Source: Microbulbifer taiwanensis (lineage in GTDB: Bacteria; Pseudomonadota; Gammaproteobacteria; Pseudomonadales; Cellvibrionaceae). From it: DNA of 64,000 bases. The notes beneath the pieces were generated by a model, which had not been told where the DNA came from, did no database searches, and was given only the letters and a program-made list of their open reading frames with translations. The stretch spans positions 1 through 64,000 of the forward strand of contig NZ_JACZFR010000014.1 in NCBI RefSeq assembly GCF_014904815.1, in the 5' to 3' direction. Position numbers and translations under genes: made by a program. The stretch's first letter is position 1; each line of letters begins with the position of its first letter. Below, piece by piece: positions 1-64,000 of this stretch.

Positions 1-66
1 CCGTGGCCGCGATCAGTGTCCGGGCCACCCGGAAAGTCCAATCGCGGCCACGGGCCGCTCCTACAA
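1..66. repeat. REP-like palindromic element upstream of atpG (left end cut)
   Basis: Bases 1-13 (CCGTGGCCGCGAT) and 41-53 (ATCGCGGCCACGG) form a perfect 13-base inverted repeat, followed by GGCCGCTCCTACA-like sequence to 66. The right half matches, in reverse complement, 23 of 26 bases of a segment at 14585-14610 inside the E2 acyltransferase gene. The left end of the element is probably beyond the window edge. It lies between the presumed atpA and atpG. Confidence 0.7.
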
Positions 67-98
67 AACATAAGTTCCAGCGAACAAGGTAAATCACT

Positions 99-2400
<2,302 letters not shown>

Positions 2401-2418
2401 GCGACAGAGGCAGACAAT

Positions 2419-2838
2419 ATGGCCATGACAGTACATTGTGACGTTGTCAGCGCCGAGCAGTCTCTCTTCTCCGGACTGGTGGAGATGGTGATAGTGAGCG
2501 GAGTCGAGGGGGAGATTGGTATCTCCTACGGCCACGCACAGCTGCTCACCGCCCTGAAACCCGGTCCGGTGCGCATCATCAAGAAAGGTGGTGAAGAGGA
2601 AGTGCTGTTCGTCAGCGGCGGCTACGCCGAGGTGCAGCCGAGTATGGTGACCATCCTTGCGGATGTCGCCGAGCGTGAAATCGACGAAGACGCAGCGCAG
2701 AAGGCCCGCGAGGAAGCGGCCCACGCCCTGCACAAGGCGCCCTCGGAAATCGACTACGCCCGCATCTCCGCCCAGCTGGCCGAAGCCGAAGCGCGCCTGC
2801 GCACACTGCAGGCAATCCGCAAGGCGGCCGGCAAGTAA
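2419..2838 (+). CDS. atpC: F1F0 ATP synthase epsilon subunit
   Basis: Regulatory subunit of the rotor stalk, 139 residues, a typical size. The N-terminal beta-sandwich (residues 1-85) begins [19 protein letters not shown] and includes the conserved GEIGI and [12 protein letters not shown] segments; the C-terminal part is the inhibitory helical hairpin, rich in Ala, Glu and Arg ([19 protein letters not shown]). It is the last gene of the operon and is followed by a repeat and a clear intrinsic terminator. Confidence 0.97.
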
Positions 2839-2853
2839 GTGGTTCTTACATCT

Positions 2854-2877
2854 CTGTAGGAGCCTGCTTGCAGGCGA
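2854..2877. repeat. Short REP-like hairpin (TGTAGGAGCCTGC family)
   Basis: CTGTAGGAGCCTGCTTGCAG begins here. GCCTGCTTGCAGGC folds into a small hairpin. The same core (TGTAGGAGCCTGC.TGCAGGCG) recurs as both arms of the element at 6055-6124. Confidence 0.6.
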
Positions 2878-2880
2878 TCG

Positions 2881-2908
2881 AAAAAGCAGCTTCGGCTGCT
2901 TTTTTTTG
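2881..2908 (+). terminator. Intrinsic terminator of the atp operon
   Basis: AAAAAGCAGC - TTCG - GCTGCTTTTT: a 10-base stem closed by a stable UUCG tetraloop and continued by a T run (2900-2907). It lies 43 bases after the atpC stop. Confidence 0.92.
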
Positions 2909-2990
2909 TTTCCTAATCAATCAATAACCGTCAAATTCATCGAAAAGCGGGCCAGTGATAACCCCAAAGTATCGGAATGAGATTCTACCA

Positions 2991-5183
2991 ATGATGTCCC
3001 CCACTATTAGGTCCGCAGTTTTTTCAATGGCAGCTTTGCTTTTGTCTGCCTGTGGAGGATCAAGTTCCTCCGGCGACAACACAAACACTGAGCCGGTGAT
3101 GGACACAGAATTGCCAACTGCAAGTATTTTATTTCCTCGACAGCAGGGATTGTGGAGCGACCGGGATACACTGCTTGTGCGTGGCACCGCGAGCGACAAT
3201 CAGGGAGTCGCCAGTGTTGTTGTAAATGGAATTGAAGCCACTTCCGATAATGGCTTTGCAACTTGGCTTGCGGAGATTCCTGTCAGTTACGGAGTATTGA
3301 CCGAAATTCATGTCACGGTTGTCGACGTGAATGGAAACGCAAATGAGGGGGCTGCAGCCAGCACTGTCAACAGCTATGCGCAGAATGAAAGCTACAAATT
3401 TTGCGGCCCACTGGCCTTCGATCCCTCGCGAAATTCAATCTACGTATTTAACCCCCTTACAGAACTGAACCTGAATGAAAATACCGAAGCTCGCCTGGAA
3501 TCCGAGCTGGAAGAGGTTACTGGTGCGCTATTCGATACTAGAAGTGGACAGTTTCTTGTTATCGAAAAGGACAACCTATTATCTCTGGACAAGCAATTCA
3601 ACTCGGTTAAGGTTATTTCTTCTGCAGAGGATTCAGACGTATCATTTCGAGGATACTCTCAAATCGCGATAGATGAAGCTACAGGATCTATCTACGTCCT
3701 TGATGACGATCACTCAAATCTAATAAAGGTAAACCCGGAAAATGGTGAAAGGAATATTATAGACAGTTGGAAGTCGGAGGGTGACTTGTCACTTGGACAG
3801 CATCGCCCCGGGTTTGTTATAGATAGTGGAAGGTTTTTTGCAATAATAAGTGATGCGTTAATTGAGCTGAACCCACTAGATTGGTCTGGCACTGAACTAT
3901 CGGGAAAAAACGTTGGTGAGGGGCCAAGCCTAAGGTGGCTTTCTGGACTTTCCATAGATATGGTTAACGGAAAAGCGTATGTAGGAAACTCCTATAACGA
4001 ATTAATCGAGATTGACCTGAACACGGGAGATCGCACTCTCGTTTCAGCGGCGAATGAAGAAGACCCGCTCAACCTTTCTTTTAGATATTTGCGGAACGGA
4101 TTCATTGATATAGGCGAATCCATAGCAATTAACTCCTGTTGGAGCGGGCAGACTTTTTCTATCGAGAAAAGTAGCGGTTCCAGGTTTTCAATATCAAGGC
4201 CCACTCGTGGAACTGGAACCTATTTCAATAGTGCCGAACAGCTAAAATTTGATGGTTTCAATAAGAGACTTTTAGTCTTAAATGAAGTTACTGCAGATCC
4301 GTGGAGTTACCCGCAATTCGATACGGCGGTTCAGCAGGTTTTGTCTGTCTCCCCTGAAAACGGGGATCGCAGTATTGTAACCGGGCCCAATACCGGGGAA
4401 GGGGATATCAATGCCTGGTTTGTGGATATTGCTGTTGATAGCCGTAATGGAAATATTTATGCAACAGACATGAGATCCAAATCTATTATTCAAATTGATC
4501 CGGTATCTGGTAATCGGCGAGTTCTATCCTCCGCAGAAAAAGGTTCTGGGCCAGGCGGTGCGGATCTTGGTCGTGCTGGGTTGACTGTTGATGAGTCGCG
4601 CAACCGCCTTTTGTTGGCTGGTGGAGTATCTGGAGAACCTGAATCATTAATCTCTGTGGATTTGGATACCGGAGATCGTTCTACCCTTGTTACTTATGGA
4701 GGGGCGGATACTGTCAAGTGGGTATCTTCATCTTATATTGAAGTGGATGACCTTTCAGTCTACGCCTATTTGGTAAATTACGAGGGAGTTATACTATCGG
4801 TTGATCTCGAGACCGGTCTCAGGCGGATTGTATCCGGAGATGGTGTCGGTGCTGGCCCAGATTTCCGGGAGATTAGCAATGTAGCTGTTGACCGAAAAAA
4901 CAATCGCCTGCTCGTCGAGCACTATAAAGAGCGAGATCGTGAAAACCCGGAATATGACGGCCTACTTTACGAAGACCTGCCGATTGAAATGGAGTTGCTT
5001 TCAATCGATTTGGAAACGGGAGATAGGAAATCACTTCTCAGCTTTACGCAGAGAAAGAATGAAAGAATGATAATGACCCCGGCAGTCGACCCACAGAGTG
5101 GAGAAATATACCTGAGTTTGCCCAATCTCAGCATTTCTGTATTCGATGAAAAGACGGGTCAATACTTAACCGTTTCTCAGTGA
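2991..5183 (+). CDS. Ig-like and beta-propeller repeat lipoprotein
   Basis: Predicted lipoprotein of 730 residues. From the ATG at 2991 (GGAATGAG lies about 10 bases upstream) the N-terminus has a hydrophobic stretch and lipobox LLSAC with Cys21, then a Gly/Ser linker (GGSSSSGDN). Residues about 45-125 look like one Ig-like domain (PTASILFPRQQG...GTASDNQGVASVVVNG). The rest is made of recurring D-x-x-T/N-G-D/E-R units (for example NGERNII, TGDRTLVS, NGDRSIVT, SGNRRVLS, TGDRSTLV, TGLRRIVS, TGDRKSLL), the pattern of a beta-propeller of NHL/SMP-30 type. The codons are markedly AT-richer than in all neighbours, suggesting recent acquisition. It is a single gene after the atp terminator. The ligand or enzymatic role is unknown; the alternative GTG start at 2955 lacks a ribosome site. 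Confidence 0.85.
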   Translation: MMSPTIRSAVFSMAALLLSACGGSSSSGDNTNTEPVMDTELPTASILFPRQQGLWSDRDTLLVRGTASDNQGVASVVVNGIEATSDNGFATWLAEIPVSYGVLTEIHVTVVDVNGNANEGAAASTVNSYAQNESYKFCGPLAFDPSRNSIYVFNPLTELNLNENTEARLESELEEVTGALFDTRSGQFLVIEKDNLLSLDKQFNSVKVISSAEDSDVSFRGYSQIAIDEATGSIYVLDDDHSNLIKVNPENGERNIIDSWKSEGDLSLGQHRPGFVIDSGRFFAIISDALIELNPLDWSGTELSGKNVGEGPSLRWLSGLSIDMVNGKAYVGNSYNELIEIDLNTGDRTLVSAANEEDPLNLSFRYLRNGFIDIGESIAINSCWSGQTFSIEKSSGSRFSISRPTRGTGTYFNSAEQLKFDGFNKRLLVLNEVTADPWSYPQFDTAVQQVLSVSPENGDRSIVTGPNTGEGDINAWFVDIAVDSRNGNIYATDMRSKSIIQIDPVSGNRRVLSSAEKGSGPGGADLGRAGLTVDESRNRLLLAGGVSGEPESLISVDLDTGDRSTLVTYGGADTVKWVSSSYIEVDDLSVYAYLVNYEGVILSVDLETGLRRIVSGDGVGAGPDFREISNVAVDRKNNRLLVEHYKERDRENPEYDGLLYEDLPIEMELLSIDLETGDRKSLLSFTQRKNERMIMTPAVDPQSGEIYLSLPNLSISVFDEKTGQYLTVSQ

Positions 5184-5402
5184 TAAAGGAGCCATCCCGG
5201 TCGGACCTCGAGAGCCTCTGTCTCAACCAGTCCAACGGAATTTATCGCGGGAGCTCTCTGCGTCCGTGGAAAAAGCAGTGAAGATTGCAATGTTTCAACC
5301 GCGAAACGGCTCAATCTGTCCTGTTGGCACAAAAAGCCCTCGCACAGATTTCCACTGAGTGCCTAAACTGATGCGCCTTAACAAACCTTCAGGGAGAGAG
5401 CG

Positions 5403-6035
5403 ATGAGCGTGGATCTGATTTTCTACACCAACCCCCAGTCCCGCGGCCGCATAGTGCGCTGGATGCTCGAGGAAGTGGGTGTCCCCTATAAGACGGAGGT
5501 GCTGGAATACGGCACCACGATGAAAGCCCCCGAGTACCTGGCCATCAACCCGATGGGCAAGGTGCCGGCGATAGTGCACGGCGGTAGGGTGATCACCGAG
5601 GGTGCGGCCATCTGCGCCTACCTGGCCGACGTGTTTCCCGAGGCCGGGCTCTCCCCGAAAACTGCAGAAGAGAAGGCGAATTACTATCGCTGGCTCTTCT
5701 TTGCTGCCGGGCCGCTGGAGTCGGCGCTGAGCAACAAGGCGGTATTCAAGGAGAAGCCGGAAGCAGATAAGGAGATGACGCTGGGCTACGGCAACTACCG
5801 GAATACCCTGGATGCCCTGTCCATCGCGGTAAAGGCCAATCCTTATATCGCCGGCGACCGCTTCACCGCCGCCGATGTCTACGTCGGCTCCCATATTGGC
5901 TGGGGCATGCAGTTCGGCACTCTGGAAAAGCGCGATGAGTTTGTCGATTACTTCGCGCGCCTGCAGGATCGCGCGGCCTGTGTGCGCGCTGCCGAGCTGG
6001 ACGACGCGCTGGTGAAGGAGACCAGCGAGGCTTGA
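5403..6035 (+). CDS. Glutathione S-transferase family protein
   Basis: Soluble cytoplasmic GST, 210 residues. The N-terminal thioredoxin-like half starts FYTNPQSRGRIVRWMLEEVGVPY (shown here as FYTNPQSRGRIV; residues 6-17), with Ser11/Arg12 in the usual catalytic position and the cis-Pro segment MGKVPAIV followed by TEGAAICAYLA, which contacts glutathione. The C-terminal half is all-helical with the conserved ADVYVGSHI motif. The start is supported by AGGGAGAG just upstream. It is a single gene, convergent with the amidohydrolase at 6207. The substrate cannot be told from sequence. Confidence 0.9.
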   Translation: MSVDLIFYTNPQSRGRIVRWMLEEVGVPYKTEVLEYGTTMKAPEYLAINPMGKVPAIVHGGRVITEGAAICAYLADVFPEAGLSPKTAEEKANYYRWLFFAAGPLESALSNKAVFKEKPEADKEMTLGYGNYRNTLDALSIAVKANPYIAGDRFTAADVYVGSHIGWGMQFGTLEKRDEFVDYFARLQDRAACVRAAELDDALVKETSEA

Positions 6036-6054
6036 GCCGATAGGTACAGTCCCC

Positions 6055-6124
6055 CTGTAGGAGCCTGCCTGCAGGCGGAAAGGAATGGAGTTCCAGAGCC
6101 ATTCGCCTGCAGGCAGGGTCCTAC
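6055..6124. repeat. Paired REP-like elements in inverted orientation
   Basis: Left arm 6055-6077 (CTGTAGGAGCCTGCCTGCAG then GCG) and right arm 6104-6124 (CGCCTGCAGGCAGGGTCCTA then C) are near-perfect reverse complements, separated by 26 bases. Each arm also contains its own GCCTGCCTGCAGGC palindrome. The core is shared with 2854-2877. Confidence 0.75.
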
Positions 6125-6150
6125 GGTTCAGGGGTAGGAAAGCAAAAAAT

Positions 6151-6186
6151 AAAAAGGCCGGCAGGTATTCTCTGCCGGCCTTTTTG
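6151..6186. terminator. Bidirectional intrinsic terminator
   Basis: AAAAAGGCCGGCAG and CTGCCGGCCTTTTT form a 14-base perfect stem with a 7-base loop (6165-6171). A and T runs at the ends let it serve both the GST gene (+) and the convergent amidohydrolase gene (-). Confidence 0.9.
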
Positions 6187-6206
6187 TTTCTTGGTGAATT
6201 ACGGCA

Positions 6207-9200
6207 TCAGTGCACCCAGTGGTGCCGCTCCATCTTTTGCTGAATCGCCTCGGCGGTCGGTGCCGGCATGGCACTGATCGGCAGGCGCTCGTGGAAGAAG
6301 GCCAGGCGGTCCTCGGCGTCCAGTTCGTTCATCGTCTCCGCCTCAAAGACGCGACCGTTGATCACCGTGTAGCTGACGTTTTCCGACAGACGCAGATTCT
6401 CCAACGGATTGCCGTCGACGACGATCAGGTCCGCCAGCTTGCCGGCCTCGATACTGCCGATATCCCCGTCCATACCCAGGTAGCGGGCGCCGTCGATGGT
6501 ACCGGCGCGGAAGGCCTCCCAGGGGGTAAAGCCGCCCTGCTCCATCATCCACAGCTCCCAGTGGGCGCCGAGGCCCTCGCGCTGACCGTGGGCGCCGATA
6601 TGCACGGTGACGCCCTTGTCGCGCAGCTGCTTGGCATGCCTGGCCACATTGACGTGGTTGTAGTGGGAGTCCGGCGCCGTCGGGCGGCGGATGGAGCGCG
6701 GATTGACGATAAAGTCCGGCGTATAGCGGGTCAGGCGCTGGTTCTTCCACACCTCGGTGCGGTCGTACCAGTACTCCTCACCCCAGAGACCGCCGTAGGC
6801 GACGACGAAGGTGGGTGTGTAGCCGACCTTGGTCTGGCTCCACAGCTGCTCCACGTCCGAGTAGACGTTGGCGATCGGCAGCGAGTGCTCCACGCCGGTG
6901 TGGCCGTCCACGATCATGTTCATATTGTGCTGGTACTTGCCGCCGCCCTCGGGCACCACCATGATGCCCTGCTCGCGCGCGGCCTGCAGTACCTGCTGGC
7001 GCTGCTCCCTTCTCGGCTGGTTGTAGCTCTTCACGGAGATGGCACCCATTTCCTTCAGGCGCCCCAGGTGGAACTGCGCATCCTCCAGCGAGTTGATCTT
7101 GGCCTTGTAGCCGGGCCCCTTGGCGCCGTAGAGGATGGTGCCGGTGGAGAAGATGCGCGGCCCGGTGATGATGCCGGCCTTCTGCATCTCGGCGGCGGAG
7201 AAGATCTCGCTGCTGTCGTTGGACGGGTCGTGAATGGTGGTGACACCGAAGGCCAGGCTGGAGAAGAGGTTCCAGTTCTGCTGCGGGATTATCTCCTCGC
7301 GGCCCTGGGCGCCGTGGGCGTGGGCGTCGATCAGGCCCGGCAGCACCGTCTTGCCGCTGACATCAATGCGCTTGGCGCCGACCGGGATCTGTACCTGGTC
7401 GGCCGGGCCCACCGCGACTATGCGGTTGCCGCGGAAGACCACTGTGCCCCCCTCGATCACTTCCTGCGACTGCTCGGCATCGCGCATGGTAACCACCCTG
7501 CCGCCGGTCAGCGCGATCAGCTGGCCGTGGTTCTGGAAGCCTTGGCTGAAGCTGAGGTCGATTCCCGCGGCCACCGGCTCCGGAAGCTCGTCCGGCGCGC
7601 CGGCGACAAAGGCGAAGGCGTCTTTCAGTTGCCGCTCGTAGAGCTTGGGCCCGTGGGCCCAGCCCAGGGTGGCGCTGTCGGCGGACCAGTGCAGGTTCTC
7701 ACCGGCGCGCGCGGAAACCTGGGTCACCGCCACTGCTTTTGAATCCGGACCTATGACCTCGGACTTGCCGGTGTGCATAAAGGGTGCCGCATAGGCCTTG
7801 AAGTCCTGGGTAAAGGCGAACCAGCGGCCGTCCGGCGACAGGCGGAAGGAAGTGATCTCGGTTCCGTGCAGATGCTCGCGCTCGTCCTTACCCTCGGCGT
7901 CGACGCTCTTCAGCACCCGCTTGCCGCCGCTCTCGTGCACGAACTCGGAGAAGTAGATGCGTCCGTCGTCGGCGCCGAAGTGCGGCTCGTAACCCGACTT
8001 GACGATGCGGCGCTGCCAGTCGCCATCGGCGTCCGCCAGGTAGATACCCGGCTCCAGGGAATACTCCGGGCTCAGCAGGTAACCGCCGGTAAAGCGGCGG
8101 AAGGCCACGGTATCGCCGCTGGGGGAGAAGGTCGGCTCCACATACAGCCCCGGCTGGCGTGTGATGTTTTCGCCGCGGCCGTTGCGGGCCGAGACCACGC
8201 GCACATGGCCGAGTTTCTCGTCGTCCCAGGTCACGTAGGTGATCTGGCGGCCGTCGCGGGACCAGCTGGGGTAGAACTCGAAGTGGTCATCCTGGCGCGT
8301 AAGGCGGCGGCGCTCGCCGCTGTCCACATCCTGGATATAGATCTTGCCCAGGGCCTGGAAGGCGATCTGCTCGCCGTCCGGGGACTTCTGCGCCCAGCGG
8401 ATCATCTTCACGTCGAAGGCCTCCGGCGCCACTTCCACCGGGAAGCGCACCGCCTCGGCCACCTGCTTGTCGACTCTGATATGTGCGGTAATCTGCTCGA
8501 TATTGCTGCCATCGGCAGCGATTCGCAGGAATTTGCCGCCGGTCCAGACGACCAGGGATTTGCCGTCCGGCATCCAGTCGTACTGCACATAGTTGCCGTG
8601 AGAGCCGAAAATCTCCTGCAGGTCGCGCTCGAGGCCGGCGTAGACCGGCCTCTCCAGGCCGGTCTCCAGGTCTTTCAGGAACAGTGATGTCCTGTCGTTC
8701 TGGCGGCGGATAAAGGCCAGTTGCCTGCCATCCGGGGATGGCACCGGTGCCACGGCGCCGCCGGGACCCGAGACGAAGGTCTCCTCCTTGCCGTCCTGAA
8801 GGTCGTAGCGGTTGATGGCGAAGATCTGCTGGGTGGAGTTCTTGTTGTACTCGAACACGGTACCCGGGGTGGTATCGATGGAATAGTAGACATAGCGACC
8901 GTCGGTGGAGAAGGCCGGATCGGCAATATTCTTCTGCGCGATTTCACCGCCGATACGCGCCTTTAACTGGCGCCCCTCGCCGCCGCCGTGGTGGTACATC
9001 CAGATTTCGCCGGCGGGGATGCTGCGTCCGGACATAAAGCCCTTGCGCGCGACCAGGTGCTGGCCGTCGGGACTCCAGTTGGGCGAGTGCAGCAGGTTTT
9101 CTTTTTCGTGGGTAAGCTGGCGCAGGTTTTCGCCGTTGCGGTCCATGACCCATATATTGTCGGCGCCGTCGCGGTCGCTGATAAAGACGATGGACTGGCC

Positions 9201-9551
9201 GTCGGGGCTGAAGCGCGGTTGCATATTCCAGGCGATCTCACTGGTGAGTGCCCTCGCCTCGCCGCCTGCGACCGGCACCGTGTAGATATCACCGAGCATG
9301 TCGAACAGGATGGTCTTGCCGTCCGGGCTGATATCCAGGTTGCTCCAGGTGGTCTCGCGGGTATCCAGGCGGATCGGCTTGAATTCGTAGGGCGGCTGGT
9401 TCACGTCCCAGGCCTGCGCCTGTTTTTCGCCCTCTTTCTCGCCGGCCTGTGCCGCGCCGGTTTCGGCCATGGCGCCCATTGGCAGGGCCAGCGCCAGGGC
9501 GGTCATCCCCAGCAGCCGGCGGTGGAATCTTTTCTGCTTGATTGTCGTCAT
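6207..9551 (-). CDS. Secreted PD40 beta-propeller - amidohydrolase fusion protein
   Basis: A 1114-residue exported protein. A signal peptide (MTTIKQKRFHRRLLGMTALA, then LALPMGAMA) is followed by a Gln/Glu linker and about 580 residues of TolB/tricorn-like WD40 (PD40) repeats, seen as recurring SPDG-x-x-hydrophobic-x-F units (ISPDGKTILF, FSPDGQSIVF, WSPDGQHLV, PSPDGRQLAF, SPDGEQIAF, LSPDGRWFAF). The C-terminal part, from about residue 690, is an amidohydrolase of the imidazolonepropionase/prolidase-like type: metal motif DAHAHG (about 742), EHSLP (about 887), HIGAHGQREG (about 983) and the usual end DIGSIEAGKLADLIVVDGNP. It probably hydrolyses a peptide or cyclic amide in the periplasm. Fusions of this architecture occur in marine gammaproteobacteria; the substrate is unknown. 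ATG at 9551 follows GGGGGAAG. Confidence 0.9.
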   Translation of the reverse strand: MTTIKQKRFHRRLLGMTALALALPMGAMAETGAAQAGEKEGEKQAQAWDVNQPPYEFKPIRLDTRETTWSNLDISPDGKTILFDMLGDIYTVPVAGGEARALTSEIAWNMQPRFSPDGQSIVFISDRDGADNIWVMDRNGENLRQLTHEKENLLHSPNWSPDGQHLVARKGFMSGRSIPAGEIWMYHHGGGEGRQLKARIGGEIAQKNIADPAFSTDGRYVYYSIDTTPGTVFEYNKNSTQQIFAINRYDLQDGKEETFVSGPGGAVAPVPSPDGRQLAFIRRQNDRTSLFLKDLETGLERPVYAGLERDLQEIFGSHGNYVQYDWMPDGKSLVVWTGGKFLRIAADGSNIEQITAHIRVDKQVAEAVRFPVEVAPEAFDVKMIRWAQKSPDGEQIAFQALGKIYIQDVDSGERRRLTRQDDHFEFYPSWSRDGRQITYVTWDDEKLGHVRVVSARNGRGENITRQPGLYVEPTFSPSGDTVAFRRFTGGYLLSPEYSLEPGIYLADADGDWQRRIVKSGYEPHFGADDGRIYFSEFVHESGGKRVLKSVDAEGKDEREHLHGTEITSFRLSPDGRWFAFTQDFKAYAAPFMHTGKSEVIGPDSKAVAVTQVSARAGENLHWSADSATLGWAHGPKLYERQLKDAFAFVAGAPDELPEPVAAGIDLSFSQGFQNHGQLIALTGGRVVTMRDAEQSQEVIEGGTVVFRGNRIVAVGPADQVQIPVGAKRIDVSGKTVLPGLIDAHAHGAQGREEIIPQQNWNLFSSLAFGVTTIHDPSNDSSEIFSAAEMQKAGIITGPRIFSTGTILYGAKGPGYKAKINSLEDAQFHLGRLKEMGAISVKSYNQPRREQRQQVLQAAREQGIMVVPEGGGKYQHNMNMIVDGHTGVEHSLPIANVYSDVEQLWSQTKVGYTPTFVVAYGGLWGEEYWYDRTEVWKNQRLTRYTPDFIVNPRSIRRPTAPDSHYNHVNVARHAKQLRDKGVTVHIGAHGQREGLGAHWELWMMEQGGFTPWEAFRAGTIDGARYLGMDGDIGSIEAGKLADLIVVDGNPLENLRLSENVSYTVINGRVFEAETMNELDAEDRLAFFHERLPISAMPAPTAEAIQQKMERHHWVH

Positions 9552-9720
9552 TGATGCTTCCCCCCGCCGCGCCTTTTGAGCTGGCGGTTGTTATTGCTGT
9601 ATTTGTCTGTCAGCGGATGCAATGGAATGTTTTGCGCGCAATAAACTATCCGGATTGGCGGTCGGCGGCAAATACATTGCGACAGCCTTCACGGATTCGG
9701 GACGACCCGAGGTCGGCGTG

Positions 9721-10611
9721 TCAGATGTAGGCCTCGTCCGTGGTGAAAACTACGTCAAATTCCTGTTCGGAGACGAAATCGGCCATGCGCTCGGTCAGCT
9801 GTTCGCGCCAGGCGTCCGCCTGCTCCACAGAGGCATTGCACTGGTCTTCCCGCAGCAGAATGCGCGCGTGCAGGTAGAGGGAGCGACCTGTCTTGGTCAT
9901 ACTCAGCGACCAGCGCCGCCCGGGAATGTCCTCCATGGCGGCGGCGAAGGCGCTGCGGATCTGCCGCTGCAGCGCAGATGACGGCGCGGCCAGCAGTACT
10001 TCCATCAGGTTGCGGTAGAGGATGCGCACCGGTACCGGCAGCATCACCGCCACCATGCCGATGACCATCCAGCTGTCCACAAAGGGCAGCCAGCCACCGA
10101 GCAGGTCGCCGAACTGCCACACGAAGGCGAAGGCGCAGAGCACCACGCCGCTCAGTATTCCGTCCATCATCCAGGCGAAGGCGTCCACCTCGAGCAGTGA
10201 GGAGCCGGTGCGCCGCGCAATGTGGCGCAGCACCAGGTGCACCGCGAGGCAGCCGATACTGGCCACGGCCGCATAGAAGGTGGCGATTCCCGCCTCGAGG
10301 GTGCGGCCGCCCTGGTAGAGCGCCGCCACCGCCGAGGACAGCGCCATCAGCATCACACCGAGAATCACCATGCTCTGCAACACATTGAAGGCAGGTTCGA
10401 AGCTGGCGTAGCCGAACGGAAAGCGCCGGTCGGCGCCGCGCCGTATCAGGCGCGACACGCTCAGCATCACCAGTGACATGACAAAGTTGACCAGGGAGAA
10501 GACGCCGTCGAGAAAGATGGCCTCGGAGCCGGTCCAGTGGGCAAAGCCGAAACCCAGCGCAGCCATGGCCAGGCAGCCGACAATCGACAGCCACAGACCT
10601 TTTGTTTCCAT
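9721..10611 (-). CDS. Cation diffusion facilitator (CDF) family transporter
   Basis: Inner-membrane divalent metal/proton antiporter, 296 residues. Six hydrophobic segments lie in residues 1-210. TM2 carries the CDF signature [13 protein letters not shown] with the metal-site Asp, and TM5 carries [12 protein letters not shown] with the second acidic pair. The loop after TM2 ([17 protein letters not shown]) is the family FPFGY motif. The C-terminal cytoplasmic domain (about 210-296) is present. Zn, Fe or Mn export cannot be distinguished here. It is divergent from glmU across 143 bases. Confidence 0.92.
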
Positions 10612-10754
10612 TGCCTACGTCTCCCTTCAGCGTCAGTTGGCGGCAGCCTGATTTTAGCCCGGGCGTCATTCCCCGCGCCAACTTGAGGTCTTCGTGCTTA
10701 GTCGCCACAATTCGCAGCCATTCTTGTATCTACAGCGCCGAAAGAAGAGTTTCC

Positions 10755-12116
10755 ATGAGCATTGATATCGTTATCCTCGCCGCCGGCAAAGGCACCCGCA
10801 TGCGCTCCGACCTGCCCAAGGTGCTGCACCCGATCGGCGGCGTGCCCATGCTGGGGCGGGTCATAGACGCCGCCAAGCAGTTGGGGGAAGTGGAGATCAC
10901 CGTGGTGATCGGCCATGGCGCCGAGCTGGTGCGCGAGCGCTTCGCCGACAGTGGGGTGAAGTTTGTCGAGCAGACGGAGCAGCTGGGCACCGGCCACGCG
11001 GTGGCTCAGGCGATCCCGAATTTCCGCAGGGGCTCGACCGCGCTGGTGCTCTACGGCGATGTGCCGCTGGTCAAGAGCGGTACCCTGCAGTCCCTGCTGT
11101 CGGCTTCCGACAGGGGGCCGGCGCTGCTGTCGGTAGAGATGGCCAACCCGGCCGGCTACGGCCGCATAGTGCGCGACGAAGCCGGCCGCGTACTGGCTAT
11201 CGTGGAGGAGAAGGACGCCGATGCGGACACCCTCGCCATCCGCGAAGTGAACACTGGCATACTCGCGGCCCCTTCGGACCTGCTGTCCCGCTGGCTGCCG
11301 GAGCTGTCCAACGACAATGCCCAGGGCGAGTACTACCTGACCGACGTGATAGCGCGCTCGGTCGGCGAGGAGACGCCGGTGACCGGCGTCATCGCCGGCG
11401 ATCCGATCGAGGTGGCCGGCGTCAACAGCCGCGCCCAGCAGGCGCAATTGGAGCGCGCCCTGCAGCATGGGCGCGCACTGGCGCTGATGAACGCCGGTGT
11501 GACCCTGCTGGATCCGACGCGTATCGACGTGCGCGGCAGCCTCGAGTGCGATACCGACGTGTCCATCGATATCAACTGCATCTTCGAGGGCGAGGTGGTA
11601 CTGGGCAAGGGCGTGCAGATAGGTCCCAACTGCCTGCTGAAAGACTGCCGCCTGGCCGACGGCACCATCGTCGAGGCCAGCTCGATCATCGAGGATGCTG
11701 AGGTGGGCGAGGCCTGCACCATAGGTCCCTTCGCGCGCCTGCGCCCCGGCACCCGGCTGGCGCAAGGCGCCAAGGTGGGCAACTTCGTCGAGACCAAGAA
11801 GGCGCAGATAGGCCGCGGCAGCAAGGTCAATCACCTGTCCTACGTCGGCGATGCCATCGTCGGAGACGGCGTCAATATCGGCGCCGGTACCATTACCTGC
11901 AACTACGACGGCGTGAACAAATCGATCACCGAGATTGGCGACGGCGCCTTTATCGGTTCCAACACCGCGCTGGTGGCGCCGGTGAGCGTCGGCGCCGGCG
12001 CCACCATCGGCGCCGGTTCCACCATTACCCGCGAAGTGGGTACTGACGAACTGGCGGTGGCCCGCGGCAAGCAGCGCAATATCTCCGGCTGGCAGAGACC
12101 CACCAAGAAGTCCTGA
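10755..12116 (+). CDS. glmU: Bifunctional UDP-N-acetylglucosamine pyrophosphorylase / glucosamine-1-P acetyltransferase
   Basis: Makes UDP-GlcNAc for peptidoglycan and LPS in two steps: acetylation of GlcN-1-P by the C-terminal half, then uridylylation by the N-terminal half. It has 453 residues. The N-terminal nucleotide-binding signature is [20 protein letters not shown] (residues 7-26). The C-terminal half is a left-handed beta helix of hexapeptides containing [17 protein letters not shown] and [14 protein letters not shown]. The ATG at 10755 is preceded by AAAGAAGAG; the upstream open frame is non-coding. In pseudomonads glmU follows atpC directly; here a 7.9-kb block separates them. Confidence 0.98.
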
Positions 12117-12183
12117 TTACGGAACCGGCGGCGCCGCAGTCTCCGGCTTGCCCCGGCAGGCTGAAATCCGGCGCCCATCCCCT

Positions 12184-12199
12184 CCCCGGCCGGCCGGGG
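12184..12199. other. 16-base perfect GC palindrome between glmU and the E1 alpha gene
   Basis: CCCCGGCCGGCCGGGG is self-complementary and sits 49 bases before the E1 alpha start. There is no T run, so it is not a standard terminator. It may stabilise or separate the two transcripts. Confidence 0.45.
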
Positions 12200-12248
12200 G
12201 CCCTGCACCCATCTACACTTGCGCATCGGGAAGAAGAGGAATTGCCCG

Positions 12249-13340
12249 ATGCACAAACCCAGAATGCACCTGCTCGCCTCCTTCGATATCGCCCGGTTGC
12301 AGTACCTGGACGAAGAGGGGCGCGCGACCCAGGCGCTGCCGGATTTCGCCACCCCCGATACACTGCAGTCGCTCTACCGGCAGATGACCCTGGCGCGGCT
12401 GGTGGACGATCGCGCGGTCAAGCTGCAGCGCACCGGCCAGCTGGGCACCTACCCTTCCAGCCTCGGCCAGGAGGCCATCGGTGTCGGCGGGGGCGGCGCG
12501 CTGGAAAAGGACGACGTCTACTGCCCCTACTACCGCGAAACCGGCGCCCTGCTGGAGCGCGGTGTCGAAATCGAGGAGATTCTCGCCATCTGGGGCGGCG
12601 ACGAGCGCGGCCAGGATTACCGGCACGCCCGCCAGGACCTGCCCCTGTGCATCCCGATTGCCACCCAGTTGCTGCACGCCGCCGGTGTCGCCTTTGCGCT
12701 CAAGTACAAGCGCGAGCAACTGAATGAGCCGAACCGCGTCGCGGTCTCCTGCGCCGGCGACGGCGCCACTTCCCGCGGCGACTTTTACGAGGCGTTGAAC
12801 CTGGCCGGCGTCTGGCGGCTGCCGGTGGTCTTCGTGGTCAACAACAACCAGTGGGCCATCTCGGTGCCGCACGCGGCCCAGACCGCCAGCAAGACAGTGG
12901 CCCAGAAAGCCATAGCCGCGGGAATTCCCGGACTGCAGGTGGACGGCAACGACGTGATAGCCGTGCGCGCCGCGGTCGCGGACGCGGTGGCGCGCGCCCG
13001 CGACGGCGAGGGCCCGACGCTGATCGAGGCCACCAGCTATCGCCTCTGCGACCACACCACCGCCGACGATGCCGGCCGCTACCAGCCGCCGGGGGAAGTG
13101 GAGGAGGCCTGGCGGCGTGAGCCGCTGTCGCGCCTCGGCAATTACCTGCGCGGCGAGGGCCTGTGGGGCGACGCCCAGGAGGAGGAACTGCAACGGGAGC
13201 TGGCGGAGGTCATGGAGAAGGCGCTGCGCAGCTACACCGAGCGGCCGCGGGACAGGGACACCGCCATGTTTGATCACCTCTATGCAGAGCTGCCGGAGGC
13301 CTTTGTGGAGCAGTACCAACAGCTGGCGGGCCATCAATGA
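12249..13340 (+). CDS. pdhA: Thiamine-diphosphate-dependent 2-oxoacid dehydrogenase E1 alpha subunit
   Basis: Alpha subunit of a heterotetrameric E1 that decarboxylates a 2-oxoacid (pyruvate or branched-chain) and passes the acyl group to lipoyl-E2. It has 363 residues from ATG 12249, chosen because AGAGGA lies 8 bases upstream; a TTG at 12219 would add ten residues of no family similarity. The ThDP motif begins GDGATSRGDFYEALN and ends VVNNNQWAIS. The phosphorylation-loop region (TSYRLCDHTTADDAGRY) is of the bacterial type. It overlaps the E1 beta gene by four bases. The gene symbol is by family; pyruvate versus branched-chain specificity is not settled. Confidence 0.9.
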   Translation: MHKPRMHLLASFDIARLQYLDEEGRATQALPDFATPDTLQSLYRQMTLARLVDDRAVKLQRTGQLGTYPSSLGQEAIGVGGGGALEKDDVYCPYYRETGALLERGVEIEEILAIWGGDERGQDYRHARQDLPLCIPIATQLLHAAGVAFALKYKREQLNEPNRVAVSCAGDGATSRGDFYEALNLAGVWRLPVVFVVNNNQWAISVPHAAQTASKTVAQKAIAAGIPGLQVDGNDVIAVRAAVADAVARARDGEGPTLIEATSYRLCDHTTADDAGRYQPPGEVEEAWRREPLSRLGNYLRGEGLWGDAQEEELQRELAEVMEKALRSYTERPRDRDTAMFDHLYAELPEAFVEQYQQLAGHQ

Positions 13341-14332
13341 GCCAGATCACCCTGGTGGAAGCGGTGACCCTGGCGCTCGCTTATGAAATGCAGGCGGACC
13401 CCAGGGTGCTGGTTTTCGGCCAGGACGTGGGTCTCAACGGCGGCGTCTTCCGCGCCACCGAGGGACTGCAGGAGCGATTCGGTCGCGAGAGAGTGCTGGA
13501 TACGCCGCTGGCGGAAAACATGATCGCCGGAATCGCCGTAGGTATGGCCGCGCAGGGGCTGCGCCCGGTGGCGGAGTTCCAGTTTATGGGCTTTATCTAC
13601 CCGGGCCTGGACCAGATACTCAGCCACGCGGCGCGCTTCAGGAATCGCACCCGCGGGCGCCTGTCCTGTCCCGTCGTCTACCGGGCCCCCTATGGTGGCG
13701 GCATTCACGCGCCGGAACACCACTCCGAGAGTACCGAGGCACTGTTCGCGCATATTCCCGGCCTGCGCGTGGTGGTGCCCTCCTCCCCGGCGCGCGCCTA
13801 CGGTCTGCTGCTGGCGGCGATTCGCGATCCTGACCCGGTGATTTTCCTGGAGCCGAAGCGCATCTATCGCGCCGTGCGCCAGGAGGTGCCGGACAGCGGT
13901 GAGGCGCTGCCGCTGGACCGCTGCTTCCGGCTGCGCGAGGGTGCGGATATCACCCTGATCGCCTGGGGCGCCTCGCTGAAGGAGACACTGGCCGCCGCGG
14001 AGCAGCTGGCCGGCGAGGGTATAGAGGCGGAGGTCATAGATCCGGCCACCCTGAAGCCGCTGGATATCCACGCCGTTATCGACTCGCTGGAAAAGACCCA
14101 CCGCTGCCTGGTGGTACACGAGGCGGCGCGCTTCTGCGGGCTCGGCGCCGAAATTGCTGCACAGATCAATGAATACGCCTTCGACCTGCTGGATGCGCCG
14201 GTGCAGCGGGTGACCGGCTACGACACCGTCATGCCCTATTACCGACTGGAGGACAGTTATATTCCCGGTGTCGAGCAGATACTGGCAGCGGTGCGGGAGA
14301 CCCTGGACTATCCGGACGGGGGGCGGCGATGA
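13337..14332 (+). CDS. pdhB: 2-oxoacid dehydrogenase E1 beta subunit
   Basis: Partner of the preceding E1 alpha, 331 residues, a normal size. Recognisable family segments are VFGQDVGLNGGVFRAT, DTPLAENMIAGIAVGMA, and PVVYRAPYGGGIHAPEHHSE with its double His near the ThDP site; the C-terminal transketolase domain has the IDPATLKPLD motif. The start codon overlaps the E1 alpha stop (ATGA), and its own end overlaps the E2 start by four bases, so the three genes are translationally coupled. Confidence 0.93.
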   Translation: MSQITLVEAVTLALAYEMQADPRVLVFGQDVGLNGGVFRATEGLQERFGRERVLDTPLAENMIAGIAVGMAAQGLRPVAEFQFMGFIYPGLDQILSHAARFRNRTRGRLSCPVVYRAPYGGGIHAPEHHSESTEALFAHIPGLRVVVPSSPARAYGLLLAAIRDPDPVIFLEPKRIYRAVRQEVPDSGEALPLDRCFRLREGADITLIAWGASLKETLAAAEQLAGEGIEAEVIDPATLKPLDIHAVIDSLEKTHRCLVVHEAARFCGLGAEIAAQINEYAFDLLDAPVQRVTGYDTVMPYYRLEDSYIPGVEQILAAVRETLDYPDGGRR

Positions 14333-15492
14333 AGGTCTTCAAGCTGCCCGATTTGGGTGAAGGGCTGCCGGACGCGGTGATCCGCGAGTGGCACGTCGCC
14401 GAGGGAGACAGCATTGCCGCCCACCAGAGCCTGGTGACCGTGGAGACCGCCAAGGCGCTGGTGGAGGTGCCTGCCCCCTGGGGCGGCACTGTGGAGAAGC
14501 TGTTCGCTGCCGAGGACGAGACGGTCAATGTGGGCGAACCGCTGATCGGCTTCACCGAAGCCAGGGCCGGTGAGAAAGCCCCCCCTGTAGGAGTGGCCCA
14601 TGGCCGCGATCGGACTCGCGGCGAAGAAAAGCAGGCCGACTCAGGCACAGTCGTCGGCAGGATCCAGCAGACCGGCGAAGTGCTGGGACAGGAAATAGCC
14701 CCCACCGAAATTTCCCGTCGACTGGCTACCCCGTCGGTGCGCGCCCTGGCCCGTCGCCTGGGCGTGGACCTGGGTGAGTTGCAGCCAAAAGGTGAGCGCT
14801 TCAGCGCCGACGAGGTGCGCGCCGCCGCGGGGCGCAAACCCGCAGTGGAAAAGCGCAAAGAGCCGGCCAGCCCCGACGCCGAGATGTCCCCGGCCCGCCG
14901 CGCCATGGCCATGGCCATGAGTCGCGCCCGCGATGAAGTGGCGCCCATGACTCTGTGCGACCAGGTGGATATCTCCGCCTGGTGGGGGAAGGAGTCCGCC
15001 ACCCTGCGCCTGATTCGTGCGATGCAGCGGGCCTGCGAGGCAGAGCCAAACCTGAACGCCCTCTACGAAGACGGGCGCTTGAACCCTTCGGAGACCATCA
15101 ATATAGGCCTGGCGGTGGACTCGCCCCGCGGTCTCTTGGTGCCGGTGCTGAGGGATGTGGCCGCGCGCTCGGACGGGGCGCTGTTGCAACAGATAGAGGA
15201 CTACAAGGAACAGGCCCACACCAGGGGTATCGCCCAGAGCGACCTGCGGGGCGGCAGCATACTGCTGTCCAACTTCGGCGCCCTGGCCGGCCGCTATGCG
15301 ACCCCGGTGGTACTGCCGCCGATGGTGGCCATAATTGGCGCCGGGCGCACTTTCGAGGGCGTGGTTGCGGTGGACGGAAAACCCGCGGTGCGCGCTTTAC
15401 TCCCCCTCTCCATCAGCGCCGATCACCGCGCCGTCACCGGCGGCGAGCTGGCCCGGTTTCTCGGGGCCATGTTGGATTCCCTCTCTTCGTAG
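14329..15492 (+). CDS. 2-oxoacid dehydrogenase E2, dihydrolipoamide acyltransferase
   Basis: Core acyltransferase of the complex, 387 residues. One lipoyl domain (residues 1-78) has the lipoylated Lys42 in VETAKALVEV. A linker follows, then an E3/E1-binding domain (about 134-170, ATPSVRALARRLGVDLGELQ) and the catalytic domain (about 190-387). The active-site motif reads SADHRAVTGGE: His366 is present, but Thr370 stands where most E2 enzymes have Asp (HxxxDG). The linker segment of residues 86-94 is encoded by a REP-like repeat (14585-14610), and the stop codon lies in another small inverted repeat (15488-15517). No E3 gene follows, so a dihydrolipoamide dehydrogenase encoded elsewhere must serve it. 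Confidence 0.93.
   Translation: MKVFKLPDLGEGLPDAVIREWHVAEGDSIAAHQSLVTVETAKALVEVPAPWGGTVEKLFAAEDETVNVGEPLIGFTEARAGEKAPPVGVAHGRDRTRGEEKQADSGTVVGRIQQTGEVLGQEIAPTEISRRLATPSVRALARRLGVDLGELQPKGERFSADEVRAAAGRKPAVEKRKEPASPDAEMSPARRAMAMAMSRARDEVAPMTLCDQVDISAWWGKESATLRLIRAMQRACEAEPNLNALYEDGRLNPSETINIGLAVDSPRGLLVPVLRDVAARSDGALLQQIEDYKEQAHTRGIAQSDLRGGSILLSNFGALAGRYATPVVLPPMVAIIGAGRTFEGVVAVDGKPAVRALLPLSISADHRAVTGGELARFLGAMLDSLSS
14585..14610 (+). repeat. REP-like half element inside the E2 coding sequence
   Basis: This segment starts CTGTAGGAGTGGCCCATGGC and is 23/26 identical to the reverse complement of 41-66. It is read in frame as PVGVAHGRD between the lipoyl and E3-binding domains, without breaking the gene. 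Confidence 0.75.
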
Positions 15493-15517
15493 GCTGCGCT
15501 CCTCTGCCCATCCTACG
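15488..15517. repeat. Small inverted repeat containing the E2 stop codon
   Basis: CGTAGG (15488-15493) pairs with CCTACG (15512-15517). The TAG stop of the E2 gene is bases 15490-15492. The ends resemble the GTAGG...CCTAC borders of the other REP-like elements. It may act as a weak terminator before glmR. Confidence 0.45.
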
Positions 15518-15569
15518 GTTCCACGACTCTGATAAATCTTTGTGGGAATCTCGGTTTCACTTTGCTATC

Positions 15570-15594
15570 GTTAAGTTTCAAATCGAAACTTAAC
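15570..15594. promoter_or_regulatory. Perfect inverted repeat, probable GlmR operator
   Basis: GTTAAGTTTC - 5 bases - GAAACTTAAC, 10-base perfect arms, ending 6 bases before the glmR start. DeoR-family repressors commonly bind TTTC/GAAA-type inverted repeats in their own promoters, so autoregulation is the likely role (inference). I found no second copy before glmS. Confidence 0.7.
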
Positions 15595-15599
15595 CGATC

Positions 15600-16370
15600 A
15601 TGTCCAAACGCAATACCCAGCAACGCCGTCACCAGATACTGGCCCTGCTCAACGAGGCGGGAGAGGCCAGCGTAGAGAAATTGGCGCGCCAGTTCGAAAC
15701 ATCAGAAGTTACGATTCGCAAGGATCTGACCGCGATGGAGAACAGCGGCCTGCTGCTGAGACGCCACGGTGGCGCCATCCCGGTGCCGCGGGAACTGGTG
15801 ATCGAGGAGGCGCCGTCCGAGGTCAAGCGCGCCATAGGCCGCGCCGCCGCGGCACTGATTCCGGATCACCACCGCATAGTGATCGACTATGGCCGCACCA
15901 CCGCGGCCATGATCCCGGAGCTGGAGCGCAAGCGCGGCCTGGTGGTGATGACCAACTCGCTGCATGTGGCCAACGCCCTGCGCGAGCTGGAGAACGAGCC
16001 CACCCTGCTGATGACCGGCGGCACCTGGGATCCGCACTTCGAGGCCTTCCAGGGCCAGGTGGCCGAGCAGGTGTTGCGCGGCTACGACTTCGACCGCGCC
16101 TTTATCGGCGCCGATGGCATAGACCTGGAGCGCGGCACCTGCACCTTCAACGAGCAGATAGGCCTGTCGCGGGTGATGGCGGAGGTGGCGCGCGAGGTGG
16201 TGGTGCTGGCGGAATCCAGCAAGGTCGGGCGGCGCATCCCCAATCTGGAACTGCCCTGGGAGCAGGTGAATACATTGGTGACCGACAGCGGCCTGGACGA
16301 CGGTGTCCGGGCGCAGCTGGAGGCGCTCGGCGTGCGGGTTATCTGCGCGGAAGTGAGTACTCACGCCTGA
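15600..16370 (+). CDS. glmR: DeoR-family transcriptional regulator upstream of glmS
   Basis: Cytoplasmic repressor-type regulator of 256 residues. The N-terminal DeoR winged helix-turn-helix (residues 6-60) contains RRHQILALLNEAGEASVEKLA and SEVTIRKDLTAMENSGLLLR; here the shorter markers VTIRKDL and RRHGGA are diagnostic. The C-terminal half is the ISOCOT sugar-phosphate sensor fold with DYGRTTAAMIP, LLMTGGTWDP and FIGADGIDLERG. In Pseudomonas aeruginosa the gene in the same position (between glmU and glmS) is glmR, which controls amino-sugar synthesis. The name is taken from that position and family. It lies 63 bases before glmS. Confidence 0.88.
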   Translation: MSKRNTQQRRHQILALLNEAGEASVEKLARQFETSEVTIRKDLTAMENSGLLLRRHGGAIPVPRELVIEEAPSEVKRAIGRAAAALIPDHHRIVIDYGRTTAAMIPELERKRGLVVMTNSLHVANALRELENEPTLLMTGGTWDPHFEAFQGQVAEQVLRGYDFDRAFIGADGIDLERGTCTFNEQIGLSRVMAEVAREVVVLAESSKVGRRIPNLELPWEQVNTLVTDSGLDDGVRAQLEALGVRVICAEVSTHA

Positions 16371-16433
16371 TTCCGTCCCCCGGGGGCGGCGGACTGGCGC
16401 TATATTTTTCTGAGAATTACCGAGGTTGAAGTT

Positions 16434-18278
16434 ATGTGTGGAATCGTCGGCGCGCTGGCCCAGCGCAATGTCAATGAAATCCTGCTGGAAGGGCTGCGGC
16501 GCCTGGAGTACCGCGGCTATGACTCCGCCGGCGTCTGCCTGCTGGACGGCGACCGCCAGCTGCAGCTGCGCAAGAGCCAGGGCAAGGTCGCGGACCTGGA
16601 GACGCGCCTGGACGCGGAGCCGGCGTCCGGTCGCCTCGGCATAGCCCACACCCGCTGGGCCACCCACGGCGCCCCGTCGGACGTCAACTCGCACCCGCAT
16701 GTATCCGACAATATTGCCCTGGTCCACAACGGTATCATCGAGAACTACCAGTCCCTGCGCACCCAGTTGCAGGACAAGGGCTACCGGTTCCTGTCCGACA
16801 CCGACACAGAGGTGGTGGTACACCTGATTCACTCCCTGGCGGCCTCCGGTCGCAACCTGCTGGCGGCGGTCACCGAGGCCACCAAGCAGCTGGAAGGTGC
16901 CTACGCGCTGGGGGTTATCAGTGCCGATGAGCCTGAGGTGCTGGTCTGCGCCAGATCCGGCAGCCCGCTGGTGGTGGGCGTCGGTATCGAGGAGAACTTT
17001 ATCGCTTCGGACCCCATGGCCCTGCGCCAGGTCACCGATCGCTTTATCTATCTCGAGGAGGGCGACGTGGCCGAGATCACCCTCGGCGGCATCGCCGTGC
17101 GCGACAAGCTGGGCGAAGAGGTCAGCCGCCCGGTGCACAAGCTGAACGGCGGTCACGATGCCGCCGACAAGGGCCGCTACCGCCACTATATGCAGAAGGA
17201 AATCTTCGAGCAGCCTCAGGTGGTGGAGGCCACCCTGGCCGGCCGCATCGGCGAAAAATCGGTGTTGTCCGAGGCCCTCGGTGCCCGCGCCCACGAGATA
17301 CTGCCGGAAGTGAAACAGGTGCAGATAGTCGCCTGCGGCACCAGCTATCACGCCGGCCTGGTGGCCCGCTACTGGCTGGAGGACTGGGCCGGTATCCCCT
17401 GCTCCGTCGAGGTGGCCAGCGAAATCCGTTACCGCAAGACCGCGGTGCGCCCGGGCACCCTCTTCGTGACCATCTCCCAGTCCGGGGAGACAGCCGACAC
17501 ATTGGCGGCGCTGCGCCAGGCCCGCCAACAAGGACAAGAGGAACTCGGCTACCTGGCCTCGCTGACCATCTGTAATGTGCCCAACAGCTCCCTGGTGCGG
17601 GAGTCCGAGTTGTCCCTGATGACCGAGGCGGGCCCGGAGATCGGCGTCGCCTCCACCAAGGCTTTCACCACCCAGCTGGTCGCGCTGCAGCTCTTCTGCA
17701 TCGCCCTGGCCAAGGTCAACGGCTTGCCGGCCGAACGGGAGGCGGAACTGGTCTCTGCCCTGCACCAGCTGCCGCAACTGATGGAACAGTTCACCGGCCT
17801 GGACAGGCTGGTACAGCAGACCAGCGAGGCTTTCGCCGAGAAGCACCACGCGCTCTTCCTCGGCCGCGGCGTCGAGTATCCGATTGCCTTGGAGGGCGCG
17901 CTGAAGCTGAAGGAGATCTCCTATATCCACGCCGAGGCCTACCCCGCTGGCGAGTTGAAGCACGGCCCGCTGGCGCTGGTGGATGCGGATATGCCGGTGA
18001 TCGTCGTCGCACCCAACGACGAGCTGCTGGAGAAGCTGAAATCCAACCTGCAGGAAGTGCGCGCCCGCGGCGGCCAGTTATTCGTATTCGCCAGCCCGGA
18101 GGCCGGCTTCGCCAGCGAGCCCGGCGTCACCGTGGTGGAAGTGCCGGACGCACCCGAGAGCCTGTCACCGATCCTGTACACCGTGCCGCTGCAGTTGCTC
18201 AGCTACCATGTGGCGCTGCTGAAAGGTACGGATGTGGACCAGCCGCGCAACCTGGCCAAATCGGTAACGGTGGAGTGA
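16434..18278 (+). CDS. glmS: Glutamine--fructose-6-phosphate aminotransferase (isomerizing)
   Basis: Converts fructose-6-P and glutamine to glucosamine-6-P, the first step toward UDP-GlcNAc. It has 614 residues, close to the E. coli length (609). The N-terminal Ntn amidotransferase begins [13 protein letters not shown], exposing Cys1 after Met removal, with HTRWATHG and NGIIENY. The two C-terminal SIS domains contain [24 protein letters not shown] and the conserved end [13 protein letters not shown] lies 9 bases before the ATG. It acts with glmU (10755) in one pathway although three dehydrogenase genes and glmR stand between them. Confidence 0.98.
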
Positions 18279-18326
18279 TTGTGTCCTGAGATGATCGCCG
18301 CCAGCTGGCCGGTTGATTTACGGGGG

Positions 18327-18344
18327 TGCAGATTTTAATCTGCA
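18327..18344. promoter_or_regulatory. 18-base perfect palindrome upstream of the AraC-type gene
   Basis: TGCAGATTTTAATCTGCA is fully self-complementary and lies 32 bases before the probable start of the AraC-type gene. It could be an operator for that regulator; it lacks the T run of a terminator for glmS. Confidence 0.45.
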
Positions 18345-18376
18345 TCCCAAGATCTCTGGCAAGAAGAACAAAAAAC

Positions 18377-19492
18377 ATGCCGGACCAATGGATACTATCG
18401 ATTGGCTTTGCCTGCTTCTTGATGGCCAGCCTGGTGGCAGTGGCAACCCCGGCCAGGAATTTCCCGTGGACCTTGCGCCTGTTCCTGTTCATTCTGGGAT
18501 CTGCCGCCCTGCAGATGTCGCTGGTGCGATTCGGCTTAGCCGAGCGTTTTGCTGCGCTTACCTTTCTGATGGATCCTCTGGATATCGCCTTTGCGCCGCT
18601 CGCCTACCTATATTTGCGAAACCTGAATGGCAAATCCATACCCGTTTGGCGATTGTGCCTGCATTTCGTGCCGTCCCTCGTCGCTATCCTGGCGACGATT
18701 CCCTTCTGGTCAAGTCACGCTGAAAACAAGATCAACTATTACCGCGCCAGCATGGATTTCTCCAATTGGCGCTGGCCATCCGATGAAGGCACTGTTTGGA
18801 TCATTCTTGTTCAACTCCTGCTCTACTCGCCCTTTGTCCTGGTTGAGTACCAGCGTCATATCCGTCAATACGACGGCCAGGTGCCAATGCATCGTCTTTG
18901 GCTTCACTGGTTTGTCGGCAGTTACTATGCATTGTGGCTGTTGATCGGTGCCCTGGCATTGCTGCAATTCCAGGTGTCCCTGCGATATCTTTTGCTGCTG
19001 GGGCTTCTGGTATTTATTGCCAGTTTTGTCATCGTGCTTCTGCGGGACCCCAACGCGATTTCCGGGGAATCCGATACAGAAAGGGTGCATCAGACCTGGC
19101 GATTTGCCATCGCTGCAGATGGCCTGGCAACACTGGCGGACAGACTTCATCAATATATGAGAATTACTCGATGTTATCTGGACTCCAGCCTGTCGCTACA
19201 GGAACTGTCGCGCCACCTGAAAACACAGCCGGCCAAACTCACCAGGGTGTTCAATCAGCATCTGGATATCGGCTTTTATGACTATGTGAACAACTACCGG
19301 ATAAAAGCGGCGAAAAAAATGCTGTCAGACCCGGCGCGCAAAGCATTGTCGGTAACCGACATCATGCTGGCGAGCGGTTTCAGCAGCAACTCCGTTTTTT
19401 ACGCCAACTTCAAGGCTGATACCGGTCTGACACCGGCCCAGTACCGAAAATCTAAGATAGAGAAGTCCGGCGCTACCGCTGAGCTCCCCTGA
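18377..19492 (+). CDS. Membrane-anchored AraC-family transcriptional regulator
   Basis: 371 residues from ATG 18377 (AAGAAG upstream); a GTG at 18326 would lengthen it but falls inside the palindrome. Residues 1-240 contain about seven hydrophobic segments (for example WILSIGFACFLMASLVAVA, LFLFILGSAALQM, YLLLLGLLVFIASFVIVLL). The C-terminal 100 residues form the AraC double helix-turn-helix: LSLQELSRHLKTQPAKLTRV, then VTDIMLASGFSSNSVFYANF and the signature end TGLTPAQYRKS. Such seven-helix AraC regulators are seen in marine bacteria; the signal sensed is unknown. The M19-like gene follows in the same direction after 139 bases and is a plausible target. Confidence 0.88.
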   Translation: MPDQWILSIGFACFLMASLVAVATPARNFPWTLRLFLFILGSAALQMSLVRFGLAERFAALTFLMDPLDIAFAPLAYLYLRNLNGKSIPVWRLCLHFVPSLVAILATIPFWSSHAENKINYYRASMDFSNWRWPSDEGTVWIILVQLLLYSPFVLVEYQRHIRQYDGQVPMHRLWLHWFVGSYYALWLLIGALALLQFQVSLRYLLLLGLLVFIASFVIVLLRDPNAISGESDTERVHQTWRFAIAADGLATLADRLHQYMRITRCYLDSSLSLQELSRHLKTQPAKLTRVFNQHLDIGFYDYVNNYRIKAAKKMLSDPARKALSVTDIMLASGFSSNSVFYANFKADTGLTPAQYRKSKIEKSGATAELP

Positions 19493-19517
19493 AAAAGACC
19501 GCTTTCAGTTTTCTTTT
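19489..19517 (+). terminator. Possible weak intrinsic terminator
   Basis: CTGAAA (19489-19494) pairs with TTTCAG (19503-19508), followed by TTTTCTTTT. The stem is short and overlaps the AraC-type stop codon. Confidence 0.35.
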
Positions 19518-19521
19518 GATA

Positions 19522-19534
19522 CAACAAGTTGTTG
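19522..19534. promoter_or_regulatory. Small palindrome CAACAAGTTGTTG, possible operator
   Basis: Six-base arms CAACAA / TTGTTG flank a central G, 98 bases before the M19-like gene. Its position suggests a regulator site; the binding protein is not known. Confidence 0.3.
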
Positions 19535-19631
19535 ATCTGTAAAGGGGAATTATTTTTTTTCGGTTCGTTGTCGATACGGAAGTCACAGTTGCCGGATCTC
19601 CCTATAGTTTTCCCTCCCCCAAAGCGATGCG

Positions 19632-21623
19632 ATGAGGAAAACGATAATGAAGACAATGTTCCGTGGTCTGGCTGTCGCCATGGCGCTGGCATCCAGCCAG
19701 GTTGCCGCCTACAGCTGTGGCGATACAGACGTCATATACAACCTCTACGATATGTTGTCGGAGATTGAAAACAGCAATGGCCCCGGCACCATAGGCCCCC
19801 GCCGCCTGGTCACCAATCAGGTATCCGAGATAGTGGCATTCACGGATAAGCGCTTTATCCAACCCCACCCGATGGACGTCGATCAAATTACCGTCAGGTT
19901 CACCAAGGAGCGGGGTACCTGGTTGGGCGGCGGCGTGGTCGAGGTGGTTTGCACAACTGATACCTACGGCAATGTGCAGAAGCTCGAAGAGGTGAAATTC
20001 AGCGGCGGCAGGAAAAACATTGGCGACGTGAAAACGCGCACTTACAGCGGCTTGAAAGGCAAGCGCCTTTCGATTCACGCGGTCGGCATAGGCGCGGTCG
20101 GAAGCTCGAGAATCCGCTTCGACCTGGTGCGCAATGCCAGTGAGGGCCAGCCGTGGATACCGGATATGACAGCGCCAGCCGGGCCCATCCCCGGTTTCGC
20201 GGACGTGCATGTGCACCAGGCGGCCGACTTGGCTTACAGCAAGGGGTGGTACTGGGGCAGCCACCAGCCCGGGGACCTGATGGCCCGGGTGCCCATGTGT
20301 TCCGGCGATAACCACGGAACCCTGGAGCCCCTGGGGATAGAGATCCACGAACTGGGCAATGCCCACCTGGGGCAGACCAGCGGCTATCCGGATTTCAACA
20401 ACTGGCCGCGCTGGAACGATATCAAGCACCAGCAGGTCACTGCGGAGTGGCTGAAGGATGCGCATGAGAGGGGCCTGACGCTGATGGTTGCATCAGTCGT
20501 CGCCAACCAGACCCTGGCCGCAGGCATGATCGCCTCGGGCAACCACGACAATCGCACTGCCCCATTCGATATGGAATCGGTTCGCCACCAGATCAGCGAG
20601 CTGAAAAAGATGGACGAATCGGAAGACTGGTTCGAGATAGTACTGGATCCCTGGCATGCCCGCCGCGCGGTTGCCGAGGGCAAGCTCGCCGTTGTCCTGG
20701 CCATTGAAGCCAGCCACTTGTTTCCGGATGACGATGGTCCCTGGCGCGAGCAGCTGTACGACGTCTATGACATGGGCGTGCGTGCGCTACAGATTGCCCA
20801 CCAGACCAACAACGACTTCTCCGGTGCGGCCTACCACCAGGACATCTTTGAAATCGTCACTCAGCTCAAGGCCTGGTATACCGGCGAGGTTGACTACGCC
20901 GAAGCCAGCGACGGCGTGCACAACGATATTGGTCTGAGTGTTCAGGGCTATGAACTGCTGGAAGAGATGATTCGCCTGAACATGATTATCGATATGGCCC
21001 ACCTGCCATTGAAGTCCCAGCGCGAAATCTTCCAGCTAGTGTCCCAGTACCACGACTACTATCCGCTGTTTAACTCCCATACCCGAATCGATGAGCTGTT
21101 GTACCAGGAGGATAGAGATATCCTGAACGAACATGTAACCACTGACGAAACCCTGGAGTTTTACCGCGCAACGGGTGGTGTTATCGGATTGCGCACCGGG
21201 TTGCAGCGCATGAAAGACTATCCAGCTTCCGGTGTTGTGAACAACTGCGATGGCTCCGCGCGCTCCATCGCCCAGTTCTACCGCTACGCGGCCGATCGCG
21301 GCGTGAAGACGGCATTTGCTTCCGACTTCAACGGGTTTATCGAGATGAACCCGCCGCGCTTCGGAGCAGATGCCTGTGCGAGTGCGCCGGACGAAGTCTC
21401 GCGCCTGGTGCAGGCCGCGGCACAGGGAAGTGAAGACCCCGGCTGGCCGGATTACATCCGCGAATACAACGAGAAGGGCACTGCACATATCGGCCTGCTG
21501 CCCGCACTCTTGTGGGATATAGGAGAGGTCGGCGCGGATACCGCCGATCTCGAAAACTCCTCCGAGTCCATGGTCGTCATGTGGGAGAGGATCTACGATC
21601 CCAATCGTCAGAGGGTTCTATAG
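19632..21623 (+). CDS. Secreted M19 (membrane dipeptidase)-like metallopeptidase
   Basis: Exported protein of 663 residues. The signal peptide is MKTMFRGLAVAMALASSQVA (from the sixth residue) ending before AYSCGD. Residues about 30-185 form an N-terminal region I do not recognise. From residue 190 the amidohydrolase-type barrel of renal dipeptidases is seen: FADVHVH (His193, His195), HLFPDD/GVRALQIAHQ, IDMAHLP, NSHTRIDELL and the late FASDFNGF (about residue 562, compare GSDFDG of M19). M19 enzymes hydrolyse dipeptides with a two-zinc centre. The family is usually 320-450 residues; the extra N-terminal domain and inserts make it unusual. It may be controlled by the neighbouring AraC-type regulator (inference). 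Confidence 0.78.
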   Translation: MRKTIMKTMFRGLAVAMALASSQVAAYSCGDTDVIYNLYDMLSEIENSNGPGTIGPRRLVTNQVSEIVAFTDKRFIQPHPMDVDQITVRFTKERGTWLGGGVVEVVCTTDTYGNVQKLEEVKFSGGRKNIGDVKTRTYSGLKGKRLSIHAVGIGAVGSSRIRFDLVRNASEGQPWIPDMTAPAGPIPGFADVHVHQAADLAYSKGWYWGSHQPGDLMARVPMCSGDNHGTLEPLGIEIHELGNAHLGQTSGYPDFNNWPRWNDIKHQQVTAEWLKDAHERGLTLMVASVVANQTLAAGMIASGNHDNRTAPFDMESVRHQISELKKMDESEDWFEIVLDPWHARRAVAEGKLAVVLAIEASHLFPDDDGPWREQLYDVYDMGVRALQIAHQTNNDFSGAAYHQDIFEIVTQLKAWYTGEVDYAEASDGVHNDIGLSVQGYELLEEMIRLNMIIDMAHLPLKSQREIFQLVSQYHDYYPLFNSHTRIDELLYQEDRDILNEHVTTDETLEFYRATGGVIGLRTGLQRMKDYPASGVVNNCDGSARSIAQFYRYAADRGVKTAFASDFNGFIEMNPPRFGADACASAPDEVSRLVQAAAQGSEDPGWPDYIREYNEKGTAHIGLLPALLWDIGEVGADTADLENSSESMVVMWERIYDPNRQRVL

Positions 21624-21657
21624 AGGGTTCGTTCAGAAGCACTCGCTAGCGGAACAG

Positions 21658-21680
21658 GCCCCGCCCGCGCGGGGCTTCAG
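21658..21680 (+). terminator. GC-rich hairpin after the M19-like gene
   Basis: GCCCCGC (21658-21664) pairs with GCGGGGC (21669-21675) over a 4-base loop, followed only by TTCAGT. It is stable but lacks a true T run. Confidence 0.35.
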
Positions 21681-21780
21681 TATGAGAGTGCCTTTTCGAT
21701 TGGCGCCCTCCTCTCGCTCAAATGTCGAACACCGTGCTATAACCAGCCTTCCGCGGTATCGACGATGAGAGGATCGACCC

Positions 21781-22596
21781 ATGACCACCGCAGAAAAAAC
21801 AACAGAAAAGGCGGATATCAGCGACGCGGTAATGAACGGCGACGTCAATATGCTGATTGGCGAGCCGTCGCTGCCACCGGACCAGGTGCGCGAGGAGCGC
21901 AAGCGGAAGCTCACCGCCGCCTTCCGCCTGTTTGGCAAATTCGGCTTCGACGAGGGTGTCGCCGGCCATATCACGGTGCGGGATCCCGAGCTGGAAGACC
22001 ACTTCTGGGTCAATCCCATGGGAGTCTCTTTCAAGCTGCTGAAAATGTCGCAGCTGCTGCTGGTCAATCACAAGGGCGAAGTGGTCGAGGGCGACGGCTA
22101 CCTGAACGGTGCCGCCTTCACCATCCACTCCCATATCCACCGCATGCGCCCGGATGTGGTGGCCGCGGCCCACGCCCACTCCCTGCACGGCAAGGCCTGG
22201 TCCTCCCTAGGGCGCCTGCTGGATCCGATCACCCAGGATGCCTGTGCCTTCTTCGGCGACCACGGCCTGCTCGATACCTTCTCCGGCGTGGTGCTGGAGG
22301 TGGGGGAAGGCGAGGCGCTGGCCCGCGCACTGGGCAACAGGAAGGCGCTGATACTGCAGAACCACGGCCTGCTTACCGTCGGCAAGTCGATCGACGAGGC
22401 CGCCTGGTGGTATATCACCATGGAGCGCAGCTGCCAGGCGCAGCTGCTGGCGGAGGCCGCCGGTGAGCCGGTCTTGATTGAGCCGGAAGTGGCGATACGC
22501 ACCCGTGCGGTAGTGGGTACCGAGCTGGCGGGACTCTTCAGCTTCCAGCCGCTTTATAACGTGATCTGCGCCGAACAGCCGGAAATGTTCGACTAG
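21781..22596 (+). CDS. Class II aldolase/adducin domain protein
   Basis: Zinc-dependent aldolase fold, 271 residues. The N-terminal 40 residues are polar and non-conserved. The domain (about residues 45-245) contains GFDEGVAGHITVRDPE, WVNPMGVSF, HSHIHRMRPDVVAAAHAHS (with the HxH zinc pair) and LQNHGLLTVGKSIDEA with the third His. Proteins of this subgroup are widely annotated but mostly without known substrate. The gene stands alone, with GAGAGGATCGACCC before the start, 59 bases before an antiporter gene. Confidence 0.88.
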   Translation: MTTAEKTTEKADISDAVMNGDVNMLIGEPSLPPDQVREERKRKLTAAFRLFGKFGFDEGVAGHITVRDPELEDHFWVNPMGVSFKLLKMSQLLLVNHKGEVVEGDGYLNGAAFTIHSHIHRMRPDVVAAAHAHSLHGKAWSSLGRLLDPITQDACAFFGDHGLLDTFSGVVLEVGEGEALARALGNRKALILQNHGLLTVGKSIDEAAWWYITMERSCQAQLLAEAAGEPVLIEPEVAIRTRAVVGTELAGLFSFQPLYNVICAEQPEMFD

Positions 22597-22655
22597 CACT
22601 GCGGCGGTTCCGCTCTCCTATACTCGCTGTACCCCATTCGATCTACGCGAGCGCG

Positions 22656-24281
22656 ATGCACTACGTCGTCCTGGCTCTGGTCCTGCTGCTGGCGGTGGCA
22701 GTCAGCGGTATGATCGCGCGCCTCTCCCCGCTGCGCCTGCCGCTGCCGCTGATACAGATTGCGGCCGGCGCCCTGCTCGGCGGCCCGCTGGGCGTCGAGA
22801 TTCCGCTGGATCCGGAAATCTTCTTTCTGCTGTTTATCCCCCCGCTGTTGTTCCTGGACGGCTGGCGCATTCCCAAGGGCGCTTTCTTTCGCGATCTGCG
22901 ACCGATACTGACACTGGCCGTGGGCCTGGTGATTTTTACCGTCGTGGGGATGGGCTTCTTTATCCACTGGCTGGTGCCTTCCATGCCGCTGGCGGTGTCC
23001 TTTGCCGTGGCCGCAATACTGGCGCCGACGGATCCGGTAGCGGTATCCGCGGTGCGCGGCGACACGCCGGTGCCGCCGCGAATGCACCATATCCTCGAGG
23101 GCGAGGCACTGCTCAACGACGCTTCCGGGCTGGACCTGTTCCGCATCGCGGTGGCGGCGGTAGTGACCGGCAGTTTTTCACTGATGGAGACGGCGGTGGG
23201 TTTTGTCTGGGTGGCCTGTGTGGGTGTGGCCATCGGCGTTGCAGTGTCCTTCGTTTGCGGCTACGCGCTACGCGGGCTGGCGCGGATCGGCGGTGAGGAT
23301 ACCGGCGTGCAGATCCTGGTTAGCCTGCTGCTGCCCTTTGCCGCCTACCTGGCCGCCGAGCACCTGGGCGGTTCCGGCATTCTGGCGGCGGCGACGGCCG
23401 GAATTGCCAGCCACTATGTCAACCTGCACGGCTCAGAGCTGTCCACCACACGTATGGAGCGCAGGGCTGTGTGGAATATGGTGCAGGGGGTGATGAACGG
23501 TGTCATCTTTCTCCTGTTGGGGGAGCAACTGGTGCGCATTTTCACCGGGGATCTGGGCGAGGTGCGCCTGAGTCATTTCGGCGTTGGTGTCCTGCTGTTC
23601 TACGTGGCGGCGATTACCGCGGCGCTGCTGGCGCTGCGCTTTATCTGGGTCTGGGTACCGCTGTACTTTTCCAAACCGATCAATATCCAACTGGGCCGTC
23701 GCGGGCGCCTGCTGTTGGTGACGGCGGCCTCTGTCGCCGGTGTGCGCGGAGTCATAACCCTGGCCGGCGTGCTGTCGCTGCCGCTGTTGTTGCCGGACGG
23801 TTCGCCGTTTCCGGCGCGGCACCTGGCGGTGGTGATAGCGACGGGGGTGATCCTGCTGTCCCTGCTCCTGGCCTGCCTCACCCTGCCGGCCCTGATACGT
23901 CGCCTGCCCACGACGCCCCAGCTGCAGACCCTCGACGATGAACTGGGTGCGCGCCAGACTGCGGCGAGGGCGGCGATCGCGCGGCTGGAGTCCCTGCGCA
24001 GTGGCATAGAGGATTCGGATGGTGATGCGGGTATAGAGCGGGAGGCGCTCGACTATCTGCTGGAGCTCTACCGGCGCCGGTTGACCAGTGGCGACAGCGA
24101 AAACGACGACCGCATCTGGGCCCTGGCCGGGGTCGAGCGACAGTTCCGCCTCGCGGCCCTGGCCGCAGAGCGCGACCAGCTATACCAGCTGCGCTTCCGG
24201 CACCAGATCGACGACGAACTGCACCGCAAGCTGGTGCTCGAGGTGGACCTGCTGGAGGCCAGCCTCGGCTCGCGGGGCTGA
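22656..24281 (+). CDS. Na+/H+ antiporter, CPA1 family (NhaP/YjcE-like)
   Basis: Inner-membrane cation/proton antiporter, 541 residues. About 12 hydrophobic segments lie in residues 1-410, including the CPA1 ion-binding motif LAPTDPVAVSAV (about 122-133) and EGEALLNDASGLDLFR (about 148-163). A hydrophilic C-terminal tail (410-541) of charged helices follows, ending LEVDLLEASLGSRG. It ends one base before the stop of the convergent antiporter on the other strand. First of three consecutive antiporters here. Confidence 0.92.
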   Translation: MHYVVLALVLLLAVAVSGMIARLSPLRLPLPLIQIAAGALLGGPLGVEIPLDPEIFFLLFIPPLLFLDGWRIPKGAFFRDLRPILTLAVGLVIFTVVGMGFFIHWLVPSMPLAVSFAVAAILAPTDPVAVSAVRGDTPVPPRMHHILEGEALLNDASGLDLFRIAVAAVVTGSFSLMETAVGFVWVACVGVAIGVAVSFVCGYALRGLARIGGEDTGVQILVSLLLPFAAYLAAEHLGGSGILAAATAGIASHYVNLHGSELSTTRMERRAVWNMVQGVMNGVIFLLLGEQLVRIFTGDLGEVRLSHFGVGVLLFYVAAITAALLALRFIWVWVPLYFSKPINIQLGRRGRLLLVTAASVAGVRGVITLAGVLSLPLLLPDGSPFPARHLAVVIATGVILLSLLLACLTLPALIRRLPTTPQLQTLDDELGARQTAARAAIARLESLRSGIEDSDGDAGIEREALDYLLELYRRRLTSGDSENDDRIWALAGVERQFRLAALAAERDQLYQLRFRHQIDDELHRKLVLEVDLLEASLGSRG

Positions 24282-24282
24282 C

Positions 24283-26127
24283 TCAAAGTCCTGGCCTGGA
24301 ATCCTCCCAGTAGTGATCCAGGTGCAGGTCCTTGTCGCGCCTGTCCTCGCGCAGCGCCTGCAGCAACTGTTCGCGGTAGATGCGCGTCTGCGCGATATGC
24401 TGGGACTCGTCGCGCCAGTAGGGAAACAGGGATTCCAGCATACGCTGGTCGTGCTGCTTGAACTTGCGCGCTGCGCGCCTGGCCTGCAGCGGGCTCAGGC
24501 CCAGCAGTTCCAGCGCCCGCTCGCCGATGGACAGGGCCGAGTCCACCGTCTCGCGAAATATATAGTGCACCCCCGCCTCCATCAGCGCGTACTGGTGCAT
24601 GCGGTTGCGTGCCCGCGCCAGTATCGTCAGGTGTGGGAAGTACTTGCGCAGCTGCGCGACGATTTCCAGAGACGCCGCCTGGTCACTGAGGGTCAGAATC
24701 ACCAGTTTCGCATTCCGGGCGCCGGCGGCGCGCAGCAGGTCCTCGCGCGAGGCGTCGCCGTAATAGGCCTGGATGCCGTAGCGGCGCACCAGGTCCAGCT
24801 GCTCGGCGTTGCGCTCCAGCAGCGTGGTGTCGAAGCCGCAGGCGTTCAGCAGGCGCCCGGCTATCTGGCCGAAGCGACCGTAACCGACGATGATGACCGG
24901 CGAGCCTTGATCCACCGGCGGTTCCTCTTCCCGTTCATCGCTCTCCGCACCGCGCCGGTAGCGCGGCTGTATGAGCTGCTCGTACATCAGCAGCAATATC
25001 GGCGTCAGCGCCATCGACAGCGCGATAACGGCGATCAGCAGGTTGCCGCTCATTCCGTCGAGGACGTTGTTCTGCACGGCAAAGGAGATCAGCACGAAGC
25101 CGAATTCCCCGGCCTGCGCCAGTGACAGCGCAAACAGCCAGTCTTCACCCGGTGACAGGCGGGTCGCGCGGGCCAGAGCAAACAGCACGGCGAACTTGAC
25201 CGCCACCAGCAGCAGCACCAGCCCGAGCAGCAGCAGTGGGTACTGGGCGATCAGGTTGAAATTCAGGCTGGCGCCGACGGCGATAAAGAAGAGCCCCAGC
25301 AGCAGTCCCTTGAACGGTTGTATGTCCGCCTCCAGTTCGTGGCGGAACTCGCTTTCGGCGAGCAGCACGCCGGCCAGGAAGGTACCCAGTGCCGGTGACA
25401 GATCCAGCCAGCTCATCACCGCAGCGGCAGCGAGTACAATCATCAGCGAGGAGACGGTAAACATCTCCCGCACCTGGCTGCCGGCCACCAGGCGCAATAG
25501 CGGACCCAACAGATAGCGCCCGGCCACCGCAAAGGCGGCGAGGGTGCCGATCAGGGCCAGGCCATAGTGCCAGCCGCCGAGGCCACCGTCGTTTGCCTCC
25601 GGCGGGCTGCCGGACAGCAGCGGCAGCAGCGCCAGTATCGGGATCACGGCGATATCCTGAAACAACAGCACACCGAAGGCGCCGCGCCCGCCCTGGGTTT
25701 TCAGCAGCCCCTTCTCGGTCAGGGATTGCAGCACTATGGCCGTAGAGGAGAGCGCCAGAATCAGTCCTATCGCCACCGCACTGCGCCAGTCCTCCCTGAA
25801 CAGCAGCAGGGCCACTGCCGCCACGGCGGCGGCGGTGAGCAGCAGCTGGGCGCTGCCAGTGCCGAGAATGGCGCCGCGCATCTGCCATAGCTTGCGCGGC
25901 TGCAGTTCCAGGCCGATCAGGAACAGCATCAGTGCCACGCCGAACTCGGCCACGTGCATCTCATCGCTGGCGTCGCCCACCAGGCCCAGCGCGTGGGGGC
26001 CTATGGCGACGCCGGCGAGCAGGTAGCCGAGTACCGAGCCCAGGCCCAGCCGGGTTGCGATGGGTACGGCGATCACCGCCGCGGTCAGGTAGATGACGGC
26101 CTGCAGCAGGAATCCGGTTTCTTCCAT
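24283..26127 (-). CDS. Monovalent cation:proton antiporter, CPA2 family (KefB/KefC-like) with RCK domain
   Basis: 614 residues. About 12 membrane segments in residues 1-385 have the KefC-type motifs GYLLAGVAIGPHALGL, LALSSTAIVLQSL and FQDIAVIP. A cytoplasmic TrkA-N/RCK domain begins near residue 407 with VIIVGYGRFGQIAGRLL, a Rossmann NAD-binding loop, and ends near 530. The tail has a KefC-like charged helix. Such proteins export K+ with gating by nucleotide or glutathione conjugates; a separate KefF/KefG subunit was not seen nearby. The start ATG is clear and the next antiporter is 34 bases upstream on the same strand, so they may be cotranscribed. Confidence 0.92.
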   Translation of the reverse strand: MEETGFLLQAVIYLTAAVIAVPIATRLGLGSVLGYLLAGVAIGPHALGLVGDASDEMHVAEFGVALMLFLIGLELQPRKLWQMRGAILGTGSAQLLLTAAAVAAVALLLFREDWRSAVAIGLILALSSTAIVLQSLTEKGLLKTQGGRGAFGVLLFQDIAVIPILALLPLLSGSPPEANDGGLGGWHYGLALIGTLAAFAVAGRYLLGPLLRLVAGSQVREMFTVSSLMIVLAAAAVMSWLDLSPALGTFLAGVLLAESEFRHELEADIQPFKGLLLGLFFIAVGASLNFNLIAQYPLLLLGLVLLLVAVKFAVLFALARATRLSPGEDWLFALSLAQAGEFGFVLISFAVQNNVLDGMSGNLLIAVIALSMALTPILLLMYEQLIQPRYRRGAESDEREEEPPVDQGSPVIIVGYGRFGQIAGRLLNACGFDTTLLERNAEQLDLVRRYGIQAYYGDASREDLLRAAGARNAKLVILTLSDQAASLEIVAQLRKYFPHLTILARARNRMHQYALMEAGVHYIFRETVDSALSIGERALELLGLSPLQARRAARKFKQHDQRMLESLFPYWRDESQHIAQTRIYREQLLQALREDRRDKDLHLDHYWEDSRPGL

Positions 26128-26161
26128 GGCGATCTATCGGTTCTTATCGGTGATTTTGCCG

Positions 26162-27454
26162 CTACTGTGCCGGCTCGGGCATGCGCTCCGGCTCGGCGAT
26201 ATCGCGGCTGCGGCGGATCAGCGGGGCTATGGTGGAGCCCTGCACGACGATGGAGAAGAGTACCACGCCGTAGGTCATCACCACCCACAGGTGGCGCAGG
26301 TCCTGGCCCTGGATCATTGCGTGGCCGGCGGGAATCGACATCGCCAGCGCCAGCGCCAGGCTGCCGCGCAGGCCGCCCCAGATCAGGATGCGCTCGGTAT
26401 AGGGGTGGTAGCGGCGGAACCGCTTCAGGATCGTAAAGGGCACAGTCACCGCCAGCGCGCGCGCCAGCAGCACTATGACGATGCCGGCCACCATCAGCAG
26501 GTAGTCGAAGGGCCGCAGGTTGATGGTGATCAGGAAGAGGCCCACCAGCAGGAACAGGATGCCGTTCATAAAGTCCTCGGTGATCTCCCAGAAATTGTCC
26601 AGCTCGTGCTGGCTCACCCGGGAGAAGCCGGTCTCGCGGGTGAAGTTGCCGATGATGATGCCGCTGATCACCATCGCCAGGGCGCCGGACACGCCGAGGA
26701 TATTGGCCAGGGAGAAGCCGGCGGTGGGAATCACCAGGGTCAGCATCAGTTCCAGGCTGTGGTTGCTGGTGGCGCCGATCAGCCAGTGGAAGAGGCCGCC
26801 GATCGCCAGCCCCAGTGCTATGCCGCCCAGCGCCTCCACCGCGAACAGATGCGCCACCGAAGGCAGCGTCGGTTCGCCGCCCTCAAACGCGACCGCGTAG
26901 ATCACCGCGAAGACCACTATGCCGAAGCCGTCGTTGAACAGGGACTCCCCCTCCACCTGGATCGACACCTGCTCAGGCGCCTTGAGGCTCTTGATGATCG
27001 CCAGTACCGCGATAGGGTCCGTGGGAGAGATAAGGGCGCCGAACAGCAGGCAGTAGACGAAGGCCACAGGCATGCCCACCAGTTGCAGGAACCAGTAGAG
27101 CAGCGCGCCGACCGCGAAGGTGGAGATCAAGGTGCCGAACACCGCCAGCAGGCTGATTTCCAGCCGCTGGTTGCGCAGTGCCAGCAGGTCGATGTGCAGG
27201 CTGCCGGCGAACAGCAGGAAGCCGAGCATGCCTTTCAGCAGCAGGTCTTCGAGATTGAGCAGTGGCAGCAACTGGTCGGCCCAGTTGCGCAGGTCGAGCA
27301 GGCCCAGTTTGCCGAGGCCGATCACCAGCAGTGACAGTGCCAGGGAACCGGCAGTGATCGCGATGGTGGTCTGTGCGCGCAGTACATACTGGTTCAGGAA
27401 TCCGAGAAATACCGACACCGCGGCCAGAAAACAAAAGGTGTAATAGACTTCCAT
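26162..27454 (-). CDS. Sodium:proton antiporter, CPA1 family
   Basis: About 430 residues. The motif PTDPIAVLAIIKSL and EGESLFNDGFGIVVFAV are the CPA1 pore signatures, with about 12 membrane segments; it is distinct from the antiporter at 22656 and closer to the YjbQ/NhaP group with GPLF-type ends. The ATG at 27454 (MEVYYTF) is chosen because hydrophobic sequence follows at once; a GTG at 27472 would add six residues, and neither has a strong ribosome site. Upstream lies a REP-like hairpin. Confidence 0.9.
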   Translation of the reverse strand: MEVYYTFCFLAAVSVFLGFLNQYVLRAQTTIAITAGSLALSLLVIGLGKLGLLDLRNWADQLLPLLNLEDLLLKGMLGFLLFAGSLHIDLLALRNQRLEISLLAVFGTLISTFAVGALLYWFLQLVGMPVAFVYCLLFGALISPTDPIAVLAIIKSLKAPEQVSIQVEGESLFNDGFGIVVFAVIYAVAFEGGEPTLPSVAHLFAVEALGGIALGLAIGGLFHWLIGATSNHSLELMLTLVIPTAGFSLANILGVSGALAMVISGIIIGNFTRETGFSRVSQHELDNFWEITEDFMNGILFLLVGLFLITINLRPFDYLLMVAGIVIVLLARALAVTVPFTILKRFRRYHPYTERILIWGGLRGSLALALAMSIPAGHAMIQGQDLRHLWVVMTYGVVLFSIVVQGSTIAPLIRRSRDIAEPERMPEPAQ

Positions 27455-27493
27455 ATCGCGCGCGCGGCTCACTTCTCGGGTTGGTTTGGAATC

Positions 27494-27528
27494 TTGTAGG
27501 GGCGGACGGCCGCCCCACCGCTCCTACA
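27494..27528. repeat. REP-like hairpin with TGTAGG...CCTACA borders
   Basis: TGTAGG (27495-27500) pairs with CCTACA (27523-27528), and inner GGGGCGG (27499-27505) pairs with CCGCCCC (27510-27516). It lies between the two minus-strand genes for the pirin and the CPA1 antiporter. Confidence 0.65.
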
Positions 27529-27544
27529 CAGGGAGATAAGGCTA

Positions 27545-28432
27545 TCAGTCGGTCAGCGTGCCGTTATTGTAGTCGCGCAGCGCCTGCTCGATCTCCTCGC
27601 GACTGTTCATCACGAAGGGGCCGTAGTGGGCGACGGGTTCGCGCAGGGGCAGGCCGTGCAGGCACAGCAGGCCGGCTCCCTCTTGGTCCCGGGCGCGCAA
27701 TTGTAGCGACTCACCGGTGCCGTACAACAGCATATTGCCGCGCGCTATGGTGCCGCGCTCGGTCACCAGCGCCCCGCGGTAGACGAACACCATGGTGCTG
27801 TGTTCCAACGGCAGCGGCAGATTGACCTCCGCGCCGGCCGCCAGGCGGATATCGGCGACTGCGGCTTCGGCGGCCGCGTCCGTCAGCGGCGCCCGCCTTT
27901 TCTCCCCGCCGACTGTCCACTCGCCGGCGATCAGGCGGATCAGCGAGCCGGCGCTGTCGAGCGCCAGCTCGGGAATCTCCGCGGACTGGATATCGCGCCA
28001 GGTGGGTTTGCTCATCTTGTCGGCGGCGGCCATGTTGATCCACAGCTGGAAGCCGTGCATGCCGCCCTCCGCAGGGTTCTCGGCCTGGGCCGGCATCTCC
28101 GAGTGCACAATGCCGCGCCCGGCGCGCATCCACTGGGCGCCACCGGAGGATACGGCACCGCGGTTGCCCAGGTGGTCCCGGTGCTCGAACTCGCCGTTCA
28201 GCATATAGGTCAGCGTCTCTATGCCGCGGTGAGGATGGGGCGGAAAGCCGGCGATATAGTCGTCGGCGTTCTCTGAGCGGATCTCGTCCAGCATCAGGAA
28301 GGGGCTGAAGTCCGGGCTGTCGAAACCGGCCACGCGCTGAATCCTTACCCCGGCGCCGTCCGCGGACGCCTGGCTGCCGACACCGCGCAGCAGCGGGCGG
28401 GCGCCGGGCCGTCGTTCAAATGCGTTGTTCAT
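27545..28432 (-). CDS. Pirin family protein (YhaK-like position)
   Basis: Bicupin metal protein of 295 residues. The start ATG at 28432 is fixed by GGAGG six bases upstream. The N-terminal cupin has the metal ligands in HPHRGIETLTYMLNGEFEHRD and the adjoining QWMRAGRGIVHSEMP; the C-terminal cupin is more diverged (INLPLPLEHSTMVFVYRGAL-like segment). Pirins include quercetin 2,3-dioxygenases and redox sensors. It is divergent from a LysR gene that precedes DoxX and glutathionyl-hydroquinone reductase genes, the grouping of E. coli yhaK, yhaJ, yqjF and yqjG, so a role in quinone or electrophile stress is likely (inference). Confidence 0.9.
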   Translation of the reverse strand: MNNAFERRPGARPLLRGVGSQASADGAGVRIQRVAGFDSPDFSPFLMLDEIRSENADDYIAGFPPHPHRGIETLTYMLNGEFEHRDHLGNRGAVSSGGAQWMRAGRGIVHSEMPAQAENPAEGGMHGFQLWINMAAADKMSKPTWRDIQSAEIPELALDSAGSLIRLIAGEWTVGGEKRRAPLTDAAAEAAVADIRLAAGAEVNLPLPLEHSTMVFVYRGALVTERGTIARGNMLLYGTGESLQLRARDQEGAGLLCLHGLPLREPVAHYGPFVMNSREEIEQALRDYNNGTLTD

Positions 28433-28586
28433 GGACACCTCCAATCGTGCGTTTGTAGGCAGTATAGGCCGACGATTTCGATTAAAAATGGTAAAAAATT
28501 GCTACTTTTATTCGAATCCATCGGTTGGTTGCGCTATAGATAATCCCCAACCGCGGAAATCCATTAACAAGGCAAAGGGAGTGCAG

Positions 28587-29474
28587 ATGGCCAAGGTCAC
28601 CCTGGAACAGTGGCGAATGTTTCAATCGGTGGTGGAGCACGGCGGCTTTTCCCAGGCCGCCGAGGCGGTGCACAAGAGCCAGTCCTCCATCAACCATGCG
28701 GTGCACAAGCTGCAGGAGAGTCTCGGCGTGGCGCTGCTGGAGGTGCGCGGGCGCAAGGCGGAGCTGACCGACGCCGGGCGCGTATTGCTGGCCCGCGCCG
28801 GCGGCCTGTTGAACGAGGCGGAGGCGCTGGAGTCGGTGGCCGCCAGCCTCGCCGGCGGCGAGGAGGCGACGCTGACCCTGGCGGTGGATGTGATCTTCGA
28901 TTACGAGTGCCTGTTCAATGCGATTGAGCGCTTTGCCGGCGAATTTCCCCACACGCGCCTGGAAGTGCGCGAGACGGTGCTGTCCGGCGCCGAGGAACTG
29001 CTGCTGCAGCGCCAGGCGGACTTTATCCTGACCGCGCGGGTACCCCAGGGTTTTGTCGGAGAACCGGTGGCCCGGGTGCGCTTCGTGCCGGTGGCCCACC
29101 CCCGCCACCCGCTGCACCAGCTGGGGCGACCGGTGGCGCGCAAGGACCTGAAGGCCAGCCGGCAGATAGTGCTGCGGGATTCTGCGATCAAGAATCGCCA
29201 GGATTCCGGCTGGCTCGGCTCCGACCAGCGCATTACAGTGACCAATGTGCAGACCTCGGTGGAGCTGATCGAGCGCGGTCTCGGCTTCGCCTGGCTGCCG
29301 GAGACGCGCCTGCGCGATTCCCTGTCCGCCGACCGGCTGTTGCCGCTGCCCACCGAGGAACCCTGGGAGCGGGATGTCACCGTCTACCTGGTCTACGCCG
29401 ATGCGGATCGCTGCGGTCCGGCCGCCAGCTTCCTGATACGGGTTCTGCGCGACGGCCTGGGACACTTCGAATAG
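28587..29474 (+). CDS. LysR-family transcriptional regulator (YhaJ-like)
   Basis: 295 residues from ATG 28587, with AAAGGGAG just upstream. The N-terminal winged helix (residues 4-63) includes FSQAAEAVHKSQSSINHAVH. The C-terminal part is the two-lobed effector domain. E. coli YhaJ activates yqjF and senses nitro-aromatic or quinone-type compounds; the shared neighbours (pirin, DoxX, hydroquinone reductase) support the same job here. The 154-base space to the pirin gene is AT-rich (28480-28550) and should carry the divergent promoters. Confidence 0.88.
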   Translation: MAKVTLEQWRMFQSVVEHGGFSQAAEAVHKSQSSINHAVHKLQESLGVALLEVRGRKAELTDAGRVLLARAGGLLNEAEALESVAASLAGGEEATLTLAVDVIFDYECLFNAIERFAGEFPHTRLEVRETVLSGAEELLLQRQADFILTARVPQGFVGEPVARVRFVPVAHPRHPLHQLGRPVARKDLKASRQIVLRDSAIKNRQDSGWLGSDQRITVTNVQTSVELIERGLGFAWLPETRLRDSLSADRLLPLPTEEPWERDVTVYLVYADADRCGPAASFLIRVLRDGLGHFE

Positions 29475-29616
29475 CGAATTGCGTGCTAATTCCGGTCTGC
29501 TTTTAAAAAAATCGAAAGTTATTCGCGAATTTTTGCGGTTTTCTCAGTAAAAAATAGAACTACACTGAATGCAGTTTCACTATCAATGACTGACTGATCT
29601 CACAGAGGATTCGGCA

Positions 29617-30012
29617 ATGACAAATGGCGTCTACTGCGATCTCACCAAACTGCTCGGCCGGGTGTTGATGTCCCTGATGTTCATCACCGCCGGCTGGAAC
29701 AAAATCGGCGGCTACGCGGGTACCCAGTCCTATATGGAATCTGCCGGCGTGCCGGGCCTGCTGCTACCGCTGGTCATACTGGTGGAGTTGGGTGGCGGCC
29801 TGGCGATACTGCTCGGACTCTTCACTCGCTGGGCGGCACTGGCACTGGCGCTCTTCTGCCTCGCCAGCGCGGTACTCTTCCACTATGTACCGGACGACCA
29901 GGGGCAGATGATCAGCTTTATGAAGAACATCACCATCGCCGGCGGATTTTTCATTCTCGCCTGTGCCGGCGCCGGCAGGCTGAGTCTGGACCACAAGATT
30001 CGCGGCAAGTAA
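29617..30012 (+). CDS. DoxX family membrane protein (YqjF-like)
   Basis: 131 residues with four membrane helices. The family markers are GRVLMSLMFITAGWNKIGGY, LLPLVILVELGGGLAILLGL and FHYVPDDQGQMISFMKNITI (each within the first 110 residues). AGAGGATTCGGCA precedes the ATG. DoxX/YqjF proteins are small quinone-linked membrane proteins of poorly known action; YqjF is the reporter target of YhaJ in E. coli. It is likely cotranscribed with the reductase at 30098. Confidence 0.9.
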   Translation: MTNGVYCDLTKLLGRVLMSLMFITAGWNKIGGYAGTQSYMESAGVPGLLLPLVILVELGGGLAILLGLFTRWAALALALFCLASAVLFHYVPDDQGQMISFMKNITIAGGFFILACAGAGRLSLDHKIRGK

Positions 30013-30025
30013 GCACCGCGGCCCT

Positions 30026-30046
30026 GGCGCGGGGAATCCCCGCGCC
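30026..30046. other. 9-base perfect hairpin between DoxX and hydroquinone reductase genes
   Basis: GGCGCGGGG - AAT - CCCCGCGCC, 13 bases after the DoxX stop, without a T run. It may protect the 3' end of the doxX part of a common transcript or reduce read-through. Confidence 0.5.
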
Positions 30047-30097
30047 GCACCTGCCTCCCTATTTACATTTTCACCTTCCCGATTCCTGGAGATTGCT

Positions 30098-31069
30098 ATG
30101 GGCCTTCTCGTCAAGGGCCAGTGGCAGGACCGCTGGTACGATACCGATAAGAGTCACGGCGAGTTCGTGCGCGAGGCTGCGCAGTTGCGCAACTGGATCA
30201 CCGCCGACGGCAGCGCCGGATCCAGTGGCGAGAGCGGCTTCGCGGCGGAAAAGGGTCGCTATCACCTGTACGTATCCCTGGCCTGCCCCTGGGCGCACCG
30301 CACGCTGATCTTCCGCAAACTGAAGGGCCTGGAAGATTACGTCGCCGTGTCGGTAGTGAGCCCCTATATGCGCGAAAACGGCTGGACCTTCGATACCGAC
30401 GAGGGCAGCAGCGGCGATGCGCTGTTCAATGCCGACTATCTGTACCAGCTATATGTCAGGAACAAGGCCGACTACAGCGGCCGCGTGACGGTGCCGCTGC
30501 TGTGGGACAAAGAGCGGCGGCGGGTGGTCAGCAATGAATCGTCGGAAATCATCCGAATGTTCAACGGCGCCTTTGACGGCCTGACCGGCAACGAAGACGA
30601 TTTCTACCCCGAGGCGCTGCGCGGCGATATCGATGCGACCAACGATATCGTCTACGAAAATATCAACAACGGCGTCTACCGGGCCGGCTTCGCCACCTCC
30701 CAGGACGCCTACGAGCACGCCTACGAACGGCTCTTCAGCACCCTGGAACAACTGGAGCTGCGTCTCGGTAACAACCGCTACCTGACAGGCCCGCGCATCA
30801 CAGAGGCGGACTGGCGGCTCTTCACCACCCTGATCCGCTTCGATGCCGTCTACCACGGCCACTTCAAGTGCAACAAGCAGCGGCTGGCGGACTACCCGAA
30901 CCTGTGGGGCTATGTGCGCGAGCTCTACCAGTGGCCCGGCGTCGCCGATACGGTGGATTTCCACCATATCAAGACCCATTACTACGCCAGCCACGCCACC
31001 ATCAACCCCACCGGCATAGTGCCGAGGGGACCGGAGCTGGATTACGCGGCGCCCCACGGCCGCGGTTGA
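30098..31069 (+). CDS. yqjG: Glutathionyl-hydroquinone reductase
   Basis: Xi-class GST that removes glutathione from glutathionyl-hydroquinones. It has 323 residues, the normal size. The catalytic cysteine is Cys63 in SLACPWAHRTLIF, with the family segments YMRENGWTFD, YSGRVTVPLLWD and SNESSEIIRMFN. The C-terminal helical half carries TEADWRLFTTLIRFD. TGGAG precedes the ATG. Together with the DoxX gene, LysR regulator and pirin it forms the quinone-stress module. Confidence 0.94.
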   Translation: MGLLVKGQWQDRWYDTDKSHGEFVREAAQLRNWITADGSAGSSGESGFAAEKGRYHLYVSLACPWAHRTLIFRKLKGLEDYVAVSVVSPYMRENGWTFDTDEGSSGDALFNADYLYQLYVRNKADYSGRVTVPLLWDKERRRVVSNESSEIIRMFNGAFDGLTGNEDDFYPEALRGDIDATNDIVYENINNGVYRAGFATSQDAYEHAYERLFSTLEQLELRLGNNRYLTGPRITEADWRLFTTLIRFDAVYHGHFKCNKQRLADYPNLWGYVRELYQWPGVADTVDFHHIKTHYYASHATINPTGIVPRGPELDYAAPHGRG

Positions 31070-31070
31070 T

Positions 31071-31601
31071 TCAGCCCCCGCCCGCCTGCTGCCCGGTTGG
31101 CAGAATACTGCGAATGGCGGTGTAGCGGCGGCTCTCAGCCTCGGCCGCGCGCTCAAGGCGCTGGTACTGGAAGTCGAATTCGCCGCTGCTCGCCGGCCGC
31201 CCCTGCAGGGCGCGCCTGGTCGCACGCACTTCCCGCTGCAGCTGGCGCAGGTCGGGGTCAAAACAGTAGCGCGCGATAACCCGCGGCTTCTCGTCCCGGT
31301 AGCGCTCGAAAAATTCCTGCAGCAACTCCCGCGCCCGCGTGTTGTCCGGGTTCAGGGTCAGGGTGGAACAGCCCGCCTGCAGGCGCCGCCGCTCCCCTGC
31401 CGGCAACAGCTGGCCGAAGGCCCGCGCCGCATCGGCGGAATCTGCCACCGCCGCCGCCAGCTTATCCTCCAGCTGCCGATGTTCCGCCAGCAGCTGGCGT
31501 CGCGGGTCCGGCTGCTCTGCCGCTATCGGGGCGGCAGCGGCGCCGGTGGCGGCCGCCCAGAAAGCGGCGGCGAGCCAGAAACTGTAGGGTTTGCACAGCA
31601 T
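31071..31601 (-). CDS. Exported alpha-helical protein of unknown function
   Basis: 176 residues from ATG 31601 (GAGGA five bases upstream). A signal peptide (CKPYSFWLAAAFWAAATGAA) is followed by a charged, helix-rich sequence high in Arg, Gln, Glu and Ala with one Cys pair region (QAGCSTLTL and ARYCFDPDL). No family recognised. It is convergent with yqjG, whose stop lies 2 bases away. It may be a periplasmic chaperone-like or lysozyme-inhibitor-like protein, but nothing specific supports this. Confidence 0.7.
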   Translation of the reverse strand: MLCKPYSFWLAAAFWAAATGAAAAPIAAEQPDPRRQLLAEHRQLEDKLAAAVADSADAARAFGQLLPAGERRRLQAGCSTLTLNPDNTRARELLQEFFERYRDEKPRVIARYCFDPDLRQLQREVRATRRALQGRPASSGEFDFQYQRLERAAEAESRRYTAIRSILPTGQQAGGG

Positions 31602-31847
31602 TATTTCCTCCATGAATTGCGGTAGTTGTTCGGGACAGATACAAAAAATTGGGGCCATAGGGCGGCCCGGCGCCAGCTTATTGCAATCGGCACAGAGATA
31701 AATTGAACAGTTGCCACCGGAAACTGTGGCTTTCGACAAGAAATGTGCGGAATTCAACCAAAAGTGGTGGCATTGCCGCTCGCCCACCGGCCGCGGCCGC
31801 CGCCTATACTTCCTGATCGGCCGCCTTCTGAATCTGGAGAAACTGCC

Positions 31848-32453
31848 ATGAAACTCTTCTACGCCCCCGGCGCCTGCTCCCTGTCACCCCATATCGTCGC
31901 CTGCGAAGCGGGCATTGATCTCGAGTTGTGCAAGGTGGATCTCGGTGAGCACAAGACGGAGAGCGGGGTCGATTACACCCGGATCAATCCCAAGGGCTAT
32001 GTGCCGGCGCTGCAGCTGGAGGGGGGCGAGGTGCTGACCGAGGGGCCGGCCATAGTGCAGTTTATTGCCGAGCAGAAACCGGACGCGCAGCTGGCACCGG
32101 AATACGGCAGCCTGGATCACTACCGCCTGCTGGAGTGGCTCAACTACCTGGCTTCGGAGGTGCACAAGGCTTTTCTGCCGCTGTTCTGGAACGGCACAGA
32201 CGAGGAAAAGGCGCGGGCGAAGAAGTCGATCGCCAGGCACTTCGATCATATCGAAAGCCGGCTCGATACCGACTACCTGATGGGCGACGATTTTACCGTT
32301 GCCGATGCCTACCTGTTCACCATAGCCGGCTGGCTGGACGCGCAGAAGATGGATACGTCAGCCTGGCCGCGACTGCGGGCTTTCCAGCAGCGGATGTCCG
32401 AGCGACCGGCGGTGCAGAAGGCGCTGCGCGAGGAGGGACAGTTACAGAAGTGA
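31848..32453 (+). CDS. gstA: Beta-class glutathione S-transferase
   Basis: 201 residues, the same length as E. coli GstA. MKLFYAPGACSLSPHIVACE holds the beta-class Cys10 and neighbouring Ser. The glutathione-binding segment is GYVPALQL followed by LTEGPAIVQFIAE. The C-terminal helical domain has FTVADAYLFTIAGW. CTGGAG precedes the ATG. It sits beside the quinone-stress module and a Bcr/CflA drug exporter, convergent with the latter. Confidence 0.92.
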   Translation: MKLFYAPGACSLSPHIVACEAGIDLELCKVDLGEHKTESGVDYTRINPKGYVPALQLEGGEVLTEGPAIVQFIAEQKPDAQLAPEYGSLDHYRLLEWLNYLASEVHKAFLPLFWNGTDEEKARAKKSIARHFDHIESRLDTDYLMGDDFTVADAYLFTIAGWLDAQKMDTSAWPRLRAFQQRMSERPAVQKALREEGQLQK

Positions 32454-32461
32454 GCGCTCGC

Positions 32462-33721
32462 TCAGCGCGGAATAAAGCGCCGGGTTACCGGCACCTCCAC
32501 CTCGATGGGCTCCCGCGCCCGGGCGATAAACACCGCCGATAGCAGTGCCACTACCGCACAGCCGAGCATGGCCGCGGCAATGGGTACCAGGGTGCCCGTG
32601 TGCAGGCCGTTGACTATGCCGCCGAGGACGCCGCCGGTAATGAATATGGTGGCGCCATAGAGGGCGTTGGCGCTACCGCTGATCCTGGGGAAGAACTCCA
32701 GGAAGCAGGCCGCGGCGTTGGGGCCGGTAATGCCGATGCAGCCCATCACCAGTACCAGCGGTACCATCCACAGCACTATCTCCTTCACTCCCGTCAGGGT
32801 CCCCAGCAGCAGCAGGCCGCAGCCGAGCAGCTGCAGGGTTATGCCTGCCAGCAGGATATTGCGCGGCTCGAACAGGTTCAGCAGGCGGATATTGACCTGC
32901 ACCATGCAGATAAGCCCCAGCACACAGGTGCCGAAGTAAAGCGGGAAATGGGTCGCGGGCACCTCGAAATACTGGATGAACACAAAGGGCGCGGTGGTGA
33001 TATAGATAAACATGGAGCCGCTGACACAGGCCTGGGCGGCGAGGAAACCCAGCGCGCGGCGGTTGCCCACCACCTGTGAATAACTCTTGACCAGCGATTT
33101 CATCGGCGTGCGCTGGCGCCGCGCGCGGGAAAAGCGCGATACCGTTTCCGGCAGCAACAGCCGTACCAGCACCAGCATGGCGGTGGCGTAGACCATCAGG
33201 AACACAAAAATGCTCTGCCAGCCGCCTGCGGCCAGCAGCAGTGAGCCGATCACCGGCGCTATCAGCGGTGCCACCAGCATCATGGTGCTGATCATCGAGA
33301 TGGTCCTGGCCGCCTCCCGTCCGCTGTAGAGGTCGCGCACTATGGCCGCGCAGATTACCGTGGCGAAGCCACCGCCGATGGCCTGGAGAAAGCGCAGCAG
33401 AATCAGCTGGTCCACGTGGTCCGCAAACAGCACCAATACCGAGGTAACGATATAGATACCGATGCCGATGGTGCCCACCCAGCGACGTCCCCAGCGGTCG
33501 GACAGCGGGCCGCCGCACAACTGGCCGATGGCAAAGCCGAGCAGGAAGCTGGACACCGAGTGCTGCACCCGCGCCACTTCGGTGTCCAGGGCCGCGGCCA
33601 TGGCGGGAATTGCCGGCAGGTAGCTATCGATCGAAAAGGGAGTCAGTGCCACCAGTGCCGCCAGCCATACCGCCAGCCAGCGCGGCGGTGTCTTTTCGGC
33701 GGGAATGGCAATGGAACTCAT
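32462..33721 (-). CDS. Bcr/CflA family multidrug efflux MFS transporter
   Basis: 419 residues from ATG 33721 (MSSIAIPAEK); the open frame extends further upstream without family similarity. Twelve membrane segments. The first loop has DSYLPAIPAMAAAL and the MFS motif GPLSDRWGRR (after TM2), both typical of Bcr/CflA drug/H+ antiporters, and TM5 has the motif-C-like APVIGSLLLAAGGW. Substrates may include bicyclomycin, sulfonamides or cysteine, by family knowledge only. Confidence 0.9.
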   Translation of the reverse strand: MSSIAIPAEKTPPRWLAVWLAALVALTPFSIDSYLPAIPAMAAALDTEVARVQHSVSSFLLGFAIGQLCGGPLSDRWGRRWVGTIGIGIYIVTSVLVLFADHVDQLILLRFLQAIGGGFATVICAAIVRDLYSGREAARTISMISTMMLVAPLIAPVIGSLLLAAGGWQSIFVFLMVYATAMLVLVRLLLPETVSRFSRARRQRTPMKSLVKSYSQVVGNRRALGFLAAQACVSGSMFIYITTAPFVFIQYFEVPATHFPLYFGTCVLGLICMVQVNIRLLNLFEPRNILLAGITLQLLGCGLLLLGTLTGVKEIVLWMVPLVLVMGCIGITGPNAAACFLEFFPRISGSANALYGATIFITGGVLGGIVNGLHTGTLVPIAAAMLGCAVVALLSAVFIARAREPIEVEVPVTRRFIPR

Positions 33722-33880
33722 AGATCGGCTCTGGTACAGCTTGGCGGAGTGGCGGGGTGACATCGGCCGGGGCGGCCGAGTTAAAAGATTAGCCCGGAAA
33801 ATGACAGCCGGGCGCATCATGGTAGCGACGCATCGCTGCCTGTTCCAGCGGCGTCTAAAGATAATTTTTAGGGTGGGGTT

Positions 33881-34735
33881 TCAGTGCTTGTCTTCGCGCA
33901 GTGTATAGAGCCCCTGCTTGAGTTTCAGCAGGTGTTCCTGCAGCTGGGGGCCTTTGCGCTGGGCCACGCCGATGGCCAGCACGTCGATCACCACCAGATG
34001 GGCAATGCGCGACGACAGCGGTGTGTAGATCTCTATATCTTCCTCGACATCCACTTCCAGCGGGATAGTGGCCTGACGGGCCACCGGCGAGCCGCTCGGT
34101 GCCAGGCCGATGACGGTGGCGCCCTGCTCTTTCGCCATACCCATGGATCGCAGCAGCGCCTTGGTGCGCCCGCTCTGGGAGATGGCGACCACCACGTCGC
34201 CGGGCACCATGGACATGGCGGACATGTTCTGGATGTGGTGATCCGAATGGGCGGCGGCGGCCAGCTGCAGGCGGAAGAACTTGTGCTTGGCGTCCGCGGC
34301 CACGGCACCAGAGGCGCCGAAGCCGAAGAATTCGACCCGCTTGGCGGCGGCGATGGCGGTGACCGCCGCCTCCAGGGCGCGGGCGTCTATCTTGTCGCGC
34401 ACGTTCAGCAGGGTGTCGACGGTGGAATCGAATACCTTGCGCTTGTACTCGGCGATGGTATCGGTCTCGGTGACCGCGATCTGGCCGAAGCTGGGGCTGG
34501 AGGCCAGCTGCTGGGCCAGGTTCAGCTTGAATTCCTGGAAACCGGAGCAGCCCACCGCGCGGCAGAAGCGCACCACCGTCGGTTCGCTGACCTGGGCCTC
34601 GGTGGCCAGGTCGACGATGCGCATATGGATGATCTCATCCGGGTTGGCGAGGATATACTCCGCCACCTTGCGCTCCGATTTGCGCATGGATGACAGCTGT
34701 TCGCTGATTTTCTGCGTGACTTCCGCCGGTTTCAC
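33881..34735 (-). CDS. hexR: HexR, RpiR/MurR-family regulator of central carbon metabolism
   Basis: 284 residues from the GTG at 34735, chosen because AGGAAG lies five bases upstream and the protein then aligns with HexR of pseudomonads (ISEQLSSMRKSERKVAEYIL). The N-terminal HTH_6 domain contains VSEPTVVRFCRAVGCSGFQE. The SIS domain (about 125-265) contains FFGFGASGAVAADAKHKFFR and SQSGRTKALL, which bind 2-keto-3-deoxy-6-phosphogluconate in known HexR. HexR controls Entner-Doudoroff and related genes; none is adjacent here, so it acts on distant targets. Upstream lies a 331-base non-coding region shared with uvrD. Confidence 0.9.
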   Translation of the reverse strand: MKPAEVTQKISEQLSSMRKSERKVAEYILANPDEIIHMRIVDLATEAQVSEPTVVRFCRAVGCSGFQEFKLNLAQQLASSPSFGQIAVTETDTIAEYKRKVFDSTVDTLLNVRDKIDARALEAAVTAIAAAKRVEFFGFGASGAVAADAKHKFFRLQLAAAAHSDHHIQNMSAMSMVPGDVVVAISQSGRTKALLRSMGMAKEQGATVIGLAPSGSPVARQATIPLEVDVEEDIEIYTPLSSRIAHLVVIDVLAIGVAQRKGPQLQEHLLKLKQGLYTLREDKH

Positions 34736-34832
34736 TGGACTTCCTTCTATAAGCCGGACTGCGCAGTTTAGCCGCAAGTACCGGTGCTGGCGAGCGGCTA
34801 GATTCGAGTTGTGTGGCGGCACCGCTACCGGT

Positions 34833-34962
34833 GGGCTTTTGCGGGACACGGGCTAGGCGCCCCCCTTAACCCATCCCTGGGGGCTAGTCTGCGAGGTAGC
34901 CCGGCCGCTTCAGGTATTCACGGCGCTTTCGGCCCCTCTCGCAGACAGTCCCGCAAAAGCCC
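34833..34962. repeat. Nested inverted-repeat element
   Basis: The outer arms GGGCTTTTGCGGGAC (34833-34847) and GTCCCGCAAAAGCCC (34948-34962) are perfect 15-base complements; weaker pairing extends outward to about 34811 and 34976. Inside, GTCTGCGAG (34887-34895) pairs with CTCGCAGAC (34938-34946), and a CCCCC/GGGGG stem lies at 34861-34883. The whole could fold as a branched structure, in DNA or RNA. No transposase or coding frame is inside. Confidence 0.75.
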
Positions 34963-35014
34963 AGCGGCATCGGCACCTTCGCATCGAAACGGGTGGTTCT
35001 TTTCGACCCCGAAA

Positions 35015-35034
35015 ACCTGTTTATTTACACAGGT
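35015..35034. promoter_or_regulatory. LexA (SOS) box of uvrD
   Basis: ACCTGTTTATTTACACAGGT matches the gammaproteobacterial consensus CTGT-N8-ACAG exactly, with symmetric flanks, 32 bases before the uvrD start. uvrD is a known SOS gene in E. coli. Confidence 0.9.
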
Positions 35035-35052
35035 AACAGCCCCCACCTCTGT

Positions 35053-35058
35053 TACAAT
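35053..35058 (+). promoter_or_regulatory. -10 element TACAAT of the uvrD promoter
   Basis: TACAAT lies 8 bases before the uvrD ATG; the matching -35 would fall at about 35030, overlapping the LexA box. Transcription from it would start around 35064-35067, at the initiation codon. Confidence 0.5.
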
Positions 35059-35066
35059 CGCCGCCC

Positions 35067-37274
35067 ATGGACGTATCTCAGATTCTAGACCCCCTCAACG
35101 ATGCCCAGCGCGAGGCCGTAGCCGCGCCCGCGGGCAACCAACTGGTACTGGCCGGCGCCGGATCCGGCAAGACCCGCGTGCTGGTGCACCGCATCGCCTG
35201 GCTGATGCAGGTGGAGGGTGCGTCGCCCTACTCCATCCTCGCCGTGACCTTCACCAACAAGGCGGCCAAGGAAATGCGCGCGCGTATCGAGGAGCTGCTG
35301 GGGGTGAACACCTTCGGCATGTGGGTGGGCACCTTCCACGGCCTGGCGCACCGGCTGCTGAAAGCCCACTGGCAGGAGGCCAAGCTGCCGCAGAACTTCC
35401 AGATTCTGGACAGCGACGACCAGCTGCGCCTGATCAAACGGGTGCAAAACGATCTGCAGCTGGACGAGAAGAAGTGGCCGCCGCGGGAGACCCAGTGGTG
35501 GATTGGCGCACAGAAGGATGAGGGCCTGAGACCCCAGTACATCAACGCGGGCAGCGATCCCTGGCTGGCGACCATGGTGCGCATCTACTTCGCTTACGAG
35601 GAGGCCTGCCAGCGCGGCGGCCTGGTCGACTTCGGCGAGCTGCTGCTGCGCGCCCACGAACTGTTGCGGGACAACGATGCGGTGCTGGCCCACTACCGCC
35701 GCCGCTTTCCGCACATTCTCGTCGACGAGTTCCAGGACACCAATACGATTCAATACGCCTGGCTGCGCCTGCTGGCCGGCGACCAGTGCCATATCACCGC
35801 CGTCGGCGACGACGACCAGTCCATCTACGGCTGGCGCGGCGCCAAGATCGAGAATATCCAGCATTTCGAGAGCGATATGCGCGACGTGCTGACGGTGCGC
35901 CTGGAACAGAACTACCGTTCCACCTCCACCATCCTCAACGCCGCCAACGCAGTGATCGCCAACAACGCCGGCCGACTGGGCAAGGAGCTGTGGACAAGAG
36001 GCGAGGAAGGCGAGCCGATATCCCTGTACGCGGCCTACAACGAGCAGGATGAGGCGCGTTTTATCGTCGAGCGCATCAATGACTGGGTGCGCGACGGCAA
36101 CCGCCGCGACAGCATCGCCATCCTGTACCGCTCCAATGCCCAGTCGCGGGTGCTGGAAGAGGGCCTGCTGCGCGAACAGGTGCCCTATCGCATCTACGGC
36201 GGCCAGCGCTTTTACGAAAGGCTGGAAATCAAGAACGCCCTCTCCTATATGCGCCTGGTCAGCAACCGCGACGACGACACCGCCTTCGAGCGGGTGGTCA
36301 ACACGCCGACGCGGGGCATAGGTGCGCGCACCGTGGAAATGGTGCGCAGTTACGCCCGCGAGCAGGGCTGTTCCCTGTGGCGGGCGGCGCAGCTGATGCT
36401 GCAGCAGCGGGTGCTGGCCGCGCGTGCCGGCAATGCGCTGCAGTCCTTCCTCGACCTGGTCAACCAGCTCGCGGCCAATGCCGAAGACAAACTGCTCGAC
36501 GCGATCGCCGAAGATGTGATTGAGACCAGCGGCCTGCTGGAATTCCACGGTAAGGAAAAGGGCGAGAAGGGCCAGACGCGGGTGGAGAACCTGCAGGAAC
36601 TGGTCAGCGCCTGTCGCGCCTTCGACGGTATCGACCAGCCGCCCGGTGAGGAGACCGAAGAAGAGGAGCGGCCACTGCTGGACCAGTTCCTCGACAGCGC
36701 CGCCCTGGACGCCGGCGAGGGCCAGGCGGACGAATTCGAGGACGCGGTGCAGCTGATGACCCTGCACTCGGCCAAGGGGCTGGAGTTCCCGCTGGTGTTT
36801 ATGGCCGGCGTGGAGGAAAACCTCTTCCCGCACAAGATGTCGGCCCAGGAGCCCGGGCGCATGGAGGAGGAGCGACGCCTCTGCTATGTGGGCATCACCC
36901 GCGCCATGCAGAAGCTGTATATCACCTATGCGGAAAACCGCCGCCTGTTCGGCTCCGAGACCTACAACAGTCCGTCGCGCTTTATCGGCGAGATACCGCC
37001 CAATCTGGTCCATGAGGTGCGCCTCAAGACCGAGATATCGCGGCCGCTGTTCCAGCCGGACTACGGAAAACTGGGTGCATTGTCCGATCCCGCCCCGGAT
37101 TTCGACGACCTGCCCCCCCTGGCCCTCGGCGGCCGCGTCGATCACCCCAAGTTTGGCGAGGGCACGGTAGTGCAGTTCGAGGGCAACGGTCCGCGCACGC
37201 GGGTGCAGGTCAACTTCGACGACGCCGGCAGCAAGTGGCTGGTGGTGGCCATGGCCAGGTTGCAGCCGCTGTGA
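35067..37274 (+). CDS. uvrD: DNA helicase II
   Basis: SF1A 3'-5' helicase for nucleotide excision and mismatch repair, 735 residues. It begins MDVSQILDPLNDAQREAVAA, as in E. coli UvrD (MDVSYLLDSLND). Walker A is AGAGSGKT (residues about 29-36), motif II VDEFQDTN, motif III GDDDQSIYGWRGA, motif V/VI LMTLHSAKGLEF and ERRLCYVGITRA. The C-terminus has the Tudor-like domain (GGRVDHPKFGEGTVVQFEG). No Shine-Dalgarno sequence precedes the ATG. Controlled by LexA. Confidence 0.97.
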   Translation: MDVSQILDPLNDAQREAVAAPAGNQLVLAGAGSGKTRVLVHRIAWLMQVEGASPYSILAVTFTNKAAKEMRARIEELLGVNTFGMWVGTFHGLAHRLLKAHWQEAKLPQNFQILDSDDQLRLIKRVQNDLQLDEKKWPPRETQWWIGAQKDEGLRPQYINAGSDPWLATMVRIYFAYEEACQRGGLVDFGELLLRAHELLRDNDAVLAHYRRRFPHILVDEFQDTNTIQYAWLRLLAGDQCHITAVGDDDQSIYGWRGAKIENIQHFESDMRDVLTVRLEQNYRSTSTILNAANAVIANNAGRLGKELWTRGEEGEPISLYAAYNEQDEARFIVERINDWVRDGNRRDSIAILYRSNAQSRVLEEGLLREQVPYRIYGGQRFYERLEIKNALSYMRLVSNRDDDTAFERVVNTPTRGIGARTVEMVRSYAREQGCSLWRAAQLMLQQRVLAARAGNALQSFLDLVNQLAANAEDKLLDAIAEDVIETSGLLEFHGKEKGEKGQTRVENLQELVSACRAFDGIDQPPGEETEEEERPLLDQFLDSAALDAGEGQADEFEDAVQLMTLHSAKGLEFPLVFMAGVEENLFPHKMSAQEPGRMEEERRLCYVGITRAMQKLYITYAENRRLFGSETYNSPSRFIGEIPPNLVHEVRLKTEISRPLFQPDYGKLGALSDPAPDFDDLPPLALGGRVDHPKFGEGTVVQFEGNGPRTRVQVNFDDAGSKWLVVAMARLQPL

Positions 37275-37279
37275 CAACC

Positions 37280-37311
37280 GCGGTCCCGCGCCATTCGTTG
37301 GGCGGGACCGC
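37280..37311 (+). terminator. Hairpin after uvrD
   Basis: GCGGTCCCGC (37280-37289) pairs perfectly with GCGGGACCGC (37302-37311), 6 bases after the uvrD stop. There is no T run, so it may be a factor-assisted or 3'-stabilising structure. Confidence 0.45.
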
Positions 37312-37424
37312 AATCTCCCCTTCCCCGCCGCACAACGCCAGACTTTCACAGCGGCCTGCTGGCTGGTAGCCGATACACTCCATCGGCCGGTTCGCGTGCG
37401 CTGCCATCCGGTATTGCATCGCGA

Positions 37425-37823
37425 TCACTGTGTTTCCCCTCCGTAGCAGCGACCGCTGCTGAAAGACCAGTCGTCGACATCGTTGCAGGTGATCACCACC
37501 ATCAGATCGGCCGGATCCAGCCCCAACTGCTGCCGGCAGGCAGTGGCCAGTGCGCTGTAGAGAGCGCACTTTTGCGCGCGGCTGCGACGTCGCCCCGCGG
37601 TGATCTGTAGCAGCAGGAAGTCGCCGCTGCGCGCCGCTGTGTCACCGTAGGGATAGTGGGGATCTACTACCCGGTTTCCCGCCGTGTATTCATCAAACAG
37701 TTGGAAGCAGTCCCGCGGCGGCACTGCGAAATGCTCTTCCAGTGCCCGCTGCAACAGCGCACTGAGGCGCGCCCGGTAGTCAGCGCCTAGCCCCCGGCGC
37801 AGAGAGATTCTGGTCATAGGCAT
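37425..37823 (-). CDS. Tautomerase family protein (MSAD-like)
   Basis: 132 residues of the tautomerase superfamily long form. The start ATG at 37823 is followed by Pro codon CCT, giving the catalytic Pro1 after Met removal; this decides the start over the ATG two codons later. Markers are a central segment CFQLFDEYTAGNRVVDPHYP and LLLQITAGRRRSRAQKCALY (as in Tautomerase_2 proteins), and a second beta-alpha-beta half with DLMVVITCNDVDDWSF. It overlaps the CMD gene upstream by 10 bases, so the two are cotranscribed. The substrate is unknown. Confidence 0.85.
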   Translation of the reverse strand: MPMTRISLRRGLGADYRARLSALLQRALEEHFAVPPRDCFQLFDEYTAGNRVVDPHYPYGDTAARSGDFLLLQITAGRRRSRAQKCALYSALATACRQQLGLDPADLMVVITCNDVDDWSFSSGRCYGGETQ

Positions 37824-38134
37824 GGCTGTTCTTCCCTCTCTGCCAGGCGTGAGAGTGCTGACACGGCGGCGGGCCAGCCGGTGTAGAAGGCCAGGTGCGT
37901 GAAGGCTTCCGCCAGCTCTTCCCTGGACAGGCCGTTGCGGTGTGCCAGTGCCAGGTGAAACGGCAACTGCTCCACCCGGCCGAGCGCCGTCAGTGTCGCC
38001 AGGGTGATCAGGCTGCGTTCGCGGCCGCCCAGAATGTCGCTCTGCCAGATATCGTCGAACAGCAGCTCCCGGGTTATCGCGCCGAGTTTCGGCGCCAGTA
38101 TGGCTATGCGTTCCAGGTCGGCGTTGTCAGCCAT
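37814..38134 (-). CDS. Carboxymuconolactone decarboxylase family protein
   Basis: 106 residues, all-helical CMD/AhpD-like fold. Markers are DDIWQSDILGGRERSLITLA and LPFHLALAHRNGLSREELAE, ending HLAFYTGWPAAVSAL. The CxxC pair of AhpD is absent, so it is closer to decarboxylase-type members. It is the first gene of a two-gene unit with the tautomerase, divergent from the LysR gene at 38246. Confidence 0.88.
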   Translation of the reverse strand: MADNADLERIAILAPKLGAITRELLFDDIWQSDILGGRERSLITLATLTALGRVEQLPFHLALAHRNGLSREELAEAFTHLAFYTGWPAAVSALSRLAEREEQPCL

Positions 38135-38245
38135 GGTTTACCTCCAATCGCTTAAATCGAGGTCGCTATACTGGCGTCGTAAAATTGTTTATAAAATCAA
38201 AACTTTTTTGATTGAATGTCCTGTTATTCGGGATCAACGAGAGCC

Positions 38246-39109
38246 ATGCCAACACTCGATCTACAGGCACTGCGCGCCTTTGTGTGCGGCATCGAGCTGG
38301 ACAGTTTCGCGCTGGCCGCCCGCCGGCTGCACCGCTCCACCTCCGCGGTCAGCGCGCAGTTGAAGAAACTGGAGCGACAGGTGGGCAGCCCGCTGGTCCA
38401 GAAGCGGGGTCGCCGGCTGGTGCCCACAAGAAGCGGCGAACTGTTGCTGAGCTACGCGCGCCAACTGCTGGCGCTCAATGACGAAGCCCTACAGGCGGTC
38501 GGCGACGCGGAGCTGGCGGGCGAGTTGCGTTTTGCGGCCCAGGAAGACTTCGGCGAAAGCCTGCTGGCCGAGGTGTTGGGGCGCTTCGCGCGGGCACACC
38601 CGCAGGTGCAACTGTCGACCTTTGTGGGGCGCAATGCGGACTTGCTGGACGGCTTGCGCGGGGGGCGCTTCGACCTCGCCCTGGGGTGGGGCGAGCCGCA
38701 ACCCGGCCTGAACAGCGAGCGTCTATTGCAGGCGCCGCTGCGCTGGTTGGCGGCGGCAGACTTTCCGCTGCCGGAGCAGGCCAACGGCGATAATCCAGTG
38801 CCGCTGGTGATGTTCGAGCGCCCCTGCATCATGCGCGCGCGCGCCACCGAAGCGCTGGACCGCGCTGGTATCCGCTGGCGAGTCGTTCACACCAGCCACA
38901 GCCTGAGCGGTATCTGGGCGGCGGTGAAGGCGGGTCTCGGCATTACACTGCGCAGCGACTTCGGTCGGCCGCCCGGCCTGGTGGTTGCCGATCGCTTGCC
39001 GCCGCCCGGCAGCCTGGATCTGCAGATGCACCGGCTGCGCCCACAGGCCGCGGCGCAGGTCCAGCGGCTGGAGCAAATCGTGCGCGCGGCTCTAGAGCCC
39101 GGCGCCTGA
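38246..39109 (+). CDS. LysR-family transcriptional regulator
   Basis: 287 residues from ATG 38246 (GAGAG upstream). N-terminal winged helix, residues 3-62: FALAARRLHRSTSAVSAQLKK is the recognition region (here FALAARRLHRSTSAVS). The effector domain follows, with the HTSHSLSGIWAAVKAGLGIT segment near residue 220. It is divergent from the CMD-tautomerase pair across 111 bases containing an AT-rich stretch (38180-38215), so those genes are the likely target. Confidence 0.88.
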   Translation: MPTLDLQALRAFVCGIELDSFALAARRLHRSTSAVSAQLKKLERQVGSPLVQKRGRRLVPTRSGELLLSYARQLLALNDEALQAVGDAELAGELRFAAQEDFGESLLAEVLGRFARAHPQVQLSTFVGRNADLLDGLRGGRFDLALGWGEPQPGLNSERLLQAPLRWLAAADFPLPEQANGDNPVPLVMFERPCIMRARATEALDRAGIRWRVVHTSHSLSGIWAAVKAGLGITLRSDFGRPPGLVVADRLPPPGSLDLQMHRLRPQAAAQVQRLEQIVRAALEPGA

Positions 39110-39207
39110 TTTCCGCCCACCGCTTTTGGTAGACTGTCGGATTACATCAACCGGTGCGGTCGTTCGCACTGGCGCGAGCAAAAACAGGAAGTACAACAAC
39201 AACAGCG

Positions 39208-40341
39208 ATGAAAAAAATAAACTGGTACCCATTGATCATCCTCGGCCTCCTCGCCCTGCTGGTGATCACCTTCGGCGCCCTGGTCGCCTCCCGCGCAACC
39301 CAGGGGCCTGCCCAGCACTTTACTGAGGGGGGCGACCAGGAAATATTCGAGTGGAAGCTCGTCACCACCTGGCCAAAAAACTTCCCCGGCCTCGGCAGTG
39401 CACCGGAGCGCTTTGCGAAAAAAGTCGATCTCATGTCCGGTGGTCGCCTGAAGATAAAAGTCTATGGTGCCGGTGAGCTGGTGCCGGCGATGGGCGTGTT
39501 TGGTGCCGTCTCCGAGGGCGCCGCGCAGATGGGCCACGGGGCCGCCTATTACTGGAAGGGCAAGGTGCCGGCCGCACAATTCTTTACCGCGGTACCTTTC
39601 GGTCTCAATGCGCAGGAGATGAACGGCTGGCTGCACCACGGTGGAGGCCTTGAGCTGTGGGAAGAGGTCTACGCACCTTTTGATTTGATACCTATGGCCG
39701 GTGGCTCTACCGGCGTGCAGATGGCGGGCTGGTTCAACAAGCAGATCAACACGGTTGAAGACCTGAAGGGTCTGAAGATGCGCATCCCCGGCCTCGGCGG
39801 CGAGGTACTGAACCGCGCCGGCGGCACTGCAGTGACCATTCCCGGCGGAGAGCTGTACACCGCGCTGCAGACAGGCGTGATAGATGCAACCGAGTGGGTG
39901 GGCCCCTACAACGACCTGGCTTTCGGTTTCTACCAGATCGCCGACTACTACTACTATCCGGGCTGGCACGAGCCGGGATCCATCCTCGAATTTATCGTCA
40001 ACAAGACCGCCTTCGAGAAGCTGCCGAAAGATTTACAGGAAATCGTCCGCACCGCCGCCCGCGATGCCAATCAGGACATGCTCGACGAGTACACGGCGCG
40101 CAACAACCGCGCGCTGAAGGAACTGGTGGAGAAGCACGGAGTGCAGCTCAAGCGACTGCCGGCAGATGTCATAGCGCACCTGAGGACAATCAACACCGAG
40201 ATAATGGAAGAGACTGCGGCCGAGGATCCGCAGTTTGCCCGTGTCTACGAGGCTTTCAGGGAATTTGAGCAGCAGGTGATCCCCTATCACCAGATCAGTG
40301 AGGAGGCCTACTACCAGGCGCGGGCGCTGGAAGAAAATTGA
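39208..40341 (+). CDS. dctP: TRAP transporter solute-binding protein (DctP family)
   Basis: Periplasmic binding protein of 377 residues. MKKINWYPLIILGLLALLVI is an N-terminal signal anchor (residues 1-27). The mature part has the features of the mannitol/chloroaromatic-type TRAP receptors: WKLVTTWPKNFPGLG, GAVSEGAAQMGHGAAYYW, LKGLKMRIPGLGGEVLNRAG, and TALQTGVIDATEWVGPYNDL. Arg in KMRIPG is the conserved carboxylate-binding residue. The two membrane subunits are at 43497-45433 on the opposite strand. The ligand is likely an organic acid. GGAAG is unusually far (18 bases) from the ATG. Confidence 0.9.
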   Translation: MKKINWYPLIILGLLALLVITFGALVASRATQGPAQHFTEGGDQEIFEWKLVTTWPKNFPGLGSAPERFAKKVDLMSGGRLKIKVYGAGELVPAMGVFGAVSEGAAQMGHGAAYYWKGKVPAAQFFTAVPFGLNAQEMNGWLHHGGGLELWEEVYAPFDLIPMAGGSTGVQMAGWFNKQINTVEDLKGLKMRIPGLGGEVLNRAGGTAVTIPGGELYTALQTGVIDATEWVGPYNDLAFGFYQIADYYYYPGWHEPGSILEFIVNKTAFEKLPKDLQEIVRTAARDANQDMLDEYTARNNRALKELVEKHGVQLKRLPADVIAHLRTINTEIMEETAAEDPQFARVYEAFREFEQQVIPYHQISEEAYYQARALEEN

Positions 40342-40515
40342 AAACCGCGAAGTCTGTGAAGTGAACTGGACTGGCGTCGGAAAAAATCCGGTTGAATTTC
40401 CATAATTATAAATAAGTCACAATAGACAGCTTTCACATCCCCAATATATTCGAATAATCGGTGATCCGGTCGCAGCGTGACCGGAATAACATCAAGAAGA
40501 ACCCAGGGGGATTGA

Positions 40516-41307
40516 ATGAAGACTCTGTTGCGGCTGTCTTTTGCAGCCATTTTTGCCGCGCTCGTCGGCTGTGCCACTCCGCAGGTTCCAGTACCGCTGG
40601 ACCAGAGCTTTTACACTGCGGACAAGAAGACGGTCGGTCTGATGCTGGAAGCTCCGAAGGCGCCGGGCTTGGCGCTCGAGGGCAATATCGGCCTGCTCGA
40701 CTACGCGATCATCGCTGCGGCCACCAGCTCACTGACAGACCATATCGAGGGCCAGGACCTGGGGGAGTTTCTTGCCGTGGCGGAAGAGCTGAGCCAGAAC
40801 CTGGAAAATGAAGGTTTCGAACTGGTTCGACTTCAAGTACCTGAAAAAGCCCCAAAGCTGGCCAAGTTCAAGGACCCGGACGGCAAGGACACCACCTACT
40901 TCGCGGCGAAGGATCACCGTACTCTCGCGGATCAGTATCAGGTGGATTACCTGCTGAAACTCACCGCCACTCGCGCCGGCCTGGCCAGGCCCTATTACGG
41001 TTTTATCCCCACTGATGCCCCGCGCGCAGTGTTCAATGTGCACGGTGAAATGATCGATATGTCGTCCAACCAGTTGCTCTGGTACTCGGATATCGCCCAC
41101 TCTGCCTACGCCACCGGAGAATGGGATGAGGGCCCGAGTTTCCCCGGTCTGACCAACACCTACTATGTCGTAATGAATAAGGCCAAGCAGGATGTGCTCG
41201 GTGCGCTGGCGAAGCGCGAGAGCGCTACCGGTACCCTGGCCCTCAATGACGACGAAGAAGCAGAGGCGACAGAGAGTTCGGAAACTCCGGCCGAAAGCCA
41301 ACAATAA
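40516..41307 (+). CDS. Predicted lipoprotein of unknown function
   Basis: 263 residues. Lipobox ALVGC with Cys19 after a typical signal peptide; AGGGGG precedes the ATG. The mature region is soluble and alpha/beta-like, with segments YTADKKTVGLMLEAP, DHRTLADQYQVDYLLKLTAT and LLWYSDIAHSAYATGEWDEG. The C-terminus is acidic (DDEEAEATESSETPAESQQ). I do not recognise a family. A second, unrelated-looking lipoprotein follows after 45 bases in the same direction, so the two are likely one operon. Confidence 0.8.
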   Translation: MKTLLRLSFAAIFAALVGCATPQVPVPLDQSFYTADKKTVGLMLEAPKAPGLALEGNIGLLDYAIIAAATSSLTDHIEGQDLGEFLAVAEELSQNLENEGFELVRLQVPEKAPKLAKFKDPDGKDTTYFAAKDHRTLADQYQVDYLLKLTATRAGLARPYYGFIPTDAPRAVFNVHGEMIDMSSNQLLWYSDIAHSAYATGEWDEGPSFPGLTNTYYVVMNKAKQDVLGALAKRESATGTLALNDDEEAEATESSETPAESQQ

Positions 41308-41352
41308 CAATAATCCGGAACGGCGGCGTCCTTTGACGCCGCCGATACAGAT

Positions 41353-42267
41353 ATGAAAACAATAAAAATTCTCGCGCTGGCCGGCGCCCTGCTGTCCGGC
41401 TGTGCGCACACCTCCAAATACCATATCGCCAGTGGCGACCTGCACAGTATCCAGAACCTCGATCACATTTATCTCGAAGTTGAACCGCTGGAAAACGGAC
41501 CACTGAGCGTGGAAATTCACCCGGAGCCCTGGCGTTACCATGCTGCGGCCTCCCACGTTGCTGCCGCGCAGTACTCGACCCCGCCGCCGCCTCCGGGCAC
41601 CAGCACCGGCCAGGCTGCCGCGGCGGGGGTGGCCGGTGGATTGATCGGTACATTAATTGTCCGCGAGATGGCCAAGAGCCAGGCTTTGTCGGCGGCACAG
41701 GAGCCGGCTCAACCATTGATCGAGGCGCTGGCGGGGCGCGCCATAGAGCGCGATGTGCGCGAGGCAGTGGTGGACGGATTGCTGACCTCGGACTTTGCCC
41801 AGGGCAATCCCCTTGAGTACGGCCCCCAGTCCGAAAAGGGCGCGCCGCGACTGCTGTTGCAGCCGTCGATCAAGCTGACCAATGGGCTGAATGTTCTGAA
41901 ATTCAATATCAATGCCGAACTGCGCGCCGGCGGCAAGCTACCGCTGTACCGTAACTCTGTCGAGTACTGGTCTGCGGGCACCGGATACAGCGAAAAGCAG
42001 GAAAACCTGGCCTTCTGGAAGGCTTCCGATCTGGAGTTCTTCTACAGCGAGCTGGAGCAGGCGATTATGCACACATCCAGCTATCTGGCGCAGTCACTGG
42101 GGGGCACCCTACCAGAGGCGGAAGAGAAAGCGGCGACGCACAAGATCGCCGGCAATGATGGTTGGGTAATGATGCGCGGTAATCTGGTGCACAGCACTGA
42201 TGAATTCACTGTGCTCAAAGACCTGCGCGGCAATATCAAGATTATCCGCGGCGCGCTGGTGCTTTGA
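41353..42267 (+). CDS. Predicted lipoprotein of unknown function
   Basis: 304 residues. Lipobox LLSGC with Cys17. A proline stretch (STPPPPPGTST, residues about 76-86) is followed by a Gly/Ala-rich hydrophobic segment (AAAAGVAGGLIGTLIV), which may insert in a membrane. The rest has segments PRLLLQPSIKLTNGLNVLKF and DLEFFYSELEQAIMHTSSYL. The pattern of a short lipoprotein with a GlyAla hydrophobic hinge resembles secretion or surface-assembly lipoproteins, but no family is recognised. It follows the lipoprotein at 40516. Confidence 0.8.
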   Translation: MKTIKILALAGALLSGCAHTSKYHIASGDLHSIQNLDHIYLEVEPLENGPLSVEIHPEPWRYHAAASHVAAAQYSTPPPPPGTSTGQAAAAGVAGGLIGTLIVREMAKSQALSAAQEPAQPLIEALAGRAIERDVREAVVDGLLTSDFAQGNPLEYGPQSEKGAPRLLLQPSIKLTNGLNVLKFNINAELRAGGKLPLYRNSVEYWSAGTGYSEKQENLAFWKASDLEFFYSELEQAIMHTSSYLAQSLGGTLPEAEEKAATHKIAGNDGWVMMRGNLVHSTDEFTVLKDLRGNIKIIRGALVL

Positions 42268-42288
42268 ATTTGGCCTGGGTGCCCGTTT

Positions 42289-42537
42289 TCACTGCGGTTC
42301 GCAGGTGCCCGCGGTGCGGTCATAGCGACCGCCCGCGTCCAGGCAACTATCCATCAACCAGAATTCAGCGTAGTGCATCCGCACCAGCAGCAGCGCCCCC
42401 AGGGCCATCAGCACCACTCCGGTCTTGGTGGCCCAGTGGCTCCAGCGCAGACGGGAATAGATCAATAGCAGCAGGCCGGCGGGTATCAGCAGTATGCCCG
42501 CCAGCACCAGCGTGTGTTCGAGAAATGATTCGATCAT
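42289..42537 (-). CDS. Small membrane protein
   Basis: 82 residues with two hydrophobic helices (LVLAGILLIPAGLLLLIY and GVVLMALGALLLVRM) and a short C-terminal tail with two cysteines (DSCLDAGGRYDRTAGTCEPQ). Family unknown. It is convergent with the lipoprotein gene at 41353. Confidence 0.6.
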   Translation of the reverse strand: MIESFLEHTLVLAGILLIPAGLLLLIYSRLRWSHWATKTGVVLMALGALLLVRMHYAEFWLMDSCLDAGGRYDRTAGTCEPQ

Positions 42538-42591
42538 CCCACTTGTTATAGCACCCGGACGGGCTGGCGCGGGGCCTTGTCTCGGAAAAGG

Positions 42592-42885
42592 CTATTGTGC
42601 GCCGACGTGTTCCTGCGGCAGCGGAATAAATCTGACCAGCAGCAGTTTGTACACAAAGGCTCCGCCCAGCATCAAGAAGAAATAGTAGCGCCCCGCCAGT
42701 TCCGCCACGCGCAAATCTGCATCGAGTGCAGCCGGAATCAATGCGCAGAGTAAGAAGCTGAACAAGAGTGCACCCACTCGCAACAGGGCAGTGTACAGCT
42801 TGCTGCGGATCCTGCGTGCCAGCGCCATGCCGGCGTAGAAGGTGATGGTGGATATGGCGGCTATGGCCAGAGCGGTGATGGTCAT
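42592..42885 (-). CDS. Small membrane protein
   Basis: 97 residues with three hydrophobic segments (ITALAIAAISTITFYAG, LLRVGALLFSFLLCALIPAA, YYFFLMLGGAFVYKLLLVRF). AAGGAAGTGAG lies just before the ATG at 42885. Family unknown; upstream of the other small membrane gene and probably in the same transcript. Confidence 0.65.
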   Translation of the reverse strand: MTITALAIAAISTITFYAGMALARRIRSKLYTALLRVGALLFSFLLCALIPAALDADLRVAELAGRYYFFLMLGGAFVYKLLLVRFIPLPQEHVGAQ

Positions 42886-42992
42886 TACTCACTTCCTTGT
42901 GGTTCTTCGATACCGGTATCAGGGAAAACCTGAGGGAAAGCCGGGCAAGGCACCAGAATATTCCAGGCGCCTATCCGCTATTCGGAATCTCT

Positions 42993-43385
42993 CTATTCCG
43001 GCAGCGGTCTTGTGCGCCCGCGGTCGTCTATGGCCACGAACACAAACTCGCCCTCGGTGACCTTTACCTGTTCACCGGAGTCTACTCGTGTCAGCCAGAC
43101 TTCTACCATGGTTCTTATGGAGGAGCGGCCCGCCTCGAGGGTCTCGGCATAGCAGCTGACGGTGGAACCTACCGGTACCGGGCGCAGGAACACCATGCTG
43201 CCGACGGCGACGGTGGTGACGCGGCCGCGGGCGATGCTCTGGGCCAGGATGGCGCCGGCCAGGTCCATCTGCGACATCAGCCAGCCGGCAAAAACATCCC
43301 CCTGGGGATTGGTGTCCCGGGGCATAGTCTGGGTCTGCAGGGTCAGGGTGCCTGTAGGCTGCGGATTCTCATCGAGTGCGGACAT
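42993..43385 (-). CDS. yciA: Acyl-CoA thioesterase, YciA family
   Basis: Hot-dog fold thioesterase, 130 residues. The family signature is MPRDTNPQGDVFAGWLMSQM followed by DLAGA, with the catalytic Asp in QGDVF and Asn in TNPQG. YciA hydrolyses short- and medium-chain acyl-CoA in the cytoplasm. GTGAG lies before the ATG. Confidence 0.93.
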   Translation of the reverse strand: MSALDENPQPTGTLTLQTQTMPRDTNPQGDVFAGWLMSQMDLAGAILAQSIARGRVTTVAVGSMVFLRPVPVGSTVSCYAETLEAGRSSIRTMVEVWLTRVDSGEQVKVTEGEFVFVAIDDRGRTRPLPE

Positions 43386-43496
43386 CGATTGCTCACGAAT
43401 TGTTAGAGTTATTCGGTACCGCCGGGGTTGGCGGGGTGGCGCATTCTAGCACAATTTGACCACCAAATAGCCAGTCGTCTCCCGGCAAAATCTGTC

Positions 43497-44861
43497 TCAG
43501 TTTGCGATCCTGTCCGGCAGCCAGGTGGCCAGCTCCGGCCACAGCGCCAGTAGGCAGAGCAGCAGCAGCTGGATGGCGATAAATGGCATTACGCCGCGGT
43601 ATATGGCCCCGGTGGCTACACCGGCCGGCGCCACCCCGCGCAGGTAGAAGAGCGCAAAGCCGAAAGGTGGTGTCAGGAAGGAGGTTTGCAGGTTGATCGC
43701 GATCATGATGCCGAGCCACACAGGATCCACACCCATGGCCAGCAGCACCGGGCCGACGATGGGCACCACCACGAAGGTGATCTCGATAAAGTCGAGGATA
43801 AAGCCGAGCAGGAAGATCACCGCCATCACCAGCAGGGTCGCACCGACCACACCGCCTGGCAGGCTGTGGAAGATGCCGGTCACCAGCTCCTCGCCGTCGT
43901 AGCCGCGGAATACCAGGGAAAACAGCGAGGCGCCGATCAGTATCGCGAACACCATCGCGGTGACCTGCAGGGTGCTGCGCCCCACCTCGCCGGCGCGGGC
44001 CCAGTTCAGGGCGCCGCGGCTGCGGGCCAGTATGCCGGCGCCGAGGGCGCCCACCGCGGCCGCTTCGGTGGGCGTGGCGGCACCGCTGATGATGGAGCCC
44101 AGTACCAGCAGCATCAGGGCGATGGGCGGCAGCAGGCTCCGCAGCGTCTCCCCGAGATCGATCGTCTCGCTGTCGCCGGCCGGTGCCGCGGCCGGCTCGC
44201 GCCCGGCGACGAACAGCAGGTAGACGATATAGGCCGCCACCAGCAGCAGGCCGGGAATGATTGCGCCGATAAACAGGTCGCCGACGCTGACCGGTTGCGG
44301 GTTGAAGATGCCCGCAGACAGCTGTGCCTGCTGGTAGGCGTTGGAGAGGGTATCGCCGAGCAGCACCAGGGCGATGGACGGCGGGATTATCTGACCCAGG
44401 GTGCCGGTGGCGCAGATTGTGCCGGTGGCGAGCCGGGGCGAGTAGCCGCGCTTCAGCATGGTGGGCAGGGACATTAGGCCCATGGTCACCACTGTGGCAC
44501 CGACGATACCGGTGCTGGCGGCCAGCAGCGCGCCCACTACCACTACAGAGACCGCCATGCCCGCCGGCACCCGCGCAAATACCCGCGCCAGGTTGACCAG
44601 CAGTTCCTCGGCGATGCGCGCCCGCTCCAGCATCACGCCCATCAGCACGAACAGTGGCACCGCCATCAGGGTACCGTTCTGCATGATGCCGTAGAGGCGG
44701 TCGGGAAAGGCGCGCAGCAGCTCCGCATCGAAGGCGCCGAAGACAATACCCAGCCCGGCCGCCAGCAGCGCCGTACCGCCGAGGGTGAAGGCCACCGGGT
44801 AGCCGAACATCAACAGGCCGCACACGGCGGCAAACATCAGCAGGGGGACCAGCTCCATCAT
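43497..44861 (-). CDS. dctM: TRAP transporter large permease (DctM)
   Basis: 454 residues from ATG 44861, whose codon overlaps the DctQ stop (ATGA), a coupled start that agrees with the family N-terminus (MMELVPLLMFAAVCGLLMFG). About 12 membrane helices. Family motifs: GYPVAFTLGG, VVVVGALLAASTGIVGATVV, GTICATGTLGQIIPPSIALV and the C-terminal FALFYLRGVAP. With DctQ it forms the membrane unit of a Na+-driven organic-acid uptake system; the binding protein is at 39208. Confidence 0.93.
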   Translation of the reverse strand: MMELVPLLMFAAVCGLLMFGYPVAFTLGGTALLAAGLGIVFGAFDAELLRAFPDRLYGIMQNGTLMAVPLFVLMGVMLERARIAEELLVNLARVFARVPAGMAVSVVVVGALLAASTGIVGATVVTMGLMSLPTMLKRGYSPRLATGTICATGTLGQIIPPSIALVLLGDTLSNAYQQAQLSAGIFNPQPVSVGDLFIGAIIPGLLLVAAYIVYLLFVAGREPAAAPAGDSETIDLGETLRSLLPPIALMLLVLGSIISGAATPTEAAAVGALGAGILARSRGALNWARAGEVGRSTLQVTAMVFAILIGASLFSLVFRGYDGEELVTGIFHSLPGGVVGATLLVMAVIFLLGFILDFIEITFVVVPIVGPVLLAMGVDPVWLGIMIAINLQTSFLTPPFGFALFYLRGVAPAGVATGAIYRGVMPFIAIQLLLLCLLALWPELATWLPDRIAN

Positions 44862-45433
44862 GCGCCGGCCTCCTCTGCTTCCCGGTGGCAGACTTGTTTG
44901 GCGATGGGGCACGGGGTGTCTGTGCTGGAGGCCTGCATCAGCTGTGCCAGGGCACGGCCGAACTGCGCCAGTCCCTGCAGCGCCAGGGTGAACGCCGCCA
45001 ACGGAATCAGGCTCTTGAGCAGGAAGACCCCGGGCAGGCCGCCGGCACTGGCGCTGGATTCGAGCACTGCCCAGCTGCTGGCGGCGAAATGCCAGCTTCC
45101 CACCAGGATAAAGGCGCACACCGGTAGCAGGAACACCAGTGTGCCCACGGCATTGACCCAGGCCTTGCCGCGTTCGCCCATGCGGCGATAGAAGACGTCC
45201 ACCCGCACATGGGCGTCGGCATGCAGGGCGTAGGCCAGGCCCAGCATAAAGGCGGCGCCGTGCAGATAGACCACTGCATCCTGCAGCGCCACCGAACCGC
45301 CGTCGAAGCCGTAGCGCAATATCACCACTGCACTCTGCAGCAGCACCATTGCCAGGGTGAACCAGCCAAGTAGGTGGCCGGCGCGGCTGGCCAGCCGGTC
45401 GAGGAAGCGCGCGCTCCCGAGCAGAAGGGACAT
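44858..45433 (-). CDS. dctQ: TRAP transporter small permease (DctQ)
   Basis: 191 residues with four membrane helices. Family features are GGSVALQDAVVYLHGAAFML and YALHADAHVRVDVFYRRM. The C-terminus (SSTDTPCPIAKQVCHREAEE) is longer than usual and hydrophilic with two cysteines. It is the first gene of the dctQM unit, transcribed away from pstS. Confidence 0.9.
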   Translation of the reverse strand: MSLLLGSARFLDRLASRAGHLLGWFTLAMVLLQSAVVILRYGFDGGSVALQDAVVYLHGAAFMLGLAYALHADAHVRVDVFYRRMGERGKAWVNAVGTLVFLLPVCAFILVGSWHFAASSWAVLESSASAGGLPGVFLLKSLIPLAAFTLALQGLAQFGRALAQLMQASSTDTPCPIAKQVCHREAEEAGA

Positions 45434-45523
45434 GGGGAGATCTCTCAGTACATCTTATTTTTGTCGTGTGAACGGAAGCCTACCGCCTAGGCGGATTCGG
45501 CGCCAGCTGTACTATCTGGCGAT

Positions 45524-45557
45524 CTGTAACCTTTTTGTCATCTTTCATTCATAGAAT
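45524..45557 (+). promoter_or_regulatory. Pho box and -10 of the pstS promoter
   Basis: CTGTAAC - CTTT - TTGTCAT (45524-45541) gives two 7-base PhoB half sites with the standard 4-base spacer. TAGAAT (45552-45557) is a good -10, placed 10 bases after the second half site, the normal layout of class I Pho promoters. CATTCAT (45546-45552) may be a third, weaker half site. Confidence 0.85.
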
Positions 45558-45615
45558 CGTCACCCGTTCTACATAGCATCGCCGCGTGAACCCAATACAC
45601 ACACTGGAGTTATCC

Positions 45616-46683
45616 ATGAACAAACGCCCTGTTGCCAAGAAAATAGTGGCTTCGTCCCTGGCGGCACTGACTATCGCCGCGTCCCAGGCGGCCATGGCGG
45701 CCCGCGATCATATCAGCATCGTCGGCTCTTCCACCGTCTACCCCTTTACCACCACCGTAGCCGAGCGCTTCAGCCGCGCGACCCAGTTCAAGACTCCGGT
45801 TGTGGAATCCACTGGTACCGGCGGTGGCATGAAGTTGTTCTGCCAGGGTGTGGGCGAGAACACCGCAGACATCACCGGCGCCTCTCGCCGCATCAAGCAG
45901 TCCGAACTGGACATGTGTAACGACAACGGCGTCGATGTGGTCGAGGTACAGGTCGGCTTCGACGGCATAGTCCTGGCCAACGCCAAGACCGCCAAGCCGT
46001 TTGAACTGAGCCGCAAGGACATTTTCCTGGCCCTGGCCAAGGAAGTACCGAATCCTGACGGTTCCGAGATGCTGGTTGAAAACCCCTACAAGACCTGGAA
46101 AGACGTGAATCCGGCCCTGCCGAATGCCAAGATCGAAGTCCTGGGCCCGCCCCCGACATCCGGCACCCGCGACGCTTTTGCCGAACTGGCGATGGAAGGC
46201 GGCTGCAAGAAGTTTGACTGGATCGCAGCCAAGAAGAAAGAAGACAAGAACGCCTATAAGGCCATCTGCCACACAGTGCGTGAAGACGGTGCCTATGTGG
46301 AAGCCGGCGAGAACGACAACCTGATCGTGAACAAGCTGGTGGCCAACCCGAATGCGCTGGGTATCTTCGGCTTCAGCTTCCTGGACCAGAACGCCGACAA
46401 GGTGCAGGGCTCCCTGATCGAAGGCAACGCGCCGACATTCGACTCCATTGCCGAGCAGAGCTACCCGGTTTCCCGTCCGCTGTTTATCTACGTGAAGAAG
46501 GCCCATGCCGACGTGGTTCCGGGCATCAAGCAATTCCTGGCCGAATTCACCAGCGAGCGCGCCTGGGGTGATGAGGGCTACCTGGCCGACAAGGGCATGA
46601 TCCCGCTGCCCACCGCCAAGCGCCAGCAGGTTGCCACCGACGTGCGCAAGCTGAATGCCCTGAGCAACCTGGCTGCGAAATAA
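45616..46683 (+). CDS. pstS: Phosphate ABC transporter substrate-binding protein
   Basis: High-affinity periplasmic phosphate receptor, 355 residues from ATG 45616 (GGAG upstream). The signal peptide (MNKRPVAKKIVASSLAALTI) ends near AMA. The phosphate-loop residues are in IVGSSTVYPFTTTVAERF, ESTGTGGGMKLFCQG and PPPTSGTRDAFAELA. It is controlled by the Pho box at 45524 and followed by a terminator-like hairpin, so it should be produced in excess over pstCAB. Confidence 0.96.
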   Translation: MNKRPVAKKIVASSLAALTIAASQAAMAARDHISIVGSSTVYPFTTTVAERFSRATQFKTPVVESTGTGGGMKLFCQGVGENTADITGASRRIKQSELDMCNDNGVDVVEVQVGFDGIVLANAKTAKPFELSRKDIFLALAKEVPNPDGSEMLVENPYKTWKDVNPALPNAKIEVLGPPPTSGTRDAFAELAMEGGCKKFDWIAAKKKEDKNAYKAICHTVREDGAYVEAGENDNLIVNKLVANPNALGIFGFSFLDQNADKVQGSLIEGNAPTFDSIAEQSYPVSRPLFIYVKKAHADVVPGIKQFLAEFTSERAWGDEGYLADKGMIPLPTAKRQQVATDVRKLNALSNLAAK

Positions 46684-46722
46684 GACCGATTCCGGAAAAA
46701 CACCAAGTAAACGGACTTACCG

Positions 46723-46751
46723 GCCAAGCCCGAGAGGGCTTGGCTTTTCTT
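46723..46751 (+). terminator. Terminator/attenuator between pstS and pstC
   Basis: GCCAAGCCC (46723-46731) - GAGA - GGGCTTGGC (46736-46744), followed by TTTTCTT. A 9-base perfect stem 40 bases after the pstS stop. Confidence 0.85.
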
Positions 46752-46825
46752 ATATCTGCGCACAATGCAAACGCAACAAAAAGTCCGGATAATGCCGGCA
46801 ATAAACCTGATGGCACGGTAAATTG

Positions 46826-48205
46826 ATGCAAACACCTACCTTGTTCGCCCTGCTATTGCTGCTGGTACTGGTGGCCTATGGCACTGGCTTCAGTCGCGCG
46901 CTGGCGGCCGCGCGGAGCCGCGGCGGAATGCGCAACCTGTCTTCGCTGCCCAGCTATTACGGCCTGCACACCGCGCTCTGGTGCGGCCTGCCGGCGCTGC
47001 TGCTGCTGGGCGCCTGGCTCGCTTTCGACGACGCGATCATCCGCGCGCTGGTGATGAACGGCATCGCCGACAAACCGGACACCATCGCCGGGCAGAACCT
47101 GCTCTACGCGCAGATACAGAACCTGGCCGCTGGCCATCTGTTCGGCGACGCGTCGCCACAGGTGCAGGCCGCCGCCGAGCGCCTGAGCAGTCTGCAGAGC
47201 GGTTCGCGCAACCTGCAGGCGGCGCTGAGCCTGATACTGGCCAGCGGTCTCGGCGCCTTCGCGGCGCTGCGCTTTTCGCCGGAGCTGCGCGCCCGCGAAA
47301 AGGTGGAAAAGGTCCTGCGCGGTGTGCTGATCACCTGCGCCTGCGCCGCCATTTTTACCACCGTCGGCATTCTGCTGTCGGTGCTGTTCGAGTCCCTGCG
47401 CTTCTTCCAGTCTGTGCCGGTGACCGAATTCCTGTTCGGCCTGCACTGGAGTCCGCAGATGGCCCTGCGCGCGGACCAGGTGGGTTCCAGCGGCGCCTTC
47501 GGCGCCGTGCCCCTGTTCACCGGTACCCTGATGGTCTCCGCCATCGCCATGTTCGTGGCGGTACCGGTGGGCCTGATGTCCGCTATCTACCTGGCCGAGT
47601 ACGCCAGCAAGCGGGTGCGCGCCATCGCCAAGCCGATTATCGAAATTCTCGCCGGTGTCCCCACGGTTGTTTACGGCTTCTTCGCCGCCCTGACGGTCGC
47701 GCCCTTTATTCGCGACCTGGCCAACTCCGTGGGCCTGCAGGCCTCCAGTGAGAGCGCCCTGGCCGCCGGCCTGGTGATGGGCATCATGATTATTCCGTTC
47801 ATCTCGTCCCTGTCCGACGATGTGATCAATGCGGTGCCCCAGTCTCTGCGCGATGGCTCCCTGGGCCTGGGATCCACCCGCTCCGAGACGGTGCGAAAGG
47901 TGGTCATTCCGGCGGCCCTGCCGGGGATCGTCGGCGGTGTGCTGCTGGCGGTATCCCGCGCGATCGGCGAGACGATGATCGTGGTGATGGCCGCGGGCCT
48001 GGCCGCCAATCTGACCGCCAACCCGCTGGAGTCGGTGACCACCGTGACGGTGCAGATAGTCACCCTGCTGGTGGGCGACCAGGAGTTCGACAGCCCCAAG
48101 ACCCTGGCCGCCTTTGCCCTGGGCCTGATGCTGTTCGTTTCCACCCTGGTACTGAACTTTATCGCCCTGCACGTAGTGAAAAAATACCGGGAACAGTATG
48201 ACTGA
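46826..48205 (+). CDS. pstC: Phosphate ABC transporter permease PstC
   Basis: 459 residues from ATG 46826; TTG at 46823 is one codon upstream and less likely. An N-terminal extension with two hydrophobic segments and a periplasmic part (about residues 50-130) precedes the core permease. The core has the ABC EAA-loop segment SLGLGSTRSETVRKVVIPAA and six TM helices. Such long PstC proteins are found in pseudomonads. It overlaps pstA by eight bases. Confidence 0.93.
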   Translation: MQTPTLFALLLLLVLVAYGTGFSRALAAARSRGGMRNLSSLPSYYGLHTALWCGLPALLLLGAWLAFDDAIIRALVMNGIADKPDTIAGQNLLYAQIQNLAAGHLFGDASPQVQAAAERLSSLQSGSRNLQAALSLILASGLGAFAALRFSPELRAREKVEKVLRGVLITCACAAIFTTVGILLSVLFESLRFFQSVPVTEFLFGLHWSPQMALRADQVGSSGAFGAVPLFTGTLMVSAIAMFVAVPVGLMSAIYLAEYASKRVRAIAKPIIEILAGVPTVVYGFFAALTVAPFIRDLANSVGLQASSESALAAGLVMGIMIIPFISSLSDDVINAVPQSLRDGSLGLGSTRSETVRKVVIPAALPGIVGGVLLAVSRAIGETMIVVMAAGLAANLTANPLESVTTVTVQIVTLLVGDQEFDSPKTLAAFALGLMLFVSTLVLNFIALHVVKKYREQYD

Positions 48206-49499
48206 TTCGACCCAAACCAATTTGACGCAGCAGCAGGTACGCGAGCGCATAGAGCAGCGTCTCGCCAGTCGTCACCGCAAGGAAAAACTCTTTCGCGGCC
48301 TGGGTATCGCCAGTATCGCCTTTGGCGTGCTCGCGGTAGTGGTCCTGTTCACCGATATCATCGGCAAGGGCAGCGGCGCCTTCGTGCAGAGCGCGATAGA
48401 GTTGCGCGTGCACTACGACCAGCAGGTGCTGGGTATCGACGAGGTGGACGACGAGAGCCTGGCCTGGGCCAACTTTACCGGCGTGATCCGCGAATCCCTG
48501 CGCGAGCGTTTTCCGGAGGTGAGTGGTCGCGGCGAGAAGCGCGAGCTCTACAGCCTGGTCTCCACCGGTGCGCCCTTCACCCTGCGCGACCGCCTCAGGG
48601 CCAACCCGGAACTGCTCGGCAAGACCGAAACCCTGTGGCTGGCCGCCGACGACGACGTGGACACCTTCGTCAAGAGCCTGTCCGATACCGAGGAGGGCTT
48701 TCGCGGCCGCACGTCGGAGCAGAAGGCCGGCTGGATACAGCAACTGCTGGGCAGCGGCGAAATGAAGAAGCGCTTCAACAGCACCTTCTTTACCAACGGC
48801 GACTCGCGAGAGCCGGAGCAGGCCGGTATCCGCGCCGCGCTGATGGGCTCCCTGTTCACTCTGCTGGTGACCCTGGCGCTGTCCTTCCCGATCGGTGTGG
48901 CCGCGGCCATCTATCTCGAGGAGTACGCACCCAAGAACAGGTGGACTGACCTGATTGAGGTGAATATCAACAACCTCGCTGCGGTGCCGTCCATCGTTTT
49001 CGGCCTGCTGGGCCTGGCGATCTTTATCAATTTCTTCGAGCTGCCGCGTTCGGCGCCATTGGTGGGCGGCCTGGTACTGACGCTGATGACATTGCCGACC
49101 ATCATCATTTCCAGCCGCGCCGCACTGAAGGCGGTGCCGCCGTCCATCCGCGAGGCAGCCATGGGCATGGGCGCCTCGCGCATGCAGGTGGTCTTCCACC
49201 ACGTGCTGCCGCTGGCGATGCCGGGGATGCTCACCGGCGCCATCATCGGTATGGCGCAGGCCCTGGGCGAGACGGCGCCGCTGCTGATGATCGGCATGGT
49301 GGCCTTTATCGTCGACGTGCCCGGTGGCGTTACCGATCCGGCCACGGTACTGCCGGTTCAGATTTTCCTCTGGGCCGACAGCCCCGAGCGCGCCTTCGTC
49401 GAGCGCACTTCCGCCGCGATCATGGTGCTGCTCAGCTTCCTGATCGTGATGAATACCAGCGCGGTGCTGCTGCGCAAGAAACTCGAGCGCCGCTGGTAG
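48198..49499 (+). CDS. pstA: Phosphate ABC transporter permease PstA
   Basis: 433 residues, longer than E. coli PstA (296) because of an N-terminal periplasmic insertion (about residues 60-210, DUF3333-type) after the first TM helix. The core permease (about 215-433) has the EAA-type loop [20 protein letters not shown]. It forms the membrane channel with PstC. The start overlaps the pstC end by eight bases. Confidence 0.93.
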
Positions 49500-49543
49500 C
49501 GGCCCCGCACCGCAAACCGAGTGCTAAGATAACGGGATTATTT

Positions 49544-50419
49544 ATGAACACCATGACCCTGGACGCCGCCGGAGCCGAGCCGGCAAAGCCCGAATCAGTG
49601 GAAAGAAAAGCCGTGGATACCCTGACCAAGGTGCGCGAAACAGTGGGCCAGCCGCTGTGCGACGACGCCAAGCTGCGCATGCGCAACGTCAACGTCTTCT
49701 ACGGCGAGGCCCAGGCCATTCACGATGTGAGCCTGGATATCGGCCGCAACGAGGTGGTGGCGATGATAGGCCCGTCCGGCTGTGGCAAGTCCACCTTCCT
49801 GCGCTGCCTGAACCGCATGAACGACACCATCGAGGGCTGTCGCGTCGAGGGTGAACTGTCCCTCGATGACGAACCCATCTACGGCCCCAGGGTGGACGTG
49901 GTACCGCTGCGCGCGCGGGTGGGCATGGTGTTCCAGAAGCCGAATCCCTTTCCCAAGTCCATCTACGACAATGTCGCCTATGGCCCCAAGATCCACGGTA
50001 TCGCCAGCCGCCGCGCGGAACTGGACGAGATCGTCGAGAACAGCCTGCGTCGTGCCGGTCTGTGGAACGAAGTGAAGGACCGCCTGGACAAACCCGGCAC
50101 CGGTCTCTCCGGCGGCCAGCAGCAGCGCCTGTGTATCGCCCGCGCCATTGCCGTCAGCCCGGAAGTGATCCTGATGGACGAGCCCTGCTCGGCTCTGGAT
50201 CCCATCGCCACCGCGCGCATCGAGGAGCTGATCGACGAGCTGCGCGAGAACTACACTATCGCGATAGTGACCCACTCGATGCAGCAGGCCGCGCGGGTCA
50301 GCCAGCGCACCGCCTATTTCCACCTGGGCCATCTGGTGGAGGTCAACGATACCGAGACGGTATTCACCAATCCGCAACACGAATTGACCGAGGCCTACAT
50401 CACCGGCCGTTTCGGTTGA
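49544..50419 (+). CDS. pstB: Phosphate ABC transporter ATP-binding protein
   Basis: Cytoplasmic ATPase of the Pst importer, 291 residues. Walker A is GPSGCGKST (residues 76-84), signature LSGGQQQR, Walker [14 protein letters not shown], and H-loop [19 protein letters not shown]. The N-terminal 35 residues are a non-conserved extension compared with the 257-residue E. coli form. The start is an ATG at 49544. Confidence 0.96.
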
Positions 50420-50435
50420 TCAGAGGGAGACCAAT

Positions 50436-51137
50436 ATGGAAATGCATTTCGATCAACACATCTCCCGTCAATTCAACGAGGACCTGGAAAGCATCAAGAC
50501 CGAGATGCTGGAAATGGGTGGCATGGTCGCTCGCCAGGTGGCCGATTCGGTGGATGCCCTGTCCAACGCCGACAGCGAGCTGGCGGAAAAGGTACTGCGT
50601 GTCGAGGAGGAGATAGACAAACGGGAGATGGCGTTGGACGAACACGCCACCCTGATCATCGCCAAACGCCAGCCGGCGGCCTCAGATTTGCGCATGGTGA
50701 TGTCGGTGACCCGCATCGCCCGCGACCTGGAGCGCGTCGGTGACGAGGCGCAAAAAATCGCCAAGATGGCCATAGCCCTGACCGACGAGGGCACCTCACC
50801 GCGCGGCTACACCGAGATACGCCATATCGCCAACGCCGTGCGCAAGATGCTCAACGATTCTCTCGACGCCTATACCCGCTTCGACGTCGATTCCGCAATG
50901 CGCACTCTGGCGGAAGATGAGCAGGTGGATATGGACTACCGCACCGCAGTACGCGAGCTGATCACCTATATGATGGAAGATCCGCGCAGCATCTCGCGGG
51001 TGATCAATGTCCTCTGGACTCTGCGATCCCTGGAACGCATCGGAGACCACGCCAAGAATATCTGTGAGCAGGTGGTCTACCTTGTGGAGGGCGCGGATAT
51101 CCGCCACGGCCACGAGGACAAATTGAAAAAAATCTGA
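50436..51137 (+). CDS. phoU: Phosphate signalling protein PhoU
   Basis: Negative regulator linking the Pst transporter with the PhoR kinase, 233 residues, all-helical with two PhoU repeats. Each repeat has the metal-coordinating ExxxD motif (SVTRIARDLERVGDEAQKIA and LWTLRSLERIGDHAKNICEQ). GAGGGAG lies before the ATG. Last gene of the pst operon, ended by a clear terminator. Confidence 0.95.
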   Translation: MEMHFDQHISRQFNEDLESIKTEMLEMGGMVARQVADSVDALSNADSELAEKVLRVEEEIDKREMALDEHATLIIAKRQPAASDLRMVMSVTRIARDLERVGDEAQKIAKMAIALTDEGTSPRGYTEIRHIANAVRKMLNDSLDAYTRFDVDSAMRTLAEDEQVDMDYRTAVRELITYMMEDPRSISRVINVLWTLRSLERIGDHAKNICEQVVYLVEGADIRHGHEDKLKKI

Positions 51138-51175
51138 TTACAGCTTTCGCAGAAGTGAGATTGTCCAGTTGAATC

Positions 51176-51205
51176 AAAAATGGCCGCGCAAAGCGGCCAT
51201 TTTTT
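51176..51205 (+). terminator. Intrinsic terminator of the pst-phoU operon
   Basis: AAAAATGGCCGC (51176-51187) pairs with GCGGCCATTTTT (51193-51204) over a GCAAA loop, with a T run at its end. Confidence 0.92.
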
Positions 51206-51225
51206 ATGGTGGCGACACGGATGCC

Positions 51226-51552
51226 ATGCCGATGAAATATATTTTCGAAGTCCATATCAAGGAGGGCCACACCGCCGAGGAGTACGCTAGAGCCTGGGTG
51301 CGCGCCTCCGAACTGATCCAGCGGGCCCCCGGTGCGCTGGGCACCGAGCTGCATCGCAAGATCGGTGACCCGACCACCCTGATTGCCATTGCCAGCTGGG
51401 ATAGCAAGGCACACCGGGATGCCATGGAGGCGAATCGCGACCCGGAGATCGACGAGATCATCCGCGCCGCGGCCCCCTTTGTCGAAGTGCGGCCAATCGG
51501 CGAGTTCGAGACGCCGGAATGGGTGGTAAACCCACCGGACAGGCAGTGTTGA
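51226..51552 (+). CDS. Antibiotic biosynthesis monooxygenase (ABM)-like domain protein
   Basis: 108 residues from ATG 51226 (a second ATG two codons on is equally possible; no clear ribosome site). The sequence reads as a single ferredoxin-like ABM domain: a first strand IFEVHIKEGHTAEEYARAWV, a middle GALGTELHRKIGDPTTLIAI, and ASWDSKAHRDAMEANRDPEI. Known members include heme-degrading and quinol-modifying monooxygenases and dimeric scaffold proteins. The gene begins just after the phoU terminator; function unknown. Confidence 0.75.
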   Translation: MPMKYIFEVHIKEGHTAEEYARAWVRASELIQRAPGALGTELHRKIGDPTTLIAIASWDSKAHRDAMEANRDPEIDEIIRAAAPFVEVRPIGEFETPEWVVNPPDRQC

Positions 51553-51607
51553 AATAGTTTCAGGTGTTAGCGTCTGTAGCCGGGCAAATATCGCGCGAAA
51601 CAATTCA

Positions 51608-51635
51608 TTTACCGTTCAGGAAAAATCCTTAGAAT
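51608..51635 (+). promoter_or_regulatory. Possible sigma-70 promoter of the barrel gene
   Basis: TTTACC (51608-51613) and TAGAAT (51630-51635) with 16-base spacing, 43 bases before the start at 51678. No Pho box was seen. Confidence 0.5.
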
Positions 51636-51677
51636 GCGCGGCTCCTATCGGAACTACAGTTAAACAAGGAAATTGTG

Positions 51678-52502
51678 ATGAAATTCAAATTTGCCGCGCT
51701 TCCCCTGATGGTCTTCGCAGCCTCTGCAGCCGCGGAAGAATACACCTCCATCTCTGAAGCCAACTACACCAATACTGAGTACGCTTCCACCGATACCGAC
51801 CGTTTCGATATCGGTACCACCTATTTCTTTGCCCCCAAGGAAAGCCTGGGCCCGCTGAAAGAGTTTGAATACATCAACAAGGTAACCAATATCGGAGCCG
51901 GCTACAGCTACCTGGATTTCGATGGTGGCGACGCGGATACCCTGAACGTTCGTGGTGAATATTTCACAGCCAGTGGTTTTGTTTTCGGCGCTTCCTATTC
52001 CGATACCAGTTTTGATTCGGATTTTCAATCCGGAGATTCTGACAGCCACACCCTGTCTGCCGGCTACCTTTTTAATCCGGATTTCCTCGCCCAGGTACAC
52101 CGCGTGAAGGGCGATGATAGCGATGCTGTTTACTTTGCGGACCTGCGCTACAACCACCGCCTGAGCGGCAATGACTATATCGGCTTCAACTTCGTTGCCG
52201 ACGACGAGTTCGACAGCCGCACCCTGTCATCCAAGCTGTTCAAGGACCTGGGGGGGGAGACTTACCTGACTGCCAACGCGACCTATGTCAGCAACGACGA
52301 TGCTGACAACTACTGGTCCGTCGGTGCCGAGTACTACTTTAGCAAGGAAACTTCCGTTTTTGCCGACTACGACGAAGTCGAAACTTTCGAGCTGGGTGTA
52401 TCCCACTTCTTTAACCGCAATGTCGCCGGCAAGCTGGCTTACACCACCAACAACGACACCGACGTCGACGCATTCCTGCTGGGCGTAACCGTCCAGCTCT
52501 GA
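51678..52502 (+). CDS. Outer membrane beta-barrel protein (putative porin)
   Basis: 274 residues from ATG 51678 (AAGGAAATTG upstream). A signal peptide (MKFKFAALPLMVFAASAAA) ends before EEYTSIS. The mature part is a run of alternating beta strands with aromatic girdles, separated by acidic turns: NIGAGYSYLDFDGGDADTLN, GFVFGASYSDTSFDSD, YIGFNFVADDEFDSR, NYWSVGAEYYFSKETSVFAD. The acidic, glycine-poor composition suits a marine porin. It ends in L, not F, so the usual C-terminal signature is weak. Its position just after phoU suggests a nutrient pore, but this is only inference. Confidence 0.78.
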   Translation: MKFKFAALPLMVFAASAAAEEYTSISEANYTNTEYASTDTDRFDIGTTYFFAPKESLGPLKEFEYINKVTNIGAGYSYLDFDGGDADTLNVRGEYFTASGFVFGASYSDTSFDSDFQSGDSDSHTLSAGYLFNPDFLAQVHRVKGDDSDAVYFADLRYNHRLSGNDYIGFNFVADDEFDSRTLSSKLFKDLGGETYLTANATYVSNDDADNYWSVGAEYYFSKETSVFADYDEVETFELGVSHFFNRNVAGKLAYTTNNDTDVDAFLLGVTVQL

Positions 52503-52524
52503 TCGCCGGTTTCAGCCGGAAACG

Positions 52525-52554
52525 AAAAGGGCCGCATCGCGCGGCCCTTTTTTA
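52525..52554. terminator. Intrinsic terminator between convergent genes
   Basis: GGGCCGC (52529-52535) - ATCGC - GCGGCCC (52541-52547), flanked by AAAA and TTTTTT. It serves the barrel gene (+) and possibly the convergent M48 gene (-). Confidence 0.9.
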
Positions 52555-52568
52555 TTGTTACTGTTCCG

Positions 52569-53855
52569 TTATCCCTGATTCCCGATCGCCTGCATCCGCG
52601 CCTGCGCCTTGCTGCCGATATCCCCACCGGCGCTGGCCGCTGTCTGGTAGTGGCTGTAGGCATTCCTGGTATTGCCCTGCTTTTCGTACACCTGCCCCAG
52701 ATAATAGTGGGCGTGCGGTGTCTCCAGGTAGCGTAGCGAGCGATTCAGGTCCCGCTCCGCGGCTGTATAGTCCTTCAATTGCGCGCTGACCATGCCGCGC
52801 TTGAGCCAGTTGGAGAAGAGTGAGGGGTTCTTCTGCACCGCGCGATCGTAGGCGCTGTGGGCACTCTTGTACTGCTTCTTGTGGGCCAGCAGATCGCCCT
52901 CGAGGGCGTAAAATGTCGCCTCCCTGGGCTGCTGCTTCTGCGCCTGCCGCACCAGGCTCAGGGCTCGGTCGTACTGCTTGTCGTTGATGGCCGCCATGGC
53001 GTCGTCGTAGCTCTTGTAGGCGTCGGCGTCACGTTTCAGCTGGGCTATCGCCTTCTGGTAGGCGGCGCGATTGCTGGTGCCGCCCTTCGGCAGCTGTTTG
53101 GCGTGCTGGATATTCGCGTCGACGCGCGACTGTGACGGCGGGTGGCTGGCGAAGAGCGCCTGCAGGCCGCCAGCCTGCCGGCCTTTGGACAGCTCGACAA
53201 ACTTGCGCTGCAGCCGCACCGCGCCCTGGGAATCGTAGCCGGCCGCGGCCATGTATTTCATGCCGTACTGGTCCGACTCCAGCTCATTGCTGCGGCCGTA
53301 GCGGGCGATATAGGCGGAGCCCCCCAGCTGGCCGCCCAGCGTTACCAGGTCGCCATAGGCTGTTTCCCTGGTAGCGGCGCCGAGTACGGCCAGGCCGGCG
53401 CCGAGCACCTGCTGCTGGGACATGGCCGCGGCCGAGTGGCGCGCGGCGGCGTGGACTATTTCGTGGCCGAGCACGGCCGCCAGCTCGGCCTCATCTTCCA
53501 GCAATACCAGCAGGCCGCGGTTGACCGCTATCTTGCCGCCCGGCAGTGCCCAGGCATTGGGCACCGAGTTGTTCAGCACCACGAACTCGTAGGGCAGCTG
53601 TGGCTGGTCTGAGACCTTCGCCAGCTTCTGGCCGACGCGGTTGACATAGGATTGCAGAGCCGGGTCGATATTGTACTGGCCGCCCTGCTGCTGCTGGTTG
53701 ATCGGGTATTGCTGCTCGCCCAGCGCCAGCTCCTGGCCCTGGGACATCAGCGACAGCTCCTGCTTGCCGGTGACCGGGTTGACGGCGCAGCCGGCCAGCA
53801 GCGATGCGACCAGGGCGGTCGCAACAGTATTGAATCTGAGTGTGCGCGAGATCAT
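52569..53855 (-). CDS. M48-family metalloprotease lipoprotein with TPR repeats (BepA-like)
   Basis: 428 residues. Lipobox LLAGC with Cys23. The zinc protease domain (about 60-250) has HEIVHAAARH (His131, Glu132, His135) and the third ligand Glu in ELESDQYGMKYMAAAGYD. The C-terminal half (about 280-428) has tetratricopeptide-type helix pairs. Overall it resembles E. coli BepA (YfgC), which clears misassembled outer-membrane beta barrels; the adjacent barrel gene is convergent with it. GGGAGGAGG precedes the ATG. Confidence 0.9.
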   Translation of the reverse strand: MISRTLRFNTVATALVASLLAGCAVNPVTGKQELSLMSQGQELALGEQQYPINQQQQGGQYNIDPALQSYVNRVGQKLAKVSDQPQLPYEFVVLNNSVPNAWALPGGKIAVNRGLLVLLEDEAELAAVLGHEIVHAAARHSAAAMSQQQVLGAGLAVLGAATRETAYGDLVTLGGQLGGSAYIARYGRSNELESDQYGMKYMAAAGYDSQGAVRLQRKFVELSKGRQAGGLQALFASHPPSQSRVDANIQHAKQLPKGGTSNRAAYQKAIAQLKRDADAYKSYDDAMAAINDKQYDRALSLVRQAQKQQPREATFYALEGDLLAHKKQYKSAHSAYDRAVQKNPSLFSNWLKRGMVSAQLKDYTAAERDLNRSLRYLETPHAHYYLGQVYEKQGNTRNAYSHYQTAASAGGDIGSKAQARMQAIGNQG

Positions 53856-53921
53856 CGCCTCCTCCCTGTATAATGCTCGGTTTTACCGCGATCAATTGTA
53901 CACAGTCCGGGGAGCGAGGTT

Positions 53922-54401
53922 ATGACGGCACTTCAAGTTATCGAGTTATTCGCCGGTATCGACCCCGATGGCGAGCCGGTGGTAGAGCGGCTGCAGGTGC
54001 GCGTCAACGAGGACGACAGCTGTCAGCTGGTGCGCTCGCCGGCCTTTATCAAGGGCATCGCCAGCGGCGACACCATCAAGGTGAATAAAGATGACCAGCA
54101 GTTCGAACTGGTCAAACGCTCCGGCAACCTGGCGCTGAGGGTCTTCTGCAAGACCGACAGCGCGGAGCTCTCGGACCGGCTGACCCCGCAACTGGAGAAG
54201 CTGGGCGGCGAGCTGGATATGGAGAGCCCGCGCCTGCTGGTCTACTCGATTCATGTCAGTTGCGGTTTCGACAAGATCGAGGGAATTCTCAACAGCGTCT
54301 GTGACGGCGCCAATAGTGTCTGGTACTACGGCAATGTCTACGATCCCCAGGATGGCCAGACGCCACTGAACTGGTGGCAGGATATCCTCAAGCCGGAATA
54401 G
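53922..54401 (+). CDS. DUF4265-like protein
   Basis: 159 residues, soluble. Segments RSPAFIKGIASGDTIKVNKD and KLGGELDMESPRLLVYSIHV fit the DUF4265 pattern (F-x-x-G-x-x-x-G-D-x-I/V then a short ferredoxin-like half). The function of the family is unknown. The gene is divergent from the M48 protease across 66 bases and followed by a large repeat. Confidence 0.7.
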   Translation: MTALQVIELFAGIDPDGEPVVERLQVRVNEDDSCQLVRSPAFIKGIASGDTIKVNKDDQQFELVKRSGNLALRVFCKTDSAELSDRLTPQLEKLGGELDMESPRLLVYSIHVSCGFDKIEGILNSVCDGANSVWYYGNVYDPQDGQTPLNWWQDILKPE

Positions 54402-54425
54402 TCGCATTCAATTCCATCAATAACT

Positions 54426-54492
54426 CGTCATTCCGGCGCAGGCCGGAATCCAGTACCTCAGAAGCTGGGTCCCGGCCTGCGCCGGGATGACG
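54426..54492. repeat. Long inverted repeat, CGTCATTCC...GGATGACG type
   Basis: Two 28-base arms (54426-54453 and 54465-54492) are complementary at 25 of 28 positions; each arm holds its own palindrome (CCGGCGCAGGCCGG and CCCGGCCTGCGCCGGG). Elements with the same CGTCATTCC ends are widespread in proteobacterial intergenic regions. It lies 24 bases after the DUF4265-like gene and may also end its transcript. Confidence 0.85.
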
Positions 54493-54522
54493 ACAACCAG
54501 TTAGTTACCCCAAGAAAGAAAC

Positions 54523-55299
54523 ATGTTAATCGTTATCTCCCCGGCCAAGACCCTCGATTACGACAGCGATATTCCCTCGCTGGAAACCACGCAGCCCGAC
54601 TTCCTGAAGGAGTCCTCGGCGCTTATCGGGGAACTGCGGGCACTGAGTCCGCAGCAGATCTCCGGCCTGATGAAAATCTCCGACAAGCTGGGTGCACTGA
54701 ACTACGATCGCTTCCAGCAGTGGAAGCGTCCCTTCACCGAGAAAAATGCCCGCCCCGCCCTGCTCGCCTTCAAGGGCGATGTGTACACGGGTCTCGAGGC
54801 CGGGACCATGGGCAAGCGGGATTTCAACTATGCGCAGAAACACCTGCGCATGCTCTCCGGGCTCTACGGCCTGTTGCGCCCGCTGGACCTGATGCAGCCC
54901 TACCGGCTGGAGATGGGTACCAGGTTCGCCAACGCGCGCGGTAAAAACCTGTACGAGTTCTGGGGCGACAGAATTACCCTGGCACTCAATGAACAGCTGC
55001 ACAGCCTGAAGAGCAAAGAGCTGGTAAACCTGGCCTCCAACGAGTACTTCAAGTCGGTGCAGCCCGAGGCGCTGCAGGCGGACATCATCACCCCGCACTT
55101 CAAGGACCTGAAAAATGGCCAGTACAAGATGATCAGCTTTTTCGCCAAGAAGGCGCGCGGCATGATGAGTCGCTGGGCTGTGGACAACCGGGTAAAAAAG
55201 GCCGAGGAATTGAAAGGCTTCGATGTGGCCGGCTACGGATTCAATGCCGAAATGTCCAGGGGCAGCGACTGGGTCTTCACACGGGATGAGGCACTCTGA
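54523..55299 (+). CDS. yaaA: Peroxide stress protein YaaA
   Basis: 258 residues, the E. coli YaaA length. It begins [18 protein letters not shown]; other family segments are [37 protein letters not shown] and [20 protein letters not shown]. YaaA lowers free iron during peroxide stress. Its last base is the first base of the next start (TGATGG), so it is coupled to the methyltransferase gene. Confidence 0.95.
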
Positions 55300-55901
55300 T
55301 GGAACTGCCAGACGCGCCCTCCTGCGCGCGCAATCGCGAGCCGATACTGGAGCAGCTGCGGCGCCTGCTCGCCAGCAGCCGCCATGTGCTGGAAATCGGC
55401 AGCGGCACCGGCCAGCACGCGGTCTACTTTGCGCCGCGGCTGCCGCAGCTGGTCTGGCAGACCTCCGACCGCGCCGAAAACCTGCCCGCTATCAGCGCCT
55501 GGCTCGAGGCGGAGCCGGCGGACAACCTGCGCGCGCCGCTGGAACTGGATGTGAGCGGCGACTGGCCACCCATCGACGTCGACACTATTTTTACCGCCAA
55601 CACCCTGCACATCATGTCCGCCGACTCGGTGCGGCTTTTTTTCCACAGGCTGCCGCAGGTCTTGCAGCCCGGCGGCCAGCTGATAGTGTACGGTCCGGTA
55701 AAGGTCGGCGGCGAATATATAGGTCCGACCAATGCGGACTTCGACCTGTGGCTGAAGGGCCGCGATCCGATGAGTGGTATCCGCGACCTGGAGTGGCTGG
55801 ACCAGCTGGCGCTGGCAGTGGGCCTCGCGCGCGAAGAATTGCATTACCTGCCGGCCAACAACCAGCTTGTGGTCTGGCGCAGAAAAACGAAGGGGAGTTG
55901 A
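55299..55901 (+). CDS. SAM-dependent methyltransferase-like protein, DUF938 family
   Basis: 200 residues. Rossmann motif I is HVLEIGSGTGQHAVYFA (residues about 29-45), then PQLVWQTSDRAENLPAI, and the family segment FTANTLHIMSADSVRLFFHR. No known substrate. Coupled to yaaA upstream and to the small gene at 55903 downstream. Confidence 0.88.
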   Translation: MELPDAPSCARNREPILEQLRRLLASSRHVLEIGSGTGQHAVYFAPRLPQLVWQTSDRAENLPAISAWLEAEPADNLRAPLELDVSGDWPPIDVDTIFTANTLHIMSADSVRLFFHRLPQVLQPGGQLIVYGPVKVGGEYIGPTNADFDLWLKGRDPMSGIRDLEWLDQLALAVGLAREELHYLPANNQLVVWRRKTKGS

Positions 55902-55902
55902 A

Positions 55903-56262
55903 ATGCCAGAGTGGTTTGAAACAACGGTCATTATCGCATTTGCCATTGCCGCGGTATTTTTCTTTGCCAAATATCGCGAGACGGCCGCCGCCCTGCACGA
56001 GTGCGAGCGCATGAAGAATCGCCTATCCAACGACCTGGACCGCTACCGCGATATGCCGCGCCTGCGCGCCCTGCGCGACGCCCTGGTCTGTGCCGACTCG
56101 CTGCCGGTGGACGACGACGGCCGCGAACACCTGCTGCTGCGCGACGGCGAACTGCAGTTGCACCACCTGACCCTGCGCCGCCAGTGCAATGCGGTGGGCG
56201 AGGGGGAAGAAGTCTCCTATACAAAGAATGGCGAGGAAGTGGTGCTGGAGGAGTTGGAGTAA
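55903..56262 (+). CDS. Small single-pass membrane protein
   Basis: 119 residues from ATG 55903 (AGGGGAG upstream). One N-terminal membrane helix (TTVIIAFAIAAVFFFAKY, residues 7-24) is followed by a charged cytoplasmic domain with a short coiled-coil-like part (ETAAALHECERMKNRLSNDL) and an acidic tail. Family unknown. Third gene of the yaaA unit. Confidence 0.7.
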   Translation: MPEWFETTVIIAFAIAAVFFFAKYRETAAALHECERMKNRLSNDLDRYRDMPRLRALRDALVCADSLPVDDDGREHLLLRDGELQLHHLTLRRQCNAVGEGEEVSYTKNGEEVVLEELE

Positions 56263-56304
56263 CTCCCAACCCTGCAAGCGGATCGCTGTAGGAATCGGAA
56301 TCGA

Positions 56305-57600
56305 TCAGGCGGTGGCAACCGAACCCAGCTTCCGGGTCGGGAAGTGCAGCGTAAAGGTACTGCCGCGCCCCGGTGTGCTGTCGACACTCATCTCGGCGCT
56401 GTGGCGCAGCAGTACGTGCTTGACGATGGCGAGGCCGAGGCCGGTGCCGCCGCTGTCGCGGGAGCGACCGGCGTCGACGCGGTAGAAACGCTCGGTCAGG
56501 CGCGGGATATGGATGGGATCTATACCGATGCCACTGTCCCTGACCGCGAAGTGACCGCCGCGGTCGTCCACCCACCAGCGCATTTGTATCTGGCCGCCGT
56601 CGGGGCTGTACTTGACCGCGTTCAGGACCAGGTTGGCGAAGGCACTGTGCAGTTCGGTGGCGTCGCCGGTGATAGTCGTGTTCTGCTTGCAGTCCACGCC
56701 TATCTCATGGCGCCCGCCACTGAGGCTGCGCGCCTCCTGCGCCACTCTCTCCATCAGCTCTCCCACCGCAATCTGTTCTCGGCCGCTGTCGCGCTCCGAG
56801 GTTTCCAGGCGCGCCAGTAGTAGCAGGTCGTTCACCAGTGTGGTCATGCGCGCTGTCTGCTCGCACATCTGCGTCAGCGGTCGCTGCCAGCCCTTTGGCG
56901 CCTGGCCACTGCCGTCGAGCGTCTCCAGATAGCCGGCGATCACCGTCAGCGGTGTGCGCAACTCGTGGGATACATTGGCGACGAAATCGCGGCGCATCTG
57001 TTCCAGGTTGTGCAGTCGGGTGATGTCGCGAACTATGACGAGAGCCTCGTCGCGACCGTAGCGGGTCACTTCCAGCTGCAGTATGCGCGCATCGTTGCGC
57101 GGCGCCGGCAGGGTCAGTGGCCCGCTGGCGTCCTGGTTGTGCATATAGCGGACGAAACCGGGATCGCGTACGAAGTTGACCAGTGGCTGGCCGGCGTCGC
57201 TCGACTGCAACCCCAGCAGCTCGCCGGCGGCCGGGTTCCACCAGGCCAGGTTGCCGTCGTCCTCCAGTGCCACTATGCCTTCGCGCAGGGCGCTGGTGCT
57301 GTCCTGTACGCGGCGCAGCATCGCGTGCAGCTTCTGCTTCTCGCGTCGGTGGCGGCGCTGCAGGCGATAGAAGTCATCGGAGATGTCGCCCCAGATACCG
57401 AAGACGGTGGGGGCGGGGCCGCGGCGGCCATTGGCCAGCCAGCGATTGAAACGGCTCTGCTGCCAGAGTATCCAGCCCAGGTAGACTGCCAGGCCGATCG
57501 CGACGGACAGCAGCCACTGCCCACTGGCAAAACCGAAAATGGTGCAGCCGAGGGCGATTACCAGAAAGCGCGAAAACTCGCCGATACTGCGATCCAGCAT
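56305..57600 (-). CDS. phoR: Phosphate regulon sensor histidine kinase
   Basis: 431 residues, E. coli PhoR length. Two N-terminal membrane segments (residues 10-48) have almost no periplasmic loop, as in PhoR. A PAS domain (about 95-190) precedes the kinase. The phospho-acceptor is His212 in FVANVSHELRTPLTVIAGYL. N, G1 and G2 boxes are LVLNAVKYSP, RDSGIGID and SGGTGLGLAIV. It is downstream of phoB on the same strand, 85 bases apart. Confidence 0.95.
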   Translation of the reverse strand: MLDRSIGEFSRFLVIALGCTIFGFASGQWLLSVAIGLAVYLGWILWQQSRFNRWLANGRRGPAPTVFGIWGDISDDFYRLQRRHRREKQKLHAMLRRVQDSTSALREGIVALEDDGNLAWWNPAAGELLGLQSSDAGQPLVNFVRDPGFVRYMHNQDASGPLTLPAPRNDARILQLEVTRYGRDEALVIVRDITRLHNLEQMRRDFVANVSHELRTPLTVIAGYLETLDGSGQAPKGWQRPLTQMCEQTARMTTLVNDLLLLARLETSERDSGREQIAVGELMERVAQEARSLSGGRHEIGVDCKQNTTITGDATELHSAFANLVLNAVKYSPDGGQIQMRWWVDDRGGHFAVRDSGIGIDPIHIPRLTERFYRVDAGRSRDSGGTGLGLAIVKHVLLRHSAEMSVDSTPGRGSTFTLHFPTRKLGSVATA

Positions 57601-57685
57601 AGAAGTGCCGTTTTATCTCACGGGTCGCAGGCGGGAATTGTGTCCCGGACCTGCGCCTTGGTGGAGTGCGGGTTTGCGCGGAATC

Positions 57686-58390
<705 letters not shown>

Positions 58391-58443
58391 CTGCCCGCCA
58401 TACCCGCTACTTGTGTCAGTTTTTAGCCATTTATGGGTCGAGG

Positions 58444-58477
58444 ATTAAACGGCATTTTCATGACAAATATATGACGG
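58444..58477 (-). promoter_or_regulatory. Pho box and -10 of the phoB promoter
   Basis: On the minus strand CCGTCAT - ATAT - TTGTCAT (58477-58460) is a two-half-site Pho box, followed 10 bases later by TTTAAT (58449-58444) as the -10. This matches the layout at pstS and supports autoregulation of phoBR. Confidence 0.82.
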
Positions 58478-58502
58478 GTGTAAAGGGATCCCCAACGCGC
58501 TC

Positions 58503-59384
58503 TCACTTGAGCAGGTAGTGGAAGAAAATTCCGGCAAAGATCGACGCGCCGACCCAGTTGTTATTCAGGAAGGCGCGAAAGCAGGCGTTTCTTTCCCTAT
58601 CCCGCACCAGCCACTGTTGATAGGCGAAGAGTGCGGCGGCGCCGACCAGCCCGGTGTGGAAGGCCGCGGCCAACTCGAAGCGCTGGCCGACCAGCAGCAG
58701 TGCGAACAGCACCAGCAACTGCAGGGTGCCGGTCATGGCCCTGTCCAGTTCGCCGAACAGAATCGCGGTGGACTTGACCCCTATCTTGAGGTCGTCATCC
58801 CTGTCCACCATCGCGTAGAAGGTGTCGTATGCGACTGTCCACAGCAGGTTGGCCGTGTACAGCAGCCAGGCCAGGGGCGGCACCTCGCCGGTTGTGGCGG
58901 CGAAGGCCATGGGGATACCCATGCTGAAGGCGGCCCCCAGTACCAGCTGCGGCAGGTGGGTGTAGCGCTTGGCAAACGGGTAGCAGAAGGCGAGCGCCAG
59001 CGCCCCCAGGGACAGCAGGATCGTCGGGCGGTTGGTGGTCAGCACCAGTGCGAAGGCGACCAGGCTGAGGCCGGCGAAGAGCGCCAGCGCACCGCGGGGG
59101 GTGACGCTGCCAGTGGCCAGCGGCCGCGCCGCGGTGCGCTTTACGTGGCCGTCGATATGGCGGTCGGCATAGTCGTTGACGGCGCAGCCGGCGGCGCGCA
59201 TCAGCAGTACGCCGAGGGTGAATACCGCAAACAGGTGCAGCCCCGGCCAGCCGCCGGCTGCCAGCCACAGGGCCCACCAGGTGGGCCACAACAGCAGCAG
59301 CGAGCCTATGGGTCTGTCCAGGCGCGCCAGTTGCCAGTAGGGCAGTGCGGCGGGCCAGCGCTGGGATAGTTGTTGGCTGATCAC
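58503..59384 (-). CDS. ubiA: 4-hydroxybenzoate octaprenyltransferase
   Basis: Integral membrane prenyltransferase of ubiquinone synthesis, 293 residues from GTG 59384; a TTG two codons upstream (59390) is also possible, both served by AGGAG. The two Asp-rich motifs are [20 protein letters not shown] (first) and [11 protein letters not shown] (second), with about eight membrane helices. It joins a polyprenyl chain to 4-hydroxybenzoate made by the upstream ubiC product. Confidence 0.95.
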
Positions 59385-59411
59385 GGGCAACTCTCTCCTG
59401 TCGTTTCGCTT

Positions 59412-60050
59412 CTACTCTGTCTCGGCGCAGGTCTCGGCTTTCGCCAGCGGTGCCCGCTCGGGTCGGAAGTCGCTGAGAAAGGTCTCGGATACCAGCAGTG
59501 GCTTGTCCCGCAGCCAGAAGGTGGAGCGGCGCCCCCAGGCGCTGTCGCCCTCCCCGGCCAGCTCAGCCAGCCGGCAGTGTGGGTTGCGGCGCAGCTGGTT
59601 CAGCACTATGGGCCCGCGGCGGATATCCGGCTCGCCGAACAGCAGTTCTCCCAATGGCCGGCTGTCGAGGCTGCGCAGGTAGCGCGACCTGCCCTGCAGA
59701 CTGCGCATCGGCAATACGCTGCGGGCGTAGACCCAGGGCAGGCCACAGCCGAACAGCAGCACCTCCCGCACCAGGGCGCGGCTGCGATCGCGCAGCTCCA
59801 GTGCCCGGCGCTCCTCCAGTCGCGGCTGCTGCCAGCTCTGGCTCAGCACCTGCACGCGAAAATCGCCGGCGGAGAGCTGTTTCAGTGCCGCCGTCAGCGA
59901 GCCGGGGTGCAGCAGCCAGGGCAAGAGCGCGGCCGGTGGTTGTCGGTGCAGGGATTCCAGGGGCTGTGCCAGCCAGTCGCCGCTCGGCTCGAAGGGAGAT
60001 TCAAAGGGAGATTGGTACAACGGCAGCTCCGCGATTTCGCAAAGGGGCAT
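59412..60050 (-). CDS. ubiC: Chorismate pyruvate-lyase
   Basis: Splits chorismate to 4-hydroxybenzoate and pyruvate, 212 residues. The family segments are LVREVLLFGCGLPWVYARSV, PLGELLF, and GRRSTFWLRDKPLLVSETFL. The N-terminus carries a 12-base tandem duplication (59992-60015) that gives SPFESPFE. The ATG at 60050 has no ribosome site and lies against the repeat at 60055. It forms one unit with ubiA (28 bases apart). Confidence 0.92.
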   Translation of the reverse strand: MPLCEIAELPLYQSPFESPFEPSGDWLAQPLESLHRQPPAALLPWLLHPGSLTAALKQLSAGDFRVQVLSQSWQQPRLEERRALELRDRSRALVREVLLFGCGLPWVYARSVLPMRSLQGRSRYLRSLDSRPLGELLFGEPDIRRGPIVLNQLRRNPHCRLAELAGEGDSAWGRRSTFWLRDKPLLVSETFLSDFRPERAPLAKAETCAETE

Positions 60051-60054
60051 TGTA

Positions 60055-60113
60055 CAGTGGTCAGTGGCCAGTGGTCAGTGGCTGTTGACCACTGGCCACT
60101 CATCACTGACCAC
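60055..60113. repeat. Tandem and inverted repeat between ubiC and the symporter gene
   Basis: CAGTGGTCAGTGGC occurs twice in tandem (60055-60068, 60069-60082). AGTGGCCAGTGGTC (60063-60076) is the exact complement of GACCACTGGCCACT (60087-60100), and GTGGTCAGTG (60057-60066) of CACTGACCAC (60104-60113). The whole folds into a long hairpin. Confidence 0.85.
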
Positions 60114-60173
60114 GGCATTTGCTATAGTGCTCGGCTGCAACGAAAACAACGAATTCAATCGAGAAGCTGTCCC

Positions 60174-61478
60174 ATGGGTCTTACCACCAGAATCCTGATC
60201 GCAATGCTGGCCGGCATTGTGTTCGGTGCACTGCTCAATTTCCTCAATGCCAGCCAGCTGCTCGGCAGCGGCGCCACCGGCGCCATCAACAGCTACCTGA
60301 CCGGGGGCCTGTTCGATATCGTCGGCCGCATCTTTATCGCCTCGCTGAAACTGATGGTGGTGCCGCTGGTGCTGGTGTCTCTGGTGTGCGGCGCCTGCGC
60401 CCTGTCCGAGGGCAGCCGCATAGGCCCTCTGGCAGGCAAGACGGTGCTTCTCTACCTGCTCACCACCGCGGTGGCCATTACCCTGGCGCTGTGTATGGCG
60501 CTGATCATTCAGCCGGGCGTGGGTGTGGATGTGGCGCCGGGCGGGGCCTTCGTGCCCAAGGAGTCCCCGCCGCTGTCCGATGTGCTGGTGAATATCTTCC
60601 CCACCAACCCGGTGGCGGCGATGGCCCAGGGTAATATGCTGCAGATCATCGTCTTCGCGCTGCTGATGGGCTACGCGATTTCCCGCTGCGGCGAGCCGGG
60701 CGAGCGCATCGCCGCCTTCTTCAATGACCTCAATGAAGTGGTACTGCGCATGGTGGGGGTGCTGATGGTGTTTGCCCCCTACGGCGTCTTTGCGCTGCTG
60801 GCAAAGACTTTCGCCGAGCTGGGCATGGAATTCATACTGGATCTGGGCAAGTACTTCCTGGTGGTGCTGGCGACCCTGTTGCTGCACGCGTTCGGCGTCT
60901 ACTCGCTGCTGTTGAAACTCTTGTCTGGGTTGAGCCCGATAGAGTTGTTCAAGAAGATGCGCCCGGCGCAGGTGTTTGCATTCAGCACCGCCTCCTCCGC
61001 TGCCACCATTCCGGTGACCCTGTCCACGGTGGAAAAGCGCATCGGCGTGGATAACAAGGTGGCAGCCTTTACGGTGCCCCTGGGAGCCACCATCAATATG
61101 GACGGCACCGCGATCATGCAGGGGGTGGCCACGGCCTTTATCGCGCAGATGTACGGTATCGAAATCGGGGTGATGGGATACCTGACCGTGATACTGACCG
61201 CGACCCTGGCCTCGGTGGGCACTGCCGGTGTACCCGGCGTCGGCCTGATTATGCTGGCGATGGTACTGCAGCAGGTGGGGCTGCCGCTGGAGGGTATCGC
61301 CATAGTGATGGGCGTCGACCGACTGCTGGACATGGTGCGCACCGCAGTGAACATCACCGGCGATTCGGTGGTGAGCGCTGTTGTGGCAAAGAGCGAGGGC
61401 GCCCTTTCCGAGGAAATCTTCTACGACCGCAATTACGACAGCGTGGCCAATGGCGGTGCGGTTACTGCAAGCAGTTAG
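60174..61478 (+). CDS. Dicarboxylate/amino acid:cation symporter (DAACS, GltP-like)
   Basis: 434 residues from ATG 60174 (GAGAAG upstream). Eight helices and two re-entrant loops typical of the glutamate transporter fold. Markers are the serine-rich hairpin STASSAATIPVTL and GATINMDGTAIMQGVATAFI with the substrate/cation Asn, Met and Asp, plus the late DRLLDMVRTAVNITGDS. It imports glutamate, aspartate or C4-dicarboxylates with Na+ or H+; the type is not decided here. Divergent from ubiC across the repeat. Confidence 0.94.
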   Translation: MGLTTRILIAMLAGIVFGALLNFLNASQLLGSGATGAINSYLTGGLFDIVGRIFIASLKLMVVPLVLVSLVCGACALSEGSRIGPLAGKTVLLYLLTTAVAITLALCMALIIQPGVGVDVAPGGAFVPKESPPLSDVLVNIFPTNPVAAMAQGNMLQIIVFALLMGYAISRCGEPGERIAAFFNDLNEVVLRMVGVLMVFAPYGVFALLAKTFAELGMEFILDLGKYFLVVLATLLLHAFGVYSLLLKLLSGLSPIELFKKMRPAQVFAFSTASSAATIPVTLSTVEKRIGVDNKVAAFTVPLGATINMDGTAIMQGVATAFIAQMYGIEIGVMGYLTVILTATLASVGTAGVPGVGLIMLAMVLQQVGLPLEGIAIVMGVDRLLDMVRTAVNITGDSVVSAVVAKSEGALSEEIFYDRNYDSVANGGAVTASS

Positions 61479-61509
61479 TGCCAACAGGCCCTTGCGGCTT
61501 GGGGGCAGC

Positions 61510-61539
61510 GGCGAGTGGTCGGGCAACCGACCGCTCGCC
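61510..61539. terminator. Stable hairpin with GCAA loop between convergent genes
   Basis: A 13-base stem (61510-61522 with 61527-61539, one T-G wobble) is closed by the GNRA-type loop GCAA, followed by TCTTAT. It lies between the convergent symporter and the exported-protein gene. Confidence 0.6.
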
Positions 61540-61547
61540 TCTTATCA

Positions 61548-62234
61548 CTAACCACTCAATAGATCGCGCAGCTCGCCTGCCTCCAGGTCGTCCTCGATCT
61601 CTTCGAGAACTTCCTCCACCATTTTCGACAGCGCCAGCTTGATGGCGTCCTCGGTCGTGTCCTCGGCAGAGTCGCCGTTCTTTGGCGATTTGACCAGGTA
61701 TTTTTCCCGGATCTTCAGCTCGGTGATATCCAGGCTGCGCTCGCGCAGGGCGCGGTCGGCAAGGCTCCTGATCTGGTAGTGAAAATTGCCGGACAGCTCG
61801 ATAGTGCCCCGCTCCAGATCGTAAGTATCTCCGGCCCGCAGGTCGCTGAAATGCTTGACCACGGTGATTTCAAGCCGGTTTTGCAGGGTCAGCAGCCCCT
61901 CCGTGTCCACCAGGGGAATCTCCTCCTCGATAAAGAATTCCCGCAGCTGGGCGCCGAGTGCCTGCTCCAGGTGCTGGCGGTATTTGCTCAGCGCTGCCTC
62001 CTTCATCGCACTGAGACCGCCGCCCTCGCCCGCCTGGGCCAGCAGCAGTGCCAGGTTGGCGCTGTTGACCGGCATGGGTACATCGAGTTGAATTTCGGTG
62101 GGGGTGATATGGAGGCTGGGATTCTGTTCGTCGCCGCCAATGCCGAGGAAACCGCCCTGGGCGTGCACGATGGAACCGGTGGAAAACAGCAGCAGGCCGG
62201 CCAGCGCCAGCCCGTGGGTAGTGGATCTCATCAC
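61548..62234 (-). CDS. Exported protein of unknown family, copy A of a tandem pair
   Basis: 228 residues. Signal peptide MRSTTHGLALAGLLLFSTGS then IVHA. The mature protein starts QGGFLGIGGDEQ, followed by PSLHITPTEIQLDVPMPVNS, a helical central part (AMKEAALSKYRQHLEQALGA), beta-rich LLTLQNRLEITVVKHFSDL, and an acidic helical end (EEVLEEIEDDLEAGELRDLL). It is clearly homologous along its whole length to the next gene upstream (62426-63112), which has the same number of residues. I recognise no family; periplasmic or secreted location is predicted. GGGAGAG precedes the start. Confidence 0.8.
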   Translation of the reverse strand: MMRSTTHGLALAGLLLFSTGSIVHAQGGFLGIGGDEQNPSLHITPTEIQLDVPMPVNSANLALLLAQAGEGGGLSAMKEAALSKYRQHLEQALGAQLREFFIEEEIPLVDTEGLLTLQNRLEITVVKHFSDLRAGDTYDLERGTIELSGNFHYQIRSLADRALRERSLDITELKIREKYLVKSPKNGDSAEDTTEDAIKLALSKMVEEVLEEIEDDLEAGELRDLLSG

Positions 62235-62425
62235 CTGACTCTCCCTGAGTTCTTATAGTTGATCAAAGCGGCGAATGTATTTCGCTCTTTTACTTCTCTC
62301 TGGAACCCAAGGCTGCCACTACCGCGAGGCAGTGGCAAAAAATTCGGTGACTGATTGGTCGGATTTGTGCTTCTGTGATATCTGCCGCAGATCCCGGAGG
62401 CGATGTCTGCTGGACGGCGACTGCC

Positions 62426-63112
62426 TCAGAGTGCGGCCAGCTCGCGCAGTGTATCCGCCTCCAGCTGGTCCTCGATGCGATCCTGCAACCGCTTCACCAC
62501 CTCGGCCAGGGCCTCGGTGATGGCCTCGTCGGTGCTGTCCTCGACCTCGCCGCCGTCGTGGGGCGTTTTTACCCGGTAGTTTTCCCGCACCCGCAGCTCG
62601 CCGATATCGATGCGCCGCTCGCGCAGTGGCTGGCCGGCGGCGTTCTGCAGCTGGTAGCGAAACTCGCCGGCCAGCCCCAGGCTGCCGCGCTCCAGCTCGT
62701 AGCGGTCGGAGTTCTTGAGGTCGCTGAGCTGCTTGCTGACGGTAATATCGACAAAACTGTGCAGTGTCAGCAGGCCGCCCTCCCGCAGCAACGGCACCTC
62801 CTCGTCCGCAAAGAATTCTTCCAGCCGGCGGTGCAGTTCGCGGCGCAGCTGGTCGCTGAACTTCTGCGCCGCCTTCTCTTTTAGCGCGCTGAGGCTGTTA
62901 CCGCTGCCAGCCTGGGCCAGCAGCAGGGCCAGGTTGTTGCCATGGACCGGTGTGGGCACGTCCACGGCTATCTGCGCCGGGGCCAGGGTCAGGCTGGGCG
63001 TCTGTTCGTCGCCGCCGATACCGAGAAAGCCGCCCTGGGCGCTGGCGGAGCTGTTGAAACACAGGAACAGCAGACCGATCTGGATCAGCCTGCCCGGTGA
63101 TGGGTAGTGCAC
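62426..63112 (-). CDS. Exported protein of unknown family, copy B of a tandem pair
   Basis: 228 residues from GTG 63112. This start is chosen because AGGGAGAG lies at the same distance as in copy A and the two proteins then have equal length; an ATG at 63136 or GTG at 63220 would only add unmatched residues. Signal peptide, then QGGFLGIGGDEQTPSLTLAP, parallel to copy A. Segments AVDVPTPVHGNNLALLLAQA, EEFFADEEVPLLREGGLLTL and EVVKRLQDRIEDQLEADTLR also match. Upstream DNA resembles that of copy A (see findings). Function unknown. Confidence 0.8.
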   Translation of the reverse strand: MHYPSPGRLIQIGLLFLCFNSSASAQGGFLGIGGDEQTPSLTLAPAQIAVDVPTPVHGNNLALLLAQAGSGNSLSALKEKAAQKFSDQLRRELHRRLEEFFADEEVPLLREGGLLTLHSFVDITVSKQLSDLKNSDRYELERGSLGLAGEFRYQLQNAAGQPLRERRIDIGELRVRENYRVKTPHDGGEVEDSTDEAITEALAEVVKRLQDRIEDQLEADTLRELAAL

Positions 63113-63271
63113 GAGACTCTCCCTGAGATCCCTCATAGTTATCGCTGTTATCGGAGTGCCGGCATTTTCTTGTATTGGCGCCGGTGATATCAGGCTGCCA
63201 CTGGCGGCGGCACAGCGCAAAAATATTGGTGACCAGAACTCTGGATCTGGTGCTGGAGTTCGACCGGGAGG

Positions 63272-64000
63272 TCAGGCTTCGGCGAAGCGCGGTTTGTTCT
63301 GTAGCCAGCGCGCCACCAGCTGGCGGCGCTGGTCTTCCTGTAGCGACGGGGCGGCGGCGATTCTCTGCACCTGCGGCAGCAGCTGCGCATCCCGTTGCAG
63401 GTCGGCGATGCGGTGCTGTATCTCGCCGGTCTGGCGGGTGCCGAGTATCTCGCCGGGGCCGCGCAGGCGCAGGTCCTCCTCGGCGATGGCGAAACCGTCG
63501 CTGTGTTGGCGCAGCGCCTGCAGCCGTGCGCGACCATTCTGGGACAGGGGCGTGCCGTAGAGCAGTACGCAATGGCTGGCGATGGAGCCGCGCCCGACGC
63601 GGCCGCGCAGCTGGTGCAGCTGTGCCAGGCCGAGGCGCTCCGGATTCTCGATAATCATCAGGCTGGCGTTGGGCACGTCGACGCCCACCTCTATCACCGT
63701 GGTCGCCACCAGCAGATCCACCTCGCCGGCCTTGAAGGCACTCATGACCCGCTCCTTCTCGTCGGGTTTGAGGCGACCGTGTACCAGCGCAACGCGAACC
63801 CCGTCCAGGGCCCCGGCCAGCTCGCTGGCGGTGGACTCGGCGGCCTGGGCCTGCAGGCTCTCGGATTCCTCGATCAGGGTGCAGACCCAGTAGGTCTGGC
63901 GGCCCTCGGTGACGGCGCCCTGCACCCGCTCCACAACCTGGTCGCGGCGCTCATTGGAGATGGCCACGGTATTGATCGGCTGGCGCCCGGGGGGCAGTTC
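63272..64000 (-). CDS. recG: ATP-dependent DNA helicase RecG, C-terminal part (cut by window end)
   Basis: 243 codons up to the right edge; the gene continues beyond 64000. The helicase C-domain has motif IV-VI: VALVHGRLKPDEKERVMSAF, LLVATTVIEVGVDVPNASLM, LAQLHQLRGRVGRGS and the RecG-specific tail FAIAEEDLRLRGPGEILGTR, QTGE. RecG remodels stalled replication forks. The normal RecG length is about 690 residues, so about two thirds is missing. Confidence 0.96.
   Translation of the reverse strand, partial: ELPPGRQPINTVAISNERRDQVVERVQGAVTEGRQTYWVCTLIEESESLQAQAAESTASELAGALDGVRVALVHGRLKPDEKERVMSAFKAGEVDLLVATTVIEVGVDVPNASLMIIENPERLGLAQLHQLRGRVGRGSIASHCVLLYGTPLSQNGRARLQALRQHSDGFAIAEEDLRLRGPGEILGTRQTGEIQHRIADLQRDAQLLPQVQRIAAAPSLQEDQRRQLVARWLQNKPRFAEA

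What the first reader, a model, noticed from the sequence alone, without database searches (positions are those of the whole stretch)
14585..14610. REP-like repeat domesticated inside an E2 acyltransferase linker
The 26-base segment in the E2 gene is 23/26 identical to the reverse complement of a palindromic intergenic element at 41-66, and it is read in frame between the lipoyl and E3-binding domains. Repeats of this kind are normally intergenic, so an in-frame copy suggests that the flexible linker tolerated an insertion that lengthened the lipoyl arm.
Basis: partly seen in the sequence, partly recalled or inferred. Interest (0 to 1): 0.72.

Follow-up and report, generated by a model that had tools for sequence, protein, structure and literature searches.

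The report
REP repeat inside an enzyme linker
A short mobile DNA repeat that normally sits between genes has landed, in frame, in the floppy linker of a Microbulbifer metabolic enzyme; such cases are known elsewhere, but comparing related species suggests that the repeat at such a spot gets overwritten by other copies while the spot itself persists.

Summary
Window 14585-14610 is 23/26 identical to the reverse complement of 41-66. Both belong to a genuine GTAG-tagged REP family: 147 copies in this Microbulbifer genome, 0 for the backward pattern, with a RAYT transposase gene between two REPs. The E2 copy reads VGVAHGRD in frame between the lipoyl and E3-binding domains. Of 48 genus E2s, 3 carry it, at the same place and frame, and these are the 3 REP-richest genomes. 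Carriers' linkers are 27-28 residues against 11-46 elsewhere: no lengthening. The copy is not unique: MnmC and DnaE2 carry REPs in interdomain linkers, and intragenic GTAG REPs are published (PMC3733652). I found no sign of domestication. The most interesting result came in passing: between two close relatives (aligned DNA 95% identical), REPs at orthologous sites change both loop bases in 17 of 33 pairs, against 0.4% for adjacent double changes. The E2 copy does the same. This suggests conversion-like overwriting of REPs at fixed sites, one of them inside a gene.

The parts
14587..14610 (+). REP core inside the E2 gene, read in frame as VGVAHGRD (residues 87-94)
14586..14616 (+). extended match (T + core + CGGACT) shared with the intergenic element
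14554..14637 (+). linker between lipoyl domain and the conserved DSGTVVG segment (28 residues)
14329..15492 (+). E2 acyltransferase gene (387 aa)
14335..14547 (+). lipoyl domain (PF00364, residues 3-73)
14722..14796 (+). E3-binding domain (PF02817, residues 132-156)
14875..15477 (+). acyltransferase catalytic domain (PF00198, residues 183-383)
13337..14332 (+). E1 beta gene, overlapping the E2 start
12258..13340 (+). E1 alpha gene
41..64 (-). intergenic REP core (one arm of a REPIN)
1..13 (+). last 13 bases of the presumed partner REP arm, cut off by the contig edge (read by eye)

Best explanation
The segment is a single GTAG-type REP element, part of a population of about 147 copies that this genome's RAYT transposase probably spreads (inferred). 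In an ancestor it landed, in a frame that stays open, in the variable linker between the lipoyl and E3-binding domains, where its eight residues (V-G-A/V-A-x-G-R-D) do no harm; it is tolerated rather than domesticated. The site is shared by three species. In REP-rich genomes the occupant of such a site is not a fossil: it is overwritten from time to time by other REP copies (gene conversion or RAYT-driven replacement, inferred), which keeps its stem near-perfect while the flanks diverge, and which would explain the loop CAT in one species against GTT in its close relative (His against Val). Shown: family, frame, position, sharing, lack of lengthening, block changes at orthologous sites. Inferred: transposase role, one ancestral insertion, conversion as the cause, neutrality.
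For: Family: 147 vs 0 copies; 102, 288 and 237 exact copies in G000, G024, G036, the three E2 carriers, against 0-38 in the other 45 genomes. RAYT: NF047646 134 bits, cut-off 80, with REPs at C27:209231(+) and 209751(-) either side of it. Same place and frame in 3 of 48 E2s, 9 codons before D(S/A)GTVVG in each. A possibly decayed same-strand, same-frame match (5 mismatches of 21) at the same gene coordinate in G020 (codon-shuffle fraction 0.005 of 200, uncorrected for 46 linkers, with a longer 27-base probe). Near-perfect stem although G000 is only 75-76% identical to the other two outside the linker: 21-23 of 24 bases, third positions 8 of 8 where about 0.6 of same-residue codons agree elsewhere. 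Overwriting: of 33 G024-G036 orthologous REP pairs both loop bases differ in 17, one in 3, none in 13, against a 0.40% rate of adjacent double differences; E2 is a further such pair. Of 8 REPINs present in both, the spacer is kept in 3 (loops unchanged), kept but inverted in 1 (loops changed), unrelated in 2 (both loops changed) and intermediate in 2. In DnaE2, G024 has a 15-base-longer REP variant where G036 has the ordinary one, still in frame.
Against: The three carriers are not clearly a clade: support 62/66 with E2, DnaE2 and RpoB together, but the E2+DnaE2 tree and the RpoB and E2 trees (AU p 0.095 and 0.15) separate them, so two insertions at one spot are possible. The third-position argument alone is modest (0.6 to the eighth power, 0.017). 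The positional sharing of intergenic REPs between G000 and G036 is suggestive only (7 of 10 REP-bearing gaps vs 2 of 9 others, Fisher p 0.07), on stretches chosen because they hold REPs. The 33 loop pairs include both arms of some REPINs, so they are not all independent; the 0.40% was taken on unmasked alignments; 12 of 47 G024 REPs had no same-orientation partner and 8 had none at all. The upstream half of the E2 linker also differs wholly between G024 and G036, so other changes go on there.
Confidence: 0.7

Rival explanations
1. Two independent insertions at a preferred target in the E2 linker, one in the G000 lineage and one before the G024/G036 split.
For: The best E2, RpoB and E2+DnaE2 trees place G000 apart from G024/G036. 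The DnaE2 linker holds three kinds of palindrome in different combinations in different species, so some linkers are recurrent targets. The upstream flank differs between carriers.
Against: Same strand, same frame, and same distance (9 codons) to the conserved segment in all three; possible relic at the same coordinate in G020; a single origin is not rejected (AU p 0.095, 0.15).
Confidence: 0.25
2. One reading: the insert was kept because a longer or altered lipoyl arm is useful (domestication).
For: Kept in frame in three species with near-perfect sequence.
Against: Linker length is ordinary; two of the eight residues vary among three species (Ala/Val, His/Val); the nucleotide identity exceeds what peptide selection requires; other linkers hold REPs in other frames or orientations.
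Confidence: 0.06
3. The REP is kept for a nucleic-acid function in place (mRNA hairpin that slows ribosomes between domains, gyrase or RAYT site).
For: Stem nearly intact in all three; a CT dinucleotide, the cleavage site reported for other TnpAREP (PMC8266576, passages), lies on the 3' side of all three copies.
Against: RNA folding no better than shuffles in any carrier (z 0.11, 0.15, 0.04) and in G000 the REP hairpin is not the predicted fold; 45 of 48 orthologues do without it.
Confidence: 0.1
4. Chance resemblance or constrained peptide coding.
For: None found.
Against: 0 of 100 shuffles; 147 vs 0 copies; 45 of 48 orthologues lack it.
Confidence: 0.005

Closest known systems
Intragenic GTAG REPs (Di Nocera et al. 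2013, PMC3733652; abstract, Results section on genome distribution, part 1 of 2 of the Discussion, and passages read)
   Same: GTAG-tagged palindromes wholly inside ORFs, suggested to be neutral when in flexible linkers or loops; DnaE2 named among targets; recB of two Xanthomonas species carries REPs at about the same site.
   Different: The main text has no occurrence of Microbulbifer, acetyltransferase, dehydrogenase or lipoyl; its supplementary gene list was not readable here. No between-species replacement at a site in what I read.
REPINs and RAYTs (Bertels and Rainey 2011, PMC3116915; abstract start and passages seen)
   Same: Inverted REP pairs as the mobile unit, RAYT genes with REPs in their flanks, singlets as derivatives.
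   Different: Singlets are expected there to drift; the E2 singlet is near-perfect.
Rickettsia palindromic elements (RPE; seen as described in PMC3733652 and in search listings)
   Same: Short palindromes in frame inside protein genes.
   Different: Other sequences and hosts; no comparison of sequences was made here.
REP evolution by gene conversion (Higgins, McLaren and Newbury 1988; title seen in reference lists only, paper not held)
   Same: The title asks whether REPs evolve by gene conversion, which the loop-block data here would support.
   Different: Content not read; the evidence here is comparative between two close species.

Membership tests
GTAG REP superfamily | GTAG tag at one end of a short palindrome | tested here: met
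   GTAG-GA-GCGGCC-NNN-GGCCGC in the genome consensus of 115 copies; the E2 copy has one G.T pair in the stem
GTAG REP superfamily | high copy number, dispersed | tested here: met
   147 copies over many contigs, 0 control
GTAG REP superfamily | mostly outside genes | tested here: met
   of 115 copies examined, 67 have no open frame of 120 aa or more with 30 aa on both sides, 48 have (66 frames); 20 ORFs of these and E2 were Pfam-scanned and 3 copies proved internal with domains on both sides; 41 frames unscanned. The E2 copy itself is an exception
REPIN | two REPs as an inverted pair | tested here: not met
   the E2 copy is a single REP
RAYT-associated REP (REPtron) | RAYT gene flanked by the same REP in the genome | tested here: met
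   C27:209342-209668 RAYT with REPs at 209231 (2 mismatches) and 209751 (0)
RAYT-associated REP (REPtron) | RAYT binds, cuts and moves this REP | not testable with these tools
   needs biochemistry
Domesticated (exapted) repeat | selected new function in the host protein | tested here: inconclusive
   no lengthening, residues vary, no RNA signal; no functional assay possible
Lipoyl E2 acyltransferase | lipoyl, E3-binding and catalytic domains in order | tested here: met
   lysine in the ETAKA context

The most novel reading that the evidence does not exclude
REP sites in these genomes are long-lived addresses whose occupants are repeatedly overwritten by other REPs or REPINs of the same genome, perhaps by RAYT-made single strands annealing at resident REPs; where an address lies in a gene, as in this E2 linker, the overwriting edits the protein as a block.
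Probability: 0.4. Interest if true: 0.75.

Novelty: new member of a known kind. Interest (0 to 1): 0.45.

Why it matters
Intragenic REPs are known, so the E2 insertion alone is a new case of a known kind. What would matter is the replacement signal. Whether REPs evolve by gene conversion was asked in the title of a 1988 review, and two close Microbulbifer genomes with hundreds of REPs, many at shared addresses, make it testable. A coding address such as E2 gives a built-in reporter, because each overwriting changes residues in a defined linker.

Tried and rejected
Arm lengthening: rejected on linker lengths (46 of 48 measured, G034 and G001 dropped because the anchors did not match). mRNA hairpin constraint: no signal. 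Carriers as a clade: neither shown nor rejected, on 12 of 48 genomes. A home-made coding score was too strict: it flagged 2 of 115 REPs (E2 and one before a YhbY domain) and missed MnmC and DnaE2, which the open-frame list plus Pfam found. Of 66 frame rows in G000, 24 (20 ORFs) were Pfam-scanned, plus E2; 41 rows were not, and 115 of 147 copies were fetched, so 3 internal copies is a lower bound. In the G036 stretches (105 REPs, up to 3 mismatches) 17 frames in 11 ORFs were listed and 10 ORFs scanned: no internal copy with domains on both sides. The G037 MnmC row came out in a wrong frame and carries no weight; MnmC was left out of the trees. A control for shared intergenic sites gave p 0.07 only. 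A search for Microbulbifer with 'repetitive extragenic palindromic' listed 4 papers, none about this by title or abstract start.

Full report
What is there. The window is from a Microbulbifer genome (genus from the named best hits; own genome G000, 4.82 Mb in 115 contigs). Genes 12258-13340, 13337-14332 and 14329-15492 are E1 alpha, E1 beta and E2 of a 2-oxo acid dehydrogenase complex. The E2 has a lipoyl domain (3-73), an E3-binding domain (132-156) and a catalytic domain (183-383). Residues 87-94 (VGVAHGRD) are encoded by 14587-14610, a copy of the same 24-base element that lies at 41-64 on the other strand. The 23 of 26 match is as reported, and the resemblance extends to 31 bases. The 1-66 element looks like an inverted pair of which the first arm is cut by the contig edge.

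The repeat family. The pattern GTAGGAGYGGCCYNTGGCCGCGAT occurs 147 times with up to 3 mismatches, 73 forward and 74 reverse; the backward control occurs 0 times. In the 115 copies that lie in the stretches I fetched, the core is nearly invariant except for the loop (CAT 80, GGT 18, CGT 5, GTT 5, seven others once each), T precedes GTAG in 87%, and a T six bases downstream is kept in 80%. Four Y1 transposase matches are present; two were named with NCBIfam. The one at C27:209342-209668 is a REP-associated tyrosine transposase (NF047646, 134 bits, cut-off 80); the one at C59 falls just short (78.9). The C27 gene has REPs at 209231(+, 2 mismatches) and 209751(-, none) on its two sides. This fits a REPtron.

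Spread in the genus. Exact copies of GTAGGAGYGGCNNNNGGCCGCGAT: G000 102, G024 288, G036 237, G046 and G047 38 each, five genomes 1-4, and 38 of 48 none. All 48 genomes have the E2. The repeat is in the E2 of 3 of 48: G000, G024, G036, with 0-1 mismatches; the next best match anywhere in the other 45 has 5. It is in the same strand and frame and 9 codons before the conserved D(S/A)GTVVG segment in each. Linker lengths in the 46 measurable E2s are 11-46; carriers have 27, 27 and 28, and the other 43 have a median of 25. So no lengthening is visible. Without the eight codons the carriers would be at 19-20, also ordinary.

Age and sequence. Outside the linker, G000 is 75-76% identical to G024 and G036 in nucleotides, and about 0.60 of same-residue codons agree; within the repeat 21-23 of 24 bases and 8 of 8 third positions agree. 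By itself this is modest (0.6 to the eighth power is 0.017). Trees of 12 genomes do not settle whether the carriers are one clade: RpoB, E2 and DnaE2 together give it 62/66, E2 with DnaE2 separates them, and RpoB alone and E2 alone separate them with AU p 0.095 and 0.15.

Other genes. Among 115 fetched REPs, at least three lie inside genes between domains: E2; MnmC, from residue 285 of the open frame between Methyltransf_30 (116-243) and DAO (300-665); and DnaE2, about residue 500 between the finger domain (213-378) and HHH_6 (552-613). The first two share the frame VG(A/V)AHGRD, the third reads RSGPWPR. Twelve genomes were compared for each. In G024 and G036 the MnmC linker carries an inverted REP instead; the other nine show none (best 6 mismatches), one of them (G037) being unreadable in my frame. 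The DnaE2 linker carries a REP in G000, G024 (with 15 extra bases, in frame), G036 (1 mismatch) and a decayed one in G018 (4). It also carries a CCCTCTCCC..GGGAGAGGG palindrome in G000, G024 and G036, and a CGTCATTCCGGCG..CGCCGGAATCCAG palindrome in G024, G036, G020, G046 and, decayed, G008 and perhaps G000. So permissive interdomain linkers collect several kinds of palindrome. This argues for tolerance rather than domestication.

Overwriting at fixed sites. I compared REP-bearing stretches of G024 (36) and G036 (32), plus their E2, MnmC and DnaE2 loci. Of 47 G024 REPs with both flanks aligned in G036, 35 have a same-orientation REP in the orthologous interval, 4 only an opposite one and 8 none. 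Leaving out the E2 and MnmC pairs (DnaE2 gave none), 33 pairs remain: both loop bases 12 and 13 differ in 17, one differs in 3, none in 13; the other 22 positions differ in 39 of 726 (5.4%). Aligned DNA (153,721 columns, REPs not masked) differs at 4.7% of sites and at 0.40% of adjacent pairs, so the excess of double changes is extreme (nominal 1.7e-32; the two arms of a REPIN are not independent). The E2 pair is another case: GTT in G024, CAT in G036. In 8 REPINs present in both species, spacers are kept in 3 (0.88-1.00, loops unchanged), kept but inverted in 1 (0.89, loops changed), unrelated in 2 (both loops changed) and intermediate in 2; 300 random pairs of the 28 G024 spacers have a median identity of 0.54 and a maximum of 0.81. 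The simplest reading is that the address persists and the occupant is replaced by another copy, by gene conversion or by RAYT-driven exchange. Between G000 and G036, 7 of 10 REP-bearing gaps hold a REP in both, against 2 of 9 gaps without (p 0.07); the stretches were chosen for REPs, so this is only suggestive.

Against the literature. Di Nocera et al. 2013 (PMC3733652; abstract, Results section on distribution, part 1 of 2 of the Discussion and passages read) describe intragenic GTAG REPs, suggest neutrality in flexible linkers or loops, name DnaE2 among targets and note two recB genes with REPs at about the same site. The E2 case is thus a new member of a known kind. Bertels and Rainey 2011 (PMC3116915; passages) expect singlets to drift. 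TnpAREP of other species cuts at CT dinucleotides near the REP (PMC8266576; passages). All three E2 copies have a CT five and six bases past the core, which is compatible with their still being substrates; this is untested. Gene conversion of REPs was raised in the title of a 1988 review that is not held. My searches for REPIN with RAYT, gene conversion and concerted evolution listed no paper, by title or abstract start, on replacement at orthologous REP sites, and the passages read in five papers show none; the library lacks most subscription journals, so this is no proof of absence.

Verdict. Observation right; repeat identity right; insertion in a tolerant linker likely; lengthening and domestication not supported; the wider overwriting signal is the part worth following.

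Noticed in passing
L214, L216, L218, L219, L225 (DnaE2 linker): The linker of the error-prone polymerase DnaE2 holds up to three unrelated palindromic repeat families in frame, in different combinations in different Microbulbifer species.
   Followed up: partly
L202-L204 (MnmC): MnmC of G000, G024 and G036 has REP-derived residues in its interdomain linker, and G024/G036 have a second insert, repeat-like by eye, in a loop of the oxidoreductase domain.
   Followed up: partly
window 15420-15470 and 48 E2s: The E2 catalytic motif is DHRAVTG in 48 of 48; the usual motif (recalled) is HRxxDG, so the aspartate is replaced by threonine genus-wide.
   Followed up: no
L128:1426-1920: The RAYT open frame begins MAAINLAG, which is REP sequence (ATGGCCGCGATC...): a REP overlaps or supplies the start region of its own transposase.
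   Followed up: no
G000 contig ends C2, C7, C14, C32, C38, C43, C46, C47, C61, C77, C104: At least eleven contigs of this assembly end within about 150 bases of a REP, so many assembly breaks may fall on the repeats.
   Followed up: no
L294:4032 vs L262: A REPIN spacer is conserved but inverted relative to its flanks between G024 and G036, as if the element had flipped; its loops changed too.
   Followed up: partly
L011:1-1977: REP in frame some 39 residues before the first BatD match of a 659-residue open frame; it may be N-terminal to the real start.
   Followed up: no
G008:C13 and G015:C2 MnmC matches: One match of MnmC in G008 and one in G015 each contain an in-frame stop (TGA, TAG); not checked further.
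   Followed up: no
L034, L035 E2 linker, ten codons upstream of the REP: G024 and G036 E2s are 92% identical in DNA outside the linker, yet the ten residues just upstream of the REP are entirely different while the downstream side is nearly identical.
   Followed up: no
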